Source: Flavipsychrobacter sp. (lineage in GTDB: Bacteria > Bacteroidota > Bacteroidia > Chitinophagales > Chitinophagaceae). Taken from it: DNA of 64,000 nt. How positions within the stretch are numbered: position 1 is the stretch's first letter; every line of letters begins with the position of its first letter. The position numbers and the translations under genes were made by a program. The stretch lies in assembly GCA_016786665.1 (NCBI GenBank), contig JAEUVZ010000008.1, positions 62,001 to 126,000 of the forward strand, read 5' to 3'. Below the pieces are notes generated by a model, which worked only from the letters and a program-made list of their open reading frames with translations, was not told the origin of the DNA and ran no database searches. Below are positions 1 to 64,000 of this stretch, one piece after another.

Positions 1-1
1 T

Positions 2-856
2 AAATCGGTAAACACGACTGCGGCACGCTACCAGAACCTCTCTATTAACCAGACCAAATTATCGGGCCAGTGCGGGCGGCTGAAGTGTTGCCTGAACTAT
101 GAGCTGGATACTTATATGGACGCGCTGCGGGTGTTCCCCGATAGTGCTGAGCACCTGGAAACGGTGAAAGGAAAGGCATACCTGCAGAAAAAGGATATAT
201 TCCGGAACCTGATGTGGTACTCGTACCCCGACAGCAGCAAGCAGTACCCCATGACCATAGTACGGGTAAAGGAGATACTGGCGATGAACAAGCAGGGCCA
301 GAAGGCCGATGAACTGCAACCGGTGGAACTGGAGCTGAGCAGCAGCAAGGCAGGTGCCAAGGTGGTAGACATGGGCTTTGTGAATGATGTGGGCCAGATA
401 AGCCTGAAAGCCCTGGAAAAGAACAGCCGCAAGAAAAAGGGTGGCTCTAAAGGCGGTGGCCAGCAGAAGCCCGGCCAGCAGGCGCGTGGTGGCGGCAATC
501 AGCCCAAACAAGGTGGTGGACAGCGGCCGCAACGCGACCAGCAGGCGAAGCAGGGTGGTGGCCAGCGGCAACAGGAACCCAAACAGGGTGGCGACCAGCA
601 ACAACGCCCGCAAAGGGAACAGCAACCGAAACAAGGTGGAGAGCAACAGCGTCCGCAACGGGAGCGACAGCCCAAGCAGGGTGGGGAACAACAGCAACGC
701 CCGCAGGGTAACAGGCCCCAACGCCCCCAAAGAGACCAGCAACTGCACCAGCGCCCGAAACACGGCGGTGGCACCAGCCAGCAAGGCGATGGCGGCGAAC
801 AGCAAAGGCCCAGCGCCAACAGGCCGAATAACAGGCGGCCGAAGGAGAATCAGTAG
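2..856 (+). CDS. RicT/YaaT-like PSP1 domain protein, C-terminal part (5' truncated by window edge)
   Basis: The frame is open from the window edge to TAG at 854-856, giving 284 visible residues. The first part carries the conserved C-terminal section of the PSP1 family, including the cysteine-bearing motif SGQCGRLKCCLNYE followed by LDTYMDAL. In B. subtilis the RicT (YaaT) homologue belongs to a complex acting in RNA processing and competence/sporulation control; a similar cytoplasmic role here is inferred. From about visible residue 144 to the end the protein is a low-complexity tail rich in Q, G, R, P and K, built on a loose repeat such as QRPQRxQQPKQGGEQQ. This tail is not needed for the family assignment and looks expanded. 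A strong terminator follows at 947-977. The true start lies before base 1. Confidence 0.85.
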   Translation, partial: KSVNTTAARYQNLSINQTKLSGQCGRLKCCLNYELDTYMDALRVFPDSAEHLETVKGKAYLQKKDIFRNLMWYSYPDSSKQYPMTIVRVKEILAMNKQGQKADELQPVELELSSSKAGAKVVDMGFVNDVGQISLKALEKNSRKKKGGSKGGGQQKPGQQARGGGNQPKQGGGQRPQRDQQAKQGGGQRQQEPKQGGDQQQRPQREQQPKQGGEQQRPQRERQPKQGGEQQQRPQGNRPQRPQRDQQLHQRPKHGGGTSQQGDGGEQQRPSANRPNNRRPKENQ

Positions 857-867
857 AGCCAGCTATA

Positions 868-885
868 CTGCCTGCCGGCAGGCAG
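868..885. repeat. Perfect 18-bp GC-rich palindrome
   Basis: CTGCCTGCCGGCAGGCAG reads the same on both strands. It lies 12 bp after the RicT-like stop. A closely related imperfect version lies near the other end of the window at 63184-63201, so this is probably a dispersed intergenic repeat rather than a gene-specific site. Confidence 0.6.
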
Positions 886-946
886 GAATTAGCGCAATTC
901 GACAATTAACCAGGACTGATAATATACAGCCGGATAGGATAAACTA

Positions 947-977
947 AAAAGGACTGAATCAAAAATTCAGTCCTTTT
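947..977 (+). terminator. Rho-independent terminator after RicT-like gene
   Basis: AAAAGGACTGAAT (947-959) pairs perfectly with ATTCAGTCCTTTT (965-977) around a 5-nt loop, with a run of T on the 3' side. It ends the plus-strand transcript of the RicT-like gene; the A-run on the other side would let it work on the minus strand too. The rest of 857-1206 holds only the palindrome at 868-885 and the second hairpin at 1103-1130; I see no gene there. Confidence 0.8.
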
Positions 978-1102
978 GTGTGTGGTATTCTAGGCTCATT
1001 TGGTTGGATTGGCGAAGGAATGGAATTCCATAGATTCATTGGGGGCGGGGAATCTATCACAGGCTAGCGCAAAGAAGTTTTTAATCTTATGATGATAAAA
1101 AT

Positions 1103-1130
1103 GAAAAGGTCACCGAACGGTGACCTTTTC
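1103..1130 (-). terminator. Hairpin terminator downstream of recQ
   Basis: GAAAAGGTCACCG (1103-1115) and CGGTGACCTTTTC (1118-1130) form a perfect 13-bp inverted repeat with a tiny loop. It lies about 75 bp past the recQ stop. In the minus-strand reading the hairpin is followed by a T-rich stretch (CATTTTTATC). It may serve both converging genes. Confidence 0.7.
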
Positions 1131-1206
1131 ATTGCAGTTTTATTTAAGATTCTATTTACCAGTAGCCTTGGTTAATCAGCCCTGATCCTGGTTCAGAATC
1201 GCGGTT

Positions 1207-3435
1207 CTAGTTACCATACTCACTTAAAAACTTAATGCGCATCATCTGCAGGTGTTCGATGCTTACGTTGTTGTCTTTAAATTCCTCGTAGGCGCTTTCC
1301 AGGTTATCATCCTGGCTGCTGCGGAAGTAGTCGAAGATGTCTTCCTGTTCGTCTTCGTCCAGTTCCTGCTCCAGGCAGTAGTCCAGGTTCAGCCTGGTGC
1401 CGCTGGCTACTATCGTTTCCATTTCCACCAGCAGGTCCTGCAGGCTGAGCCCTTTGTTCTTGGCAATGGTTTCCAAAGGAATCTTTTTATCAATGTTCTG
1501 TATAATGAACACCTTCATGCCGCTTTTGTTCACCACGCTCTTCATTACAAAGTCGTCGGGCTTTACCACATCGTTCTCTTCCACATACTTGGCTATCAGC
1601 TCCACAAACTTCTTACCGTAGCGTATCGCCTTACCCTTGCTTACCCCTTGTATCTTTTCCAGTTCTTCCAGGGTAGTGGGGTAGTTGATAGACATGTCTT
1701 CCAGCGAGTTCTCCAGGAAGATGACGAAAGGCGGCAGGTTCTTTTCCTTTGCTACCTGGCGGCGAAGGTCCTTCAGCATGTCGAAAAGGACAGGGTCGGC
1801 GGTAGCCGCTCCACCGGAGCCCGCGCTTACTTCCTCGTCGTCGCCGTTGGCGTCTTCGTAGTTGTGGTTCATAGCCACATATATGAGGTGTGGCTTCTTC
1901 AGGAACTTGTGCCCCTTCTCGGTTATCTTCAGCAGGCCATACTCTTCTATGTCTTTGCGCACCATACCTTCCAGCATCATCTGGCGTATCAGCGAATTCC
2001 AGAAGTTGGCTTCCATCTGCATCACCACGCCCGCGCCAAAGTTTTTCAGCTTATCGTGCCGGTAGGTTTTTATCTGCGGGTTGCTCTTGCCCAGTATGAT
2101 GTTTACTGTATAGTCTATGCCAAAGCGCTCATCCAGCTCTTTAATCGTTTCCAGTACTATTTTGCTGCTGTCGCGCACTTCCAGCATTTCTTTAGGATTC
2201 CGGCAATTATCGCAGTTGCCGCAATTATCCTGTTTGTGCTCTTCACCAAAGTAGTGCAGCAGCAGCTTCCGGCGGCAAACGCCACTTTCGGCGTAGGCCA
2301 CTGTTTCGGCTATCAGCTGCGCGCCCATTTCCCGCTCGCTGAGCGGCTTGTCGCGCATCAGGTGCTCCAGCTTCTGTACATCTTTGTAAGAGTAGTAAAG
2401 GATGCACTTTCCTTCCATGCCATCGCGTCCTGCGCGGCCGGTTTCCTGGTAGTAGTTTTCCAGCGATTTGGGTATGTTCCAGTGTACCACAAAGCGTACA
2501 TCGGGCTTGTCTATACCCATGCCAAAAGCGATAGTGGCTACTATTACGTCTACCTCTTCCATCAGGAACTTATCCTGCCGCTGCGCGCGGATGCCGGAGT
2601 CGAGCCCCGCGTGGTAGGCAACGGCGGAAATACCATTAGCCACCAGCGTCTGCGCCAGTTCTTCCGTGGTTTTGCGGTTGAGCGTATAGATAATACCGCT
2701 TTTGCCCTTCATGGTGTTGATGAACTTTACCAGGTTCTTCATCACCACCTCTTTTTTGCCCTTGGGCAGTATTTCGTAGTAGAGGTTAGGTCGGTTGAAC
2801 GAGGCCATGAATACCGCCGGTTTCCGCAGGCCCAGGTTCTTGATGATATCATCTTGTACCTTGGGGGTAGCGGTAGCCGTAAGGGCTATTATCGGTATCT
2901 CCGCGCTTATCTGGTCTATCATATCGCGCAGCTTACGGTATTCCGGGCGGAAGTCGTGCCCCCACTCAGAGATACAGTGCGCTTCGTCTACGGCCACAAA
3001 AGAAATGTTGATATCGGAAAAGAAATCAATATTTTCCTGCTTGGTGAGCGTTTCGGGGGCTACATAGAGCATCTTGGTAGTTCCCGACAACAGGTCAGAC
3101 TTCACCTTCTTTTGCTGGGCCTTGCTCAGCGTAGAATTGAGGAAGTGAGCCACATTGTCGCGGCTGCTATAGCTGCGGACCAGGTCTACCTGGTTTTTCA
3201 TTAATGCGATAAGAGGAGACACAATAATAGCGACTCCCTCGCTGATAACGGCGGGTAACTGGTAGCAAAGCGACTTGCCACCGCCCGTAGGCATGATAAC
3301 GAAGGTATCTGTGCCCGAGAGGATGCTCTTAATAATCGCTTCCTGTTCGCCCTTGAACCCTTCAAAACCAAAGTTTTCCTGTAACGCCTTCTTTAAATTC
3401 GTTTTTGATTTGCCTTTAGCAATTCCTGCATCCAT
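1207..3435 (-). CDS. recQ: ATP-dependent DNA helicase RecQ
   Basis: 742 residues. A 3'-5' superfamily 2 DNA helicase for recombination and replication-fork repair. The helicase core begins near residue 25. Walker A is TGGGKS at 50-55 and the Walker B/DEAH box is at 150-153, followed by the motif TATATPKVQ. The second RecA lobe contains AFGMGIDKPDVRFV and the motif VI sequence QETGRAGRDG. The RQC zinc site has its four cysteines in CRRKLLLHYF and CGNCDNC. An HRDC domain follows at roughly residues 540-625, and then there is a C-terminal extension of about 110 residues containing an acidic stretch (EQELDEDEQEDIFDYF). This extension is common in Bacteroidota RecQ proteins; its role is not clear from sequence. 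The gene is monocistronic, facing the RicT-like gene across two hairpins. Confidence 0.95.
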   Translation of the reverse strand: MDAGIAKGKSKTNLKKALQENFGFEGFKGEQEAIIKSILSGTDTFVIMPTGGGKSLCYQLPAVISEGVAIIVSPLIALMKNQVDLVRSYSSRDNVAHFLNSTLSKAQQKKVKSDLLSGTTKMLYVAPETLTKQENIDFFSDINISFVAVDEAHCISEWGHDFRPEYRKLRDMIDQISAEIPIIALTATATPKVQDDIIKNLGLRKPAVFMASFNRPNLYYEILPKGKKEVVMKNLVKFINTMKGKSGIIYTLNRKTTEELAQTLVANGISAVAYHAGLDSGIRAQRQDKFLMEEVDVIVATIAFGMGIDKPDVRFVVHWNIPKSLENYYQETGRAGRDGMEGKCILYYSYKDVQKLEHLMRDKPLSEREMGAQLIAETVAYAESGVCRRKLLLHYFGEEHKQDNCGNCDNCRNPKEMLEVRDSSKIVLETIKELDERFGIDYTVNIILGKSNPQIKTYRHDKLKNFGAGVVMQMEANFWNSLIRQMMLEGMVRKDIEEYGLLKITEKGHKFLKKPHLIYVAMNHNYEDANGDDEEVSAGSGGAATADPVLFDMLKDLRRQVAKEKNLPPFVIFLENSLEDMSINYPTTLEELEKIQGVSKGKAIRYGKKFVELIAKYVEENDVVKPDDFVMKSVVNKSGMKVFIIQNIDKKIPLETIAKNKGLSLQDLLVEMETIVASGTRLNLDYCLEQELDEDEQEDIFDYFRSSQDDNLESAYEEFKDNNVSIEHLQMMRIKFLSEYGN

Positions 3436-3649
3436 ACACGTAGATTTCCTTAGGTAATGGTCAATCCATCCGCAGACATATTAAGTGTGAGAATAATAGG
3501 AGACCCTTCTTTAAGCGCCGCGAATTTACGACAGTTAAGTTAATTAAACCGATTGACAGATGCAAGTAATTTGTTAAGGTCACCCGTACTTATCCACATT
3601 TGCGCAGCTGCTGGTAATGTGTACACTAAATATTTGATATGCGTGTATG

Positions 3650-3690
3650 TTAATAGCCTGGCGGTAATCAATACCGGGCCAGGCTATTAA
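3650..3690 (-). terminator. Stem-loop terminator after T9SS protein gene
   Basis: TTAATAGCCTGG (3650-3661) pairs with CCAGGCTATTAA (3679-3690), and the inner bases GGTA/TACC extend the stem. It begins 19 bp beyond the stop of the minus-strand gene at 3709-4404. Confidence 0.7.
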
Positions 3691-3708
3691 TGATAAGCAG
3701 GAAATATG

Positions 3709-4404
3709 TTATAGAGCGAACTTAATGGCTTTGCGCTCGTGTTCTGACTGGATAATGGCGAAATACATGCCGGGGGTAAGCCCGGTTAAGTCGAAGCGGG
3801 CCTGGTTGCCGTTCAGCAGCAGCGCTTCACGGGTGTTCAACACTTTTTGCCCGCTGATGTTGGTAATAGTAACGGTTACCTTCTCGTTGTAGGTGCTGGC
3901 CACGCTAAGCTGGCTGTTATACACGTGTGCCTGTATGGCCGAGGCGGCGGGTACCCGGGCCACAGATGCAGGGTAAGGGAATATCATACCATCCCAACCC
4001 AGGTAGTCTCCTTCAATCTTGTTAGAGTGCGAGGGGCAATCGATCATAGAGTTGTCAGACTCAGTAATGATCAGGCTGTAGTAGGGGCTAACGGTATAGT
4101 CGAGGTTGAACCACACCGTAATACCGGTGCCCGTTTGCGAGCATACGCCCAGGCTGTCTTCCACCAGGTAGAGGGTATCGGTATTGCCGCCGGGCGATAC
4201 CCAGTAGGTGCCCTGCGACGAAGGGGCGGTGTTTGCATTAATAAAATACTGGTAGTGGGTAGGGGTAAATACAAATATGGCGGAGTCGAGGCCGGAATTG
4301 ACATTGGGTGTTGTATTGGAGAAACGGCCCGTCATGTGGTATTGCTGGCTGTAAGCCGCGGTGCTGCACAGCAGTATAGAAAAGAACAGTATCAGGTTTT
4401 TCAT
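3709..4404 (-). CDS. Secreted protein with T9SS type A-like C-terminal sorting domain
   Basis: 231 residues. An N-terminal signal peptide (MKNLILFFSILLCSTAAYSQ) is followed by a central domain of about 130 residues that I do not recognise. The last 75 residues have the pattern of a Por secretion tail: ITNISGQKVLNTREALLLN, then LTGLTPGMYFAIIQSEHE and a basic, hydrophobic ending KAIKFAL. The protein is therefore probably exported by Sec, crosses the outer membrane by the Type IX system and has its tail removed at the cell surface. The usual PNP motif at the start of the tail is missing, so the tail is somewhat degenerate. It lies downstream of another T9SS cargo gene (4526-6061) but is separated from it by a terminator, so the two are probably not cotranscribed. 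Function beyond export is unknown. Confidence 0.7.
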   Translation of the reverse strand: MKNLILFFSILLCSTAAYSQQYHMTGRFSNTTPNVNSGLDSAIFVFTPTHYQYFINANTAPSSQGTYWVSPGGNTDTLYLVEDSLGVCSQTGTGITVWFNLDYTVSPYYSLIITESDNSMIDCPSHSNKIEGDYLGWDGMIFPYPASVARVPAASAIQAHVYNSQLSVASTYNEKVTVTITNISGQKVLNTREALLLNGNQARFDLTGLTPGMYFAIIQSEHERKAIKFAL

Positions 4405-4468
4405 AGCTAAATCGTTTTGTATTGCTTAGGTGTGTATAAATTCTGTGCCGCTGGTACAGGTGGAAAAA

Positions 4469-4494
4469 AAACTGCCCCGGGAATGGGGCAGTTT
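4469..4494 (-). terminator. Rho-independent terminator after delta-60 repeat protein
   Basis: On the minus strand AAACTGCCCC, a 6-nt loop and GGGGCAGTTT are followed by a run of T, the classic intrinsic terminator layout. It starts 32 bp past the stop of the gene at 4526-6061. Confidence 0.9.
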
Positions 4495-4525
4495 GAGGTT
4501 TACCGGTGTCAACCGTGACAAAGTC

Positions 4526-6061
4526 TTACAGCTTTTCGAACAGTGCGGAATGTTTTGTTCCGTTTTGCTCTACCGAGATGATGTAGCTGCCTTTAGGCAG
4601 AGTTTTGATATTGATAGCGTTTTTGCCGGAGGAAACGAGCTGGCGTGTAATGAGCCTGCCCGAGATATCGGTAATAGTAGCCGGTGCGGGTTGTTGATTG
4701 GTTACCTGCAGGCTTATTTCTTCTGTAGCCGGGTTAGGGAACAGTACCAATGGGTGGGTGGCAGGTTCCGTGCCGGGCACGCTTAAGTTCACGTCAGGAA
4801 CATACTTGTAGCGCATTACGGTGAACCGCTTGAAGTTGGCATTGCCATGGCTGCCCGCTACCAGGAACTTGCCATTGGGTTGCAGCGCTATGGTACTGAT
4901 GCGTGTTCCGCCGGTATCGGGGCGGGCGGTGATGCGGCCATTCACACCAAAGGTGGGGTCGGGCGCGCCGCTGGTATCGAAGCGCATCACGAACATAGAG
5001 TCTTTCACATTGGCATTGTTTGCCTGCACGTGGCCGGCCAGCAATACCTTTCCATCGGGCTGTACGGCCATTTCCACGCCCTTCTCAATGAAATTAGAGT
5101 AGGGTCCGAACGCATACCCACCGTTGCCGTAGCTCATATCGGTCATACCATCGCTGTTGAGGCGTATGATCGCCGGCTCCTGGGCTATGGTGTTGGAGTT
5201 AAGGAACAGGGGTACCAGTATTTTGCCATCGGGAAGCACCTTCACATCATAGCCACCCCAGAGGTCGTCCTGGTAGAAAGAGGGTATCACCCGTGTTCCG
5301 TTGAAGCCGAAGCTGGCATCAAGCGAACCATCGGTATTGTGACGGGCGATGCCTACGTGTGGGCCTACGCCCCAGAACTCGCCCGTTACCAGTATTTTCC
5401 CATCAGGTTGAAGGGCTATGGCCATGCCCGTACCCATGGCGACTGCCTCGGCTACGCCGGCCGTACCAAACGAGTTATCAAGCGTGCCATCGGCATTGTA
5501 GCGCACCAGTATGTAATACTGGTCGTCGTACTGTGTGCCGCAGATGATAATTTTTCCATCGGTTTGCACCTTTACATTGTAGGCGTCGCACTTGGTGCCC
5601 ACCTGTGTAGTTACTACGCCCGCGGTACCGAATGTATTGTCTACCGTGCCATTGGCATTGTAGCGCACCAGCATGGTAGACCACGGAGAGAAAGACCCGG
5701 TCTTGGCAATACCCACCGCCAGTATCTTACCGCTGGAAAGGAGTATCATATCGGTAAGCTGGTTATCGGTGCCGCCATGCGGCGTTATCACCTTGCCCGC
5801 CGTGCCAAATGTGTTATCAAGCACACCGGCGGTATCGTAACGGGCCAGCACAAACTGTGTGTGTCCCGCATTGCCGTTGGTAGTGCCGCCGGCAAGGATT
5901 TTTCCATCCGTCTGCACCAGTACTTTGGCGGCTACTTCATTGTTGCCGGTGAAGGTGGTAGCTGCGATGCCCGTAGCGGCGAACGATGAGTCGAGGTACT
6001 GGGCATAGACAGACCCTGCGCTCAGCGACATGCCGAGCATGAACAGTATAGGTTTCAGCAT
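4526..6061 (-). CDS. Delta-60 repeat secreted protein with T9SS type A sorting domain
   Basis: 511 residues. After a signal peptide (ending SAGSVYAQ) the protein consists of about seven repeats of 55-60 residues, each with the pattern LQPDGKILVxG, then RYNxDGTLDNSFGTAGV. This is the delta-60 repeat, which is expected to form a beta-propeller. The C-terminal 75 residues are a type A Type IX secretion tail: LVLFPNPATEEISL, then ITDISGRLI, then LPKGSYIISVEQNGTK. The mature protein should be secreted or displayed on the surface. Delta-60 proteins have no known enzyme activity. An intrinsic terminator follows. Gene length and repeat number fit the family. Repeats are diverged enough at nucleotide level that recent repeat expansion is unlikely. 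Confidence 0.88.
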   Translation of the reverse strand: MLKPILFMLGMSLSAGSVYAQYLDSSFAATGIAATTFTGNNEVAAKVLVQTDGKILAGGTTNGNAGHTQFVLARYDTAGVLDNTFGTAGKVITPHGGTDNQLTDMILLSSGKILAVGIAKTGSFSPWSTMLVRYNANGTVDNTFGTAGVVTTQVGTKCDAYNVKVQTDGKIIICGTQYDDQYYILVRYNADGTLDNSFGTAGVAEAVAMGTGMAIALQPDGKILVTGEFWGVGPHVGIARHNTDGSLDASFGFNGTRVIPSFYQDDLWGGYDVKVLPDGKILVPLFLNSNTIAQEPAIIRLNSDGMTDMSYGNGGYAFGPYSNFIEKGVEMAVQPDGKVLLAGHVQANNANVKDSMFVMRFDTSGAPDPTFGVNGRITARPDTGGTRISTIALQPNGKFLVAGSHGNANFKRFTVMRYKYVPDVNLSVPGTEPATHPLVLFPNPATEEISLQVTNQQPAPATITDISGRLITRQLVSSGKNAINIKTLPKGSYIISVEQNGTKHSALFEKL

Positions 6062-6260
6062 TGTAGTTATTTTTTTGAGATTGAGTAAAACAAATCCCTG
6101 CAGGTTACCGTTATTGACGATGCTGAAAGTAAAAGTGTGAGTACACGTTTACATGCCTGCTATTCCCCTTCTGTGGCTGTATTGTCGTAGGGTTAACGAA
6201 TATGTGTTTATTGATTAATTGGAGGTTTAAGTGCAGCCCCTAAAAAATCAGTAGAAAAAA

Positions 6261-6746
6261 TTATCCACTTACTACTGTCACGGGTAGGGGGTCCGGGCAT
6301 TCGAGCAGCAGTTGCTTTATCGTTTTCTTCAAAACCGGGTGTACAAAGTGCGGAGCTACCTGTTCCAGCGGAGCCAGTGCGAACCTCCTCTCTTGCACAT
6401 AGGGATGTGGAATCACCAGTTGCGGCAAGCGGATAATGTCGCTATCGTAAAAGAGGATGTCGATGTCCAATGTGCGCTGCCCCCATTTTTCGGTGCGCTG
6501 TCGCCCCAGGTGTTGTTCTATCGCCTGGGTGTTTTCCAGCAGTTGGGTGGGGGAGAGCCGGGTTGTCATTGCCACCGCCATATTCAGAAAGTCGGGCTGG
6601 TCTTCCACTCCCCAGGCGGCCGTCTGGTAGAGCGGCGACTGTGCGGTAATGTTGCCCACGGAGGACTGAAGTTCCTCCAGCGCGGATTGTATCCACCGGT
6701 GTCGGTCGCCCTCGTTGCTGCCCAGCAGCAGGAACACGTTGCTCAT
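6261..6746 (-). CDS. folK: 2-amino-4-hydroxy-6-hydroxymethyldihydropteridine diphosphokinase
   Basis: 161 residues, the normal length for HPPK. It transfers pyrophosphate from ATP to 6-hydroxymethyl-7,8-dihydropterin, the step before dihydropteroate synthase in folate synthesis. Family motifs are present in order: LLLGSNEGDR at the N-terminus, YQTAAWGVEDQPDFLN, QHLGRQRTEKWGQRTLDIDILFYD (metal-binding DxD and the HPPK signature) and LVIPHPYVQERRFALAPL. It is transcribed divergently from sppA, with about 160 bp between the starts. No terminator hairpin is evident before the next gene. Confidence 0.95.
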   Translation of the reverse strand: MSNVFLLLGSNEGDRHRWIQSALEELQSSVGNITAQSPLYQTAAWGVEDQPDFLNMAVAMTTRLSPTQLLENTQAIEQHLGRQRTEKWGQRTLDIDILFYDSDIIRLPQLVIPHPYVQERRFALAPLEQVAPHFVHPVLKKTIKQLLLECPDPLPVTVVSG

Positions 6747-6848
6747 GCTTAGCGGTTGTTTTGGTAATGCCCGGAGTAAACGCCGGAGAATTTGCCCGCA
6801 ATCTAGCCATATTCACCTGCTTTTTCACCCGTGTTTACCGATAAGTGA

Positions 6849-6880
6849 TTTATTAGTTAGCCCTTACCAGCGTATATTTG
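6849..6880 (+). promoter_or_regulatory. Bacteroidota-type promoter of sppA
   Basis: TTTA at 6849-6852 and TATATTTG at 6873-6880, separated by 20 bp, match the Bacteroidota consensus TTTG-N19-23-TANNTTTG. The start codon lies 29 bp after the -7 element. Confidence 0.7.
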
Positions 6881-6909
6881 TTACATTCCTCTAAAACGGA
6901 AATGCACAA

Positions 6910-8691
6910 ATGAAACAATTTTTTAAAATGTTTTTCGCTTCGCTGCTGGCGATAGTGGTATCGGGTGTTATTGTATTCGGCCTGCTGATTGGTATGGCCG
7001 TAAGTATGGTATCGGAGGCCTCCGATAAAGAAGACAAGACGGTAGCCGCCAATTCGGTACTGGTAATAGACCTCAGCAAACGCCTGCACGAGCAGGGCGA
7101 GAAAAACTCGCTGGCGGCGTTTTCTAATGGCGACGCTTACACTGCGGGCCTGTACGATGCGGTAAAGGCCATCACTTATGCCAAGACCGATGATAAGATA
7201 AAGGGCATCCTGATAAAGATGAACCCCGCCAGCAATGGCTGGGCAACCATGCAGCAGTTGCGCGAAGCAATAGTGGACTTTAAGCGCAGCAAGAAGTTTG
7301 TATATGCCTATGGCGAAGTGATATCGCAGGGAGCTTATTATATAGGTTCGGCGGCCGACAGTGTGTACCTGAACCCCGTGGGCGATATAGAGCTGAAAGG
7401 TATGGCTACGGTGATACCCTTCTTTAAAGGCACGCTGGACAAGCTGGAAATACAGCCGGAGATATTCTACGCGGGCAAGTTCAAAAGTGCGACGGAGCCC
7501 TTCCGTGCTGAGAAAATGAGCGAGCCCAACCGTCTGCAGACCAGCCAGTTCCTGGGAGGCTTCTGGGCGGAGTACCTTACTGCCGCCGCCCAACATGCGC
7601 ACACCGATACCGCGGCCATCAATGCACTGGCGCAGTCTGGGGCTATACAGTTCCCCACCGACGCGCTGCAGTACAAACTGGTAGACGGCCTGCTGTATTG
7701 GGACGAAGTGGAAAGCCGCATAATGGGCAAGACCGGTGCAAAGAAGCTGAAAGACATAAAGTACGTGCAGCTGGATGAATACGCCAACACCGCCCGCCGC
7801 GATAAGAAAGTGAACGATAAGAAAATAGCCGTGATATTCGCGGAAGGCAGCATTGTAGATGGCGAGAAAGACGGAGACTACAGCATAGCATCGCAAGACA
7901 TGATAGAGACCATCCGCAAGGTGGCCGATAACGACAAGGTGAAAGCAGTAGTACTGCGCGTTAACTCACCCGGTGGCAGCGCGCTGGCATCGGAAGTGAT
8001 ACTGCGTGAGCTGAACGAACTGAAAAAGAAAAAGCCGCTTATCGTGTCTATGGGCGACCTGGCCGCATCGGGCGGGTATTACATCTCCAGCAACGCCGAT
8101 AGCATCTTTGCCCTGCCGAATACAATAACGGGCAGCATAGGCGTGTTTGGCATGATGTTCAACTTTGGTAACCTGATGAAGAATAAACTGGGCGTTACCT
8201 TCGACGAGGTGAAGACGGGCCCCTATGCCGACTTCCCCAGCGCCGTGCGCCCTATGACCGAAGATGAAGGGAAGAAAATGCAAGCCAACGTGGATAATAT
8301 TTACCAGCTCTTTATGAGCCGGGTAGCGGCCGGCCGTAAAATGAACATAGCCGATGTGGACAGCATAGCCCAGGGCCGCGTATGGACCGGTACCGATGCC
8401 CTGCGTATAGGACTGGTAGATGGCCTGGGCGACCTTAACAGGGCCATCAGCAGCGCATCGGCCAAAGCCGGCCTGAAAGATTACCAGGTAGTAACCTACC
8501 CCGAGCCGGTAGACAAACTGGAGAGCCTGATGCGCAGCCTGAAAGGCAATACCGGCGCCGCGGCAGCCGTGCAAACTACACTGAAGGAAGAACTGGGAGA
8601 CGATTACGAATACTACAAGCAGGTGCGCGACCTGAAAAAGATGAATGGTAAAGCCATGATGGCTATGCCCTTTATGATGAAGATAAAGTAA
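6910..8691 (+). CDS. sppA: Signal peptide peptidase SppA, 67 kDa type
   Basis: 593 residues, the length of the long, internally duplicated SppA form. A membrane anchor spans residues 5-33 (FFASLLAIVVSGVIVFGLLIG). SppA cuts leftover signal peptides in the inner membrane using a Ser-Lys dyad shared between its two tandem S49 domains. The first half has the general-base lysine region AGKFKSATEPF around residues 188-198. The second half has the nucleophile in GDLAASGGYY, with Ser at residue 387, preceded by VNSPGGSALASE. The start is supported by the promoter at 6849-6880. Divergence from folK is a common arrangement in this phylum. Confidence 0.94.
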   Translation: MKQFFKMFFASLLAIVVSGVIVFGLLIGMAVSMVSEASDKEDKTVAANSVLVIDLSKRLHEQGEKNSLAAFSNGDAYTAGLYDAVKAITYAKTDDKIKGILIKMNPASNGWATMQQLREAIVDFKRSKKFVYAYGEVISQGAYYIGSAADSVYLNPVGDIELKGMATVIPFFKGTLDKLEIQPEIFYAGKFKSATEPFRAEKMSEPNRLQTSQFLGGFWAEYLTAAAQHAHTDTAAINALAQSGAIQFPTDALQYKLVDGLLYWDEVESRIMGKTGAKKLKDIKYVQLDEYANTARRDKKVNDKKIAVIFAEGSIVDGEKDGDYSIASQDMIETIRKVADNDKVKAVVLRVNSPGGSALASEVILRELNELKKKKPLIVSMGDLAASGGYYISSNADSIFALPNTITGSIGVFGMMFNFGNLMKNKLGVTFDEVKTGPYADFPSAVRPMTEDEGKKMQANVDNIYQLFMSRVAAGRKMNIADVDSIAQGRVWTGTDALRIGLVDGLGDLNRAISSASAKAGLKDYQVVTYPEPVDKLESLMRSLKGNTGAAAAVQTTLKEELGDDYEYYKQVRDLKKMNGKAMMAMPFMMKIK

Positions 8692-8738
8692 ACGGCAACC
8701 GGCTCGCCGGGATAGTTCGCCAGTTTTATTAAGTTGTT

Positions 8739-8772
8739 ACAAAGCTCCGGGGCGTATGCCCCGGAGCTTTGT
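8739..8772 (+). terminator. Strong stem-loop after sppA
   Basis: ACAAAGCTCCGGGGC (8739-8753) and GCCCCGGAGCTTTGT (8758-8772) form a perfect 15-bp stem with a 4-nt loop. There is no T-run behind it, so termination is likely but not certain. Confidence 0.65.
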
Positions 8773-8886
8773 GCATGTGGTGTTGGCCGAAGCGGAAAAA
8801 ATATTTGGAGAGACGAAAACCGAAAAAGATAAGCTACCGTAGATATACCTGAAACCAAATATAAAGCAACTAAAAAACTGAATGTT

Positions 8887-9456
8887 ATGAAACGTATCGT
8901 ATTGATTCCCGTAATGGCGCTGGCAATGATCCAATTTTCTGCTGTAACGGCAACTGCCGGCGGCGATGGTAAAGAAAAGACCGTAATGGTAGGCGGAGCG
9001 CCCATGTATCCCTCTAAGAACATAGTAGATAACGCGGTAAACTCCAAAGACCATACCACGCTGGTAGCAGCGGTAAAGGCAGCGGGACTGGTACAGACGC
9101 TGCAAGGCCCGGGACCGTTCACGGTATTTGCGCCTACCAACGCCGCCTTCGACAAACTGCCGAAAGGAACGGTAGATAACCTGGTGAAGCCCGAAAACAA
9201 AGGTACCCTCACCACCGTGCTCACCTACCACGTAGTAGCCGGAAAATGGAGCGCGCAAGACCTGGCGAAAATGGTGAAAGATGGCAAAGGCCAGGCGATG
9301 GTGAAAACCGTGCAGGGCGAAGAACTGACCGTGATGGAAAAGGGCGGCTCATTGTGGATCAAGGATGCCAAAGGCGGCGTGGCCAAAGTGACAATAAAAG
9401 ACGTAAACCAAAGCAATGGCGTAATACACGTAATAGATAACGTGCTGATGCCATAG
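8887..9456 (+). CDS. Secreted fasciclin (FAS1) domain protein
   Basis: 189 residues. A signal peptide covers about residues 1-24 (ALAMIQFSAVTATAGG). One FAS1 domain spans about residues 45-189. Its two hallmark blocks are visible: GPGPFTVFAPTNAAFDKLPKG near residues 76-97 (H1-type) and the closing NGVIHVIDNVLMP (H2-type). The YH motif is present as LTYHVVAGKWSA. FAS1 proteins act in adhesion or as exported proteins of unclear function. The gene is flanked by terminators at 8739-8772 and 9569-9594, so it is probably a single-gene unit. Function beyond the fold is not known. Confidence 0.9.
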   Translation: MKRIVLIPVMALAMIQFSAVTATAGGDGKEKTVMVGGAPMYPSKNIVDNAVNSKDHTTLVAAVKAAGLVQTLQGPGPFTVFAPTNAAFDKLPKGTVDNLVKPENKGTLTTVLTYHVVAGKWSAQDLAKMVKDGKGQAMVKTVQGEELTVMEKGGSLWIKDAKGGVAKVTIKDVNQSNGVIHVIDNVLMP

Positions 9457-9568
9457 GTATAGCCCGGGAGTGTGGAATGGGCATTTATTCCGGAATCGGC
9501 GATTAAGATAACCGAAATGTAAATTCCAGGCTACCCGCACCGCAAATCAATGCTTTCATAGTATCTTA

Positions 9569-9594
9569 GGGGGATTTTAATAAATCCCCCTTTT
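9569..9594 (+). terminator. Rho-independent terminator after fasciclin gene
   Basis: GGGGGATTT (9569-9577) pairs with AAATCCCCC (9582-9590) and is followed by TTTT. Confidence 0.85.
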
Positions 9595-9614
9595 CATATT
9601 AAGCAAAGCAAGGC

Positions 9615-11039
9615 GTGAAAAAAGAAACCATTTCGGTATTTGATATATTTAAGATAGGAGTAGGCCCCAGCAGTTCGCACACGTTAGGCCCCTGGCGGGC
9701 GGCGCTGCGGTTCCTGGAGCGTGTCCGGGAGCATGGGATGGATAAGGTGCTTGCCGTGCAGGTATTGCTTTACGGGTCGCTGGCCAAAACGGGCAAGGGC
9801 CACGGCACCGATGTAGCCGTGATACTGGGCCTCTGCGGCGAAGACCCGGTAACCTTTGATGTGAACCTCATTAACCCCACCATAAAGCAGATAAACGAGG
9901 AAAAACAACTGGTACTGGGCCAGGAAAGAGCCATCGCTTTTGACCCCGTGCGCGATGTGGTGTTCCTGTATACGGAGACGCTGCCAGCGCATCCTAATGC
10001 CGTTACCTTCCTTTGCTCCTTCAACGACGGCAAAGAGATAGCGGAAACGTACTATTCCATTGGTGGCGGATTTGTAATAAAAGAAGGGGAGGGCGATAAT
10101 GCGGGTACCCTGGTAGACCTTCCCTTCCCTATAGATAAGGGCAGCGACCTGCTGCACTGGTGCATCAAAACCGGGCTCAGCATCTCTGAAATAGTAATGG
10201 AGAACGAGCACGCCTGGCGCAGTGAGGCGGAAACCAAAGCGGGCGTGCTGCGCATATGGCACACTATGCGCGATTGTATTTACCGTGGGGCGCACATAGG
10301 CGGCGAGCTGCCGGGCGGCCTGCAGGTGAAGCGCCGCGCCTACGAACTGAACAAGAAGTACCTGAAGGGCCATACATATAATAGTTACGATGAGTGGCTG
10401 AAACTGATACAGACCGGCGGCAACAACTTTAAATACACCCTGGACTGGGTCAGTTGCTTTGCGCTGGCGGTGAACGAAGAAAACGCCTCCTTCAGCAGGG
10501 TAGTGACCGCGCCTACCAACGGCGCTGCGGGCGTGGTGCCGGCAGTGCTGCAATATTATATTGCCTTTGCCGGTGGCGATACCGATGAGAAGATAGTGCA
10601 GTTCCTGCTGGTGGCTTCAGAGATAGGCAGCATCTTTAAGAAGGGCGCCACTCTTTCCGCCGCTATGGGCGGGTGCCAGGCGGAAATAGGCGTATCGTCG
10701 GCCATGGCCGCCGCCGCTCTTACCGAGTGCATGGGGGGCAGCGCCCGGCAGTGCATGATGGCCGCCGAGATAGCCATGGAGCACCACCTGGGGCTAACGT
10801 GCGACCCTGTAGCGGGGCTGGTACAGGTGCCGTGCATAGAACGCAACACTATGGGGGCTATTAAAGCAATTACCGCCTGCCAACTGGCGCTGCAAAGCAA
10901 CCCGGACAACGCCCGTGTGTCGCTGGATGCGGTGGTAAATACCATGTGGGAGACCGCGCTGGATATGAGCCATAAGTATAAAGAGACCGCCGAGGGCGGA
11001 CTGGCGACCAATCTGCCCCTGAACCTGAGTGAGTGCTAA
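9615..11039 (+). CDS. sdaA: L-serine ammonia-lyase, single-chain iron-sulfur type
   Basis: 474 residues with a GTG start at 9615 preceded by AAGCAAGG. It deaminates L-serine to pyruvate and ammonia using a [4Fe-4S] cluster rather than PLP. The N-terminal regulatory (beta) domain opens with the family signature [12 protein letters not shown]. The catalytic alpha domain contains [12 protein letters not shown] and the cluster cysteines in [18 protein letters not shown] and the run [16 protein letters not shown]. Length fits the fused class found in many bacteria. kdsA follows after only 17 bp, but a perfect -7 element in that gap suggests kdsA also has its own promoter. Confidence 0.95.
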
Positions 11040-11043
11040 TGTC

Positions 11044-11051
11044 ATAACTTT
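11044..11051 (+). promoter_or_regulatory. Candidate -7 element directly before kdsA
   Basis: TAACTTTG matches TANNTTTG exactly and ends 5 nt before the kdsA ATG. Transcription from here would start at or within a base or two of the start codon. No good -33 TTTG is visible, so the call rests on the -7 element and the recurrence of this layout in the window. Confidence 0.5.
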
Positions 11052-11056
11052 GCGCG

Positions 11057-11878
11057 ATGAGTTTTTCCCTGGAACAATTACAGAAACAATACAGCAGCAA
11101 TAACTTCTTCCTGATGGCGGGCCCCTGCGTGGTGGAGAGCGAGGAAATGGTGATGGGTATAGCAGAAAGGGTGCAGCAGATATGCCGCCGGCTGGAGATA
11201 CCTTACATCTTCAAAGCCTCGTACCGCAAAGCGAACCGCACCCGCCTTGATAGCTTTACCGGGATAGGGGATGAACAGGCGCTGCAGCTATTGGGGAAAG
11301 TGAAAGCGGCCTACGGCCTGCCCGTAGTGACCGACATACACGATGCGGCAGAAGCCGCTATGGCGGCGGAGTATGTAGATGTGCTTCAGATACCGGCCTT
11401 CCTGTGCCGGCAGACGGATATACTGGTAGCCGCCGCGCAGACGGGCAAGGTGGTGAACGTAAAGAAAGGGCAGTTCCTCTCGCCCGAGGCCATGCAGTTT
11501 GCCGTGGATAAGATACGGCAGAGCGGTAACCAGCAAATTGCCCTTACCGACAGAGGAACCACCTTTGGCTATCACGACCTGATAGTGGACTACCGCGGTA
11601 TACCCACCATGCGCTCTATGGGCGTGCCCGTGGTGCTGGACTGTACCCACTCTCTGCAGCAGCCCAATCAAAGCTCGGGCGTAACCGGGGGGAACCCGGC
11701 TATGATAGAAACTATAGCGCGTGCAGGTATTGCCGTAGGCGCGGATGGCCTGTTTATAGAAACCCACCCTGACCCCGCCCGTGCAAAATCTGACGGGGCC
11801 AATATGCTCCACCTCGACCACCTGGAACCATTACTGGAAAAGCTGGTACGCATCCGCCAGGTAGTGAATGGCTTATAA
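11057..11878 (+). CDS. kdsA: 3-deoxy-8-phosphooctulonate synthase
   Basis: 273 residues, the usual length. It condenses phosphoenolpyruvate with arabinose 5-phosphate to make KDO 8-phosphate for the lipopolysaccharide core. Key motifs are present: LMAGPCVVES near the N-terminus, IFKASYRKANRTR, VVTDIHDAAEAA, VDVLQIPAFLCRQTD, VNVKKGQFLSPEAM and TDRGTTFGY. The region VLDCTHSLQQPNQ and a late FIETHPDPARAKSDGANML complete the fold. The CxxE/ NxxGQ-type metal residues are partly replaced: the conserved position reads VNVKKGQF, the non-metal-type lysine pattern, so the enzyme is probably metal-independent (inference). Confidence 0.95.
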   Translation: MSFSLEQLQKQYSSNNFFLMAGPCVVESEEMVMGIAERVQQICRRLEIPYIFKASYRKANRTRLDSFTGIGDEQALQLLGKVKAAYGLPVVTDIHDAAEAAMAAEYVDVLQIPAFLCRQTDILVAAAQTGKVVNVKKGQFLSPEAMQFAVDKIRQSGNQQIALTDRGTTFGYHDLIVDYRGIPTMRSMGVPVVLDCTHSLQQPNQSSGVTGGNPAMIETIARAGIAVGADGLFIETHPDPARAKSDGANMLHLDHLEPLLEKLVRIRQVVNGL

Positions 11879-11894
11879 TCGCGCCCGGAATCAA

Positions 11895-12971
11895 TTACTG
11901 GTTTACCGCTGTATGCCGGCTGTCGGGCAGCAAATCCCAGCCAATGCCCCTGTAGGCGGTAGGCGCGTAGTTTTTGCTGTCGCCGGGAGTTATTTTACGC
12001 CCGTGGAACAACTGGCTGTAGTGCGCGAATATTTCGGGGCTGCCGGCACTCCGGTTAGGTAACGGCAGGAATATACTGTGCCCTTCTCCAGCAGCCTGGT
12101 TAAAGTTGATGTAGATAGCTTTTGAGGCAAGCGGCGCTTTTACCTTTTCCCCCAGCTGCTTGCGGAAACTGGCCAGGTGCGCCATGAACAGCGTACGGTC
12201 TTCGGGGTTATAATGCACGTATATATTCCGGGCGAAATTGATGGGTTCTATCCAACTGCTGTGTTTCCGTTGCTTCACGCAGGGAGCGTTCAGTATTATG
12301 TTATCCACCCATACCTCGTTGTTGACGTTTTTCAGCTGGCCGTGCTTCACGAGCTGGCTCATTACGTTGTTGCCCATACTGTGAAAGAAAAGCGACAGGC
12401 TGCCTTTGCCCATCAGCTCGTTATCGCGCAGGCGCTTGATGGTATCTATTACCGGGGCGAAATCCTTATACGCCTCCCGGGCATTGGTAAGAGCGAACGT
12501 ATAGTTGCCCAGGGTTTTCTTGTTCGGGTGTATACTGGGATAGTCCAGCATCAGCACGTTCACTTTGTAAAAGGAGCCGAGGCGCAATCCGCGGTCCAGA
12601 TTGGCGGTAAAAACCTTGCCCATTCCTTCGGTATAGACCACCCAGTCGTTATCCGGGTGGGGCAGGTAGTTGATTGCCGCTTGCAGGGATGGAGCCGGCA
12701 GCACATGCCAGGTGCCGTTCTTCACGTACACGAACAGGTAATGCAAATGGTCTTTCTGCAGGTCTTCGCACAAGAAGCGGAGACTATCCCGCTGCAGGAG
12801 GCGGTTGCTGGCCACCACCATCGCTGTGTCTATCTCCGCCGGGGGAACAGTTAGTTGTTCCACCAGTTTCAGGCGTTTCCAGTCGGTGTCGGTATTCATC
12901 CAGTTATAGCTACGCTTAGCTACCGCCGAAAGGGTGAGGCACAGAAATAATATAGTAAGTATATTCCGCAT
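11895..12971 (-). CDS. Secreted alpha/beta hydrolase-fold protein
   Basis: 358 residues from the ATG at 12971. An upstream TTG in frame at 12989 is rejected as the start because it overlaps a perfect -7 promoter element. The N-terminus MRNILTILFLCLTLSAVAKRS is a signal peptide. The nucleophile elbow appears as SLFFHSMGNNVMS near residues 190-205, a GxSxG variant in which the first position is H-S-M-G preceded by F. Late motifs VHYNPEDRTL and GEGHSIFLP are candidates for the acid and histidine of the triad. Similarity is to the DUF900-type hydrolase group. Substrate is unknown. It converges on kdsA with 16 bp between stops, and is divergent from the S9 peptidase. Confidence 0.7.
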   Translation of the reverse strand: MRNILTILFLCLTLSAVAKRSYNWMNTDTDWKRLKLVEQLTVPPAEIDTAMVVASNRLLQRDSLRFLCEDLQKDHLHYLFVYVKNGTWHVLPAPSLQAAINYLPHPDNDWVVYTEGMGKVFTANLDRGLRLGSFYKVNVLMLDYPSIHPNKKTLGNYTFALTNAREAYKDFAPVIDTIKRLRDNELMGKGSLSLFFHSMGNNVMSQLVKHGQLKNVNNEVWVDNIILNAPCVKQRKHSSWIEPINFARNIYVHYNPEDRTLFMAHLASFRKQLGEKVKAPLASKAIYINFNQAAGEGHSIFLPLPNRSAGSPEIFAHYSQLFHGRKITPGDSKNYAPTAYRGIGWDLLPDSRHTAVNQ

Positions 12972-12986
12972 GATATAGATACGTTT

Positions 12987-12994
12987 CAAAGTTA
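12987..12994 (-). promoter_or_regulatory. -7 element of the alpha/beta hydrolase gene
   Basis: The minus strand reads TAACTTTG, an exact TANNTTTG match, ending 15 nt before the ATG at 12971. It decides the start choice for the downstream gene. Confidence 0.55.
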
Positions 12995-13024
12995 AGATTG
13001 GTTGTGTGTGTTCATTTATTCCCC

Positions 13025-13032
13025 TATGTTTG
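13025..13032 (+). promoter_or_regulatory. -7 element of the S9 peptidase gene
   Basis: TATGTTTG matches TANNTTTG and lies 24 bp before the ATG at 13057. A TTG/TTGT-rich stretch about 20 bp upstream may be the -33 element. Confidence 0.55.
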
Positions 13033-13056
13033 TTATCGTTATTTTAACAAGACTTC

Positions 13057-15210
13057 ATGAATATTATAAAAAAAGTATGCCTGTGCATCGCAGTGGGCGC
13101 GGTGTTGTCCACCAGTGTTAGCGCACAGAAGAATTTTACTATAGCGGAGGCGACCAATGGCCTGTCCGGCAGCCTGGCGGTACAGGGGCTGAAGCAGGGC
13201 ACATGGCGGCCCGGCACCAATACGCTCTACTATGTGGAAAAGAAGGAGGGAGTGGAAGCATGGTACTCCATCGACTTCCCCGATGAGGACCGCGATGAGC
13301 TGCTGACGCTTGCCAAGCTGAACAAGCAACTGGGCACGGAAATGAAATCCTTCCCGCTGATGACCTGGCTTGATGAGGACCATGTGTATATAAATGATGG
13401 AAAGAAGATACACCTGGGAACCGTAGCCGACGATGAGGTGAAAGACTGGAAAGTATGGTTCACCCTGCCTGAAAAGGCGCAGAACATAACCATAGATGAG
13501 AAGAGGAACATCGCCTATACCATAGACAATAACCTGTACCTGAATACACCGGCGGGAAAATCGCTGAAGGTAACGGACAACAGCAATAAGAATATCATCA
13601 GCGGCCAGGCGGTGCACCGCAACGAATTTGGCATTGACAGGGGCATATTCCTCTCGCCGAAGGGAAACTACCTGGCTTACTACCACATGGACCAGTCGAT
13701 GGTGAACGATTATCCCATCATCAACTGGGCCTCAGACCCCGCCACGGTGGAGAACATCAAGTACCCCATGGCCGGAGGCACGTCGCACCAGGTATTGCTG
13801 AAGGTGTACGACCCTGCGAGCGGCAAAACCGTAACCCTGAAAACAGGTGAGGGCAAAGACCATTACCTGGTAGCCGTTACCTGGAGCCCCGATGAAAAGC
13901 ACGTGTATGCAGGCCTGCTGAACCGGGAACAGAACCACTTGTGGCTCAACAAATACGACGCCCGTACCGGTGCCAAGTTGGCTACGCTTTTTGAAGAGAC
14001 CAGCGATAAGTATGTAGAGCCCCAGCACCCGCTGTATTTTCTGCCGGGCAGCGATAATGAATTCCTGTGGTGGAGCCAGAAAGACGGGTACATGCACCTT
14101 TACCTCTACAACACCAATGGGGAGCAGCTCCGCCAGGTAACCAAAGGCGAATGGGTGGTGAACGAAATAACCGGCTTCAACCGCAAAAACAGCGAAGTAT
14201 TGATAACAGGCACTAAAGAGTCGCCGCTGGGAAAGAATGCCTACGCCGCCAACTGGAAGAACGGAGAACTGCGCCGGCTTGATAAAGCAGAGGGCATGCA
14301 CACGGTATCGGCCAATACGGCCGGCACGTACCTGTACGATGTGCACACTTCCGACAAGGTGCCGCGCAAGTATTCGGTACGCGAAGTGAAAGGGGCCTAT
14401 ACCAAAGCGCTCCTGGTTAGCGAAGACCCGCTGAAGAGCTACAACCGCGCGGAGGTGCGCAACGTGACGCTGAAAGCCAGCGATGGCACACCACTATACG
14501 GAAAGCTGGTATTGCCACCCAACTTTGACCCCGGCAAAAAATACCCCACCGTAGTGTACCTCTACAACGGCCCGCACGCGCAGATGATACACAACTCCTA
14601 CCCCGCCAGCGGTAACCTGTGGTACGAGTACATGGCGCAGAATGGCTTTATCATGTTTACGATTGACGGGCGCGGTAGCAGCAACCGGGGCCTGGCCTTT
14701 GAACAGGCCACTTTCCGCAAGCTGGGTGATGTGGAAATGGAAGACCAACTGGCAGGAGTGACCTACCTGAAATCCCTTCCCTATGTAGATGCGAAGCGCA
14801 TGGGCGTGCATGGCTGGAGCTATGGCGGCTTTATGACCACATCGCTGATGCTGCGCCATCCCGGTGTATTTAAGGCCGCGGTGGCCGGCGGCCCGGTAAT
14901 GGACTGGAGCATGTATGAGGTAATGTACACCGAGCGCTACATGGATACCCCGCTGGAAAATCCCGAGGGATATAAGAACAATAACCTATACACCAAAGTG
15001 AAGAGCCTGGCCGGGAAACTGCTGCTGATACACGGAGCCAGCGATGATGTGGTGGTATGGCAGCACTCGGTAAAATTCCTGAAAGCCTGTGTGGATGAGA
15101 ATGTACAGGTAGACTATTTCGTGTATCCCGGGCACCCGCACAATGTGCGCGGCAAAGACCGGGTTCACCTGATGCAGAAGATAACAGATTATTTTGTAGA
15201 GAATTTATAA
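13057..15210 (+). CDS. Dipeptidyl peptidase IV-type S9 serine peptidase
   Basis: 717 residues with a signal peptide (ending SVSAQK). The first about 460 residues form the DPPIV N-terminal beta-propeller. The C-terminal alpha/beta hydrolase domain carries the catalytic serine in MGVHGWSYGGFM, the aspartate in HGASDDVVVW and the histidine in YPGHPHNVRG. The family releases N-terminal dipeptides, often X-Pro, from peptides; here it should act in the periplasm. A double glutamate motif expected for strict DPPIV enzymes is not clearly visible to me in the propeller, so substrate preference is uncertain. Its start is supported by a promoter at 13025-13032. Two hairpins follow. Confidence 0.92.
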   Translation: MNIIKKVCLCIAVGAVLSTSVSAQKNFTIAEATNGLSGSLAVQGLKQGTWRPGTNTLYYVEKKEGVEAWYSIDFPDEDRDELLTLAKLNKQLGTEMKSFPLMTWLDEDHVYINDGKKIHLGTVADDEVKDWKVWFTLPEKAQNITIDEKRNIAYTIDNNLYLNTPAGKSLKVTDNSNKNIISGQAVHRNEFGIDRGIFLSPKGNYLAYYHMDQSMVNDYPIINWASDPATVENIKYPMAGGTSHQVLLKVYDPASGKTVTLKTGEGKDHYLVAVTWSPDEKHVYAGLLNREQNHLWLNKYDARTGAKLATLFEETSDKYVEPQHPLYFLPGSDNEFLWWSQKDGYMHLYLYNTNGEQLRQVTKGEWVVNEITGFNRKNSEVLITGTKESPLGKNAYAANWKNGELRRLDKAEGMHTVSANTAGTYLYDVHTSDKVPRKYSVREVKGAYTKALLVSEDPLKSYNRAEVRNVTLKASDGTPLYGKLVLPPNFDPGKKYPTVVYLYNGPHAQMIHNSYPASGNLWYEYMAQNGFIMFTIDGRGSSNRGLAFEQATFRKLGDVEMEDQLAGVTYLKSLPYVDAKRMGVHGWSYGGFMTTSLMLRHPGVFKAAVAGGPVMDWSMYEVMYTERYMDTPLENPEGYKNNNLYTKVKSLAGKLLLIHGASDDVVVWQHSVKFLKACVDENVQVDYFVYPGHPHNVRGKDRVHLMQKITDYFVENL

Positions 15211-15223
15211 TTAACGGATGATG

Positions 15224-15245
15224 AAATCGTCAGTGGCGATTTTTT
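15224..15245 (+). terminator. Weak terminator after S9 peptidase
   Basis: AAATCG (15224-15229) and CGATTT (15237-15242) form a short stem followed by a T-run to 15245. Short stem, so only a possible terminator; the stronger hairpin at 15273-15301 follows. Confidence 0.4.
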
Positions 15246-15272
15246 CGTTAGGGCTAATGTTCGTAACTTATA

Positions 15273-15301
15273 CAGGCTGGCGCGTTGCCAGCCTGCTTTT
15301 T
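15273..15301 (+). terminator. Rho-independent terminator abutting the next start codon
   Basis: CAGGCTGGC (15273-15281) pairs with GCCAGCCTG (15287-15295) and is followed by CTTTTT. The next gene's ATG begins at 15304, two bases past the T-run. Confidence 0.75.
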
Positions 15302-15303
15302 GT

Positions 15304-16233
15304 ATGCTGACATATACGATAATAGGAGTGACCCTGCTGCTGGCAGCGTGGAGTATAGTGCTGCTGGTGCGTGGCGTGCGCAAACCGCTGAAGTACAGCT
15401 GGCACCGGGTATTTTTTTCCGCGTCGCTGGCGCTGCTGATGTACCTGTATGGCGCCTGGGTATATGTTTCTATACACTGCAAGTTTGGTTTCGGTATTTT
15501 ATACCTGCTGGTGCTGGTATGGAGCCTCCTGCGGCGGCGGCCTATACGCCGCCGGCACGAGAAGTGGCGGGTACGGGTGAATGTGGCCGGGGGCGTGCTG
15601 CTGGCTACCTTGTGCGTGCTCTACTTTACCGGTACTACCGGCTATACCGAGCGTATAGCCCTGGCCTTTCCGCTCAAGAAGGGGAAATATTTTGTGCTGC
15701 AGGGAGGTAAGGGGCTGCCCGCCAATATGTTCCACTATAGCTATAGGGGGGCGGTATATGCCATAGATATTGTGAAGCTGAACCGCTATGGCAACAGGGC
15801 CAACAGTATCTTCAGCGACAACCTGGAAGACTACGAGATATATGGCGACACTATCTACAGCCCTTGCGCGGGTAAGGTGATACAGGTGCGCGATGAGAAC
15901 CCTGACAATACGCCCCCGGTGCGCCAGCGTGGCCCCACCAACCTAAATAGTGTAGTGGTGGAAACGGACTCTTGCTACGTGTTCCTGGGGCACAATAAGA
16001 AGGGCAGCGCCCTGGTGCGGGAAGGTGATGTAGTACGGGTAGGGCAGCCGCTGGCACTGGTGGGCAACTCGGGCTTTAGCCTGGAGCCCCACCTACACAT
16101 ACAGGTGCATAAGAAATCGGGGACGGGACTGCCCTGGTACCGCGAACCCCAGTTATTTATAGAGTTTGACGGGCGGGCCTACTTGCTCTTCGAGGTAATA
16201 CGGCCTAAACGGGTGCATATGGTGGAGGACTAA
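15304..16233 (+). CDS. Membrane-anchored M23 family metallopeptidase
   Basis: 309 residues. Four hydrophobic segments occupy about residues 1-120 (for example TLLLAAWSIVLLV, ASLALLMYLYGAWVYVS and AGGVLLATLCVLYF). The C-terminal half is a peptidase M23 (LytM/lysostaphin-type) domain. Zinc ligands are seen in FHYSYRGAVYAID (His and Asp), and in the closing HLHIQVH; a third histidine may be in VFLGHNKKGS. Such enzymes cut cell-wall peptides or regulate amidases from the periplasmic side. The start codon follows a terminator hairpin almost directly, so the leader is either absent or contains this hairpin; a later GTG at 15328 is an alternative start. A bidirectional terminator follows at 16244-16274. 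Confidence 0.85.
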   Translation: MLTYTIIGVTLLLAAWSIVLLVRGVRKPLKYSWHRVFFSASLALLMYLYGAWVYVSIHCKFGFGILYLLVLVWSLLRRRPIRRRHEKWRVRVNVAGGVLLATLCVLYFTGTTGYTERIALAFPLKKGKYFVLQGGKGLPANMFHYSYRGAVYAIDIVKLNRYGNRANSIFSDNLEDYEIYGDTIYSPCAGKVIQVRDENPDNTPPVRQRGPTNLNSVVVETDSCYVFLGHNKKGSALVREGDVVRVGQPLALVGNSGFSLEPHLHIQVHKKSGTGLPWYREPQLFIEFDGRAYLLFEVIRPKRVHMVED

Positions 16234-16243
16234 ATAGACGCAA

Positions 16244-16274
16244 AAAAAAAATGCCGCAGTTGCGGCATTTTTTT
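16244..16274. terminator. Bidirectional terminator between convergent genes
   Basis: ATGCCGCA (16251-16258) and TGCGGCAT (16261-16268) form the stem, with a run of A before it and a run of T after it. It serves both the M23 gene and the convergent membrane protein gene. Confidence 0.9.
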
Positions 16275-16280
16275 AGAGAG

Positions 16281-16754
16281 CTAAAATATTTGTGAGTCAC
16301 CCCCGCTGCTGAACTGTAGTTGCTGCAATTTGCTCCTGTGCCCGCTTACCTGCACCCAATAAAGTATCCAGACTATTAATGCGCCTAAGGACACCAATCC
16401 TCCCAGTAGTGGAATCCATGTGCAGCAAAACAAGATGCACATAGCGAGACCCATGTTATAAGTAGGCCGGGGCTCTGCGGGGTGCGCTTTATGGCGGTAT
16501 TCATCTTGTAGCGAGTCGGCCAAGCGGTTGACAATGATAAAATGCCAAACCATATTGAAAAAAGGAATGAACATCAGCCAGACCATAGATGGCTCCATTT
16601 TCCGGTTTTGCGGAGAGATGAGCTTTAGCGTGTTTTGCAGGGTTAGCAGGTACAGGATGAACGGAATTAAAAATAGTCCGCAAACCAAGAGCGCTATCAG
16701 CAATTCACCACCACTGGGCATTGATAATAAAAGTAAGGGTTGGGTTGTTGTCAT
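16281..16754 (-). CDS. Small conserved membrane protein
   Basis: 157 residues from the ATG at 16754 (MTTTQPLLLLS). A longer frame from 16793 would add 13 residues, but a promoter-like TATCTTTA lies inside that extension on the minus strand, so the shorter start is preferred. Three hydrophobic segments: ELLIALLVCGLFLIPFILYL, MVWLMFIPFFNMVWHFIIV and a long final one around CILFCCTWIPLLGGLVSLGA. A conserved-looking cytosolic loop, ISPQNRKMEPS, sits between the first two. This resembles a family of uncharacterised Bacteroidota membrane proteins. Function unknown. Confidence 0.7.
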   Translation of the reverse strand: MTTTQPLLLLSMPSGGELLIALLVCGLFLIPFILYLLTLQNTLKLISPQNRKMEPSMVWLMFIPFFNMVWHFIIVNRLADSLQDEYRHKAHPAEPRPTYNMGLAMCILFCCTWIPLLGGLVSLGALIVWILYWVQVSGHRSKLQQLQFSSGGDSQIF

Positions 16755-16845
16755 AATGTCTTTTTTTAAAGATAAACATATTGGCTGCCACATGCAAGCA
16801 TTCCTTAACGAAATGTGGTATAGGTAACGTAGGTCAGTAGCTGTC

Positions 16846-17721
16846 TCATTTTTTATAAGTGCAGTATATCATGGGTACCAGCCATTCGGCATTGGAGGCC
16901 TGGCGGTTCTCGAAAGGGAAGCGGACGAACTTGTGCATTTGCCCGTAGCTGGTCGTAAGCCCCATTACGGCGCCCTGGTAGTTCATTACACCTTTTTTCT
17001 GGATGGTGTTGTCGTTGCCGTGAGTGGCTATCCATTCCATACTGACGATGATACCGCCTTTTATTGGGATGTTTTTGTCCGAGACATCTATGCGTACCCA
17101 TTCATTGCCCTTTGCTGCATGGACGATAACATTGCCCCCGGTTATGTCTTCACCGGCCAGGTGGGTCCTTCCGTCGGCGTCGTACACGTGTATGCGGAAG
17201 CGGCTGTCGGGTATGCCCAGGTTGGTGATGTAGATGTATACAGCTTCCAGGGTTCCACCAATGGCGTTGCCTTGCCGGAGGTAGATGCCATATTCGGTGC
17301 CTACATTCATATAGGCTTGCCCCTCGCAGGTAAGGCCGGACTCGCCCAGTATTTTGGACTTCCCGGTTTTTTTGGTGGCTTTAGCTGTAATGGCTACTTC
17401 GTCCAGTTGGTTGTACTTTTCTTTCAGCACCACGTGTATTTCCTTCCCGGCCATGTCGGCCATGGCCATATCTACCGGTTGGTAGCCTACGCAGAAGAAA
17501 GTGAGTTCTTTTGCATCGGCGCTTTTTACACTCAGCCGGAAATTACCTTCTTCATCGCAGTAGCCTCCTTCGGCGGCGCCCTTCACCTGTATAGCGGCAA
17601 AGGGGATGGCCTTGTTGGCTTCATCGGTAACAAGGCCGCGGAATATGCGTGTTTGCGCACCGGAAAGGAACGGTATCAGCAACAGGCTGAGCAGTATTGT
17701 CCGGCGAAGGAAAGGGTACAT
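16846..17721 (-). CDS. Carboxypeptidase-regulatory-like domain envelope protein
   Basis: 291 residues with a signal peptide (LLLSLLLIPFLSGAQ). Residues 25-105 form a CarboxypepD_reg-like beta-sandwich: FRGLVTDEANKAIPFAAIQV, then GGYCDEEGNFRL, then LTFFCVGYQPV. This is the domain often found at the N-terminus of TonB-dependent receptors. Here it is followed not by a barrel but by about 180 residues that I do not recognise, with sandwich-like features (YIYITNLGIPDSRFRIHVYD). It may be an outer-membrane or periplasmic accessory protein. It starts 30 bp after the dapB stop, so cotranscription with dapB is possible. Function unknown. Confidence 0.7.
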   Translation of the reverse strand: MYPFLRRTILLSLLLIPFLSGAQTRIFRGLVTDEANKAIPFAAIQVKGAAEGGYCDEEGNFRLSVKSADAKELTFFCVGYQPVDMAMADMAGKEIHVVLKEKYNQLDEVAITAKATKKTGKSKILGESGLTCEGQAYMNVGTEYGIYLRQGNAIGGTLEAVYIYITNLGIPDSRFRIHVYDADGRTHLAGEDITGGNVIVHAAKGNEWVRIDVSDKNIPIKGGIIVSMEWIATHGNDNTIQKKGVMNYQGAVMGLTTSYGQMHKFVRFPFENRQASNAEWLVPMIYCTYKK

Positions 17722-17751
17722 ATGGATATTGCTTTACCAACAATATACTCA

Positions 17752-18471
17752 TTATCTGATACCCAGCACATCCTTCATCTCAAAAATACCCTTCTTTCCT
17801 GCTATGAATTCAGCGGCGAGTACCGCACCGGTAGCAAAGCCCTTGCGGTTGTGCGCTGTGTGGATGATTTCTATGTCGTCAATGGCGGAGTGGTATTTCA
17901 CGCTATGCGTGCCGGGGTATGGGTCTATACGTTGGGTATGTATCGGCAGCAGTTCGGGGTTGGTGGTTGGGCCTTCTATCCAGTGCTTTTTATTATCCAG
18001 GCTGTCAATCACCTGTTCGGCCAGGGAGATGGCCGTACCGCTGGGGGAATCCTTTTTCTGGGTGTGGTGAATTTCTTCCATGCTCACTTCATACTCTTGC
18101 CGGCCATTCATCAGTGATGCCAGCAGCTTATTGACCTCAAAGAAAATATTGACCCCCACGGAAAAGTTGGACGCCCAGAGCAGCGCGGTATCGTTTTCCA
18201 CCGCTTTCATCTTTGCGGCCGGCAGGCCGTCGTTCCAGCCGGTGGTGCCGCATACTACGGGTATCCCGGCATCGAGGCATTCCAGCACGTTCTGACGTGC
18301 GGCGTCGGGGCGGGTGAACTCAATCACCACATCAGCCCGGCGCAGGTTACCGGGGTTCAGCTCGTGCCGGTTGGCGGTACCAATGCGCATCATTACCTGG
18401 TGCCCGCGCTGGATGGCTATTTCTTCTATAGCCTTTCCCATTTTTCCGTAGCCAATAAGTGCTATGTTCAT
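17752..18471 (-). CDS. dapB: 4-hydroxy-tetrahydrodipicolinate reductase
   Basis: 239 residues. It reduces 4-hydroxy-tetrahydrodipicolinate with NAD(P)H in the lysine/meso-diaminopimelate pathway, supplying peptidoglycan precursor. The N-terminal Rossmann motif is IALIGYGKMGKAIEE. The catalytic and substrate-binding segment MEEIHHTQKKDSPSGTA carries the His-His and Lys of the active site, and PVVCGTTGW is also conserved. The ATG overlaps the stop of the upstream prenyltransferase gene by one base (TAATG), indicating translational coupling in one operon. The two genes are functionally unrelated. Confidence 0.95.
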   Translation of the reverse strand: MNIALIGYGKMGKAIEEIAIQRGHQVMMRIGTANRHELNPGNLRRADVVIEFTRPDAARQNVLECLDAGIPVVCGTTGWNDGLPAAKMKAVENDTALLWASNFSVGVNIFFEVNKLLASLMNGRQEYEVSMEEIHHTQKKDSPSGTAISLAEQVIDSLDNKKHWIEGPTTNPELLPIHTQRIDPYPGTHSVKYHSAIDDIEIIHTAHNRKGFATGAVLAAEFIAGKKGIFEMKDVLGIR

Positions 18472-19370
18472 TAATATAAAAGTATGGAGAGTATGGTGAA
18501 TAACGCAAAGATAACGCTGGCGATGCCGTTGGTATTGGCGAAGGCCATGTTCACCTTGCTGAGGTCGCCGGGCTTTACCAGCAGGTGCTGGTACACCAGC
18601 ATGGTGCAGTAGAAGGCGGCGCCGGCCCAGTATAGCCAGTGGAAGCTGCCGGCAAACCCCGCAGCTATAATGAACCCGCCGGAGACTACATGCAGCAGGG
18701 TAGAGACCAGCAAGGCGTTGCGGGTGCCGAGGGCGGCGGGGATGGAGTGCAGTTGCTGGCTGCGGTCAAATGCTTCGTCTTGGAGGGCATAGATGATATC
18801 GAACCCGGCTACCCAGGTGAAAACGGCAAAAGAGAACAGGATGGGGACGAGGTGAAACTCGTTCGTAACGGCTATGTACGCCCCTATGGGGGCCAAAGAC
18901 AGGCCCACGCCCAGTACCAGGTGGCACAGCGCGGTGAACCGCTTGGTATAGCTGTAGAAAAGAATAACGAACAGCGCCACGAACGACAGGTAGAAACAAA
19001 GCGGGTTGATAAACCAGGTAGTAGCTACAAACAGCACGCTGTTGACTACCACAAAGGTGAGGGCGCTGTTGGCCTTTATAACGCCTGCGGGTATTTCGCG
19101 CTGCGCCGTGCGCGGGTTACGGGCATCGAAGTGGCGGTCGAGCCAGCGATTGAACGACATGGCGGCGCTGCGGGCGAACACCATGCACAGCAACACCTCT
19201 ACAAAGAGGAGCGGGTAGTTCGCATCCGCGCCCAGTACACGGGCCTGGCGGATGTAGCCCAGCGTGAACCCTATCAGCGCGAACGGCAGCGCAAAGATGG
19301 TGTGGCTGAATTTAACCAGCGAAAGGTATTGCCGAATCTTTCCCGTTATGGATATGCCTGCTGTACTCAT
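18471..19370 (-). CDS. mqnP: UbiA-like polyprenyltransferase, probably MqnP of futalosine menaquinone synthesis
   Basis: 299 residues with about eight membrane segments. The two aspartate-rich prenyl-diphosphate motifs are visible: NRWLDRHFDARNPRTAQR near residues 75-92 and YALQDEAFDRSQQLHSIP near 195-212. The first matches the signature of the UbiA-other subgroup that Bacteroidota with the futalosine pathway use in place of MenA or UbiA. It would attach a polyprenyl tail to 1,4-dihydroxy-6-naphthoate. The alternative is a 4-hydroxybenzoate prenyltransferase, less likely because this phylum makes menaquinone. It is 2 bp downstream of the DUF1573 gene and overlaps dapB. Confidence 0.82.
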   Translation of the reverse strand: MSTAGISITGKIRQYLSLVKFSHTIFALPFALIGFTLGYIRQARVLGADANYPLLFVEVLLCMVFARSAAMSFNRWLDRHFDARNPRTAQREIPAGVIKANSALTFVVVNSVLFVATTWFINPLCFYLSFVALFVILFYSYTKRFTALCHLVLGVGLSLAPIGAYIAVTNEFHLVPILFSFAVFTWVAGFDIIYALQDEAFDRSQQLHSIPAALGTRNALLVSTLLHVVSGGFIIAAGFAGSFHWLYWAGAAFYCTMLVYQHLLVKPGDLSKVNMAFANTNGIASVIFALFTILSILLY

Positions 19371-19372
19371 AA

Positions 19373-19867
19373 TTATTGCACCTCCGCCTTGAAGCCAATA
19401 GACATCGCGTCCATCTGCGCGTTGGAGTGTACGATGGCATGCTTCTCCTGCATCCCTTTTTTCCCGGAGCTGTTGAACTCAACGACAATTTCTCCTTCGG
19501 CGCCGGGCGCAATGGGTTCTTTGGAGAAAGAGGGGGTGGTACAGCCACAGCTCACGGTCACTTTAGATACCAGCAGGGGGTTAGCGCCTGTGTTCTTAAA
19601 CTTATACGTGTGGCGCACCTTGTCGCCGTCTTTTATCTTCCCGAAATCATGCATGGTTTCGTAGAACTCGATGGAGGTCTTGGGCATCTTTGCGGCTGTG
19701 GAGTCGCGGGTAATGGCTTCGCTGTCCGTCAGTCCGTTGGGGCTGCTGCCAATGCCATATTTGTTGAAGAGGGCGTTTTTGCTCACCCCGCTCAGCTCCA
19801 CTATAGCTATCACAAATACTGAAAGTGTGAGGATAGTGAGCAATACTGTTTTTATCTGCGCGTTCAT
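19373..19867 (-). CDS. DUF1573 domain protein
   Basis: 164 residues. A signal peptide or anchor covers about residues 5-28 (VLLTILTLSVFVIAIVEL). The DUF1573 domain (Ig-like, ASPM-SPD-2-Hydin-related) spans residues 65-160: FYETMHDFGKIKDGDKVRHT, YKFKNTGANPLLVSKVTVSC, GCTTPSFSKEPIAPGAEG and EIVVEFNSSGKKGMQEK. The CGC pair is typical. These proteins are common in Bacteroidota envelopes, and their function is unknown. The gene is tightly linked to mqnP-dapB (2 bp spacing), and 84 bp downstream of pepT, so pepT-DUF1573-mqnP-dapB may form one transcript. Confidence 0.85.
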   Translation of the reverse strand: MNAQIKTVLLTILTLSVFVIAIVELSGVSKNALFNKYGIGSSPNGLTDSEAITRDSTAAKMPKTSIEFYETMHDFGKIKDGDKVRHTYKFKNTGANPLLVSKVTVSCGCTTPSFSKEPIAPGAEGEIVVEFNSSGKKGMQEKHAIVHSNAQMDAMSIGFKAEVQ

Positions 19868-19951
19868 TTTTTACTGTAAGCTATTTATGTAGATGAAATT
19901 TTCAATGTGGTGGTGCCGGCCGGTATCCTGTAGTATTCCGCTATTCATGGT

Positions 19952-21202
19952 TCAGGAGTGTTCTTCCCACACCTGCGCCAGGTGAACGAGGGTTTCCACT
20001 GCTTTCTCCATATCCTGCACGCTTACGTACTCCTGCCTGGAGTGGATACCCATTTCGCCGGTAAAGATATTGGGGCAGGGTAGTCCCATAAAGGAAAGGC
20101 GGGAGCCATCGGTGCCGCCGCGGATGCTTAGTTTGCTGGCGGTGATGCCCGCACGGCCGTATGCTTCTTCGGCATAGGCCATTACGCGCGGCTCTTTATC
20201 CAGCACCTCGCGCATATTGCGGTATTGTTCCTTTACTATGAATTCTGTCTGCACTCCGGGAAATTCCCGCGCGGTTTGCTCTGCCAGTTCGCGGAGCCGC
20301 TGTTCGTGTGTGGCCAGGGCCGCCGTGTCAAAGTCGCGCACAATGAACTGTACGGTCGCTTTTTCCAGCACGCCTTCTATGCTTACCGGGTGTACGAAGC
20401 CTTCGCGGCCCTCGGTGGCCTCGGGGCACCACTCGTGGCGGGGCAGCTTATCTACAAAGGCCGACGCGGCTTTAATCGCATTCACCATTTTCCCCTTTGC
20501 ATAGCCGGGGTGTGCGCTCACGCCGTGGAAGACCACTGTGGCGGCGTTGGCGGAAAAGCTCTCGCCTTCCAAGTGTCCCCGCTCGCCACCATCCAGTGTA
20601 TAGCCATATTGGGCGCCCAGTTTCTGCATGTCTACTTTATTCACGCCGCGGCCCACCTCTTCGTCGGGGGTAAAGAGGATGCGGATCTTTCCGTGTTTTA
20701 TCTGCGGGTTCTGAACCAGGTAGTTGGCCAGGTCTACAATAATGGCTACCCCGGCTTTGTCGTCAGCGCCCAGCAGGGTAGTGCCCGATGCGGTAATGAT
20801 ATCATCGCCTATGCGCTCCTTCAGGTAGGGATGGTCTTTGGTGCTGATAACTACCGTGGGGTCGTCGGGCAGTACCAGGTCTTGCCCTTTGTATTGCAGG
20901 TGCAGTATGGGCTTTACTCCCGTGCCGCTGCAGTCGGGGGCTGTATCTACGTGCGCGCAAAAGCACAGTACGGGTACGTCCTTCCCGGTAGTGGCGGGGA
21001 TGGTGGCATATACATAGCCATGCTCATCCAGTTCCGCATCGCTGATGCCTATCTGTTTCAGTTCTTCTACCAGTATACGGCTGAGATCTTTCTGTTTGGC
21101 CGTAGTGGGCTGCGTGTCAGAGGTTGGGTCGCTCTGGGTATCTACCTGCGCATAGCGTACAAAACGCGCGGCGACGGTGTGTTCGTAATTGGCTATCGAC
21201 AT
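19952..21202 (-). CDS. pepT: Peptidase T (tripeptide aminopeptidase)
   Basis: 416 residues, normal for the family. An M20 metallopeptidase removing the N-terminal residue of tripeptides in the cytoplasm. Di-zinc ligands are visible in CFCAHVDTAPDCSG (His, then Asp), TLLGADDKAGVA (bridging Asp), FTPDEEVGRGV (Glu-Glu) and IRGGTDGSRLSFMGLPCPN; the final histidine lies in EMGIHSRQEYVS. No signal peptide. The start is supported by a perfect -7 element only 4 nt upstream of the ATG. Confidence 0.95.
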   Translation of the reverse strand: MSIANYEHTVAARFVRYAQVDTQSDPTSDTQPTTAKQKDLSRILVEELKQIGISDAELDEHGYVYATIPATTGKDVPVLCFCAHVDTAPDCSGTGVKPILHLQYKGQDLVLPDDPTVVISTKDHPYLKERIGDDIITASGTTLLGADDKAGVAIIVDLANYLVQNPQIKHGKIRILFTPDEEVGRGVNKVDMQKLGAQYGYTLDGGERGHLEGESFSANAATVVFHGVSAHPGYAKGKMVNAIKAASAFVDKLPRHEWCPEATEGREGFVHPVSIEGVLEKATVQFIVRDFDTAALATHEQRLRELAEQTAREFPGVQTEFIVKEQYRNMREVLDKEPRVMAYAEEAYGRAGITASKLSIRGGTDGSRLSFMGLPCPNIFTGEMGIHSRQEYVSVQDMEKAVETLVHLAQVWEEHS

Positions 21203-21206
21203 GGCG

Positions 21207-21214
21207 CAAATATA
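21207..21214 (-). promoter_or_regulatory. -7 element 4 nt before the pepT start
   Basis: The minus strand reads TATATTTG followed by CGCC and ATG. An exact TANNTTTG match that predicts a leaderless transcript. Confidence 0.6.
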
Positions 21215-21326
21215 ACACTATTCTGAACCGGGATTGGCGTGATTAATGGGATTATCCACAGCCTGTTAGCGGCCCCGGTTAATCCGCCCAATCAGTGAAG
21301 TACGGGCGCGCCGGCAGGTGGGCAGG

Positions 21327-21358
21327 TTTAAAATAGTCCCGGTTCCGTATTACCTTTG
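21327..21358 (+). promoter_or_regulatory. Promoter directly before the MarC-type gene
   Basis: TTTA (21327-21330), a 20-bp spacer and TACCTTTG (21351-21358). The ATG at 21363 follows after 4 nt, so the transcript is expected to be leaderless or nearly so. This also rules out the longer frame starting at 21318. Confidence 0.65.
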
Positions 21359-21362
21359 TTGT

Positions 21363-21941
21363 ATGACGTTCCCTACTAAAGCGGATTTTTCGCAGATAGT
21401 TACCATCAGCTTCACGCTGTTTGCGGTGATCGATATCCTGGGTTCCATTCCGGTTATCATATCACTGAAAAGAAAGATGGGAGGCATCAGTGCGGTGCAG
21501 GCCACTACCGTTTCCGGGGCGCTGATGCTGGTATTCTTCTTTGTGGGGGAGCAGATGCTGAACTTTATGGGGCTGGATGTGCACTCTTTCGCCATCGCGG
21601 GCTCGATAGTAATATTTATCCTGGGGCTGGAAATGGTGCTCGGGGTAGATTTCTTTAAAGGGGAGGAGGGCCGCTCGGGCAATGTGGTGCCAATCGCGTT
21701 CCCCATCATCGCCGGTTCGGGAACGCTCACTACCGTGATGTCGCTGAAAGCAAACTATCCTTCGGGAAATATACTGGTGGCCATCCTTATCAACCTGGTA
21801 TTTGTGTTCATTATCCTGCGGTCCATCAGTTTTATTGAAAAGGTGCTGGGCCCTTCTGGCATTTCGGTGATACGTAAGTTCTTCGGTGTTATTCTCTTAG
21901 CCATTGCGGTCAAGATATTCCGGAGCAATGTAGGATTCTGA
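21363..21941 (+). CDS. MarC family integral membrane protein
   Basis: 192 residues from ATG 21363 (MTFPTKADFSQIVTISFTLF). About six transmembrane segments, matching the MarC/YhgN family in length and pattern: FAVIDILGSIPVII in the first third, a central IAGSIVIFILGLEMVLG, then PIAFPIIAGSGTLTTVMSL and a final SVIRKFFGVILLAIAVKIF. Function of the family is not settled; the old link to multiple antibiotic resistance is not supported. The start choice follows the promoter, which would otherwise lie inside the coding sequence. It converges with the gene at 22042-23307. Confidence 0.85.
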   Translation: MTFPTKADFSQIVTISFTLFAVIDILGSIPVIISLKRKMGGISAVQATTVSGALMLVFFFVGEQMLNFMGLDVHSFAIAGSIVIFILGLEMVLGVDFFKGEEGRSGNVVPIAFPIIAGSGTLTTVMSLKANYPSGNILVAILINLVFVFIILRSISFIEKVLGPSGISVIRKFFGVILLAIAVKIFRSNVGF

Positions 21942-22041
21942 TTAAACCAGGTTGCGTGAACCTGATATAACTGTTTTACAGAAAACCTGGACATCTATAT
22001 AAACACGACTAGTTTACTAAATCCCGTCATCCCGGTGCAGA

Positions 22042-23307
22042 TTACGTTTTCCTCGGCTTCTTCTTAGCGGCCGGGAAGAGGACGTTGTTCAGTATCAGGC
22101 GGTAGCCGGGCGAGGTAGGGTGCAGTTCCAGTTCGGTGGGCGGGTCGCCTATCTGGTGCTGGTAGTCTTCGGGGTCGTGTCCGCCGTAGAAAGTCCAGGT
22201 GCCTTTGCCATATTCGCCGTGTATGTAGCGGGCTTCGTTGGCCGGTTTGTACTCGCCCATTACAAGGGCGCTGGTTTTCAGTACGTTTTTGTTGAACGCC
22301 GTGGTTTGACCCATAAAGCCCTTGATAGTAGTGGTGTGGTTTTGGCAGAGCATGGTAGGCACGGGGTCGAACTTGGCGGAGAAGGTAAACAGGGTGAAGT
22401 AGTCCTGGTTCATCGCCACCCGCCGGGCCTGGGTGTTATCTATGTTAGAGAACTCATACTCATACGGGCTTCGTATCAGCGTGAAATCCTTGAACGCGAG
22501 GCATTGGGTAAAGTCAAGTTTGCTCTGTGCTTCCGGGTCCTGTGCATCGCCATCAAAGGGCACGTCGCAGATATCGGTATTAGCGGCGGCCAGGCCAATA
22601 TCGTAGCTGTCGGTAGCCGAGCACATGGCAAACAGGTAGCCCCCGCCCGCCACAAAATTCCGGATGTTCTGCGCTACCGCCAGCTTTAACTGCGATACCT
22701 TTTTGAACCCATGCTTCGCGGCGGTGGTTTCCTGCAGTTTTACGTCTTCTATATACCAGGCCGTAGAGCGGTAAGAGGCCCAGAACTTGCCATATTGCCC
22801 GGTAAAGTCCTCGTGGTGCAGGTGCAGCCAGTCGTACTCGGGCAGCTTTCCTTCCAGCACGCCATCGTCATAAATTTTATCATAGGGTATTTCCGCGTAG
22901 GTGAGTACCAGTGTCACGGCATCGTCCCAGGGCAGTTTATTGTTGGGGGTATATACGGCTATCTTCGGGGGCTTTTCCAGCTTTATGATGTCGCCGTTGT
23001 AGTCGGGATTAATGATAGTGGTCACGATACCGCCATATTGGGCGTCACTCATAATGGTGAAGTCCACCCCCCGGAGGCGGCAGAGTTTTTCAACCGCGTC
23101 TACCTGGTCCATGCAGAAGCTGCCGCCCTTGTAGTTCAGCAGCCAGTCCACTTCTATTCCCATTTTCAGGGCGGCATAGGCTACGCCATAGGCTTTGAGG
23201 TGATTGTGCTGGGCTTCATCGTCCATGGGTATGAACAGCCGTGCCGCGTGCGCCTGCGTTTGCAGCAGGAGCCCCGCCACTATGCTGAAAAAAACTCGAT
23301 ACGTCAT
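22042..23307 (-). CDS. Conserved secreted Bacteroidota protein (often labelled asparagine synthetase B)
   Basis: 421 residues with a signal peptide (VFFSIVAGLLLQTQAHAA). The mature part starts RLFIPMDDEAQHNHLKAYG, a strongly recognisable opening shared by proteins that databases often call asparagine synthetase B. It has neither the N-terminal cysteine glutaminase nor the SGGxDS ATP-pyrophosphatase motif of AsnB, so that name should not be read as function. Segments such as PPKIAVYTPNNKLPWDDAVT, YDWLHLHHEDFTGQYGKF and FVAGGGYLFAMCSATDS suggest a class I glutamine amidotransferase-like fold, with Cys in FAMCSATDS as a possible nucleophile (inference). Two histidine-rich segments (WLHLHHED and YGGHDPEDYQH) could bind metal. 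Function unknown; periplasmic. Confidence 0.7.
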   Translation of the reverse strand: MTYRVFFSIVAGLLLQTQAHAARLFIPMDDEAQHNHLKAYGVAYAALKMGIEVDWLLNYKGGSFCMDQVDAVEKLCRLRGVDFTIMSDAQYGGIVTTIINPDYNGDIIKLEKPPKIAVYTPNNKLPWDDAVTLVLTYAEIPYDKIYDDGVLEGKLPEYDWLHLHHEDFTGQYGKFWASYRSTAWYIEDVKLQETTAAKHGFKKVSQLKLAVAQNIRNFVAGGGYLFAMCSATDSYDIGLAAANTDICDVPFDGDAQDPEAQSKLDFTQCLAFKDFTLIRSPYEYEFSNIDNTQARRVAMNQDYFTLFTFSAKFDPVPTMLCQNHTTTIKGFMGQTTAFNKNVLKTSALVMGEYKPANEARYIHGEYGKGTWTFYGGHDPEDYQHQIGDPPTELELHPTSPGYRLILNNVLFPAAKKKPRKT

Positions 23308-23434
23308 TACAGTTTGCTCTCCGGTTCGTTACGATTGTAATTTACGATATTCAGCGGTACAGGCAGGATTTGCCTAGTAAGTTTTAACAAGTATTGAAGA
23401 AATAAACTATTTAGCTGTTTTTTTCGGCGAATAG

Positions 23435-23442
23435 TACCTTTA
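23435..23442 (+). promoter_or_regulatory. Near-consensus -7 element before ABC-2 permease
   Basis: TACCTTTA (one mismatch to TANNTTTG, at the last base) ends 8 nt before the ATG at 23451. A TTTA at 23410-23413 lies 21 bp upstream. Confidence 0.45.
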
Positions 23443-23450
23443 CGGCGTTT

Positions 23451-24545
23451 ATGCCAACCTATAGTAATGCACGAGCCATGCGCGCGCTGGTGACAGCCAG
23501 CCTGCGCGCCATCATTAAGAGCCCGTCCGCAGTGGTATTCAGCCTCGCGTTCCCGCTGATATTCATCCTGGTATTTGGTTTCCTGGGCGGGGAAGGCGGG
23601 TATGGCATCCGCGTGGCGAAAGCCCCGGGCAGCGACTCCACCAACGCCCTCTACCAGGCGCTGAAACAGGTGCCGGCCCTTAGCTGGGTAAGCGCCAGCG
23701 ATAGCGGGGAACTGAACAAGCTGCTGCAGGATGGTAGCGTGGCCGCTACTGTAAGTATCAGCCCATCGCAGGGGGGCGCCCCCTATGACATAACGATACA
23801 TGCCGCATCCTCGCAAATGGACAAGGTAGCGCAACTGCGCGCCCTGCTGAACGAGGTGATACAACGGCAAGACCCGGAAATACAACACCGCACCGCGCAG
23901 CTAGCCCGGGTGAGCGTGCAGCAATCGGAAGTGCGGGCCTACAAGACCATTGATTTTATACTGCCCGGGCAATTGGGTTTTTCGCTGCTGGCATCGGGGG
24001 TATTCGGTACGGCATTCATCTTTTTCAATATGCGGCAGACCCTGGTGCTGAAGCGGTTTTTCGCCACGCCCGTGCGGCGAGAGGTGATCATCATTAGTGA
24101 AGGTATAGCCCGTATGCTGTTCCAGTTGGTAGGGTCGTTCATCATTATCTGCATCGGGCACTATGTTTTCGGGTTCACGCTTATTCATGGCGCGGCTACG
24201 TTTGCCGCCATGCTGGCCTTGTGTGCCATAGCGCTGCTGGTGTTCATGGGTTTCGGGTTTATCATCAGCGGCCTTGCCAAAAGCGAAGCCACCATACCAC
24301 CACTCTCCAACATCATTACGCTGCCGCAATTTCTTTTGGCGGGCACCTTCTTTTCTATCGATAACTTCCCGGCATGGCTCCAACCCTTTTGCCGCCTATT
24401 GCCCCTTACCTACCTCAACGACGCCCTCCGCCGTGTAGCCTTTGATGGGGCCTCGCTCTGGGACGTGCGGATAGATATTTTACTATTACTAGGCTGGGGC
24501 GTGCTGGTGTACCTGGTAGCGGGTAAGGTGTTTAAATGGGAGTAG
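23451..24545 (+). CDS. ABC-2 type transporter permease
   Basis: 364 residues. Topology fits the ABC-2 membrane protein family: one N-terminal membrane helix (AVVFSLAFPLIFILVFGFLG), a periplasmic domain of about 130 residues, then five or six helices in the C-terminal half. The signature-like segment FSIDNFPAWLQPFCRLLPLTYLNDALRR precedes the last helix and is typical. It should move a lipid, polymer or drug across the inner membrane with a separate ATPase. No ATPase gene lies next to it, which is unusual. AT-rich repeat DNA follows. Confidence 0.85.
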   Translation: MPTYSNARAMRALVTASLRAIIKSPSAVVFSLAFPLIFILVFGFLGGEGGYGIRVAKAPGSDSTNALYQALKQVPALSWVSASDSGELNKLLQDGSVAATVSISPSQGGAPYDITIHAASSQMDKVAQLRALLNEVIQRQDPEIQHRTAQLARVSVQQSEVRAYKTIDFILPGQLGFSLLASGVFGTAFIFFNMRQTLVLKRFFATPVRREVIIISEGIARMLFQLVGSFIIICIGHYVFGFTLIHGAATFAAMLALCAIALLVFMGFGFIISGLAKSEATIPPLSNIITLPQFLLAGTFFSIDNFPAWLQPFCRLLPLTYLNDALRRVAFDGASLWDVRIDILLLLGWGVLVYLVAGKVFKWE

Positions 24546-24682
24546 GGAGGTAGTTCCTTCGCGCGCGCCGACCCCTAACGGGTGAATACGCTTTTAATTA
24601 AAATGAGTGGGGAAAATTGAAAAGTAAATTTTTTCCGGTCTTTTTTTGGCAGATGCGCTGTGGGCGCGGGTTTCGGATTTTC

Positions 24683-24788
24683 AAAAGTAAATTTAGCTAC
24701 CAGAAAGGTAAATCCAGCTACCAGCAAAGGTGCATTTTAGGTTAAGAAAAGTAAATTTTACTACGTGAAAAGTAAATTTTGCTACCAG
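24683..24788. repeat. Five-unit 21-bp tandem repeat array
   Basis: Consensus AAAAGTAAATTTTGCTACCAG. Units at 24683-24703, 24704-24724, 24726-24746 (degenerate), 24747-24767 and 24768-24788, directly adjoining except for one inserted base at 24725. A half-copy (AAAAGTAAATTTT) lies at 24620-24632. Unit 4 contains AGTAAA-T-TTTACT, a perfect inverted repeat around one base. The array sits in the 406-bp gene-free gap 24546-24951, which also holds the 12-bp palindrome TTTTAATTAAAA at 24592-24603 and is much more AT-rich than its surroundings. It may be an iteron-like protein-binding array or the end of a lost IS21-type element; neither is proved. Confidence 0.8.
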
Positions 24789-24951
24789 TAATTTCCATTT
24801 GTTATTCTTACCGCGTAGCCGAAGGCCTTTTGCTGTGATAAATTTACGGAGAAGTAGTGAGGGGTGGTAAAAAGGTGGATAAGTTTTTGGGGTGTTGTTG
24901 GTTGCCGGGTGTGTGCCCGCGCCCCGAAACGTATTTCTTAGACCAATGTGA

Positions 24952-27189
24952 TTATTTCAGCAGATTCACGGCGTCGGCTTTTTCTTCGTATTGCCCGGTG
25001 AAGCATTTTGCTTTTACATAGAAGTAGTACATGCCTACATCGCAGGGGCGGCCATTGTAGGTGCCGTTCCAGCCACTTTTAGCGTCCTTGCTGTGGTACA
25101 CCCGCTCGCCGAACCGGTTGTAGATGCTTATTTCGTATTCTTCCATATTGCCATACAGAATGGGCCGGAAGCGGTCGTTCTTTCCGTCGCCATTCGGGGT
25201 AAATGCATTAGGATAAGCGAAGTTGCAGCATTTTTCTATGTCGGCATAAGTGATGCTGGCGGAGTCGCTGCAGCCGTTCTCGTCTACGCCTACTACTGTA
25301 TAGGTTACCGGCTCGGTTACAATGCCATAGGGCTTGCCATCGCGGGTTTCGTGTATGTTGCCTACGGGCAGCCATGTATAGCTGCGCGCGCCGGTAGCTT
25401 CCAGGTATATCCAGTCGGCCAGGCATACTTTGCCCGAGTTGTTCCGTATGTTCACATCGGGCCTGTCGTACACTATTACGCGTATCACTGCGGTGTCGGA
25501 AGTGCAGACGTTTACGGTCTGGTTGGCATACCAGGTATAGGTGCCGGGTACCGATGTGTTGATGGAGGGTGCGCCGGGTACCTGATTTCCCTGCTCGTCG
25601 TACCAGGTGAGGGTTGCTCCATCCACAGGCGCCACCGCCGGCGGCGTGGATGCATCGCCCCGGCAGTACTGGTTGCTGCTGCCTGTGGGTGGAATGGGAT
25701 ATTTACCGCTGTCTGCTATGGTAAATGTTATCGAGGTATCGCAGGAGAAGAATTCCGAGAAAACACGCAGGGTATAGGTGCCGCTCGCCAGGCTGTCGTT
25801 AATAACGCCGGTGGTATCGGTAAAGTTCCGGATGATGGAGTTGTTCTGGCTTACCTGTACCCTGCGGGGCTTTATGCCGCCGGAAAGGTGGTAGCGCACC
25901 CCCGCCCGGTGATAACAGTTGGTGGGCGATAGCACTTCGGTATAGACGGTGTACGGGTTGGCCACCTGTATGGTATAAGCCACGGTCTGGTTAGAGGAAA
26001 GCGGGCAGCCATTGTCTTTGTAGTTGATGTAGAAGGAGTAGATGCCCGGAGCCACGCCGGTGGTGTTCCAACTGAATTGCAGCAAGGGCTGCGGTGTACC
26101 ATTGTTGCTGATAGTGATATTGGCCCCGGGCGGAACGTTGTAGGTGGTGAGCGTGACGCTGTCGGCATTGTCGGGGTCGGCCGGCGCGAGGTTAAAGCCT
26201 ACCTGCGGTGTTCCGCTGCACACGTTAATGACGTTGTTGCCGTCGTGAACGCCCCCTACTATGTTAGAGCCATAATCTTTTATGTCGCCGTTGGGTGGTT
26301 TGTTCTGGCAGTTGTCCAGCACTATAAAGCTCATCTCGCGCATGCTGCTGCCGACCATTACGCCATTTTTATATTCCTTCACCTCGTTTACCACCAGCGG
26401 CCGCTGCAGCAGGTTGGGCTTAAAAGTGAGTTGCCCGTTCAGGGTATTGAACTGGAAACTATCGGCGGAAAGTGGCTTTTGCGCGGTGTAGGGAGGTATA
26501 TAGTTGATAGCCGAGCCACTATTGAGGCCGGGCACCATAGCAAAGGCGAGGGAGTCGTTGTCCGGGTCGGTAGCTCCGTGGTTGTATTGCTGCAATACAT
26601 TCAGGCAATAGAACGGGGTGGGGATAGTGGTATATACCGGGGAGGAGTTGGGGCCGTTCAGGTTATTCAGCCGGGCTATAAGATATATGGTGCTGTAGCC
26701 CTGCGCAAACGAGATATTGGTGATACTCCCCGTGCGGCCGGCGCTTACCTGTGTGCCCAGGTTGCCGGTAAAGACGAAACCCCATGTGGCCGAAGTGTAG
26801 GGCAGGGTGATGGTATCGTGATATACATATTGCTTAATGCCGGGTATAGGGAAGGAGGGGTCTACACACTGGGTGCTGCCCGCGTCTTTGGGGCATACAG
26901 GCGTTACCTCCTTGTCGGACTGGGCCGTATCTATGGGCAGGTACAGGGTAGCTATGGGTGTTGGGCTGGCATTGAGCACCTGCACCTGTGGCGCTGCCGC
27001 GTTCAGGCTTTGCAGCACTTGCTGGTTGGTGCTGCCGCAGTCGCCATAGAGGACCAGTATCACCCGGTAGGTATTGCCGGTAATGTGCTGGTAGAGCAGT
27101 TCGCCTCCGTATATGTGCGAAGCCTGGGCTTTAGGGAGCAAAGCGAGCAGCAGGATACATAAAACACTTAATTTCTTTCCCATGAACAT
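24952..27189 (-). CDS. Large secreted protein with T9SS type B (gliding-motility-associated) C-terminal domain
   Basis: 745 residues from the first ATG; a second ATG at 27183 (MGKKLSVLCILLL) gives a cleaner signal peptide ending QASH and is equally plausible. The body is a series of Ig/PKD-like beta-sandwich domains, seen in repeated segments such as PGTYTWYANQTVNVC, GTYTLRVFSEFFSCD and PVTYTVVGVDENGCSDS. The last 90 residues are the type B Type IX tail: YPNAFTPNGDGKNDRFRPI, then EISIYNRFGERVYHS, then WNGTYNGRPCDVGMYYFYV. The protein is expected at the cell surface, possibly as an adhesin. Type B tails are typically held differently from type A tails by the secretion system. Single-gene unit. 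Confidence 0.88.
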   Translation of the reverse strand: MFMGKKLSVLCILLLALLPKAQASHIYGGELLYQHITGNTYRVILVLYGDCGSTNQQVLQSLNAAAPQVQVLNASPTPIATLYLPIDTAQSDKEVTPVCPKDAGSTQCVDPSFPIPGIKQYVYHDTITLPYTSATWGFVFTGNLGTQVSAGRTGSITNISFAQGYSTIYLIARLNNLNGPNSSPVYTTIPTPFYCLNVLQQYNHGATDPDNDSLAFAMVPGLNSGSAINYIPPYTAQKPLSADSFQFNTLNGQLTFKPNLLQRPLVVNEVKEYKNGVMVGSSMREMSFIVLDNCQNKPPNGDIKDYGSNIVGGVHDGNNVINVCSGTPQVGFNLAPADPDNADSVTLTTYNVPPGANITISNNGTPQPLLQFSWNTTGVAPGIYSFYINYKDNGCPLSSNQTVAYTIQVANPYTVYTEVLSPTNCYHRAGVRYHLSGGIKPRRVQVSQNNSIIRNFTDTTGVINDSLASGTYTLRVFSEFFSCDTSITFTIADSGKYPIPPTGSSNQYCRGDASTPPAVAPVDGATLTWYDEQGNQVPGAPSINTSVPGTYTWYANQTVNVCTSDTAVIRVIVYDRPDVNIRNNSGKVCLADWIYLEATGARSYTWLPVGNIHETRDGKPYGIVTEPVTYTVVGVDENGCSDSASITYADIEKCCNFAYPNAFTPNGDGKNDRFRPILYGNMEEYEISIYNRFGERVYHSKDAKSGWNGTYNGRPCDVGMYYFYVKAKCFTGQYEEKADAVNLLK

Positions 27190-27274
27190 CCCCAGATAGA
27201 GCCTGGAAAGTAAAGTTCCCGCATTCTGCCCGTTTTGCCAATTTATTTCATTATTACTTAATAAATATCCCCCT

Positions 27275-27307
27275 TTTGCTATAAATCAACTTATCCCGTT
27301 ATTTTTG
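27275..27307 (+). promoter_or_regulatory. Consensus promoter of the acyl-CoA carboxylase gene
   Basis: TTTG (27275-27278), 21-bp spacer, TATTTTTG (27300-27307): a perfect match to the Bacteroidota housekeeping consensus. The ATG is 22 bp further on. Confidence 0.8.
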
Positions 27308-27329
27308 CCCCGGTCAATAATATCCTGCA

Positions 27330-28958
27330 ATGAATTTGGAGTTCAATAAGAATGAAGATGCGATGCGGCTAGCCGTAAGCCAGATGAAACAACGCCACGC
27401 CCAGGTAAGCCTGGGAGGCGGGAAAAAGGCGATGGAGAAAGCGAAGGAGAAGGGGAAGATGAGCCCGCGCGAGCGTATACAATACCTGGTAGACAAAGAT
27501 TCGGTATTTACAGAGATAGGCTCCTTTACCGGCTACGAAATGTATGCGGAACATGGCGGCTGCCCTGCCGGCGGTACGGTTGCCGGGCTGGGCTACATAC
27601 ACGGCCGCCAGTGTATGATAATAGCTAATGACAACACCGTGAAGGCGGGCGCGTGGTTCCCCATTACGGGAAAGAAGAACCTGCGCCTGCAGGAAATAGC
27701 CATGGAGAACATGCTGCCGGTGGTGTATATAGTGGACAGCGCCGGTGTGTACCTGCCCATGCAAGACGAGATATTTCCTGATAAGGAACACTTTGGGCGC
27801 ATCTTCCGCAACAATGCGCAGATGAGCGCAATGGGCATTACCCAGATAGCCGCCGTAATGGGTAGCTGTGTGGCGGGCGGAGCGTACCTGCCCATTATGA
27901 GCGATGAAACGCTGATGGTGGAAGGCAACGGGTCTATCTTCCTGGCAGGGCCCTACCTGGTAAAGGCGGCCATAGGCGAGGACGTGGATATACAAACCCT
28001 GGGCGGCGCAAAGATGCACAACGAGGTAAGCGGCATAGCCGACTACCGCTTTGATACAGAAGCGGAGTGCCTGGACCAGGTGCGCCGGATAATAGATAAA
28101 ATAGGGGAGCAGCCCCGCGCCGGCTTTGACCGGGCCAAACCGGTGGCACCGGCAAAGGACCCGAAAGATATATATGGGCTGGTATCGGTAGATAACACCA
28201 GGGCATATGATGTGGTAGAGGTGATAGAGCGACTGGTAGACAATTCGGAGTTTGACCAGTTTAAGGCCGACTATGGCAAGACGATAGTGTGTGGCTACGC
28301 GCGCATAGATGGCTGGGCCGTGGGGATAGTAGCCAACCAGCGGAAAATAGTGAAAAGCGGAAAGGGCGAGATGCAGCTGGGCGGTGTAATATATAATGAC
28401 AGCGCCGACAAAGCGGCCCGCTTTATACAGAACTGCAACCAAAAGAAAATACCGCTGGTATTTCTCCAGGACGTGACCGGCTTTATGGTCGGCAGCCGCA
28501 GCGAGCACTCCGGCATCATTAAAGATGGCGCCAAGCTGGTGAACGCCGTGGCCAACTCGGTAGTGCCAAAGATCACCATCATTATAGGCAACTCCTATGG
28601 CGCGGGCAACTACGCTATGTGTGGCAAGGCCTACGACCCCCGCTTCATCTACGCGTGGCCGAACGCCAAAATAGCCGTAATGGGCGGCGAGCAGGCCGCC
28701 AAGACACTGCTGCAGATACAGGTGGCATCGCTGAAGGCAAAAGGCGAGGAGATAGACCCGGAAAAAGAAAAAGCCCTGCTGAAAGAAATAACCGACCGGT
28801 ACACCAGCCAAACCTCTGCCTATTATGCCGCCGCCCGCCTGTGGGTAGATGAGATAATAGACCCGGTAGATACCCGCCGCGTGATATCGGAAGGGATCAA
28901 TGCCGCCAACCATAACCCCGTGGTGAAGGAATTTAAGATGGGGGTTTTCCAGGTGTAG
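27330..28958 (+). CDS. Acyl-CoA carboxylase, carboxyltransferase beta subunit (MCC/PCC type)
   Basis: 542 residues. It carries both halves of the biotin-dependent carboxyltransferase domain. The N-terminal half has ARERIQYLVDKDSVFTEIGS, HGGCPAGGTVAGLG and VDSAGVYLPMQDEIFPDKEH; the last resembles methylcrotonyl-CoA carboxylase beta more than propionyl-CoA carboxylase beta. The C-terminal half has FLQDVTGFMVG, IIGNSYGAGNYAMCG, WPNAKIAVMGGEQAA and DEIIDPVDTRRVI. It transfers carboxylate from biotin to an acyl-CoA, in leucine or odd-chain catabolism. The biotin carboxylase and carrier subunit are not adjacent. Preceded by a textbook promoter and followed by a terminator, so it is a single-gene unit. 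Confidence 0.92.
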   Translation: MNLEFNKNEDAMRLAVSQMKQRHAQVSLGGGKKAMEKAKEKGKMSPRERIQYLVDKDSVFTEIGSFTGYEMYAEHGGCPAGGTVAGLGYIHGRQCMIIANDNTVKAGAWFPITGKKNLRLQEIAMENMLPVVYIVDSAGVYLPMQDEIFPDKEHFGRIFRNNAQMSAMGITQIAAVMGSCVAGGAYLPIMSDETLMVEGNGSIFLAGPYLVKAAIGEDVDIQTLGGAKMHNEVSGIADYRFDTEAECLDQVRRIIDKIGEQPRAGFDRAKPVAPAKDPKDIYGLVSVDNTRAYDVVEVIERLVDNSEFDQFKADYGKTIVCGYARIDGWAVGIVANQRKIVKSGKGEMQLGGVIYNDSADKAARFIQNCNQKKIPLVFLQDVTGFMVGSRSEHSGIIKDGAKLVNAVANSVVPKITIIIGNSYGAGNYAMCGKAYDPRFIYAWPNAKIAVMGGEQAAKTLLQIQVASLKAKGEEIDPEKEKALLKEITDRYTSQTSAYYAAARLWVDEIIDPVDTRRVISEGINAANHNPVVKEFKMGVFQV

Positions 28959-28982
28959 GATTTAACATGAAGAACATCATAG

Positions 28983-29006
28983 AAAGGACGGAATTTCCGT
29001 CCTTTT
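28983..29006 (+). terminator. Rho-independent terminator after acyl-CoA carboxylase gene
   Basis: AAAGGACGG and CCGTCCTTT pair around AATTT, followed by a T-run ending at 29006. Confidence 0.85.
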
Positions 29007-29104
29007 GTATGTATATTGATTAGTGCTATTGCTGAAAAGTGACGCTGGTACGGAGAACCAGAAGTTTATAAAGTTGTAGTGTACTATTAATGGATGTATA
29101 TAGT

Positions 29105-29131
29105 AACGCCGGGCTGTAAGGGCCCGGCGTT
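29105..29131 (-). terminator. GC-rich stem-loop downstream of small lipoprotein gene
   Basis: AACGCCGGGC (29105-29114) and GCCCGGCGTT (29122-29131) form a perfect 10-bp stem with a 7-nt loop, 24 bp past the lipoprotein stop. No T-run. Confidence 0.6.
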
Positions 29132-29154
29132 GCTATTGTATGGTAGCGTAAGTA

Positions 29155-29370
29155 TTATTTAAGGGTGCATTGGTTCCTGGCGGCGGCGCAGGTATTTTCC
29201 CGGCAGAGGTCCAGGGCGTTTTCCGTGTTGGTGGCTTTTACTTCAAACTCCAGGCTGCAGCCCTCCTGTACCGGGGCAATGGGCACACAGCGGCACTCGT
29301 AGCGTTTGCTGCACGAGGCGAATAGTAAGATAGCGATTGCGGAGAGTACAAAGGTTTTCATTGTTTGCAT
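29155..29370 (-). CDS. Small cysteine-rich lipoprotein
   Basis: 71 residues from the first ATG, or 68 from a second ATG at 29361 (MKTFVLSAIAILLFASC). The lipobox LFAS-C gives a lipid-modified cysteine. The mature part of about 50 residues has six further cysteines (YECRCVPI, EGCSL, DLCRENTC, NQC), suggesting several disulfides. No family recognised. The pattern is seen among small uncharacterised Bacteroidota lipoproteins. Gene has its own stem-loop. Confidence 0.6.
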   Translation of the reverse strand: MQTMKTFVLSAIAILLFASCSKRYECRCVPIAPVQEGCSLEFEVKATNTENALDLCRENTCAAARNQCTLK

Positions 29371-29414
29371 TTGTGGCTACCTAAAGTACTACAAATTTCC
29401 GTTGAGTGTATGGT

Positions 29415-30179
29415 TTAGCCGGGTTGTTTTTCTATAAGATACTTCCAGTAGCGTACCGGCATGTGGCGAATGTGCAGCTTCGTGTTTTTCCGGGCTTTGA
29501 TATTGGTGCTGGTGAAGTAGTCTTTCCAGAGTTGCTGGTAGGGGAATTCCTCCTCGTTGAGGATGGCTTCCCGTTCGGCCCGGGTATCGGTTGGGTTCCA
29601 ATCCAGTTCCACGAACGACACTTTATCAAGGTCGTAGCAGATGCCGTATTTTCTTTTTTTATCGTAGATGAGCCAGCGCTGGTCGGCGTAGCGGTCGCTG
29701 AAGTGTTTGGCTATAAGCGGCAGTACGTTAAAGTCAGGCTCCACGGTGGCGAAGTATAAATCGTCTTTCGTTTTCTGAAAGCGCACAAATGCTTCCATGC
29801 GGTGCTTCTCCCGGTGTACCTTCTGCGCCGTGTCTGCAATGTATTTTACCGCCCGGTGGCTGAAGTCTTTTTCTACCGGCTGCTTCCGGGCGAGTGCGTA
29901 CCGGGCGTACTCCAGCATTTGATCTTCCCTGCCTGGCAGCTCCGAGAGGAAGGTGTCGCTGAGTTGTTTCATCGCCCTGCCGGACAGGTATTGCTGCAGC
30001 CCCCGCCACACGCGCCCGGCTTTGGCATCGCTGGTATATACGGTGTGCGTTGGGGTGAATAAGCTATCCTGCCGGTGGCCCTCCGGAACAATAGAAGCGT
30101 TGGTGAACCGGTACTCGTAGACTTCGAAAACGGCCGTCAGCCAACCGGCAAAGCTGCCATCATATACCAGTACCTGCAT
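29415..30179 (-). CDS. Putative DNA repair protein, TIGR03915/DUF4130 type
   Basis: 254 residues, with the opening LVYDGSFAGWLTAVFEVYEYR that marks the TIGR03915 (DUF4130) family. Other conserved parts are RVWRGLQQYLS, MLEYARYAL, EKHRMEAFVRFQ and a run around ADQRWLIYDKKRKYG. The family has no proven activity; it is called a DNA-metabolism or repair protein because it is nearly always paired with the radical SAM protein encoded just upstream, and in some bacteria is fused to a uracil-DNA glycosylase (UdgX). Here the two genes overlap by one base (TGATG), giving translational coupling. No glycosylase gene is present next to them. Confidence 0.85.
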   Translation of the reverse strand: MQVLVYDGSFAGWLTAVFEVYEYRFTNASIVPEGHRQDSLFTPTHTVYTSDAKAGRVWRGLQQYLSGRAMKQLSDTFLSELPGREDQMLEYARYALARKQPVEKDFSHRAVKYIADTAQKVHREKHRMEAFVRFQKTKDDLYFATVEPDFNVLPLIAKHFSDRYADQRWLIYDKKRKYGICYDLDKVSFVELDWNPTDTRAEREAILNEEEFPYQQLWKDYFTSTNIKARKNTKLHIRHMPVRYWKYLIEKQPG

Positions 30180-31432
30180 CAGAACAGTGGGATTTGACGG
30201 GAGAAGGAGCTTTCGTATTTGCTGTTCCCTTTGGCCAGTATAAATTGTTTTATCTGCTGTGGCTGGTAGTCTTTTCGTTCAAAGTCGGGGCTGTTGCAGG
30301 TAATGAAATAGCGGGCACGGTTCATGGCTATGCCCAGGCTTTTTAAGTGTTCCCAGCTAAGCTTACGGAATTTCCGGGCCGCGACAATTTTTTGCGCGGA
30401 GGTGACACCTATGCCGGGAACGCGTTTGATGAGTGGCAGTTCGGCTTTATTAATGTCTATAGGGAAGATGTGGAGATTGCGGAGCGCCCAGGCCAGCTTG
30501 GGGTCTATGTCCAGGTCCAGCAGCGGTTGTTCCGGCGATATGATCTCATTTACCTTAAAGCCGTAGAAGCGCAGCAGCCAGTCCGCCTGGTAGAGGCGGT
30601 TCTCGCGTATCATAGGTACCGGCGTGCCGATAGCGGGAAGGCGGTTATCGTTACTGATGGGTACATAGCCGGAGTAGTATACCCGCTTTAGCTGCATTTC
30701 CCGGTAGAAGTGGTGGGCAGTGTACAGCACCTGGAGGTCAGTTTCGGGGGTAGCCCCTACCACCATTTGCGTGCTTTGCCCGGCGGGGGCAAAGGTGGGG
30801 GCCTTCCGGTACTTTATCTTTTCTTCATTGTTCTGTATTATTTCGTCCTTTATATAATTGATAGGGTGCACCATGTCTTCCCGCTTTTTGTCAGGGGCCA
30901 GTAGTTTCAGCCCTTGCTCAGTCGGCATTTCCAGGTTCACGCTGAGCCGATCGGCATAGAGCCCCGCTTCCTTAAGCAATTCAGGGCTGGCCCCGGGAAT
31001 GGCTTTCAGATGTATATAGCCATGGAAGTTGTGTTCGGTCCGGAGTTTTTTTGCGATGAGTACCAGGCGTTCCATAGTATAGTCGGCGCTGGAAAAAATG
31101 CCGGAACTAAGGAACAAGCCTTCTATGTAATTCCGACGGTAAAAATTGATGGTGAGATCTACCACTTCCTGTACGGTAAAGGCGGCGCGCTTTACATCGT
31201 TGCTTTTGCGGCTCACACAGTAGGCGCAGTCGAAAATGCAGAAATTGGTCAATAGTATTTTCAGCAGCGATACGCACCGTCCGTCTTCGGTGTAGGCATG
31301 GCAGATACCATTGCTGGCATTGCCCAGTCCTTTGTTTTCGTTCTTTCGCTTGCTGCCGCTGGATGCGCACGATACGTCGTACTTGGCGGCATCCGATAGT
31401 ATCTTTAGCTTCTCGCTTATCCGCTCCCACAT
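30179..31432 (-). CDS. Putative DNA modification/repair radical SAM protein (TIGR03916 type)
   Basis: 417 residues. The radical SAM cluster motif is CIFDCAYC (CX3CX2C) at about residues 68-75, preceded by LLKILLTNF. The barrel continues with FLSSGIFSSADYTMERL and HLKAIPGASPELLKEAG. A helix-hairpin-helix DNA-binding segment, LIKRVPGIGVTSAQKIVAAR, lies near residues 333-353. The combination of a [4Fe-4S]/SAM centre and a DNA-binding hairpin led to the family name; the chemistry is not established. It is the first gene of a two-gene operon with the TIGR03915-type gene. A near-consensus -7 element (GAACTTTG) lies 18 nt before the start on the minus strand. Confidence 0.88.
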   Translation of the reverse strand: MWERISEKLKILSDAAKYDVSCASSGSKRKNENKGLGNASNGICHAYTEDGRCVSLLKILLTNFCIFDCAYCVSRKSNDVKRAAFTVQEVVDLTINFYRRNYIEGLFLSSGIFSSADYTMERLVLIAKKLRTEHNFHGYIHLKAIPGASPELLKEAGLYADRLSVNLEMPTEQGLKLLAPDKKREDMVHPINYIKDEIIQNNEEKIKYRKAPTFAPAGQSTQMVVGATPETDLQVLYTAHHFYREMQLKRVYYSGYVPISNDNRLPAIGTPVPMIRENRLYQADWLLRFYGFKVNEIISPEQPLLDLDIDPKLAWALRNLHIFPIDINKAELPLIKRVPGIGVTSAQKIVAARKFRKLSWEHLKSLGIAMNRARYFITCNSPDFERKDYQPQQIKQFILAKGNSKYESSFSRQIPLF

Positions 31433-31593
31433 AAAAATTTCCTCTTATTACAAAGTTCCTTCACCACCGGCTGTAAAAGAACACCTGTTTCCGGAACATA
31501 TCCACATTCCAGGGAGTATCCTATAACCGGGATTGTCGCAAAATGCCCTGTAATTTGTCCCAACTGCCCATCAGGGAAAGCGGAGGAATAGTC

Positions 31594-31601
31594 TAGATTT
31601 G
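31594..31601 (+). promoter_or_regulatory. -7 element of VOC gene
   Basis: TAGATTTG matches TANNTTTG exactly, 24 bp before the ATG at 31626. No clear -33 element. Confidence 0.45.
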
Positions 31602-31625
31602 TGTTTATAAAATTTACTAAAAAAA

Positions 31626-32039
31626 ATGGCGAAACTCAATCCGTACCTGAATTTCAGCGGCATGCAATGCCGCGAAGCAATGAACTTTTACCGGGAGTGC
31701 CTCGGCGGAGAACTGACCCTGCAGCAAGTGAGCGAGATGCCGGAGATGGCGGCTATGATGCCGCCCGAATACAAGGACCACATTATACACGCCACACTGG
31801 TGAGCGGCGATATGGTGCTGATGGCATCGGACCTGGTGCGGGGCGAACCGGTACAGGGCAACATGGGTTCTGTAATCATTAACTGCGACGATGAGGCGCA
31901 GATAACGGCATTTTTTGAAAAGCTTGCGGCGGGTGGCAAGGTGATACAACCGCTGGCGGATATGCCGTGGGGAGCGCGCTATGGCGAACTCACCGACAAG
32001 TTTGGCAAGGACTGGTCGCTGAACTGGCAGCGGGGTTAG
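31626..32039 (+). CDS. VOC superfamily protein (PhnB/glyoxalase-like)
   Basis: 137 residues, the size of a PhnB-like vicinal-oxygen-chelate protein. Opens LNPYLNFSGMQCREAMNFYR, with the paired beta-alpha-beta modules typical of the fold (HIIHATLVSGDMVLMASD and the closing WGARYGELTDKFGKDW). Metal ligands expected in active VOC enzymes are not obvious apart from HATL and the late glutamate in RYGELTD. The substrate is unknown. Single gene between the DNA-repair pair and the polysaccharide locus. Confidence 0.8.
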   Translation: MAKLNPYLNFSGMQCREAMNFYRECLGGELTLQQVSEMPEMAAMMPPEYKDHIIHATLVSGDMVLMASDLVRGEPVQGNMGSVIINCDDEAQITAFFEKLAAGGKVIQPLADMPWGARYGELTDKFGKDWSLNWQRG

Positions 32040-32061
32040 GTATTATTTATATTAAGGTGGT

Positions 32062-32112
32062 GAGCCACTGTTGCTATTGGGAGACCTAACCATTTCCCAG
32101 GCAGCAGTGGCT
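32062..32112 (+). terminator. Large hairpin between VOC gene and polysaccharide locus
   Basis: GCCACTGTTGC (32064-32074) pairs with GCAGCAGTGGC (32101-32111) with one G-U pair; an inner GGGA/TCCC helix closes the loop. A T-run follows at 32117-32121. It most likely ends the VOC transcript. Confidence 0.55.
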
Positions 32113-32131
32113 TACGTTTTTCGCCCAGGGG

Positions 32132-32146
32132 CATGTTAATAACATG
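32132..32146. promoter_or_regulatory. Palindromic operator candidate upstream of polysaccharide locus
   Basis: CATGTTA-A-TAACATG is a perfect inverted repeat of 7 bp around one base, 88 bp before the first gene of the locus and about 40 bp before its likely promoter. The size and symmetry suit a dimeric regulator; which one is unknown. Confidence 0.45.
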
Positions 32147-32189
32147 TGTATTACGCATTACCTCAGCCATAAGATAATGCGGGTGTTTA

Positions 32190-32219
32190 TTGCCCGTTCC
32201 ATATATCCTGATTAATTTG
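32190..32219 (+). promoter_or_regulatory. Likely promoter of the polysaccharide locus
   Basis: TTG at 32190-32192 and TTAATTTG at 32212-32219 (one mismatch to TANNTTTG) with a 19-bp spacer. The ATG of the Wza-like gene is 14 nt downstream of the -7 element. Confidence 0.4.
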
Positions 32220-32233
32220 CAACAAATTATAAA

Positions 32234-33064
32234 TTGATGAGGATACCTTTGGAGAGAGGGGTTATCTGTGCATTTTCTTTAGTGTTTACTGTGTTATTCC
32301 TGGGCGGCTGCAGCACCAATAAGCGGGTCGCTTATTTTAAAGATGTCTCGGAAAGCTATGATAGTCCGCAAATGTTGGCGCGTGTGCAGGCTTCGGAGCT
32401 GAAGATACAGCCTGATGATATACTGCAGGTAACGATACAAAGCATTGATCCGGAGCTGAATAACATAATGGGTGCCAACAGTTCCACAGAGCTGGCGCGT
32501 ACCTCGGGCGGCGCTGCGGTGCCCACTGCCCCTTCCGATAATATCCCCGGCTTCCGGGTAGACAAGCAGGGCGATATAGAGCTGCCACTGGCGGGCAAGC
32601 TGCACGTAGCCGGCCTTAACACCACGGAGGTAAAAGAGCTGGTGAAGCAAAAGGCGATAAAGTACTACAAAGACCCGGTGGTGAATGTGCGCCTGGCCAA
32701 CTTTAAGGTGACGGTGTTGGGCGAGGTGCTCCGGCCCGGAACCTATTCGGTGGCCAACGAGAACATAACCCTGCTGGATGCAATAGGCATGGCCGGCGAC
32801 CTGACTATCTACGGAAAGCGGGAAAATGTGCTGCTCATCCGCAAAGAGAATGGCGGACAACTTAGCTACATCCGCTTTGATATGAACTCCAGCAATACGT
32901 TTAAGTCGCCTTACTTCATATTGCACCAGGGCGATGTGATATATATAGAACCTAATAAGAGTAAAGTAGCCTCAACAGACGTGGCGAAGCTGCGCAGCTA
33001 TTCCCTGATAGCTACGGGCATATCGCTGCTGATAGTAATACTGAGCAGGGTGAATTTTAACTAA
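32234..33064 (+). CDS. Wza-like polysaccharide export outer-membrane lipoprotein
   Basis: 276 residues. A lipoprotein signal ends at LFLGGC. A poly-export domain spans about residues 50-150 (ELKIQPDDILQVTIQSIDPELNN; GFRVDKQGDIELPLAGKLHVAGL) and an SLBB domain follows (VTVLGEVLRPGTYSVANENITLLDAIGMAG). The C-terminal helix SLIATGISLLIVILSRVNFN matches the segment that in Wza-type exporters crosses the outer membrane. It forms the export pore for capsule or exopolysaccharide, working with the Wzc-like kinase encoded 54 bp downstream. First gene of the locus. Confidence 0.92.
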   Translation: MMRIPLERGVICAFSLVFTVLFLGGCSTNKRVAYFKDVSESYDSPQMLARVQASELKIQPDDILQVTIQSIDPELNNIMGANSSTELARTSGGAAVPTAPSDNIPGFRVDKQGDIELPLAGKLHVAGLNTTEVKELVKQKAIKYYKDPVVNVRLANFKVTVLGEVLRPGTYSVANENITLLDAIGMAGDLTIYGKRENVLLIRKENGGQLSYIRFDMNSSNTFKSPYFILHQGDVIYIEPNKSKVASTDVAKLRSYSLIATGISLLIVILSRVNFN

Positions 33065-33118
33065 ACGGTAAGCCGCCTGCGTAAAGCAATACAGGCGGGC
33101 CTACACAGAGAAGTACCT

Positions 33119-35506
33119 ATGGCTGCAAGAAAAAAACAGGGGGATGGCCCCAGGGCGGTAGAGGAGAACAGCGTGCAGCGGCTGCTGGGTAAGGTATTGC
33201 GCAACTGGCCGCTTTTCGCGGGCTGCCTGGTAGTATCTATGGCGGCCGCCTACCTGTACCTGCGCTATACCACGCCGGTGTATAAGATAAAGGCCAAGGT
33301 GATGATAAAGGACGAGAAGAAGAGCGGAGCCGGAGCTGATAACCAGGTGCTGGCCGAACTGGGTATGGGTGGCCGCAGCAATGTAGATAACGAGATAGAG
33401 GTATTTAAAAGCCGCTCGCTGATGGAGCGCGTGGTGCGGGGCATGCAGCTGAATGTGCGCTGCTACTCAAGGGGCGCGATTCACCAGTCGGAGCTGTTTG
33501 ATAATAAGCCTTTTGTTTTCCGTTATTTTCCGGATGCGAAGGATACCGTAGATAATAAGACCTACGACTATGAGCTGACCATGCTGAACAACAGCGAGAT
33601 AGAGCTTACCCGTATGGACAACAAGTGGAAGGCCCGCTATGGCGATACCCTGGTGCTCCCTACGGGAAAGGCAGTGGTAGACCTGAATACCACTGACAAA
33701 ATAGAGGAAGCTAAATTCCGCATCAACATTACCAGCTACGACCGTATAGTAGATAAATATGTAGGCTCGCTGACGGTGAATGCCGTAAACAAGCAGGTGA
33801 GTGTCATATCGCTCACGCTGCAGGAGACGTTGCCGAAGAAGGGAGAGGCGGTGCTGAACCGACTGGTAGAGGAGTACATGAAGGCCAACGTAGAGGACAA
33901 TAACGTAATTACCGACAGTACTATCTCGTTCATAGATTCGAGGCTGGCGCTGGTGGGCGATGAACTGACGGGTATAGAAAAAGAGATAGAAGGCTTTAAA
34001 AAGAACAATGAACTGACGGACATAAGTGAGCAATCGCGCCTGCTGCTGAATTCATCGGACGCGTATGTAAAACAGCTGACCGAAAAACAAGTGCAACTGG
34101 AAATAGTGCAGTCGCTGGAAAAGTACTTATCGGATAATGAGAACAACCAGAAAGTGATACCCGCATCGCTGGTGGTGCAGAATAGTGTGCTGTATAATAT
34201 TATAGATAAGTACAACGACCTGCAGATGAAGAAAGAGCGCCTGCTGGTGGGTAGCACAGAGGCCAATCCGCTAGTGGAGAACATGGATACCCAACTAGCC
34301 ACCCTGCGCGCCAACATGACTGGTGGCATCTCCTCTATGAAGCGCGACCTGCAGATAAATATTGATAAACTGAAGCAGTATGCCGGCGGTGTGGAAAGTA
34401 AAATACGGCAGGTGCCGGCCAAAGAGCGGGTGTTCCTGGAGTTCTCTCGGCAGCAAAATATAAAGCAGGAACTCTACCTGTTCCTGCTGAAGAAGCGGGA
34501 AGAAAGCGCTATCTCCAAATCCTCTTCCCTGGCCAACGCTAAAGTAATAGACAGCGCCCGCAGGGACAATTCCCCCTTTAAACCGGTGAAGACCTTTGTA
34601 CTGCTGGTAGCATTGCTGGCGGGTATTGGCGTGCCGGGCCTGGCGCTGAATATTAAAGAACACCTGAACAACAAAATCTCCAGCCGCGCAGACATTACCG
34701 CTTATACATCGGCCCCCATAATAGGGGAGATATGCCATAGCGAAGGCAACCAGATAGTAGTGGTGCAGAAGAACACCCACACCGTACTGGCGGAGCAGTT
34801 CCGGGCGATACGCACCAACCTGCGCTTCCTGCTGCCCGACCCGGAAAAGAAGGTGCTTATATTCACCTCCTCGGTGAGTGGGGAAGGTAAGTCGTTCGCC
34901 TCTACCAACCTGGCCGCCGCACTGGCGCTATCCGGTAAGCGGGTAGCACTCCTGGAGTTCGACATGCGCAAGCCCGGTATTGCCAAAAACCTGAACATCT
35001 ATACTAACAAGGGGCTGAGCAACTACCTGGTGGGCGACCTGATGCTGAGTGAGATAATGGTGCCCTCGGGCATAGTGGATGGGCTATACATACTGCCCTC
35101 GGGACCCATACCACCTGACCCCACCGAAATCATATTGCTGCCCAAGCTCAATGAACTGTTTGAAGACCTCCGGCACCACTTTGACTATGTAATTGTAGAC
35201 AGTCCGCCGATAGGGCTGGTGACCGACGCCCAATTGCTGGCCGACCATGCCGATGCATCGCTGTACATGGTGCGCCTCGGGTATACCCCCAAGCATCGCC
35301 TGCAGATAATACATGATGTGTATGAGCAGCGCAAACTCCCCCGCGTGAACCTGGTACTCAACGATGTACAGGCCGGCGCAGGATATGGCGGTTATGGCGG
35401 CTACTACGCCTATTATGGCAAGAGCAACGAAAGCGGTTACTTTAAAAACGATAAGAAAAGCAAGGGTGGGGTAGTTGATTTCATAAGAAAGAAACTTAAA
35501 GTATAA
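33119..35506 (+). CDS. Wzc-like polysaccharide co-polymerase with fused tyrosine kinase
   Basis: 795 residues. A Wzz chain-length-determinant domain with membrane helices near residues 35-55 (LFAGCLVVSMAAAYLYLRY) and 495-515 (VLLVALLAGIGVPGLAL) encloses a periplasmic coiled-coil region. The cytoplasmic BY-kinase domain follows: Walker A FTSSVSGEGKS near 583-593, Walker A' VALLEFDMRKP, Walker B FDYVIVDSPPIG. The extreme C-terminus has a tyrosine cluster starting near residue 757 (GYGGYGGYYAYYG) as autophosphorylation site. It controls polymer length and couples to the export pore. No Wzb-type phosphatase gene is in the locus. The gap to the next gene (195 bp) carries another promoter. Confidence 0.93.
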   Translation: MAARKKQGDGPRAVEENSVQRLLGKVLRNWPLFAGCLVVSMAAAYLYLRYTTPVYKIKAKVMIKDEKKSGAGADNQVLAELGMGGRSNVDNEIEVFKSRSLMERVVRGMQLNVRCYSRGAIHQSELFDNKPFVFRYFPDAKDTVDNKTYDYELTMLNNSEIELTRMDNKWKARYGDTLVLPTGKAVVDLNTTDKIEEAKFRINITSYDRIVDKYVGSLTVNAVNKQVSVISLTLQETLPKKGEAVLNRLVEEYMKANVEDNNVITDSTISFIDSRLALVGDELTGIEKEIEGFKKNNELTDISEQSRLLLNSSDAYVKQLTEKQVQLEIVQSLEKYLSDNENNQKVIPASLVVQNSVLYNIIDKYNDLQMKKERLLVGSTEANPLVENMDTQLATLRANMTGGISSMKRDLQINIDKLKQYAGGVESKIRQVPAKERVFLEFSRQQNIKQELYLFLLKKREESAISKSSSLANAKVIDSARRDNSPFKPVKTFVLLVALLAGIGVPGLALNIKEHLNNKISSRADITAYTSAPIIGEICHSEGNQIVVVQKNTHTVLAEQFRAIRTNLRFLLPDPEKKVLIFTSSVSGEGKSFASTNLAAALALSGKRVALLEFDMRKPGIAKNLNIYTNKGLSNYLVGDLMLSEIMVPSGIVDGLYILPSGPIPPDPTEIILLPKLNELFEDLRHHFDYVIVDSPPIGLVTDAQLLADHADASLYMVRLGYTPKHRLQIIHDVYEQRKLPRVNLVLNDVQAGAGYGGYGGYYAYYGKSNESGYFKNDKKSKGGVVDFIRKKLKV

Positions 35507-35580
35507 TTCCGTCAGAAACAGCACAGTTTTATCACGTGTTGTTTTATAATTTTTTTAGCAGTATCATTATACCAATTCGC

Positions 35581-35588
35581 TATTTTTG
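35581..35588 (+). promoter_or_regulatory. Internal promoter and 112-nt leader before the flippase gene
   Basis: TATTTTTG is an exact -7 match with a T-rich stretch (TTTTTTAG) about 22 bp upstream. The leader to 35701 contains an inverted repeat TGAAGAT/ATCTTCA (35618-35624 and 35639-35645) and a 28-codon frame from ATG 35636 to TAA 35720-35722 that overlaps the TTG start of the flippase. This could set separate expression of the assembly genes. Confidence 0.45.
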
Positions 35589-35700
35589 CGGCAGTTGTAA
35601 AGGCTCATAGTCCCTATTGAAGATTCTACGCAATCATGATCTTCATAACAAAAGAGAGAGAAAACCACAGGCGGTGCCTGCGGGAAACGGGAAGAGCTAA

Positions 35701-36969
35701 TTGGAAAAGAGGAAGTCGCTAAAAGCAAATTTTGTGTTTGCGCTGGCTGGTAATTTACTGTATACCGTCAGCCAATACCTTATTCTTACCGTTCTCATCA
35801 AGAATTTCAGTTCCGGTGAGGTAGGTACTTATCTCTATGCCTTATCGTTTGTAACGCCTATCGTTATCCCGTTCGATATGCAGTTGCGCTCGTTCTATGT
35901 TACCGAAAAGAAAGATGGATGGAGTTTTCATGATTACCAGGGTTTCCGCCTCGTGTCTAATGGCATGGCGCTGCTGGTGATACTACTGGCCGCGCTGGTG
36001 CTGAAGCCCGCTATGATGCTGACCATTTGCCTGGTGGGCTTTAGTAAAATCATTGAATCGCAATCGGACATGTACTATGCCGCGGCGCAGAAGGCCGAGC
36101 GTATGGACTATATTTCTTATTCCAAGTTTGCTAAAGGTATCTGTGCGCTGGCACTGGTAGGCGCCTGTATCTACGCCGGTTTTAGCATTGACCAGGTGCT
36201 GGCGGCATGGTGTGGCCTGTGGCTGGCGGTACTGCTGTTGTTCGACTCGCGTATCTCGCTGCGGGTAGCGGGCATAGGGCGTAAAGCGGGTATTGTTTTT
36301 CGTAAAGACGCATTCCTGTCGCTGTTTAAAATAGCGCTGCCGGTATTGCTCCTCAGCTTTGTAGATAAGTTTGCCGCCAGTTATCCTAACTATGTGGTGG
36401 AAAACAAACTGGGCCTGTCCGCCGTTGCGATATTCGGCGCCATTATCTACTTCCGTTCCATAGGCGCGCAGGTGATCAACCCCATGGGGGCTGTAGTGGC
36501 CCCGAGGCTGGCCAACTACTGGAGCGAGGGGAAGCACCAGGACTTTCTGCACCTGCTGCGGCGCACTACGCTGGGCGCCCTGCTGCTGGGTGTGGCCGGT
36601 ATAGTGGTAGCGCTGCTTTTTGGCAAATGGATACTGCCGCTGCTGTACACCGATGAATATGCAGCCTATACGCAGTTGCTGGTGCTGGTAATGGTGTATT
36701 GCCTGGTGACCTACCTGTATGTATTTATAGGTACGGCCATCACCTGCCTGCGCGTACACTGGGTAAAGCTGCCGATACACCTGGTATCGTTCGGGGTGCT
36801 GGCGGCATTAATGTTCTTTCGCTCCGGCGATCTGAACGGAATAGTTGTGAATATGATCATTGCCGAAACGGTAATGTTTGTTTTATATACCGCATCCTTC
36901 TGGGTGCTGTTTAACAAGATAAAAGGAAACGGATATGTTCCGAAGGGCTTATTTAAGAATGTTATCTAG
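35701..36969 (+). CDS. Wzx-type flippase/polysaccharide transporter
   Basis: 422 residues with about 12 membrane segments. It should flip the lipid-linked repeat unit across the inner membrane. An in-frame stop (TAA) directly precedes position 35701, so the earliest start is the TTG there; it has GGGAAGAG a few bases upstream. The N-terminal run LKANFVFALAGNLLYTVSQYLILTVLI and the pair of helices ending in RISLRVAG match the MATE-like oligosaccharide transporter family. It overlaps the next gene by 35 bp. Family assigned by topology and context; no single diagnostic motif. Confidence 0.82.
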   Translation: MEKRKSLKANFVFALAGNLLYTVSQYLILTVLIKNFSSGEVGTYLYALSFVTPIVIPFDMQLRSFYVTEKKDGWSFHDYQGFRLVSNGMALLVILLAALVLKPAMMLTICLVGFSKIIESQSDMYYAAAQKAERMDYISYSKFAKGICALALVGACIYAGFSIDQVLAAWCGLWLAVLLLFDSRISLRVAGIGRKAGIVFRKDAFLSLFKIALPVLLLSFVDKFAASYPNYVVENKLGLSAVAIFGAIIYFRSIGAQVINPMGAVVAPRLANYWSEGKHQDFLHLLRRTTLGALLLGVAGIVVALLFGKWILPLLYTDEYAAYTQLLVLVMVYCLVTYLYVFIGTAITCLRVHWVKLPIHLVSFGVLAALMFFRSGDLNGIVVNMIIAETVMFVLYTASFWVLFNKIKGNGYVPKGLFKNVI

Positions 36970-37444
36970 GTTTTACCCGCACCTGTTTATTGCGAAGGTA
37001 GGTGTGAGGATAGGGAAAGGGACCCGTGTAATGGGCTCGCTGTATCATATTTTCAGCGAGGAGGCCTACCTCATTACTATAGGTGAGAACTGCCTGCTTT
37101 CCAGCGAGGTGACCCTGCTGACACACGATGGCTCTGTAGACGTGTTCCGGGGCGAGTTTCCCAGGGCCGACCGTATTAAGCCCATAACCATAGGCAACAA
37201 CGTATTTATAGGTCACCGGGCAATAGTAATGCCGGGGGTGACCATAGGCAGCAACGTGGTGATAGGCGCTGGTTCGGTTGTAAACAAAGACGTGCCGGAC
37301 AATGTAGTGTATGCAGGGGTGCCCGCCCGCTTCATAAAAACGATAGAAGAGTATAAGGGTAAGATACTGAAGGAAATGATAGAGACCAAAGGCATGAACG
37401 AACAGGATAAGCGCGCCTTTTTAGAAAAGTATTATAACAGGTAA
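36935..37444 (+). CDS. Hexapeptide-repeat acyltransferase
   Basis: 169 residues. A left-handed beta-helix of hexapeptide repeats is visible from residue 20: KVGVRIGKGTRVMGS, YLITIGENCLLSSEVTLL, KPITIGNNVFIGHRAIVMPG, VTIGSNVVIGAGSVVNKDVP and NVVYAGVPARFIKTI. The catalytic histidine is likely in LLTHDGSVD or FIGHRA. It probably acetylates a sugar of the repeat unit. A later start at 36959 (MLSRFYPHLF) would reduce the overlap with the flippase gene; the earlier ATG is kept because AAAGGAAAC precedes it. Confidence 0.88.
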   Translation: MFRRAYLRMLSRFYPHLFIAKVGVRIGKGTRVMGSLYHIFSEEAYLITIGENCLLSSEVTLLTHDGSVDVFRGEFPRADRIKPITIGNNVFIGHRAIVMPGVTIGSNVVIGAGSVVNKDVPDNVVYAGVPARFIKTIEEYKGKILKEMIETKGMNEQDKRAFLEKYYNR

Positions 37445-37445
37445 T

Positions 37446-38810
37446 ATGTCGTACGCTACCAGGATAATTATCAGTTTGTTGCTCGGCATAGCCGCGGTAA
37501 CACTGTATATGCTGGCCCCGGATTTTAAAGATGCGGGTTACTCGGTGTATGTGTCGCTGGTATCGCTGGCTTGCCTGTACATGAACATCAAGTTCGCTAT
37601 ACGGGGTATCTGGTCGGCCAGCTCCATCTTTATCGCCATTTTCTGGTGTTTTCACTTTGGGGTCATCCTGGCCAATGGCATAGGTATAGACGTGGCCAAC
37701 CTGACCGGTAATGATATTATCTGGCGCTGGATAAACAGCCCTTATTACCCGAAGGCGGAGGCACTGGCGGTGCTGGGCATAGCTGCATTTACCATGGTGA
37801 CTATTATCCGTTCGCGATTGATCGATTTTGACAGTGAGGAAGAGGAGGAAGAAGAGTACAGCGACGAGGTTCGAACTGACAATACCGCTTCTCCCTACTA
37901 CCGCTCGCTGCGGGCGCTGGCATACGTCCTGCTGGTAGGAGGCATTGGCTACTGGACGTTTATCATGTCTAGCTTGGGTGGCATCACCGCGCTGTTTGCC
38001 GGCTATGGTGTTTACCTGAAGTTTGTGGAAAGCTATCCCATCATTTCTACTATATACTGGGCCATTGGCGTAGGGTTCGCCCTGCTGGGAGTATTGGGGA
38101 ACAGGAAAGATATACTGCCGGGTTTTGTAGTGTTTGCCTTGTGGGGCGGGATAGCTTTTGTGATGGGCCTCCGTGGCGAGGTGATGTATCCCGCCAGCGC
38201 GTTCCTGGTAACGTATGCCCGGCAGTTCCGGCTTCCCTGGCGGCCGAGGTACCTCATTACGCCGGTGTTGCTGTTGTCGCTTATCTCTTTTGTGCGGGAA
38301 TACCGCGTAGACGGTACCATAAAGCAGGAAAACTTCAACCCCGTATACGGACTTCTGGAAATGGGCGGCTCGCTGCAAACGGTGGTGATAGCGGAGGAAT
38401 GGGTTGCCAATGGGCTGGACAAGTTCCGCTATGGCGAAACCATCTATGCTCCCTTTGAGCGCATCGTGAACCGGGTGACACTAACACCTGCTGATGCATC
38501 GCAACCCGATTTCCGGCTTATGAACGTGGCTATGGCCGACCGAAACGGCCCCTATGGCTTTTCACCCATAGCCGAAGGCTTTATGAATATGGGAGCCGTG
38601 GGCGTTATCGCCATCATGATGTTGTTATCCTTGTTTCTAAACTACTTTGATACCCGTCCGGTATCGATACTGGCTGATTCCTACTTTGGCGGAATCATCT
38701 ATATCCTGTTCACCTTTATCAGGAATTCATTTACGCACATACCAGGCCAAAGCCTGCTACTGGCGGCCACTTTAACTATCGTCTATGCATTCTTCAAACG
38801 GAAGGGTTGA
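37446..38810 (+). CDS. Wzy-type O-antigen/capsule repeat-unit polymerase
   Basis: 454 residues with about ten to twelve membrane segments and the wide periplasmic loop expected of Wzy (from about VREYRVDGTIKQENFNPVYG to the following GFSPIAEGFMNMG). It should join repeat units on undecaprenyl diphosphate. The segment FSPIAEGFMNMGAVGVIAIM resembles the PF04932/O-antigen polymerase signature. A short strongly acidic loop (DSEEEEEEEYSDE, residues about 127-139) faces the cytoplasm, unusual for the family. The start codon is 1 bp after the acyltransferase stop. Confidence 0.8.
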   Translation: MSYATRIIISLLLGIAAVTLYMLAPDFKDAGYSVYVSLVSLACLYMNIKFAIRGIWSASSIFIAIFWCFHFGVILANGIGIDVANLTGNDIIWRWINSPYYPKAEALAVLGIAAFTMVTIIRSRLIDFDSEEEEEEEYSDEVRTDNTASPYYRSLRALAYVLLVGGIGYWTFIMSSLGGITALFAGYGVYLKFVESYPIISTIYWAIGVGFALLGVLGNRKDILPGFVVFALWGGIAFVMGLRGEVMYPASAFLVTYARQFRLPWRPRYLITPVLLLSLISFVREYRVDGTIKQENFNPVYGLLEMGGSLQTVVIAEEWVANGLDKFRYGETIYAPFERIVNRVTLTPADASQPDFRLMNVAMADRNGPYGFSPIAEGFMNMGAVGVIAIMMLLSLFLNYFDTRPVSILADSYFGGIIYILFTFIRNSFTHIPGQSLLLAATLTIVYAFFKRKG

Positions 38811-39927
38811 TCATCAGAAAAAGGTACTTCACATTTTCGGCATCCTGAACCGGGGCGGAGCGGAAAACCGCACCCTGGAATTTATGAACCGGAACAAAGA
38901 GACCGGCGTGGTGTATGACATGCTGGTGCTGTCTGGAGCGCGTGGCGTACTAGACAGTGAATTTGAAGAAGTGATAGGCGGGCAGATACACTACATAAAA
39001 CTGGATGGCTCTTTCTTTTTTAAATTCATGGGACTGCTGCGCGCCCGGAAGTATGATGTGGTTCACTCTCACGTACTGATGGTGTCGTCGCTGTTCCTGA
39101 TGATCGCCTGGTTTATGGGGGTACCTATCCGTATCGCCCACCTGCGCAGCACCGGGAGCGGTTCGGTGCCCTTCAGCCGGCGGCTGCGCGATTTTTTCCT
39201 GAAGAGGATAATGCTCATTTTCGCCACGCATATAATAGCCGTGTCGGAAAGTGTGGCGCAGGCCATATGGGGCAGGAACTGGACCCGGCGCAATAAGCTG
39301 CGTGTTATCTATAATGGCTTTGTGCTGAACCCCAACCCGGCGGTAGCGTATAACCGCATCATCAAGATAGGGCACATAGGGCGTTTTCATGAGTCGAAGA
39401 ACCACGTATTCCTGGCCGAAGTGCTGCAGGCGATATGCGACAGCAACGACAACGTAGTGTGCTCTATGACCGGCAGGCTGGATAACTCCATTTACCCGTC
39501 GGTGGTGCAGAAACTGAAAAAATATATAGACACCGGCAAGATAATAGTACAGGGAGATAACGCCAATGTGTATGACATGATGCGTAACCTGGACATTATG
39601 ATTACTACATCGCGATGGGAGGGACTGCCGGGTATAATAATAGAGGCGGTATCCTCGGGCGTTCCCGTAATGGCCAGCGGGATAGAACCCAATAAGGAAG
39701 TGGCCCGTAAGGTAAAAGGGGTGCGGATAGTAGAAGGATGGGACAAGGCGGAATGGACCGCCCGGCTTACGGATATGATTGCGGAGGTAAGCTCCGGTGA
39801 TAAACGGCGGACGATAGACGAGATACAGGAATCGTTCCTGGCCAGCCCGTTCTATTATGATAATACCGACCAGCAATTGCTGAGCGTGTACCAGGTGAAA
39901 CCCGTTGAACTATTAGTAACGCAGTGA
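38785..39927 (+). CDS. GT4 family glycosyltransferase (first of three)
   Basis: 380 residues. A two-lobed GT-B enzyme. N-terminal lobe opens KVLHIFGILNRGGAENRTLEFM, typical of exopolysaccharide GT4 enzymes. The C-terminal lobe has IKIGHIGRFHESKNH and the nucleotide-binding E(x7)E motif in RWEGLPGIIIEAVSSGVPVMAS. The donor and linkage are not predictable. It overlaps the polymerase gene by 26 bp and the next transferase gene by 4 bp. Confidence 0.9.
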   Translation: MHSSNGRVDHQKKVLHIFGILNRGGAENRTLEFMNRNKETGVVYDMLVLSGARGVLDSEFEEVIGGQIHYIKLDGSFFFKFMGLLRARKYDVVHSHVLMVSSLFLMIAWFMGVPIRIAHLRSTGSGSVPFSRRLRDFFLKRIMLIFATHIIAVSESVAQAIWGRNWTRRNKLRVIYNGFVLNPNPAVAYNRIIKIGHIGRFHESKNHVFLAEVLQAICDSNDNVVCSMTGRLDNSIYPSVVQKLKKYIDTGKIIVQGDNANVYDMMRNLDIMITTSRWEGLPGIIIEAVSSGVPVMASGIEPNKEVARKVKGVRIVEGWDKAEWTARLTDMIAEVSSGDKRRTIDEIQESFLASPFYYDNTDQQLLSVYQVKPVELLVTQ

Positions 39928-41099
39928 GCAGTACCGGTGTAAATATCGTTTTAGAGTTTCGCTTCTACCGCGATGAGGACGGCGTGGTGTATACCGACGC
40001 TTCGTTCGACTATCCGTTCTGGCAGCGCTATCTTTTGGTCTTTAGCCAGGTGAACATCATAGCCCGGGCCAGGCAGGTGCCTAATAGTGACGTAAGTGAT
40101 AAGTGGAAGCAAGTGACCGGCGACCGGGTTTCGTTCACGGCTATTCCCTACTATCATGGTGTGGGTGAGCTGGTGCGCAAGATGCCCCGGGTGCTGAAAG
40201 AAGTGAAGCGGATCATTGCTTCCAGCCAGGGTGCTTACATTTTCCGGATGCCTTCTATTATCGGCGCCTTGTTCTTTATGAGCGACCGGCATATGGGTGG
40301 CCGTGCATTCGGGGTAGAGATGGTGGGCGACCCGGAAGAAGTCTTCGGTTCCCTGTCGCCCCTATACCGGCCCGTGGGGCGGGCGTTTGTAAAGAATATA
40401 CGGTCCATTATAGGCAGGGCGCGTGCCGTGGCCTATGTGGAACGCAGGATACTACCTGCCAAATACCCGGCATCGAACCCGCAGCATGTTTATTACTTCT
40501 CCAGTATCAATCTGCCCGATGGGGCTATTGCTGCTGCTCCACGCACCTTTGGCCATAGGGAATACCTGGAGCTCATTTCCATTGGCGCCCTGGACCAGAT
40601 GTATAAAGGCCCGGATATATTGCTGAATGCAATACTGGACTGCAAGCAGAAGGGGATGGAAGTGCGCCTCACCTGGATAGGCGGCGGACTTCACCTGGAG
40701 AAAATGCGGGAACTGGCCGCTAACCTGGGCCTGGACGGGCAAGTGCAATTTACCGGTATGGTGACCGAACGGGAAAAGATAGACGCAGCACTGGACAAAG
40801 CCGATATATTCGTGCTTGCCTCGCGGACGGAGGGCTTGCCAAGAGCTATGATAGAAGCAATGGCCAGGGGGCTGCCGTGTATCGGGTCGGATGTAGGTGG
40901 AATTCCTGAGCTGCTGCCCGGCGCCTACATGTTTGCAAAAGAGCGCGTGGATGAATTGTCGGCGCTGCTGCAGGCCTGCGGCAGTAACACCAGCGAACTG
41001 GAACGGATGTCGGCAGCCAATATAGAAACGGCACGTCGCTATGCCAACAGCCGGCTGGATAAAGAACGAATTGAATTTTATAAATCAGTATCAGGATAA
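39924..41099 (+). CDS. GT4 family glycosyltransferase (second of three)
   Basis: 391 residues with a GTG start overlapping the previous stop (GTGA). The N-terminal lobe is unusual for GT4 (NIVLEFRFYRDEDGVVYTDASF); the C-terminal lobe is standard, with ELISIGALDQMYKGPDILL and the motif ASRTEGLPRAMIEAMARGLP followed by CIGSDVGGIPELL. Donor and acceptor unknown. It stops directly before the next ATG (TAA then ATG). Confidence 0.88.
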   Translation: MSSTGVNIVLEFRFYRDEDGVVYTDASFDYPFWQRYLLVFSQVNIIARARQVPNSDVSDKWKQVTGDRVSFTAIPYYHGVGELVRKMPRVLKEVKRIIASSQGAYIFRMPSIIGALFFMSDRHMGGRAFGVEMVGDPEEVFGSLSPLYRPVGRAFVKNIRSIIGRARAVAYVERRILPAKYPASNPQHVYYFSSINLPDGAIAAAPRTFGHREYLELISIGALDQMYKGPDILLNAILDCKQKGMEVRLTWIGGGLHLEKMRELAANLGLDGQVQFTGMVTEREKIDAALDKADIFVLASRTEGLPRAMIEAMARGLPCIGSDVGGIPELLPGAYMFAKERVDELSALLQACGSNTSELERMSAANIETARRYANSRLDKERIEFYKSVSG

Positions 41100-42266
41100 A
41101 TGAGAGTACTACACCTGGTGAAGACAGCAACGGGCGCTACCTGGGCCTACCGGCAGATAAAAGTGCTGGTAGCGCAGGGTGCTGAAGTAGCTGTGTGCCT
41201 TCCCGCAGGCAAAATGGCCGAGCTGTATAAGGCGGACGGAATACAGGTGTATGAATTTACGTTCAGTATAAACCCGGTAAAGATGCTGGTGCAACTGGCA
41301 CGGTTCCGAACTATAATAAGGGATTTCCGGCCGGATATAGTACACAGCCATTTTATAGTGACCACCCTTTTTGCCCGCCTGTACCGTTTTTTAGGGTCGC
41401 TGCGGGTGCCGCTGGTTTTCCAGGTTCCTGGGCCGCTGCATTTGGAGCACTCCTTCTTCCGGAATGCCGACCTGAAAACCGCCAACCGGAACGACTACTG
41501 GATAGGCACCTGCCACTGGACGAGCAAGCAGTACGTAACCTACGGCAAGCCGGGCAACCACGTATTCATGTCGTTCTATGGCACGGATATGAGCTTTGTA
41601 AAAAAGCACCCGCCGGGAAAGCTGCGTGCCGAGCTGGGTTTTGGCGCAGATGATTTTGTAGTAGCTATGGTGGCATATATGTACAAACCCAAGAAGTACA
41701 TAGGGCAGAAACGGGGTATAAAAGGACACGAAGATTTTTTTGAAGGCGTGGCGAAATGCCTGCGCGAGCATAGTGGGATAAAGATAGTAGTGATAGGTGG
41801 TGCTTGGGAAGGGGCTCAAGAATATGAGAAACAACTGGAGCAAATGGGCAAAGAGCTTTGCGGAGCGGCTATCCACTTCCTGGGTTCCCGGCCGGATGTG
41901 CCCGAACTGTATGCCGACATAGACCTGGTGGTACACCCATCGTATAGCGAGAACCTGGGCGGTGCGGCGGAGTCTCTGTTGCTGGAGGTGCCTACGATAG
42001 CCACGAACGTGGGAGGCTTCCCGGATGTGGTGCTGCATGGGGAGACCGGCCTGCTAGTGAACCCCGGGGCTCCCGATGAAATAGCCGAGGCTGTTAACTA
42101 TGCTTTTGGCCACCGGGAAGAAATGAAACAGATGGCGCGGGCAGGGCGGCAGCGGCTGCTATCGCTGCTGGACGTGAACAATACCGGCAAAGAGGTGTAT
42201 GATATATATAACAGGATACTAAAAACAACCCCGGAAAATGTACAGGTATATCAAAAGGCTGTTTGA
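41100..42266 (+). CDS. GT4 family glycosyltransferase (third of three)
   Basis: 388 residues. Starts MRVLHLVKTATGATWAYRQI, with the acceptor lobe up to about residue 185 and the donor lobe after it (VAMVAYMYKPKKYIGQKRG; VVIGGAWEGAQEYEKQLEQM; SYSENLGGAAESLLLEVPTI; ATNVGGFPDVVLHGETG). The E(x7)E motif is in the SENLGGAAESLL segment. It immediately follows the second transferase gene without a gap and overlaps the initiating transferase gene by 29 bp. Confidence 0.9.
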   Translation: MRVLHLVKTATGATWAYRQIKVLVAQGAEVAVCLPAGKMAELYKADGIQVYEFTFSINPVKMLVQLARFRTIIRDFRPDIVHSHFIVTTLFARLYRFLGSLRVPLVFQVPGPLHLEHSFFRNADLKTANRNDYWIGTCHWTSKQYVTYGKPGNHVFMSFYGTDMSFVKKHPPGKLRAELGFGADDFVVAMVAYMYKPKKYIGQKRGIKGHEDFFEGVAKCLREHSGIKIVVIGGAWEGAQEYEKQLEQMGKELCGAAIHFLGSRPDVPELYADIDLVVHPSYSENLGGAAESLLLEVPTIATNVGGFPDVVLHGETGLLVNPGAPDEIAEAVNYAFGHREEMKQMARAGRQRLLSLLDVNNTGKEVYDIYNRILKTTPENVQVYQKAV

Positions 42267-42843
42267 TATAGTGATGGCGCTGGTGCTGCTTGCATTGTTA
42301 TCTCCGGTAATGATAGTGACCGGCCTGTACCTGCTCTGCGTGCTGGAGGAGAAGAAAGTGCTGTTTGTGCAGAAACGCGTGGGGCTTAATGACAAAATAT
42401 TTGACGTGTACAAGTTTAAGAGTATGCTGGATACCCGTGATGACAATGGGCAGCTACTGCCCGATGAGCAGCGGTTGACTTCCGTGGGGAGGAAACTCCG
42501 CCAATACTCTATTGACGAACTACCCCAGCTGTTCAACGTGCTGAACGGTACGATGAGCTTTGTAGGGCCCCGGCCATTGCTGGTAGACTACCTGCCACTG
42601 TACAGCGAGCGGCAACGCCTTCGCCACCGGGTTTTGCCCGGCATCACCGGTTGGGCGCAGGTAAACGGGCGAAACGCCATAAGCTGGGAACAGAAGTTTG
42701 AGTACGACGTATGGTACGTGGAGCACATGGGCCCGGCACTGGACCTTAAAATACTATGGCGCACGGCGGGAAAAGTGCTGAAACCGGAAGGAATCAATTC
42801 GGCCACGAGCGCGACGATGGAACGATTTACAGGCTCAAAATAA
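42238..42843 (+). CDS. PglC-like initiating phosphoglycosyltransferase
   Basis: 201 residues, the short monotopic form (compare PglC, and the catalytic end of WcaJ/WbaP). One N-terminal membrane helix (FDIVMALVLLALLSPVMIV) is followed by FVQKRVGLNDKIFDVYKFKSM. The Asp-Glu catalytic dyad sits in QYSIDELPQLFNVLNG; the signature FVGPRPLL and the late PGITGWAQVNGRN are also present. It transfers a sugar 1-phosphate from UDP-sugar to undecaprenyl phosphate and so starts each repeat unit. Its placement next to PglD- and PglE-like genes suggests the sugar is a diamino-sugar. Confidence 0.92.
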   Translation: MYRYIKRLFDIVMALVLLALLSPVMIVTGLYLLCVLEEKKVLFVQKRVGLNDKIFDVYKFKSMLDTRDDNGQLLPDEQRLTSVGRKLRQYSIDELPQLFNVLNGTMSFVGPRPLLVDYLPLYSERQRLRHRVLPGITGWAQVNGRNAISWEQKFEYDVWYVEHMGPALDLKILWRTAGKVLKPEGINSATSATMERFTGSK

Positions 42844-42857
42844 AAACACACAACAAC

Positions 42858-43514
42858 ATGAAAAAAATCGCAGTTTTTGGAGCGGGTGGATTTGGCAGGG
42901 AGGTGAAGATGCTTATTGACCAGATAAATGAGCAGGCCCCTACTTATGAATTTATCGGCTTTTTTGATGACGGAGAGCCGAAGGGTAAATTGATAAACGG
43001 ATTCCCGGTACTGGGGGGCAAAGCAGAACTGAACAGCTACGAAGGGGCACTCTGCGTAGCCTATGCTATTGGCAACCCGGCTACCAAAAAGAAAATTGTT
43101 AACAGCATCACCAACCCGGGTATAAGCACCCCAACGCTGATACACCCCAACGTGTATATAGGTAAGGATGAAGTGACCATAGGGGAGGGCTGCATTATCT
43201 GCGCCGGCTGCGTGATAACGGTGAACATAAGGATAGGCAACTTCGTTATCCTTAACCTGGGCTGCACGGTAGGGCACGATACGGTGATAGAAGACCACGC
43301 ATCGTTCATGCCCTCGGTAAATATATCGGGCGAGGTATTAATAAAGGAAGGAGTGTATGCCGGTACGGGGGCTAAAATCATTAACCAGTTGGAAATAGGC
43401 CTATATACCGTAGTGGGTGCGGGCGCCGTGGTGTCTAAAACGCTGCCCGACTATTGCACGGCGGTAGGTATACCGGCCAAACCCATCAAATTTCATAACG
43501 TTGTAAATAACTGA
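42858..43514 (+). CDS. PglD-like sugar O/N-acetyltransferase
   Basis: 218 residues from ATG 42858. A longer frame from 42756 overlaps the previous gene and adds 34 residues before the family's conserved start, so it is rejected. The N-terminal nucleotide-sugar-binding subdomain opens KKIAVFGAGGFGREVKML. Hexapeptide repeats follow: VTIGEGCIICAGCVITVN, GNFVILNLGCTVGHDTVI (with the catalytic His in VGHD), DHASFMPSVNISGEV and NQLEIGLYTVVGAGAVV. In Campylobacter PglD acetylates the 4-amino group of UDP-4-amino-sugar. Here it probably finishes the activated sugar for the PglC-like enzyme. Confidence 0.88.
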   Translation: MKKIAVFGAGGFGREVKMLIDQINEQAPTYEFIGFFDDGEPKGKLINGFPVLGGKAELNSYEGALCVAYAIGNPATKKKIVNSITNPGISTPTLIHPNVYIGKDEVTIGEGCIICAGCVITVNIRIGNFVILNLGCTVGHDTVIEDHASFMPSVNISGEVLIKEGVYAGTGAKIINQLEIGLYTVVGAGAVVSKTLPDYCTAVGIPAKPIKFHNVVNN

Positions 43515-43518
43515 TACT

Positions 43519-44661
43519 ATGCAACCAAAGATATGGCTCTCATCCCCGCATATGGGTGGCAAGGAGCGCGACTATGTAACCGAGGCCTTTGATACCAACT
43601 GGGTAGCGCCCCTGGGCCCGAATGTAAATGGCTTTGAGAAAGACCTGGAGCAATACCTGGGCGATGGCGTGCATGTGGCGGCACTGAGCGCCGGCACCGC
43701 AGCGCTGCACCTGGGCCTGGTACTGCTGGGCGTGCAGCCGGGGGATGAGGTGATTTGCCAAAGCATGACCTTTTCGGCCTCGGCTAACCCGATTGCTTAC
43801 CTGGGTGCCATCCCGGTATTTGTGGACAGTGAGCCGGACACCTGGAACATGTCGCCCGAATTCCTGGAAGCGGCCATCATGGACCGGCTGGCGAAGGGCA
43901 AAAATGTAAAGGCCATTATTCCCGTACACTTGTATGGCATGCCTGTGAAGATGGATGAAATAATGGCCATAGCGCACCGGTATGGCATACCCGTGCTGGA
44001 AGACGCAGCGGAGGCCCTGGGCTCGTCCATTAACGGTAAAATGTGCGGCACCTTTGGCGATATAGCTGCTCTATCCTTCAACGGGAACAAAATAATCACC
44101 ACATCGGGTGGTGGCGCGCTGGTTTCGGCCAATGCCGAAATAGTAGAGAAATCCCGTTTCCTTTCTACCCAGGCCAGAGATACGGCACCACACTACGAAC
44201 ATTCTCACATAGGATATAATTATCGCATGAGTAATATTTGTGCGGGTATTGGCCGTGGCCAGATGGAAGTTGTGGACAGCAGGGTAGAGCGGCGCCGGGC
44301 CATTTATCAATGGTACCGGAACGAGATGAATGGCATGCCGGGTATCAGCTTTGTAGAAGAGCCCGAAGGGTTTTTCAGCAACCGGTGGCTGAGCACGATA
44401 CTGATAGACCCGGAAAAGACCGGTGGTATGACCCGCGAAACCCTTCGCCTGGCGCTGGAAGCGGAGAATATTGAATCGCGCCCGCTGTGGAAACCGATGC
44501 ATATGCAGCCGGTATTTGAGAAATATCCTTATTTTGGCAACGGCGTATCTGAACGACTGTTTGAAAACGGGCTATGCCTGCCTTCCGGCTCTAACCTGGA
44601 AGAGGGAGACCTGGCCCGGATAAAGACCGTATTGCAGAATTGCGGATGTGTTGCAGTATAA
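43519..44661 (+). CDS. PglE-like DegT/DnrJ/EryC1 aminotransferase
   Basis: 380 residues. A PLP-dependent sugar aminotransferase. The opening IWLSSPHMGGKERDYVTEAFDTNWVAP is typical of the group that makes 4-amino sugars. Further motifs are LSAGTAALHLGLVLLG, CQSMTFSASANPIAYLG, LEDAAEALGSSINGK and the PLP lysine in SFNGNKIITTSGGGAL. It would convert a UDP-4-keto-6-deoxy sugar to the 4-amino sugar acetylated by the PglD-like enzyme 5 bp upstream. The 4,6-dehydratase that makes its substrate (PglF-like) is not in the window. Last gene of the polysaccharide operon. Confidence 0.9.
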   Translation: MQPKIWLSSPHMGGKERDYVTEAFDTNWVAPLGPNVNGFEKDLEQYLGDGVHVAALSAGTAALHLGLVLLGVQPGDEVICQSMTFSASANPIAYLGAIPVFVDSEPDTWNMSPEFLEAAIMDRLAKGKNVKAIIPVHLYGMPVKMDEIMAIAHRYGIPVLEDAAEALGSSINGKMCGTFGDIAALSFNGNKIITTSGGGALVSANAEIVEKSRFLSTQARDTAPHYEHSHIGYNYRMSNICAGIGRGQMEVVDSRVERRRAIYQWYRNEMNGMPGISFVEEPEGFFSNRWLSTILIDPEKTGGMTRETLRLALEAENIESRPLWKPMHMQPVFEKYPYFGNGVSERLFENGLCLPSGSNLEEGDLARIKTVLQNCGCVAV

Positions 44662-44696
44662 TCCCGTAAGGGCTAGCATTTCTGAATTTTTCAGAT

Positions 44697-44704
44697 TATC
44701 TTTA
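44697..44704 (+). promoter_or_regulatory. Candidate -7 element before the outer-membrane barrel gene
   Basis: TATCTTTA, one mismatch to the consensus, 18 nt before the ATG at 44723. No clear -33. Confidence 0.35.
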
Positions 44705-44722
44705 ACCAAAATCTTTTTCTAC

Positions 44723-45631
44723 ATGACCAAAAAGTTATTCCTTGCTCTGTTTGCACTACTGGCTGGAGAGCAAGCTATGGCACAGTATGGTAACTATAAG
44801 TACGATTACCAAAGCTACTTTGAACCGGATAAGCGAGTGAAGGTTAGGTATTATTATGATGATTTTGGCATATACGTGAATGTCGGTGCCGGCTATGCGA
44901 TGCCAGGCGGAAAGGCTACCAACGTTATTGTTGGGGTTCCCCACGCAGGCGGTGTTACAGCAGGCAATACGTTCAACCAGTCGCAGCGGGTGTCTTTTAA
45001 CTCCGGCGTACGTACCAACCTGGCATTGGGCTTCATGTTTAACAGTTATGTAGGTTTTGAAGTGGCGGCCAACGTAGGCGCTACTGCTGATAAATATACC
45101 ATGAGCATATCGGGTCCACAGACCAGTGCGTACGGAACTGATGTAAAAGTTACCGCCTACTCACAGTACTCCAGCCTGCTTACGCCACAACTGGTATTTC
45201 ACTACATTACCGGTGTCCGCTCGCACATCTACGCCAAGGTAGGTGCGGCAGTGCCGTTTATGAGCGACATCACTTACGAAGGTGAAACAAGGGTGGTAGA
45301 CGGCCTGGGCAACAGCACCTTCTACAACAGTAAAGCTGTGGTAACTCCTGAAACATTTGTTGGGTTCTCGGGTACCATAGGTGGTTATACCATGATCAAC
45401 AAGAATTTCCGTTTATACCTGGATATCAACTACACATCGCTGAGCCTTTACGCCAAAGAAATGGCTATTAAAGAGTACAAAGTGCAGGGCATAGATGCTA
45501 TCACATCCATACCCGCCGATGATGTAAAAGTAACTTACGACCAGTCTACCGCTACGCGCGCCGCTGTGCCTAAGTTCGTGATACCCTATTCCATACTGAG
45601 CGTGAACCTCGGTATGTCGTTCCGCTTATAA
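44723..45631 (+). CDS. Outer-membrane beta-barrel protein
   Basis: 302 residues from ATG 44723 (MTKKLFLALFALLAGEQAMAQ); an earlier in-frame ATG at 44648 lies inside the aminotransferase gene and lacks a signal-peptide N-terminus. Signal peptide about residues 1-21. The mature chain shows alternating amphipathic strands such as FGIYVNVGAGYAM, RTNLALGFMFNSYVGFEVAANVGA, and a terminal strand ILSVNLGMSFRL ending in aromatic-basic-hydrophobic residues, typical of an 8- to 10-strand barrel. Function unknown. A terminator follows, so it is not part of the downstream two-component operon. Confidence 0.8.
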   Translation: MTKKLFLALFALLAGEQAMAQYGNYKYDYQSYFEPDKRVKVRYYYDDFGIYVNVGAGYAMPGGKATNVIVGVPHAGGVTAGNTFNQSQRVSFNSGVRTNLALGFMFNSYVGFEVAANVGATADKYTMSISGPQTSAYGTDVKVTAYSQYSSLLTPQLVFHYITGVRSHIYAKVGAAVPFMSDITYEGETRVVDGLGNSTFYNSKAVVTPETFVGFSGTIGGYTMINKNFRLYLDINYTSLSLYAKEMAIKEYKVQGIDAITSIPADDVKVTYDQSTATRAAVPKFVIPYSILSVNLGMSFRL

Positions 45632-45652
45632 TGTAACTACTAACTACTTTAC

Positions 45653-45682
45653 AGAGGCTACCAGTGAGGTAGCCTCTTTTTT
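45653..45682 (+). terminator. Rho-independent terminator after barrel gene
   Basis: AGAGGCTACC (45653-45662) and GGTAGCCTCT (45668-45677) form a perfect stem with a 5-nt loop and a T-run to 45682. Confidence 0.92.
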
Positions 45683-45747
45683 AATGGAGGTATTAGTGTA
45701 TTCCCGTTAAATTCAGTAACTTAAAGAGTGTTTAGCCTGTACCGGCA

Positions 45748-46800
45748 ATGAAGAGATTTTTTGTTGTTTTACTGCATATAGTTTGCTGGCTGGTGCTGCT
45801 GGCCCTGCCTACATTGTTCCGCCCCTATGCGCCGCTGCGCAATGGTTTTGATATCTTCAGTGATATATTCACCGGCCCGCGCCTGCCCAATAACCTGCTG
45901 CTGATAGCGGTGTTCTACCTCAACTACCACGTTATCATTCCCCGGTTTTATTTTAAGAAGTATTACATACTAGTTATCGCCTTTGTGCTGATGTGCTTTG
46001 GCGCGCTGCTGCTGCTCAACTATAACCTAACCCTGCAGATGGACCAGAAGATGGTGCAGGCGGCGAATGCCGGGCGGGTAATGGGGCAACAGCCCGGAAC
46101 AGCCATGCTGCCTACCTTCCGCTACGTGGGGCCAGACTACAACCTGTTCCTGCTGATCATAGTACTGGTACTGTCGTTCTCGCTCAGGATATACGGGCAG
46201 ATGCGGAAACTGAACGATGAAAAACTCAGTACAGAAATCGCCTTCCTGAAAGCGCAGATAAACCCGCACTTCCTGTTCAATACCCTGAATAGTATTTATT
46301 CGCTCACTCTTTCAAACTCAGAAGCGGCACCGGAGGCAGTGGTGAAACTCTCCGGCATCATGCGGTATGCCATCAGCGATACCACGAAAGAACTGGTGGC
46401 GCTGGAGCGGGAAATTACCTACATCAGCAACTATGTAGACCTCCAGACCATGCGGGCGGGCGACAAAGCCAAGATAGAATGTGTGATAAAAGGCAGCCCC
46501 TCGGGCAAACAGATAGCGCCCTTCATCCTGATCCCGTTCGTGGAGAATGCATTTAAGTACGGAGTGAATCCTGAAGAAGACTCGGATATACAGGTGAATA
46601 TATGGATGGATAAGAAGAAAGTGATGATGGGCGTGCACAACAAGAAGGTATTTATCCGCAGCGATAAGGATACGGGTACGGGCCTGGGTATCAATACCAC
46701 CATTCAGCGGCTGGGCCTGGTGTACCCCGGTAAGCACAGCCTTACTATTGATGACAATGAAAAGAACTTCAACGTTTCACTAGAGATTGACTTAGCATGA
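45748..46800 (+). CDS. LytS/YehU-type sensor histidine kinase
   Basis: 350 residues. Four N-terminal membrane helices (VVLLHIVCWLVLLALPTLF, LLLIAVFYLNYHVII, YYILVIAFVLMCFGALLLL, FLLIIVLVLSFSLRIYG), then a His_kinase domain with the phospho-acceptor His174 in INPHFLFNTLNSIYS and an ATPase domain (ILIPFVENAFKYGVN as N-box, DTGTGLGINTTIQRLGL as G-box). It overlaps the response regulator gene by 4 bp (ATGA). Signal unknown. No extracellular sensor domain, so a membrane or intramembrane stimulus is likely. Confidence 0.92.
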   Translation: MKRFFVVLLHIVCWLVLLALPTLFRPYAPLRNGFDIFSDIFTGPRLPNNLLLIAVFYLNYHVIIPRFYFKKYYILVIAFVLMCFGALLLLNYNLTLQMDQKMVQAANAGRVMGQQPGTAMLPTFRYVGPDYNLFLLIIVLVLSFSLRIYGQMRKLNDEKLSTEIAFLKAQINPHFLFNTLNSIYSLTLSNSEAAPEAVVKLSGIMRYAISDTTKELVALEREITYISNYVDLQTMRAGDKAKIECVIKGSPSGKQIAPFILIPFVENAFKYGVNPEEDSDIQVNIWMDKKKVMMGVHNKKVFIRSDKDTGTGLGINTTIQRLGLVYPGKHSLTIDDNEKNFNVSLEIDLA

Positions 46801-47486
46801 TAACAGCTATCGCAATAGACGACGAACCACTGGCGCTCAACGTGATTGAGGCCTTTTGCCGGAAGAATGAAGAGGTAAAGCTCCTGGAATCGTTCACGGA
46901 AACCACTGCGGCCCTGAACTACCTGAAGAATACTCCGGTTAACCTGCTTTTCCTGGATATTAATATGCCGGCTATTTCCGGTATTGAGTTTTACAAACTG
47001 GTGCCCCGCGATACGATGGTCATCTTTACGACCGCCTACAGCGAATATGCCGTGGAAGGCTTTAACCTGAACGCCATCGATTACCTGTTGAAGCCTTTTG
47101 ACTACAACCGGTTCAGTTCGGCGGTTGAGAAGGCTACGGAGCATTACCGCTTTAAACTGCAGGCGCAAACACCGCAATACCTGCTGATAAAAGTGGACTA
47201 CAGCGTAATGAAAATACCTATAGCCGACATAGAATATGTGGAAGGGCTGGATAACTACCTGAAAATACATCTGCCGGAGAAAAAATCGGTGATGGCGCGA
47301 ATGAGCATGAAATCGCTGATGGAGAAACTATCGGAGAATGAGTTTATACGGGTACACCGTTCCTACATCGTTCCGTTCTCCAAAGTGCAGGCCGTGCGGA
47401 ACAAGACCATATACCTGAAGAACATTGAAATACCCGTAGGGGCCAACTATGTAGACCAGGTGCAGCAACTCTTTAAGCAGAAATAA
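46797..47486 (+). CDS. LytTR-type response regulator
   Basis: 229 residues. REC domain residues 1-120: acidic pocket TAIAIDDEPLAL, phospho-acceptor Asp in LLFLDINMPAISG, and lysine in YLLKPFDYNRF. The LytTR DNA-binding domain follows (LLIKVDYSVMKIPIADIEYV; SLMEKLSENEFIRVHRSYIV; KTIYLKNIEIPVGANY). It pairs with the LytS-type kinase in the same operon. LytTR proteins bind direct repeats upstream of target promoters; no target is identified here. Confidence 0.93.
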   Translation: MITAIAIDDEPLALNVIEAFCRKNEEVKLLESFTETTAALNYLKNTPVNLLFLDINMPAISGIEFYKLVPRDTMVIFTTAYSEYAVEGFNLNAIDYLLKPFDYNRFSSAVEKATEHYRFKLQAQTPQYLLIKVDYSVMKIPIADIEYVEGLDNYLKIHLPEKKSVMARMSMKSLMEKLSENEFIRVHRSYIVPFSKVQAVRNKTIYLKNIEIPVGANYVDQVQQLFKQK

Positions 47487-47510
47487 CAGAAACTGAAAGG
47501 TATAGATATA

Positions 47511-47538
47511 GTAAAGGCGGGAGATTTCCCGCCTTTAC
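47511..47538. terminator. Bidirectional terminator between response regulator and small lipoprotein genes
   Basis: GTAAAGGCGGGA and TCCCGCCTTTAC form a perfect 12-bp stem with a 4-nt loop, between convergent stops. Confidence 0.8.
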
Positions 47539-47560
47539 TGTTGTATTGTGCCAGATATGC

Positions 47561-47830
47561 CTACTGATCGCGTACGCAGCGGATCGCGTCTTTGGTATAT
47601 GTATTGTATATCTGTGAGCCATTCACTGATTCGTGCTGGTCTATATCGCCCTGTGTTTTATCGCAAAGACGGGTAGTGTCAGTTTTGATAATTGTTGGCG
47701 TGGTGTCTGTGGAATTGTAGATAAATCGTTGTGTGCAAGTCCAGCAGAATGCCGGATTGGGTGGCTGCCGGCAAGATACCAGTAGTGCCATGATGCTGAA
47801 AACGTACAATAGTTTCTTAATGTCCTTCAT
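47561..47830 (-). CDS. Small lipoprotein, unknown family
   Basis: 89 residues from the ATG at 47830 (MKDIKKLLYVFSIMALLVSC). A longer frame from 47854 adds eight residues not needed for the signal peptide. Lipobox LLVS-C gives a lipidated cysteine. Mature part of about 70 residues is polar with further cysteines (FCWTC, RLCDK, IRCV). No family recognised. Confidence 0.55.
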   Translation of the reverse strand: MKDIKKLLYVFSIMALLVSCRQPPNPAFCWTCTQRFIYNSTDTTPTIIKTDTTRLCDKTQGDIDQHESVNGSQIYNTYTKDAIRCVRDQ

Positions 47831-48023
47831 GCTGATTGAGTAATAACAAGCCAATTTAATGAAAATATTGATTAGTAGGCATGTGGAAGGGGCAATTTAT
47901 TATTCGTGCAGCAGGGTAGGGCGATTCGGTCTTGGTTGCTGAGGCGTGAAAATGAGGGGGATTTTGTACCGGCCGCTGGCCGGAACTGCCATTGTGCCGT
48001 AATTTTTCAGCAATAGTAGTTAT

Positions 48024-49352
48024 ATGAAAAAACGATTGTTGCTGCTGGTTTCCGGAGTTGCGAGCCTGGCGCCGGCCCGCGGGCAGGAACCCGCACGGAA
48101 GGCACTGGTGGGCGCATACGGAACCGTGACGGAGAAGGGAATGGCCGTGGACAGTATAATGGCCGGCAGTACCTATGCTGTGCTGGGAGTGCAGAAGGGA
48201 GATACGCTGCTGACCCTTAACGGGCAACCTGTATCGCAAGCACCGTTGTACCACCGCCAGGCCAATGGGCTCCGTGCGGGAGCCGCGGTATCCATCACCT
48301 ACCGGCACGACGGAAAAGTAATTTCGCGCACGGGCACTGCACCTATGCGGCCCTACGATACCCGGAGCGATGGTGAAGTGGTGTATGGGTGGGCGTATAT
48401 GGGAGCGTGCCAACTGCGCACTATCGTGCGCAAGCCACAGGGAGATGGCCCCATGCCGGCTATATTGCTGATACCGGGATATACGTGCAGTTCGGTAGAA
48501 AGCTACAGTAGCGGATTTACCGGCAAACTGGTAGATACCTGGATAAGAGCGGGATTTGCAGTGGTGACGATAGAAAAGACCGGGATGGGTGACAGCTATG
48601 GATGCACAGACTGCGCAGATGCCGACCTGGCTACCGATATAAGCGTTTTTGATGCCGGTTACCGGTATATGCAGGCGCTGCCTTGTGCAGATAAAAACAA
48701 CCTGTTTATCTGGGGCCACTCCATGGGTGGGGTTATAGCGCCCCTGGTGGCAGAGCGTTACCAGCCCCGCGGGGTGGTGGCATTCGCTACGGTATTCCGC
48801 CCGTGGAGCGAATTTCTGCTGGAAATGCACCGGGTGCAGGCTCCGCTGGATGGCAAAAGCTATGGAGAAACTGAAGATTTCGTGCGGCTGATGCAGAAGG
48901 TGTATTACGAATTTTTCCGGCTGAAGAAGTCGCCGCAAGAACTGTATCGTAACCCTGAGTACAAAGAAATAGTAGCAAGTGAACTGGAATACACGCCCGG
49001 CGCCCGGCATATGTGGGGGCGGCACTGGCAGTTTTGGATGCAACTGGACTCTGTAGACCTGGCGCGTAGCTGGGCGAATGTGAAATGCCCCGTGCTCTCC
49101 GCATTTGGAGGGGCTGACTACATAGCCTGTTCCCGCGTGGAGCATGAACTGATAGCGAGGGCCGTGAACAGTACCCACCCTGGCCATGCCACCTACCTGG
49201 AAGTGCCCGATGTGGACCACCTGCTTACCCGGAATAATGATTGGGTAAGCGCACACAAGCACATTGCAGACGCGGCCTACCGCGAGGCAAACTTTCACCA
49301 GGGCTTTGCCGATAAGGTGACGGCATGGATGCAGAGCCAGCTAAAACGGTAG
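48024..49352 (+). CDS. Secreted PDZ-alpha/beta hydrolase
   Basis: 442 residues. Signal peptide ends APARGQ. Residues 22-108 look like a PDZ domain: VDSIMAGSTYAVLGVQKGDTL, LTLNGQPVSQAPLYHRQANGL and AGAAVSITYRHDGK. The alpha/beta hydrolase domain follows, with nucleophile in IWGHSMGGVIAPLVAE, acid in SAFGGADYIA and histidine in DVDHLLTRN. The cap contains a CTDCADAD segment with close cysteines. The fusion of a PDZ-like domain in front of a hydrolase is uncommon outside peptidases; it may bring a peptide or protein C-terminus to the active site (inference). 80 bp upstream of the 989-residue gene. Confidence 0.75.
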   Translation: MKKRLLLLVSGVASLAPARGQEPARKALVGAYGTVTEKGMAVDSIMAGSTYAVLGVQKGDTLLTLNGQPVSQAPLYHRQANGLRAGAAVSITYRHDGKVISRTGTAPMRPYDTRSDGEVVYGWAYMGACQLRTIVRKPQGDGPMPAILLIPGYTCSSVESYSSGFTGKLVDTWIRAGFAVVTIEKTGMGDSYGCTDCADADLATDISVFDAGYRYMQALPCADKNNLFIWGHSMGGVIAPLVAERYQPRGVVAFATVFRPWSEFLLEMHRVQAPLDGKSYGETEDFVRLMQKVYYEFFRLKKSPQELYRNPEYKEIVASELEYTPGARHMWGRHWQFWMQLDSVDLARSWANVKCPVLSAFGGADYIACSRVEHELIARAVNSTHPGHATYLEVPDVDHLLTRNNDWVSAHKHIADAAYREANFHQGFADKVTAWMQSQLKR

Positions 49353-49432
49353 CCTCAAAGGGCAGCTTGACTTATATATAATAATGTAGTTCCTTTATGG
49401 ATATTTTTTATACATAATCCGGCTTCCCGCAC

Positions 49433-52402
49433 ATGCGCAGGTTATTATTGTTGCTCCCGTTGCTCTTAGCGTTGCCCGCCCAGGGGCAGAATGCTTATTA
49501 CGACAGCAAGTTCATTATTGACTGGCTAAAGCACGAGCCGGGGGATAACCGGGAGGTGGAACGCAGGTATGAGGCCCAGGTACTGAATAAACTGGAGAGC
49601 TACATCCCTTCCTCTGTACTGAACTCTACCTCGGACAGTGCGCGCTATACTATCGTTGATTCCATACTGGCATTGATACTGGAACGTAACTACGTTTCCA
49701 TTAGTGTGGGTAGCATAGATACCCTGCTGGGTAGCGGCAACAAATTGAGAACCCTGCTGCATGATCACCCGAAAGACACTTCTGTGTTCCGGCAACTGAA
49801 CGAGATGCCCGACCGGAAGAAAACAATGGAAGGCTACCTGGCAAGAAACAAAGCATCGCTGGCGGCGCTTAATCGCCTGCTGGCGGGTAATGTTGCCGGT
49901 GTAAAAGTATACTTAGGCAGTGCCATAGTGATACAAACGGACAGCGCAACCATGACGGTGGAGGAATACACACGAATTAACCCCGATACTCTGTCGCTGC
50001 TGGGAAAGACGACTTTTGCGCGGGCTATGCTGGAAGAGCTGAACAGCATGGAGCCGGACACTACTAACCGGAAACTATACATATTGCATTGCCTGAAGCG
50101 AACGCTTGAGGAGGGGAATACGTGGATGGAGACCCGGATACACTATTATGATGTAATAGCTCAAAAACTGTTCAAAAACCTGAGCAAGGAAGCCCAGATG
50201 GCGCTGGTAAAGACTGCCAAGCCGGGTAAGGGAGCCAGGGAGCCCGAAGGCTTGCCCGCGGTATCGATGGAAGAGGCGAGGAACGAGGCGATACTCCGGA
50301 TAGAGGCCCAACAAAACCAACCGACCATGCAACTGGCCAATTTCAAAATGCCGACGCAGGCGGAGATGGTGGATGCATTGGCGACCTATATCGCTAATCG
50401 CTTTAAGCAGGAGGCTATCTTGTATATGATAGACCAACTGAAGAGCAACCTGGCGGCAGATACCTTTACCACGGTGCTATTTCCTGAAACGAAACGATTG
50501 CTCTTCCGGCAAAGTGCTTTCACGACACCGCACTTTGGGTCGGAGTGGCGCTACGCGATATCGAAAGATTACGCCTACATGGCCGACCACCTGATGGGGA
50601 GTGGTTACATAACTAATCGTATTAATTCCCGCTCGTTCAGCTATATGCACGATGCCTGGCTGCTGGCACGCATGATAGAGAAGAAATACAGCTTTGTAGA
50701 GATAGTGCGTAACTATGCCACTATCGATGTTGACTCTATCAAGACGGCACCCATACAGAAGTTCCTGCAATGGTCGAATATTATTAATGAGCAGCTTTTC
50801 TCTGTAGTGAATCCGCAAGCTTTTGTGGAGGGAGACGGGAAGCCGGTTGCGAACTTGAGCGCGCAGTCGGACTATTGGATAGCTCCTACCAAGTTTATGG
50901 CTGAGATGACAGCTGAGCATCTCTCGCTGTTCCTGTCGATGGTGGGTGAGAAATATAAGATAGACATAAAGAACGACCTGGGCGTGAACTTAGGAAGCGC
51001 CCTGGACGTGCAGCGCAGGCGCCTGCCGGTTGTTCAGAAGTGGTTCTCTAAGAACCTCCTTATCCTTAACCGCTTCCAGAAGGGGCAGGGGAAGATGATG
51101 GAAGAACATACAGCTTCGGACCTCTTTAACGGGGCTACCTACTGGACATTTATGAACGATATTATCCGGTCTATGACCGATACCGGTGTACTGCGCAGCC
51201 TGCGCGGAGAAGATATTGCCGCTCTATCGAACGTGGCAGACCTGAATGAAATATACAGTTCGTTCCAGGCTAAGAATTACTCTGCCGCAATTGGCCAACT
51301 GCTGGCAGTGACTGAACGCGTGTGCCAGGAAAGCAACGGTGATATGGTGGCACAGGGGCTGACAACGCCGGACGAAGACTACCTGGCACAACTGGAGCAA
51401 AAGTATGGCGTGCAGGCACTACGGGTGTATAGCTCCTATTTCCAGCCAACGACCAATGCGCATGACCTGGATAGCCTGAAGAAGGAATTTGAAAGCCGCG
51501 CCAAGAAGCTGGCTGCTATTGCGCCCGGCAAGAAGACGCAGTTGGATGAACTTACTGCCAGGTATGCATCTTATAAGTGGATAGATGAAGATGAGTATGA
51601 GGATATGACGAAGTATATGGAAGGCCTGAGAGCGGCAATGGCAACAGAAGGCACATCGGCACTGGCTGCGATGGATGGCCTGGTGCGCTATTACGACACT
51701 TCTATCCATGAGCTGATAGCGAAGAAGCGGACACGCCTGGCCGGGCATAATAGCTGCTTCTGTTCTTCGCTATCGCGGGCGAAGGGGTTTGCCGCACTGC
51801 TGAATGACGTGATGTTTGCCGGCAACAATCCGCAGGCGCTGAGCCGTGTGCTGGAATCGCATGCCGCGCCACCTACCTCTTACAAAGTAAAAAGGTTTAC
51901 CCGCGCCACCTGGGACGTAGGCGCCTACCTGGGAATGTATGCGGGAGGAGAGCTACTGCCCCAACAGAGGAACGCAGGTGACAGCATTAGGTTTGTATAT
52001 GGCCTTACCGTGCCGCTGGGCATCAACTATACCTGGGCTACTACTAAAAAGGCAACAGACGGCCAGGTAAAGAACCCGTATAGCCACAGACGGAAGGGGG
52101 TGCGTGAATACCGGGGCGTATCGCACACACTGAGCCTGTCGGTAATAGATATAGCAGCGCCGGTGGCTTTCCGGCTCACAAATACGTATGACGGTGCGTT
52201 GCCGCGCGATGTAAAGTGGTCGCAATTACTGTCGCCCGGTTTCCACTACCGGTACGGGTTCCGGAATTCGCCCTTCTGCTTTTCAACGGGTGTACAGTAC
52301 ACCCCCCAGCTTCGGAAAATGGATGCCCACACGCAGCTAAACGCGGTGCGGGCATACCTAGGCGTGGTGTTTGATATGCCTATGTTCTTTATCAGTAAAT
52401 AA
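49433..52402 (+). CDS. Large secreted protein of unknown family, helical region plus predicted outer-membrane barrel
   Basis: 989 residues. Signal peptide MRRLLLLLPLLLALPAQGQ. Residues 20 to about 800 are predicted from composition to be mostly alpha-helical, with many Leu/Glu/Lys/Asn repeats and no motif that I recognise. From about residue 800 the sequence changes to alternating amphipathic strands: TWDVGAYLGMYAGGEL, RFVYGLTVPLGINYTWAT, THTLSLSV-like segments, a strand near WSQLLSPGFHYRYGFRNSP and the end YLGVVFDMPMFFISK. That region resembles a small outer-membrane barrel of about eight strands. No family name can be given. The gene ends 6 bp from the convergent pcm stop. Cotranscription with the upstream hydrolase gene is possible but not shown. 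Confidence 0.7.
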   Translation: MRRLLLLLPLLLALPAQGQNAYYDSKFIIDWLKHEPGDNREVERRYEAQVLNKLESYIPSSVLNSTSDSARYTIVDSILALILERNYVSISVGSIDTLLGSGNKLRTLLHDHPKDTSVFRQLNEMPDRKKTMEGYLARNKASLAALNRLLAGNVAGVKVYLGSAIVIQTDSATMTVEEYTRINPDTLSLLGKTTFARAMLEELNSMEPDTTNRKLYILHCLKRTLEEGNTWMETRIHYYDVIAQKLFKNLSKEAQMALVKTAKPGKGAREPEGLPAVSMEEARNEAILRIEAQQNQPTMQLANFKMPTQAEMVDALATYIANRFKQEAILYMIDQLKSNLAADTFTTVLFPETKRLLFRQSAFTTPHFGSEWRYAISKDYAYMADHLMGSGYITNRINSRSFSYMHDAWLLARMIEKKYSFVEIVRNYATIDVDSIKTAPIQKFLQWSNIINEQLFSVVNPQAFVEGDGKPVANLSAQSDYWIAPTKFMAEMTAEHLSLFLSMVGEKYKIDIKNDLGVNLGSALDVQRRRLPVVQKWFSKNLLILNRFQKGQGKMMEEHTASDLFNGATYWTFMNDIIRSMTDTGVLRSLRGEDIAALSNVADLNEIYSSFQAKNYSAAIGQLLAVTERVCQESNGDMVAQGLTTPDEDYLAQLEQKYGVQALRVYSSYFQPTTNAHDLDSLKKEFESRAKKLAAIAPGKKTQLDELTARYASYKWIDEDEYEDMTKYMEGLRAAMATEGTSALAAMDGLVRYYDTSIHELIAKKRTRLAGHNSCFCSSLSRAKGFAALLNDVMFAGNNPQALSRVLESHAAPPTSYKVKRFTRATWDVGAYLGMYAGGELLPQQRNAGDSIRFVYGLTVPLGINYTWATTKKATDGQVKNPYSHRRKGVREYRGVSHTLSLSVIDIAAPVAFRLTNTYDGALPRDVKWSQLLSPGFHYRYGFRNSPFCFSTGVQYTPQLRKMDAHTQLNAVRAYLGVVFDMPMFFISK

Positions 52403-52407
52403 GGAGA

Positions 52408-53073
52408 TTATTTATTTCTGCCGGTGAGCATGGGGACAAAGGAGAAGTCGCCGAGTTCCTCCTCGTGTACGCTCCCGTCTTTATCTTTGGTGATGCGCAT
52501 CATCTTCTGTCCCTCATCGTCTCCGACGGGAATAACGGCGATACCTCCGGGTTTCAGCTGCTCTATCAACTTAGGCGGGATGTAAGGAGCCGCCGCAGTG
52601 ACAATGACCTTATCGAAGGGGGCGAAAGAAGGAGCGCCTTCGTAGCCATCGCCATACATGCGTTTGATATTGGGGTACTTCTTAATGAAGAAGAACTCGC
52701 CTATGTAGTCGTATAGTTTTTTCTGTCGCTCAATGCTGTAAACTAGTGCGCCTAGCTCGGCTAAGACGCAAGCCTGGTAAGCGCTGCCCGTGCCTATTTC
52801 CAGTACCTTGTCGAACTTTTTTATTTCCAGTAACTGCGACTGGTAAGCCACGGTATAAGGCTGTGAAATTGTCTGGTCGGCAAGTATAGGGAACGCGCGG
52901 TCTTCGTAAGCCTGCCGTTCAAATGCGGGGTCTAGAAAAAAGTGCCGGGGAATGGCTTCTATTGCCGCCAGTACCTTTTCGTCCTTTATTCCTTTCTCCC
53001 GCAGTATGTCTACCAGCTGTTTGCGAAGCCCTTTATGGCGGTAATCATCCTGTCTTTCTACCTTGTGCAGCAT
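52408..53073 (-). CDS. pcm: Protein-L-isoaspartate O-methyltransferase
   Basis: 221 residues, the usual PCMT length. It repairs isoaspartyl residues in damaged proteins using SAM. SAM-binding motif I is KVLEIGTGSAYQACVLAEL near residues 88-106; the substrate-binding segment AFPILADQTISQPYTVAYQ and the late FDKVIVTAAAPYIPPKLIEQLKPGG are also present. Cytoplasmic. The start is supported by an exact -7 promoter element 4 nt upstream of the ATG, which predicts a leaderless transcript. Single-gene unit, convergent with the 989-residue gene. Confidence 0.95.
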   Translation of the reverse strand: MLHKVERQDDYRHKGLRKQLVDILREKGIKDEKVLAAIEAIPRHFFLDPAFERQAYEDRAFPILADQTISQPYTVAYQSQLLEIKKFDKVLEIGTGSAYQACVLAELGALVYSIERQKKLYDYIGEFFFIKKYPNIKRMYGDGYEGAPSFAPFDKVIVTAAAPYIPPKLIEQLKPGGIAVIPVGDDEGQKMMRITKDKDGSVHEEELGDFSFVPMLTGRNK

Positions 53074-53077
53074 AGGG

Positions 53078-53085
53078 CAAAGTTA
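53078..53085 (-). promoter_or_regulatory. -7 element 4 nt before the pcm start
   Basis: The minus strand reads TAACTTTG, CCCT, ATG. Exact TANNTTTG match. A possible -33 (TTTA) lies 18 bp further upstream. Confidence 0.6.
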
Positions 53086-53155
53086 CAACGGGGCGGGGGC
53101 AAATAAAAGTTGCAATTCAGAAGATGTCAACAGTAGCTAACGAAGAACATCGTTT

Positions 53156-53722
53156 TTAGAACTGGAATGCAAGACCAAATCCTCCTCCTCCATTGGGCAT
53201 GGCCATTGGCTTGAAGCGAACGGAGATATCGGGGGAAATGTCAAAGTTTTTCAAGTGGGCGAATACTACGGCATCCATCACCTGTAACATGTATCCCAGC
53301 GAGGTGATAAGCACGGTCATGTCCAGCCATTGTTTGTATTGGTCCTGCAACTGTTTCAGATCGGCAGAGCTGTATATTTCGGTGCTGATGGTATTGGGGT
53401 CGGTATCTATAGTGGCTATGTAGGCGGTGCGGTACCTGTTGTAGTTGCGGTAGTTGAAATTAATAAAGTACGCTGCGGCTCCCAGCCCGGCATATACTAC
53501 GGGTACTTTCCAGTACTGCCGGTTGTACACCTGTCCTGAACCCGGGAGCAGGGCAGAGTAGAGGCCCGCTTTCTTGGGGTCGGGCTGAAAGGGCGTTTTC
53601 TTTTTCACCGTGTCCCCCGCTGAGCGTACCGAGTCGGCCGTAGCCTGTCCGTGCACGGTGTTGCCGGTAAGGATACTACCCGCCAGGATGAACAAGAAAA
53701 AAGAAAGTTTCAGCGCCCTCAT
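53156..53722 (-). CDS. DUF5683 family membrane protein
   Basis: 188 residues from the ATG at 53722 (MRALKLSFFLFILAGSILTG). A longer frame to 53791 would run through a -7 element and into the terminator region, so it is rejected. Signal peptide or anchor at the N-terminus (ending TVHGQ); DUF5683 domain with the motif AGLYSALLPGSGQVYNRQYW near residues 50-70, then YAGLGAAAYFINFNYRNYN, and a helix LDMTVLITSLGYMLQVMDAV. Common in Bacteroidota; function unknown. Confidence 0.85.
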   Translation of the reverse strand: MRALKLSFFLFILAGSILTGNTVHGQATADSVRSAGDTVKKKTPFQPDPKKAGLYSALLPGSGQVYNRQYWKVPVVYAGLGAAAYFINFNYRNYNRYRTAYIATIDTDPNTISTEIYSSADLKQLQDQYKQWLDMTVLITSLGYMLQVMDAVVFAHLKNFDISPDISVRFKPMAMPNGGGGFGLAFQF

Positions 53723-53731
53723 ACTTGCGCG

Positions 53732-53739
53732 CAAAGGTA
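53732..53739 (-). promoter_or_regulatory. -7 element before the DUF5683 start
   Basis: The minus strand reads TACCTTTG, an exact match, 9 nt before the ATG at 53722. Confidence 0.55.
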
Positions 53740-53785
53740 CTATAAATGCGGGAGAATGGAAGACAGGCTGACAGCTATGCCCAGT

Positions 53786-53820
53786 AAACATAAAGCCGGC
53801 GTATAGCCGGCTTTATGTTT
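53786..53820 (-). terminator. Strong terminator after prc
   Basis: AAACATAAAGCCGGC (53786-53800) and GCCGGCTTTATGTTT (53806-53820) form a perfect 15-bp stem with a 5-nt loop, 19 bp past the prc stop, with AT-rich arms at the base. Confidence 0.85.
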
Positions 53821-53838
53821 TGGTATCCAGTTTATAAT

Positions 53839-56055
53839 TTATCTCATACCCGTGCCCATATTGAGCCTGGCTGCGGGTTTGGCCATGTCGTGTATGATGT
53901 TCACTGTTTCTGAAAGATAAATATCATTCTTCCGCAGCTTCATGAAGTCCTCATTTTTACGTATGGTCACGGAGTCTTTATTAATGACGGCCAGATCTTC
54001 CGCAGGGTTGGTAAATACCAATGGTATGATATTCTTCTCTTCCGCTTCTATTTTTTTAGAAAGAGCGTTCGCTTCTTCCAGTTCCTTGCGGTACTCCGCC
54101 TCGTTGAGCGAATACACTTTGTCGTCTTCCTGCTTTTTTACCCGTTGGGCGCTTTGCTCTATCAGCATGAAGTTGGGGTTCGTGTTCATGCGTTTCTGGC
54201 TGGCGGCGAGCAGGCTACCGGTATTCACCGGGTTGTTCCACAGCTTGTACGGTTGTGCCGGTATGGTATCCCAAGGCAGTGCTGCTTTATCGCGACGCTC
54301 TCCAATGTCAATGTATTTGTACACATCGGGGAAGGTGATATCCGGCACTACTCCTTTTAACTGAGTAGAGCCACCGCTGATGCGGTAGAATTTCTGCATG
54401 GTTATTTTCAGCGCACCAATCAGTGAGTTGCTGTTGCCCGCATCGGGAGACGTAGCCAGCAAGTCGCGATAGGTAACGGCATCTATCATATCATCTAGCG
54501 GCACTACCTTCTGTACGGTGCCTTTACCATAGGTAGTAGCGCCCACTATTACAGCACGCTTATAGTCCTGCATAGCTGCCGCCATAATTTCAGAGGCGGA
54601 GGCGCTGCTATTGTTCACCATGATAGCCAATGGGCCATCGTACAGTACACCTTTGGTGAGGTGATTGCGGTCTTTGTACACGCTGGCTCCTATGCCGCTG
54701 GTTTTTACCTGCACCATAGGCCCTTCGTCTATGAAGAGGCCGGCCATTTCCACTACATCCTGCAGGGAGCCACCACCATTGTAGCGAAGGTCGAGAATGA
54801 TACCTTTCACCCCGGCGGCTTTCAGCTTCTGCACTTCAATGGCGACATCCTGTGCACAACTGCGTCCGTTGTTGATGCCTTCGAAATCGGCATAGAACGA
54901 GGGCAGGTAGATATAGCCTACCGGACCTTCCTTATCGTTAATAATCAGCGATTTCGCAAAAGTTTCCTGTTGTTCTACCTTGTCGCGGACGATAGGAATA
55001 ACTTTTATGCTGCCGTCCGGTTTCTTTACCGTGAGGCGAACTTCCGTTCCTTTCCTGCCTTTTATCTTGCTAATGACTTCGTCTATTTCCATACCCTGTA
55101 TGTCTACAGGTTCTTCCGCTCCCTGGCCTACTTTCAGTATCAGGTCGTTGGCTTTCAGATCGCCCTGCTTTTGCGCGGGTGTACCAGGCAGTACTTCCAC
55201 TATGCGAACACCTTCGTCTTCTTCCTTCAGTTGGGCGCCGATACCAAAGAACGCGCCGGACATAGACTCATTAAAGCGTTTCTTTACTTCCGGGGCCAGG
55301 TAGTCGGTATGTGGGTCTTCGGTACCGGTGATGGCGTTCATGAAAACAGAAAAGCGCATATCGTCTTTCATGTTGTTCAGCTTCTTGAAGTAGCGGTCGT
55401 GCATTTTGGTCACACTCTGGCGGGCTTCCGCTTCCAGTTCCTGGTCTGTTTTCTTCTTTTTGTCTTTATCGGTTACGGCTTTCTTTTCACCATCCAGCCC
55501 TTCGCCTTCCTGGGCCTTTTTCAGTTCCACATATTTCTGGAGTACTTTCAGTTTCAGTATCTTTCTCCAGCGTTCTTTCAATTCGGCCTCGTTGGCTGCA
55601 TACTGTAGCTTTTCGGGGTCCATCTGTATTTCTTCCTTGCTGGTGAACTCAAAGGGCTTATCCAGCAGTTCCTTATAGAAACCTTCAGTCAGTTTTATTT
55701 GCTTGGCAAACAAGTCGAAGGCCTTGTGGTAAAATGCGAGGTCTCCGGTTTTAATTTCGTCGTCTATCTTAAACTGGTACTCATTGAGCTGGGCCATTTC
55801 CTTTTGTGTAAAGAAACGCTTGTCGTAGTCCAGTTGCTCCATAACGGAGTGAAAGACCTTGGCTGAAAAGGAGTCGTTGATGTCGCGTGGCGCATAGTGC
55901 TCGTCCTTGATTTTTTTCATTACTATCTCCAGGGCTACGCGCTCTTTTTTGTCCACCCCACTATCATCGCCGGTATACTTAAAGGAGAAGAAGGCAGCCA
56001 GCCCACCCAGTATCAGCAATGGTATCAAAATTTTATTCTTCATGAATTGCAACAT
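53839..56055 (-). CDS. prc: Carboxy-terminal processing (tail-specific) protease, Prc/Tsp type
   Basis: 738 residues. N-terminal membrane anchor or signal (ILIPLLILGGLAAFFSF), an N-terminal helical domain to about residue 240, a PDZ domain (VRIVEVLPGTPAQKQGDL; ANDLILKVGQGAEEP), and the S41 catalytic domain with GIILDLRYNGGGSLQDV, the serine in VNNSSASASEIMAAAM and the lysine in TTYGKGTVQKV. The C-terminal tail-specific domain (DUF3340-like) completes it. It cleaves misfolded or tagged periplasmic proteins from their C-terminus. A GAGGAACG sequence and an exact -7 element upstream support the start at 56055. Confidence 0.93.
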   Translation of the reverse strand: MLQFMKNKILIPLLILGGLAAFFSFKYTGDDSGVDKKERVALEIVMKKIKDEHYAPRDINDSFSAKVFHSVMEQLDYDKRFFTQKEMAQLNEYQFKIDDEIKTGDLAFYHKAFDLFAKQIKLTEGFYKELLDKPFEFTSKEEIQMDPEKLQYAANEAELKERWRKILKLKVLQKYVELKKAQEGEGLDGEKKAVTDKDKKKKTDQELEAEARQSVTKMHDRYFKKLNNMKDDMRFSVFMNAITGTEDPHTDYLAPEVKKRFNESMSGAFFGIGAQLKEEDEGVRIVEVLPGTPAQKQGDLKANDLILKVGQGAEEPVDIQGMEIDEVISKIKGRKGTEVRLTVKKPDGSIKVIPIVRDKVEQQETFAKSLIINDKEGPVGYIYLPSFYADFEGINNGRSCAQDVAIEVQKLKAAGVKGIILDLRYNGGGSLQDVVEMAGLFIDEGPMVQVKTSGIGASVYKDRNHLTKGVLYDGPLAIMVNNSSASASEIMAAAMQDYKRAVIVGATTYGKGTVQKVVPLDDMIDAVTYRDLLATSPDAGNSNSLIGALKITMQKFYRISGGSTQLKGVVPDITFPDVYKYIDIGERRDKAALPWDTIPAQPYKLWNNPVNTGSLLAASQKRMNTNPNFMLIEQSAQRVKKQEDDKVYSLNEAEYRKELEEANALSKKIEAEEKNIIPLVFTNPAEDLAVINKDSVTIRKNEDFMKLRKNDIYLSETVNIIHDMAKPAARLNMGTGMR

Positions 56056-56084
56056 ATTCGTTCCTCGTGATTATTTAAGCCTAA

Positions 56085-56092
56085 CAAATGTA
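56085..56092 (-). promoter_or_regulatory. -7 element of prc
   Basis: The minus strand reads TACATTTG, an exact match, 29 nt before the prc ATG. Confidence 0.5.
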
Positions 56093-56185
56093 ATTTATTT
56101 ACTGTTAAGAAAACGATAATCAAAAAGCAAGCCACAGGTTAGTTAGAGGGGGATTTTTCAGCTGCGAAAGTGTTAAATTGCAGCC

Positions 56186-56965
56186 GTGAACCAGAGTGAA
56201 AAGCAAGTGTATTACCACGACCTCGGAGTGGTAGAGTATGGCCAGGCCTGGCAGATGCAGGACGTGTTCATGCAGGAGAACCTGTCCCTGAAGTCTCAGT
56301 GGTACAGTTCGGGTGCGTTGCAGCGCCCGGAAACGCTTAATACCGCAAATTACCTGCTGCTCTGCGAGCACCCCCATGTCTACACGCTGGGCAAGAGCGG
56401 CCATATGGAGAACCTGCTGGTGAATGACCACCGGCTGAAAGAACTGAACGTATCGTTCTATAAAACCAACCGGGGCGGTGATATTACGTATCATGGTAAG
56501 GGGCAGATAGTAGGTTACCCGATACTGGACCTGGAACAGTTTTTTACGGACCTGGGTAGATATATGCGTTGCCTGGAAGAAGTAATTATTCGTGTAATAG
56601 GCCATTATGGCATAGCGGGCGGCAGGCTGGAAGGTTCTACAGGCGTGTGGCTGGATGTAGGTACCCCCCGTGCCCGGAAGATATGCGCGATGGGAGTACG
56701 CAGCAGCCGTTGGGTTACGATGCACGGCTTTGCGCTGAATGTGAATACCGACCTGAAGTACTTTGACTATATAGTGCCCTGTGGCATCACGGATAAAAGC
56801 GTCACTTCCGTGCAGAAGGAGCTGGGCCGCGAAGTAGACGAGGCGGAAGTGAAGCGGCTGATATTAAATGAATTTAGCAATGTGTTTGAGAGTGAACTGG
56901 CGCCCCTGCCGGCAGCAGGCCAGGAAAAGCTAAAGGAGGCACATGAAAAGCAACATAACGTATAA
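56186..56965 (+). CDS. lipB: Octanoyl-[acyl-carrier-protein]-protein octanoyltransferase LipB
   Basis: 259 residues with a GTG start at 56186. It moves octanoate from ACP to lipoyl domains, the first step of lipoate synthesis. Motifs are YTLGKSGHMENLL, TNRGGDITYHGKGQIVGYPI, VWLDVGTPRARKICAMGVRS (with the catalytic lysine before CAMG), WVTMHGFALNVN, and the catalytic cysteine in IVPCGITDKSV. It ends overlapping the next gene by 23 bp. lpdA, whose product needs no lipoate itself but serves lipoate-bearing complexes, lies 5 kb away. Confidence 0.95.
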   Translation: MNQSEKQVYYHDLGVVEYGQAWQMQDVFMQENLSLKSQWYSSGALQRPETLNTANYLLLCEHPHVYTLGKSGHMENLLVNDHRLKELNVSFYKTNRGGDITYHGKGQIVGYPILDLEQFFTDLGRYMRCLEEVIIRVIGHYGIAGGRLEGSTGVWLDVGTPRARKICAMGVRSSRWVTMHGFALNVNTDLKYFDYIVPCGITDKSVTSVQKELGREVDEAEVKRLILNEFSNVFESELAPLPAAGQEKLKEAHEKQHNV

Positions 56966-57560
56966 ATGGGGGCAGGATACCTTGCTGATAGAACTGGGAA
57001 ACCGGACCAGCCAGCGTATACAGGTACTTTTCTGGGGAGAGTTCCTGTTTACCACGGGTATGGCTACTATATTGCTGCTTCAGGCACTGCCGTTGGTTAG
57101 CTTTGCGGCTACCGCAACAGGAGTAGGGGCTGCTGCCCTGTATGCACTGGCCGCTTACCGCTTCCTGGCCAGAATGTTTGCCCGGGAGAGCATCCTGTTA
57201 TCAGTTACTGATATATCATTAATAAAGAAAACACCGTTCGGGTCGCGGGTGCGGTCGTATAAATGGGGCTCCATCAGCCCGCTATTTTACTGGGGCGTCC
57301 CGCAAAAGACCGATCATCCGATGAAAGGCCAGTCGTTCGACTACTTTGGCTTTGACACCCACGAGCACTTGATACAGCAACTGCACAACGAGGGCAACCT
57401 GTACTTTAACCACGACTGCGAAGCCATCCATTTTGCGGCCGGTGTGTACTCGTGGAACGCCGAAGAGATGGTATCGATGATGAAGCTCTTTGCCGGCGAC
57501 AATCTCCGGCTGGGCCCTGAACTGACCCACATTATTAAGAACCAGGAAATAGATAGTTAG
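56943..57560 (+). CDS. Unknown membrane protein overlapping lipB
   Basis: 205 residues; ATG 56943 lies inside lipB (23-bp overlap), with AAGGAGG just upstream, so translational coupling is likely. Two hydrophobic segments near residues 28-80 (VLFWGEFLFTTGMATILLLQ; AATATGVGAAALYALAAYRF), followed by a soluble half with beta-rich segments (LLSVTDISLIKKTPFG, SFDYFGFDTHEHLIQQ) that resemble a bacterial PH-type domain. No family recognised. The tight link with lipB may be functional or accidental. Confidence 0.7.
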   Translation: MKSNITYKWGQDTLLIELGNRTSQRIQVLFWGEFLFTTGMATILLLQALPLVSFAATATGVGAAALYALAAYRFLARMFARESILLSVTDISLIKKTPFGSRVRSYKWGSISPLFYWGVPQKTDHPMKGQSFDYFGFDTHEHLIQQLHNEGNLYFNHDCEAIHFAAGVYSWNAEEMVSMMKLFAGDNLRLGPELTHIIKNQEIDS

Positions 57561-57574
57561 CAGGCCCCGGTTGG

Positions 57575-58330
57575 CTAATAGATAGTAATATAGCCGGTCT
57601 CCAGCGTAGTGTTGTTGCGCTTTAGTACAAATTTGTACATCCCTTTCCGCTGAAAGTTCCTTTTGTCTATAATAGCGGGTGAAGCCATTACACGCGGCAC
57701 CTCCAGCACCTGCTTCTCATTTTGGTCGAAAAAGCGTACACTGTAGCGCTGGCTGGTGATATCCGGCAATTCCACATTTACGTGGCCGGTAAGGGGATTG
57801 GTAAATATGTATTGCGACTTTACATAGCTAAACCCATAAGGGTCGTTATCGGTAGTGCTGATGTAGGTCACTTTGTTCATAATATCTTTCAAGGGGTTGC
57901 CGGGGTCTTTATCGGAAATGAACCGCTGCAGCGAGTCGTTGGGGGGCAGTTGCAACCCCTGTGTGAGGAGCACGTTGCTGTCTACATTAATGCGTATCCG
58001 GTTGCTGTACCAGGTAAGGTCGCTATTGAAAATGATATAAAGCCGGTAGTAGTTCTTGCCGGGTAGCGGGTGCCCGTCTATGTATGCCTGTACGCCCTGC
58101 TTCAGGTTGCGCACATAGCCCACCGTCACGTAATTGAAAATACTGTCATCGGAGCGCTGCACACTAATGGACTTGATGCCGTCGTACTGGCAATTCCAGG
58201 TAAGGAATACAATACCCTGCTGCGTGCCGAGGTTCATATCGGGCAGCAACGGTGGCTGTGCATGCGTACTGGATGTAAAAAAGAAAGAAAATATAATAAT
58301 TCCCAAAAGGGAAAGATATCTCAAAAACAT
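57575..58330 (-). CDS. Secreted protein of unknown function
   Basis: 251 residues. Signal peptide MFLRYLSLLGIIIFSFFFTS, cleaved near THAQ. The N-terminal half resembles a fibronectin-like fold (GIVFLTWNCQYDGIKSISVQ; NYVTVGYVRNLKQGVQAYID; KNYYRLYIIFNSDLTWYS). A 20-residue loop leads to a C-terminal beta domain (SYVKSQYIFTNPLTGHVNVE; YSVRFFDQNEKQVLEVPRV; KGMYKFVLKRNNTTLETGY) that looks like a T9SS-type tail but lacks the usual LKxG ending, so I leave it open. The start follows an exact -7 element by 5 nt. Confidence 0.65.
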   Translation of the reverse strand: MFLRYLSLLGIIIFSFFFTSSTHAQPPLLPDMNLGTQQGIVFLTWNCQYDGIKSISVQRSDDSIFNYVTVGYVRNLKQGVQAYIDGHPLPGKNYYRLYIIFNSDLTWYSNRIRINVDSNVLLTQGLQLPPNDSLQRFISDKDPGNPLKDIMNKVTYISTTDNDPYGFSYVKSQYIFTNPLTGHVNVELPDITSQRYSVRFFDQNEKQVLEVPRVMASPAIIDKRNFQRKGMYKFVLKRNNTTLETGYITIY

Positions 58331-58335
58331 GGTCG

Positions 58336-58343
58336 CAAACCTA
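58336..58343 (-). promoter_or_regulatory. -7 element 5 nt before start of the secreted protein gene
   Basis: The minus strand reads TAGGTTTG, an exact TANNTTTG match, then CGACC and ATG. Confidence 0.55.
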
Positions 58344-58491
58344 CTGAAAAAACATCAATAACGGGTTCCCTCCGGGAGGGGTATGGGGAGAGTTTAACAC
58401 CAAATTGGGGGGACTTATGCACAAGGGGAGACATGTGTTTGAAGTTTACACAAATTTGCCCTAGTTTGGTAGCATATTCATCTATAATAAT

Positions 58492-60141
58492 ATGGGATTA
58501 TTTGTCAGGAAGCCGATCAACCAACTTTTGGCGGAAGCCTCTGAGTCGGAAAAAGGCTTGAAGAAAACGCTATCGGCCCGTTCGCTCGTTGCGCTGGGTA
58601 TAGGTGCCATTATTGGTGCGGGCCTGTTCTCCATAACGGGGGGCGCAGCGGCTACTAATGCTGGACCGGCCATTACCATTTCGTTCATTATTGCAGCGGT
58701 GGGCTGTGCCTTCGCCGGGCTTTGCTATGCTGAGTTCGCCTCTATGATACCTGTTGCGGGTAGCGCCTACACTTATTCCTTTGCTACCATGGGTGAGTTC
58801 ATTGCATGGATAATTGGCTGGGACCTGGTGCTGGAGTATGCCGTGGGAGCCGCTACTGTTTCTATCAGCTGGTCGCGCTATTTCGTAAAACTCCTGGAAG
58901 ACTTTAATATCCATATAGACCCTGCCTACACCGCCTCGCCCTTTGATGGAGGGATGATAAATGTGCCGGCGGTATTTATTGTTATGCTCATGTCGCTGTT
59001 ATTGATGCGGGGTACGAAAGAGTCCGCTTTTTTCAACGGCCTGATAGTGGTGCTGAAGGTTGCCGTGGTATTGATATTCATTACCCTTGGCTGGCAGTAT
59101 ATCCGCCCTGAGAACTACACGCCTTATATACCTGATAATACCGGTGACTTCGGCAACTTTGGTTTTAGCGGGGTAGTACGTGCCGCTGCCATAGTGTTCT
59201 TTGCCTACATAGGATTTGATGCGGTTTCTACCGCCGCACAGGAAACGAAGAATCCCAAGAAAGCAATGCCCATAGGTATATTGCTGTCGTTAGGTATATG
59301 TACCATCCTGTATATCTTATTCGCGCACGTAATGACCGGTGTCGCCAACTACCAGATGTTTGCCGGCAAAGACGAAATAGCGCCCGTAAAAGTAGCCATT
59401 GAGCAAATGGGCCAAATGGGGGCTGACGGCGTGGTGAAACCAGACTATCCCTGGCTGAATATGGCGATTGTGATTGCAATACTGGCAGGCTATTCCTCCG
59501 TAATACTGGTGATGCTGATGGGGCAATCGAGGGTATTCTTCTCTATGAGTAAAGATGGATTGATACCGAAGGTGTTCTCAGATGTACACCCCAAGTTCCG
59601 GACACCAGCCAAGAACAATATGCTGTTTATGCTTTTCGTGAGCCTGTTTGCCGCCTTCGTTCCCGCCCGCGTGGTTGGGGAAATGACGAGCATAGGTACC
59701 CTGTTCGCCTTTATACTGGTTTGTGTAGGGGTAATGGTGATGCGGGCGAAAATGCCGGATGCACCCCGTGCTTTCCGCACCCCGCTGGTGCCGTTAGTAC
59801 CAATACTGGGTATTGCCACCTGCCTCTTCATGATGGTGTTTCTGCCTACCGATACATGGATACGGCTTATAGTATGGATGATACTGGGCCTGGATCTATA
59901 CCTGTTTTACGGAATGAAGAACAGCGCCCTCAATTCCGGCTCATTCTTTAAGAACAGCTACAAGACTGTTTCGCTAACGGGAGTAGTGCTGGCACTGCTG
60001 CTGGTAGTGGTAGCGCTCATTCATCATAATGATCCTAAGGCGGACGATGATGTATTATTCCAATTTTCTATGGGCTTTGCTATCCTGCATAGTTTGCTGT
60101 TTATCTTTACCAGTACCATGGGTAAAAAGAAGCTGGATTAA
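58492..60141 (+). CDS. APC-family amino acid permease
   Basis: 549 residues with about 14 membrane helices. The APC signature LGIGAIIGAGLFSITGGAAA in helix 1 is clear, and helix 6 has VFFAYIGFDAVSTAAQETKNP, both typical of the cationic amino acid transporter (CAT) subgroup. C-terminal helices up to about residue 545. It should import an amino acid by proton or ion coupling; the substrate is not predictable. An intrinsic terminator follows at 60164-60196. Confidence 0.9.
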   Translation: MGLFVRKPINQLLAEASESEKGLKKTLSARSLVALGIGAIIGAGLFSITGGAAATNAGPAITISFIIAAVGCAFAGLCYAEFASMIPVAGSAYTYSFATMGEFIAWIIGWDLVLEYAVGAATVSISWSRYFVKLLEDFNIHIDPAYTASPFDGGMINVPAVFIVMLMSLLLMRGTKESAFFNGLIVVLKVAVVLIFITLGWQYIRPENYTPYIPDNTGDFGNFGFSGVVRAAAIVFFAYIGFDAVSTAAQETKNPKKAMPIGILLSLGICTILYILFAHVMTGVANYQMFAGKDEIAPVKVAIEQMGQMGADGVVKPDYPWLNMAIVIAILAGYSSVILVMLMGQSRVFFSMSKDGLIPKVFSDVHPKFRTPAKNNMLFMLFVSLFAAFVPARVVGEMTSIGTLFAFILVCVGVMVMRAKMPDAPRAFRTPLVPLVPILGIATCLFMMVFLPTDTWIRLIVWMILGLDLYLFYGMKNSALNSGSFFKNSYKTVSLTGVVLALLLVVVALIHHNDPKADDDVLFQFSMGFAILHSLLFIFTSTMGKKKLD

Positions 60142-60163
60142 GCGCTAGTGAATAAAAACCAAT

Positions 60164-60196
60164 AAGCCGTCCCGCGGAGAGTGGGGCGGCTTTTTT
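60164..60196 (+). terminator. Terminator after amino acid permease gene; source of the flanking repeat
   Basis: AAGCCGTCCC (60164-60173) pairs with GGGGCGGCTT (60183-60192), with one mismatched or wobble pair, and T6 follows. A 28-bp piece of it (60174-60201) is repeated at 61145-61172. Confidence 0.85.
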
Positions 60197-60201
60197 ATTG
60201 G
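60174..60201 (+). repeat. Outer direct repeat, left copy (28 bp)
   Basis: Identical to 61145-61172 except for one base (27/28). It is the right half of the permease terminator. Together the two copies bracket a 943-bp segment (60202-61144). Confidence 0.75.
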
Positions 60202-60202
60202 A

Positions 60203-60306
60203 GTTGGGTGACATGATTTACGAGGCAACTACTGAGCTGGATGGTTTGTGGGTTTCCGTAGACACAGTGCTCTGATGGCGCGTGGACATGTTGCAAACGG
60301 GTTTCC
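60203..60306 (+). repeat. Inner direct repeat, left copy (104 bp)
   Basis: Matches 61013-61116 at about 95 % with no gaps (offset exactly 810 bp; five mismatches seen). It begins GTTGGGTGACATGAT and ends GTTTCC. Each copy contains a 20-codon frame starting at the internal ATG (60213-60275 here). No gene function seen. Confidence 0.85.
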
Positions 60307-60425
60307 GGGACATCTACGTTGCAAAATTGGACGAGTGGGAGATTTATTAATTGTTTGATTAGTTTTAATGAAGCAGGACGCTTCGATTAGCGGGAAGGTG
60401 AATCAAATAATATAGAGTTTGCTGA

Positions 60426-60995
60426 ATGAAAATGGTTAGACGGTTTATTGTAGTGTTAGCAGTGTTTGCTGCATCATGTAGCGCACATAAAAAGAATGCA
60501 CACGAAAGCAAGATTGCTGGCTATGCGGGGTCGACCCATAGCGACTTTATGAAACTTAGTTTTATTTCCGTGCCCATACAGGTTAGGCTCGAAAATGATA
60601 CATTTTCATTGGAAAACAGGTATGGATATGGATATGTTGTAATGCGTAGCGAACAACTGTATAATTTGTTGTTAGACAAGCTGTTCTCGGAACAGTGTTA
60701 TGGTGATTATCTATTTCGTTTCATTGTCGAAGGAAGAAATTTGATGGTGAGCCAGGAAGAGTACGAGAAGTTGAAGCCTTACCTAATTTCCTTAGAAGAT
60801 GGTGATCGCTTTGTGAAAATGAATAGTAATAAGATAATTAAGACTTATTCCATCGATCAATACCTACCGTCAATAGATGTATCAGCGCCTGACTATCATG
60901 CCAGATGTTTAATACACCACTTCTTCAACAATGGATTTTGGGTTAAGATAGACCATGATTCAGGTTTCTTGCATTTTGTACAATTCAAGCGATAG
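60426..60995 (+). CDS. AT-rich lipoprotein gene inside repeat-bounded segment
   Basis: 189 residues. Lipoprotein signal with lipobox VFAASC; a second ATG two codons later (MVRRFIVVL) is a possible start. The mature protein has no motif I recognise: aromatic and charged, with segments LSFISVPIQVRLENDTFSLE, YVVMRSEQLYNLLLDKLF and a C-terminal ARCLIHHFFNNGFWVKIDHD. Its codons are AT-rich (about 37 % GC at 60601-60660 and 42 % at 60841-60900, against 58 % in a sample of lpdA). Together with the flanking repeats this points to acquisition from elsewhere. Unknown function. Confidence 0.7.
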   Translation: MKMVRRFIVVLAVFAASCSAHKKNAHESKIAGYAGSTHSDFMKLSFISVPIQVRLENDTFSLENRYGYGYVVMRSEQLYNLLLDKLFSEQCYGDYLFRFIVEGRNLMVSQEEYEKLKPYLISLEDGDRFVKMNSNKIIKTYSIDQYLPSIDVSAPDYHARCLIHHFFNNGFWVKIDHDSGFLHFVQFKR

Positions 60996-61012
60996 GTGGG
61001 CTTTTTGTTGGG

Positions 61013-61116
61013 GTTGGGTGACATGATATACGCGGCACCTACTGAGCTGGATGGTTTGTGGGTTTCCGTAGACACAGTGCTCTGATGGCGCCTGGACATG
61101 TTGCAAACGCGTTTCC
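61013..61116 (+). repeat. Inner direct repeat, right copy (104 bp)
   Basis: Right partner of 60203-60306; it also retains the 20-codon frame (61023-61085) with one silent and two amino-acid changes. Similarity extends weakly upstream into a T-rich stretch (60997-61012) resembling the terminator tail. Confidence 0.85.
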
Positions 61117-61144
61117 AGACGATCCTCATTGGAAACGAGGATTA

Positions 61145-61172
61145 GCGGAGAGAGGGGCGGCTTTTTTATTGG
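61145..61172 (+). repeat. Outer direct repeat, right copy (28 bp)
   Basis: Right copy of the terminator-derived repeat. It lacks the left arm of the hairpin, so it is a fragment, not a working copy of that terminator. Confidence 0.75.
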
Positions 61173-61212
61173 CAAGGTTTTTTATCCTGGTTACCTGCAA
61201 AACCTCTGAATT

Positions 61213-61419
61213 ATGAACAAGAATGTAAGAAATGCAGGTATCGCCCTTTTGGCAGCCGGAGCGCTGGCTTATCCCGCTATGCGCCTGTACCGATTTGTGA
61301 AACAACGCCGTGAGGGCAGCCCTGAGACGACAGGGGCGAATAACCGGAAGGCATTCAGCCCATCATACCTGGGCGATAACAAGCCGCACCGCCGAAAAGC
61401 GGAGCCTAACCAGCCATAG
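61213..61419 (+). CDS. Small single-span membrane protein
   Basis: 68 residues. A transmembrane helix near residues 8-24 (AGIALLAAGALAYPAMRLY) is followed by a basic, proline-rich tail (RREGSPETTGANNRKAF; NKPHRRKAEPNQP). A strong terminator lies 43 bp after the stop. Short and unknown, but the hydrophobic-then-basic layout and the terminator support it as a gene. Confidence 0.6.
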   Translation: MNKNVRNAGIALLAAGALAYPAMRLYRFVKQRREGSPETTGANNRKAFSPSYLGDNKPHRRKAEPNQP

Positions 61420-61461
61420 CAGCGAAACAATTTATTATTCATAACTGGAATAATACACATG

Positions 61462-61494
61462 ACGGGCTTTCCGGGGGCGGGAAGCCCGTTTTAT
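61462..61494 (+). terminator. Rho-independent terminator after small membrane protein
   Basis: ACGGGCTTTCC (61462-61472) pairs with GGGAAGCCCGT (61479-61489) with one G-U pair, followed by a T-rich tail. Confidence 0.85.
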
Positions 61495-61581
61495 TGTGCC
61501 TCCATGGATGTGGCGATGGAAATTTCCAGCCCGGCAGCCAATAGCCGCACAGAATGCGGCTCCTTTTCCTAAAAAATAAAC

Positions 61582-61589
61582 TACATTTG
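61582..61589 (+). promoter_or_regulatory. -7 element of lpdA
   Basis: TACATTTG matches TANNTTTG, 45 nt before the ATG at 61635. It also shows that an earlier in-frame ATG at 61554 is not the start. Confidence 0.55.
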
Positions 61590-61634
61590 TCCGGTTATAT
61601 TGCAAAGCTTAAAACTTTAAAAAATTTCCTCTTT

Positions 61635-63041
61635 ATGGCATACGACGTGATCGTAATAGGTAGTGGCCCCGGTGGATATGTGGCGGCTATCCGTGCATCT
61701 CAATTAGGTTATAAAACAGCGATAGTAGAACGCGAAAATCTGGGCGGCATTTGCCTGAACTGGGGATGTATACCCACTAAAGCGCTGCTGAAATCGGCGC
61801 AGGTGATGGACTATATGAACCACGCAGCCGACTATGGCGTGCAGGTGAAAGACTTTAAGGCTGACTTTGGCGGCATGGTAAAGCGCAGCCGGGGCGTGGC
61901 CGATAAGATGAGTAAAGGTATCCAGTACCTGATGAAGAAGAACAAGATAGATGTGCTGAACGGTAATGGAAAAGTGAATAACAAGAAAGAAGTAGAAGTG
62001 ACCGGGGCAGATGGCAAAACTACCGCCTATCCCGCGAAGCACATAATACTGGCTACCGGCGGCCGTGCACGCCAACTGCCCAACCTGCCGATAGATGGCA
62101 AAGCAGTAATAGGCTACCGTGAAGCGATGGTGCTTCCCGAGCAGCCAAAGAGCATGATAGTAGTGGGCTCCGGCGCGATAGGCGTGGAGTTTGCCTACTT
62201 CTACCACAGCATTGGTACTAAAGTGACGATAGTAGAGTTCATGCCGCGCATAGTGCCGGTGGAAGATGAAGACATCTCTAAAGAGCTGGAAAAAATCTAC
62301 AAGAAGAAAGGCATGACCATTATGACCAACGCCTCTGTAGAGAAAGTGGAGAAAACCAAGACGGGTGTGAAAGCCACGGTGAAGACCGCCGCCGGCGAAG
62401 AAACACTGGAAGCTGATATAGTGCTGAGCGCCGTGGGTGTGGTAGCGAACATAGAGAACATAGGCCTGGAAACAGCCGGAGTAAAAACCGACAAAGGAAA
62501 AGTAGTAGTAGATAAGTATTACAAAACGAATGTAGATGGTATCTACGCTATAGGCGATGTGACTCCCGGACAGGCACTGGCGCACGTGGCATCGAAGGAG
62601 GCTGTGATATGCGTGGAAGCTTTTGCGGCGAAGGATGGCAAGCACCACCACACACCAGAACCACTGGATTACGGTAACGTACCGGGCTGTACCTACTGCT
62701 CGCCTGAAATAGCTTCTGTAGGTATGACTGAAAAGCAAGCCAAAGAAGCCGGCTACGAAGTGAAGGTGGGTAAGTTCCCGTTCTCTGCTTCGGGTAAGGC
62801 CTCAGCTGCCGGTGCTATGGAAGGTTTCGTGAAAGTGGTATTTGATGCTAAGTACGGCGAATGGCTGGGCACGCACATGATAGGCGCTAACGTAACGGAG
62901 ATGATAACCGAAACAGTAGTGGCCCGCAAACTGGAAACAACCTGGCAGGAAGTGCTGGACAGCATTCACCCGCACCCGACAATGAGCGAAAGCGTGAAAG
63001 ATGCGATAGAGGTGGCGCTGGGTGAAGCGATACATCTGTAA
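61635..63041 (+). CDS. lpdA: Dihydrolipoyl dehydrogenase
   Basis: 468 residues from ATG 61635 (MAYDVIVIGSGPGGYVAAI). The E3 component of pyruvate, 2-oxoglutarate and branched-chain keto acid dehydrogenases and of the glycine cleavage system. FAD-binding GSGPGGYVAAIRA at residues 8-20; redox disulfide in GGICLNWGCIPTKALL; NAD-binding IVVGSGAIGVEFAYFY; second FAD segment GIYAIGDVTPGQALAH; and the catalytic His-Glu in SIHPHPTMSES near the C-terminus. Cytoplasmic. A longer frame from 61554 is rejected because the promoter lies within it. Confidence 0.96.
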   Translation: MAYDVIVIGSGPGGYVAAIRASQLGYKTAIVERENLGGICLNWGCIPTKALLKSAQVMDYMNHAADYGVQVKDFKADFGGMVKRSRGVADKMSKGIQYLMKKNKIDVLNGNGKVNNKKEVEVTGADGKTTAYPAKHIILATGGRARQLPNLPIDGKAVIGYREAMVLPEQPKSMIVVGSGAIGVEFAYFYHSIGTKVTIVEFMPRIVPVEDEDISKELEKIYKKKGMTIMTNASVEKVEKTKTGVKATVKTAAGEETLEADIVLSAVGVVANIENIGLETAGVKTDKGKVVVDKYYKTNVDGIYAIGDVTPGQALAHVASKEAVICVEAFAAKDGKHHHTPEPLDYGNVPGCTYCSPEIASVGMTEKQAKEAGYEVKVGKFPFSASGKASAAGAMEGFVKVVFDAKYGEWLGTHMIGANVTEMITETVVARKLETTWQEVLDSIHPHPTMSESVKDAIEVALGEAIHL

Positions 63042-63053
63042 AAAACTCCCCGG

Positions 63054-63075
63054 CTCCTCCACAAGTGGAGGGGAG
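63054..63075. terminator. Stem-loop downstream of lpdA
   Basis: CTCCTCCAC pairs with GTGGAGG(G)GAG around a 2-nt centre with one bulged base. No T-run close by, so it may be a dispersed intergenic repeat acting as a weak terminator. The remaining 63076-63256 holds only the repeat at 63184-63201. Confidence 0.4.
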
Positions 63076-63183
63076 ATGGTTTTGATATTTAGTAAGTACA
63101 GAAATAGCTGCTCGTTTGGGCGGCTATTTTTTGGCTTCAGAATGTGAGGAGCGTAGCCTGTGAATACCAGCACATGACCCGGT

Positions 63184-63201
63184 GCCTGCCGCCAGGCAGG
63201 C
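63184..63201. repeat. Imperfect copy of the GC palindrome seen at 868-885
   Basis: GCCTGCC-GCCA-GGCAGGC. Same core as the element at the other end of the window. Confidence 0.5.
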
Positions 63202-63256
63202 TTAAAAGGGAGTGCCATTTGAGAACGGAGAGCGGGAGAGTGTGGCTGTATTTGTG

Positions 63257-63264
63257 TATATTTA
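63257..63264 (+). promoter_or_regulatory. Near-consensus -7 element before the S33 hydrolase
   Basis: TATATTTA (last base differs from TANNTTTG) lies 5 nt before the ATG at 63270, the same layout as several other genes here. Confidence 0.4.
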
Positions 63265-63269
63265 TCAAT

Positions 63270-64000
63270 ATGAGGAATGTTGTATTACTATTGGTGCTGT
63301 TGTGCTTTTCGGTTTCGGGTTATGGGCAGCTTTACAGCAAGGCATTTGGCAAGAAATCGGACCCGGCTATTATTTTTCTGCATGGCGGGCCGGGGTACAA
63401 TTGTGTGAATTTTGAGCTGACCACCGCGGCGAAACTCGCGGAAAGCGGTTACTACGTTATCGTGTATGACCAGCGCGGCTGCGCCCGCTCTAAGGAGATG
63501 AAGGACAGCAAGTACACCATGGAAGAAGCGCTCAATGACTTGAAATCGGTGTACGAAACGCATAAGGTAAAGAAGGCGGTATTGGTGGGCCATAGCTGGG
63601 GTGGTACGCTAGGTACTTACTTCGCCGCCAGTGAGCCCCAACTGGTGAGCCGCGTGATACTGGTGGGTTCTCCCTATTCCTACCCTATGACCATCCGTTC
63701 TATCGTGAGTAACTCTGAGCGGGCCTACCGGGCAAAGGATGACACTACCAGCATTAAATTCATAGCGCAGATAAAGGCTATGGATACCGCCTCGCTGCAA
63801 TACAGCTCGCTGGCCTTTATGCAGGCCATGCGCGCAGGGCTGTACACTACCCAAAAGCAAACGGAAGAGGCCAAAGCACTGGCCGCATCCCTTCGGGAAG
63901 CACCAGAGGCGAAATACCTGAGGGCATCGGAGTTTCCGCCGGTGCAGGGGCTTTATACCAACGAGAAGTACACCACCATCCATATAGGAGCAAAGATGAA
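63270..64000 (+). CDS. Secreted S33 alpha/beta hydrolase, proline iminopeptidase-like (3' truncated by window edge)
   Basis: 243 complete codons from ATG 63270 to the window end with no stop. Signal peptide RNVVLLLVLLCFSVSGYGQ. The oxyanion motif IIFLHGGPG and the adjacent IVYDQRGCARS are diagnostic for the proline iminopeptidase/S33 family, and the nucleophile is in VLVGHSWGGTLG. The cap region follows. It probably removes N-terminal proline or hydrolyses a small amide or ester in the periplasm; the rest of the triad lies outside the window. Confidence 0.88.
   Translation, partial: MRNVVLLLVLLCFSVSGYGQLYSKAFGKKSDPAIIFLHGGPGYNCVNFELTTAAKLAESGYYVIVYDQRGCARSKEMKDSKYTMEEALNDLKSVYETHKVKKAVLVGHSWGGTLGTYFAASEPQLVSRVILVGSPYSYPMTIRSIVSNSERAYRAKDDTTSIKFIAQIKAMDTASLQYSSLAFMQAMRAGLYTTQKQTEEAKALAASLREAPEAKYLRASEFPPVQGLYTNEKYTTIHIGAKM

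Follow-up and report, generated by a model that had tools for sequence, protein, structure and literature searches.

How did an AT-rich lipoprotein gene enclosed by two nested pairs of direct repeats come to lie directly behind an amino-acid permease gene? The locus belongs to a 64,000-nucleotide stretch of a Flavipsychrobacter sp. genome, hereafter the window, and had been read in a preliminary description as an acquired or excisable single-gene cassette. The genome holding the window is referred to as G000; the other four genomes of the genus are G001 to G004, with G001 representing a sister species. The best explanation, which is probably correct, is that the AT-rich accessory lipoprotein gene, together with two direct copies of a flanking repeat of about 150 bp, entered the permease terminator by illegitimate or homeologous recombination after the split from the sister species. 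Most likely, it was acquired as an ordinary accessory gene and does not form a self-moving cassette.

The features of the locus are compiled in Table 1. The two outer copies proved to be as previously described, with 27 of 28 positions identical, a single position differing and 943 bp between them. The right copy was also correctly called the duplicate, since the left hairpin arm is present at the left copy and absent at the right one. For the inner direct repeats, described before as 104 bp long and about 95% identical with an offset of 810 bp, 99 of 105 positions (94%) were found to be identical between 60202-60306 and 61012-61116, and the offset was indeed 810 bp. Beyond position 60306, the identity falls to 18/39. 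About 10 bp of terminator tail (TTTTTATTGG and TTTTTGTTGG) stand directly ahead of both inner copies.

Table 1. Features of the permease-lipoprotein locus in the window (positions counted from its first nucleotide).
Feature	Position	Strand	Evidence and remarks
Amino-acid permease gene; its terminator is the insertion site	58492..60141	+	PF13520, E 9e-53; 89% identical to the G001 orthologue, same gene order
Intact intrinsic permease terminator	60160..60201	+	Hairpin z -4.84; homologous terminator in G001
Left 28-bp outer copy	60174..60201	+	Original; loop and right arm of the terminator
Left inner repeat S1	60202..60350	+	About 80 bp of private sequence, then degenerate REP-like module; 94% identity to S2 over 105 bp
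REP-like two-hairpin module of S1	60283..60346	+	Covariance model R1, 34.5 bits, genome-wide E 3.6e-7
Orphan 189-aa lipoprotein gene (putative)	60426..60995	+	ORF with lipobox FAASC; 38.1% GC
Terminator-tail remnant GTGGGCTTTTTGTTGG before the second inner repeat	60996..61011	+	Last 10 bp match 60192-60201 at 9/10
Right inner repeat S2	61012..61144	+	Repeat comparison with S1
REP-like two-hairpin module of S2, extending into the right outer copy	61093..61156	+	R1, 34.0 bits, genome-wide E 5.3e-7
Right 28-bp outer copy	61145..61172	+	Duplicate; lacks the left hairpin arm
Small downstream gene, right border of the G001 empty site	61213..61419	+	75% identical in G001

The locus was compared with the corresponding region of the sister species, which keeps the order of the permease gene (89% identical), the small downstream gene (75%) and an LpdA-type dehydrogenase gene (92%). 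There, about 120 bp separate the permease gene from the small gene; the terminator is intact and the insert is absent. When the flanks from the window were joined at 60201/61173 (...TTTTTTATTGG followed by CAAGGTTTTTTAT...), they aligned to ...CTTTGTATTGGCAGGGTTTTTATG... of G001 with nothing left over. Thus, the 971 bp that G000 has in excess correspond to the 943-bp segment plus one 28-bp duplicate. An empty site with one repeat copy had been proposed as the state to look for in relatives; the empty site was found in G001, but with zero repeat copies. Conservation of the gene order on both flanks was seen in this one sister species only, so that a precise loss there via the 28-bp copies would be indistinguishable from never having held the insert. 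The genomes G002 to G004 keep the left neighbor, their permeases are only about 60% identical, and neither the dehydrogenase gene nor the small gene was found within the 1.5 kb fetched downstream of the permease gene. With a divergent permease and no such downstream neighbors, these genomes are unable to polarize the event. The region 3' of the permease gene seems to be variable across the genus. In G004 (C27; L026, 3138-4217), two genes for EGF-like lipoproteins lie downstream of a related permease gene, replacing the neighbors seen in the window.

The composition of the gene sets it apart from its surroundings. With 38.1% GC as compared to 51.6% for the window, it is the lowest among 52 ORFs (z -3.7), as the earlier reading of a 189-codon lipoprotein gene of clearly lower GC had anticipated. 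The lipobox cysteine was located in the sequence itself (MKMVRRFIVVLAVFAASC), and its context ASCS is kept in a paralogue; thus, the product can be described as a putative small bacterial lipoprotein of an orphan family. No family was assigned to it in Pfam, NCBIfam or PADLOC. The paralogue, 50% identical and encoded in the same genome (G000:C12:91582-92118), was the sole relative found: apart from it, no homologue was detected in 58 related genomes, GTDB contigs, viral contigs or plasmids; the collection scans pick up close relatives only and may therefore miss distant ones. Accordingly, no donor was identified, as these collections held no homologue outside G000. A structure predicted from the two sequences reached a mean pLDDT of 55.7 and was too poor for use. 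Kinship with a 187-aa orphan protein encoded beside a REP-like module in G001 was considered and rejected (BLASTP E 0.12; profile probability 0.4%). Taken together, the empty site in G001, the absence of the gene from the 58 related genomes and its aberrant composition support well the part of the preliminary description that called the gene acquired.

The paralogue has genes of a phage-tail-like particle (sheath, Pvc16 domain) on one side and a tRNA-Leu gene on the other, and no REP-like module was found near it. At this locus (L005, G000:C12:86000-97000), the contractile phage-tail-like particle genes adjoining the paralogue, encoding a tail sheath and a Pvc16 N-terminal domain protein, occupy positions 942-4783. 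A 131-bp tandem duplication (99%) at 7555-7816 takes in the 3' end of the tRNA-Leu(CAA) gene and adjoins the AT-rich stretch with the paralogue; it may be the mark of an old integration site.

The inner repeats are of composite nature. The last 64 bp or so of each is a degenerate member of a REP-like family whose two-hairpin units are dispersed in the genomes of the genus. For the covariance model R1, 20 dispersed repeats from the genus and from two further relatives were used, none of them from G000. Several stem pairs are broken in both S1 and S2, so that both modules are degenerate. A genome-wide search for further repeat copies, as suggested in the preliminary description, was thus successful for one part of the repeat only: the last 64 bp or so have four more copies in G000 (C38 twice, C43 and C76), with 2-13 matches in each of the other four genomes, whereas the first 80 bp or so have no other copy in G000 and none in 394 genomes of the family. 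The exact core of the inner repeat had no match in viral contigs, and no Rfam match above the gathering score was obtained.

Full copies in the sister genomes form two short hairpins, GCGTTgcaAACGC and CCTCGTTacaAACGAGG; read as the reverse complement, the second shows CGTC followed by the palindromic hairpin CTCGTTTGTAACGAG. CGTC-tagged REPs have been reported from Bacteroidetes among other phyla (PMC3733652), and for one group of RAYTs, found mainly in Bacteroidetes, the repeat structures have been described as atypical (PMC6006769). The repeats resemble REP/RAYT systems as short dispersed intergenic two-hairpin units whose full copies show the CGTC-tagged layout (PMC3733652). They differ in that both copies at the locus are degenerate and form the end portions of longer direct repeats, and in that RAYT is absent from G000: with working controls, no RAYT (Y1) transposase (PF01797) was found in this genome, compared with 1-11 in the other four genomes of the genus. 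In a relative, G181 (L072), about 0.9 kb separate a RAYT-like Y1-type gene from a full repeat copy. Next to the RAYT genes fetched from the genus, no module was detected, apart from one marginal match of 12 bits. Hence, it is only through the G181 locus, from a more distantly related genome, that the repeats are tied to a RAYT. In G004, a second repeat type (module A, ...ACTTGCGCCGGCGGAGG) forms dense arrays (C17:617756-627205, C17:466243-466582 and C5:83900-84590), the first of which encloses a Y1-type gene (C17:626036-626248) in a REPtron-like arrangement.

The tail of the REP consensus, GAGTGGGG, occurs exactly in the terminator (60179-60186). A donor piece could have recombined with the terminator through short matches, i.e., TTTTTnTTGG on the left and the REP tail GAGTGGGG on the right. 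If the two matches overlapped within the terminator, its right half of 28 bp would be duplicated and no transposase would be needed; this route rests on short matches. After insertion, the gene would behave as an ordinary resident gene for a small orphan-family lipoprotein. Recombination between the repeats could also remove the gene: loss via the inner repeats would leave one repeat, and loss via the outer copies would restore the terminator. Taken alone, the locus is ordinary. It represents a well-resolved small gene gain, for which the boundaries are exact, a sister species provides the empty site and the repeats involved are identified, and it shows how a terminator can take up an accessory gene and still leave the permease gene with a whole hairpin.

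Other origins were weighed against this insertion. The repeats could have arisen in place if a REP-bearing element entered the terminator, giving the order terminator, S and duplicate, if the tail and S were then tandemly duplicated, and if the gene was captured between the copies. The terminator-tail remnant preceding the second inner copy is what a duplicate of tail plus S would show, but it is short (9/10 plus an indel). Matches of at least 8/10 to its last ten bases occurred at 7 of 8286 sampled positions; on free local alignment of the whole 28-mer to the region before S2, 391 of 5000 shuffles were equally good, which is not significant, and the remnant is therefore a modest clue. Moreover, S1 and S2 diverge far more in their REP parts (18/39 identical) than in the rest (99/105), which a simple tandem duplication does not predict. 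This origin as a whole is unlikely; its tandem duplication step is a close rival to microhomology recombination. That the locus was misjoined from short reads, as might happen with repeats of such length in a 76-contig draft genome, is very improbable, since the repeat copies differ at several positions and are shorter than ordinary reads, while the locus is far from either end of its 175-kb contig and its two outer flanks agree in order with the sister locus.

The excisable single-gene cassette of the preliminary description would use the inner repeats as recombination sites, with the gene moving as a unit and the enzyme encoded elsewhere. It fits the high-identity direct repeats that tightly flank one gene, and REP-like modules of the sister genomes also stand beside AT-rich single genes, an HNH endonuclease gene at one locus being bracketed by them. 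However, the genome contains no further copy of the private portion of the repeat, and no second cassette with the same 104-bp repeat was found. That the locus has no transposase of its own was correctly stated; no recombinase was found there, either. The Y1 transposase is absent from the genome, and no match to the integron integrase TIGR02249 exceeded the cut-off in the five genomes; the weaker matches are probably general tyrosine recombinases, since all 14 controls also gave matches below it. S1 and S2 folded no better than dinucleotide shuffles (z 0.9 and -0.2) and are thus not attC-like. No partial state retaining one repeat copy was seen, the site in G001 holding neither. The repeat is in part an ordinary dispersed REP-like element. 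A cassette is quite unlikely, and the claim was not upheld. In comparison with integron cassettes and CALINs, the locus shares the arrangement of one gene between direct repeats containing hairpin sequences, but not an integrase above the cut-off, an attC-like fold or a cassette array; the integron reading was rejected for want of the integrase and the fold. Composite or MITE-like transposons likewise place a gene between two non-coding repeat copies with target sequence directly duplicated outside. Here, the 28-bp duplication is atypical, and neither terminal inverted repeats nor other copies nor a transposase were found.

The REP-like repeats of the sister genomes tend to lie beside AT-rich genes, of which some are defense-like, although this is suggestive only. 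The neighboring genes include those for an HNH endonuclease, an Mrr-NACHT protein, an NB-ARC/STAND-type NTPase and several orphans. Modules adjoined low-GC sequence more than ordinary intergenic positions did in G004 (P 0.0016) and G001 (P 0.07; one-sided Mann-Whitney). Since the test was chosen after the examples had been seen, with 10 and 9 loci that are partly clustered, and against a background of ten chosen 20-kb stretches each, this excess is a lead only. It is improbable, at present, that AT-rich single accessory genes, many defense-like, land or are exchanged at the two-hairpin repeats of the genus, with REP-bearing flanks as joints of a gene traffic that needs no dedicated transposase in the holder genome. 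Should the link to AT-rich accessory genes be confirmed genus-wide, it would point to a role of the REP-like repeats in gene gain.

In G001 (L090, G001:C4:9500-18000, 2188-4790), REP-like modules flank an AT-rich HNH endonuclease gene, and an AT-rich Mrr-NACHT gene follows; this may possibly be a small defense island delimited by REP-like repeats. In G000 (L087, G000:C38:27500-34500, 3108-3619), a pair of 177-bp direct repeats (92%) lies at the end of an AT-rich NB-ARC/STAND-type gene (902 aa); the repeats are 335 bp apart, and both contain a REP-like module. At a further locus of the same genome (L088, G000:C43:7000-13000, 3059-3992), a REP-like module stands directly ahead of an AT-rich orphan lipoprotein gene (280 aa).
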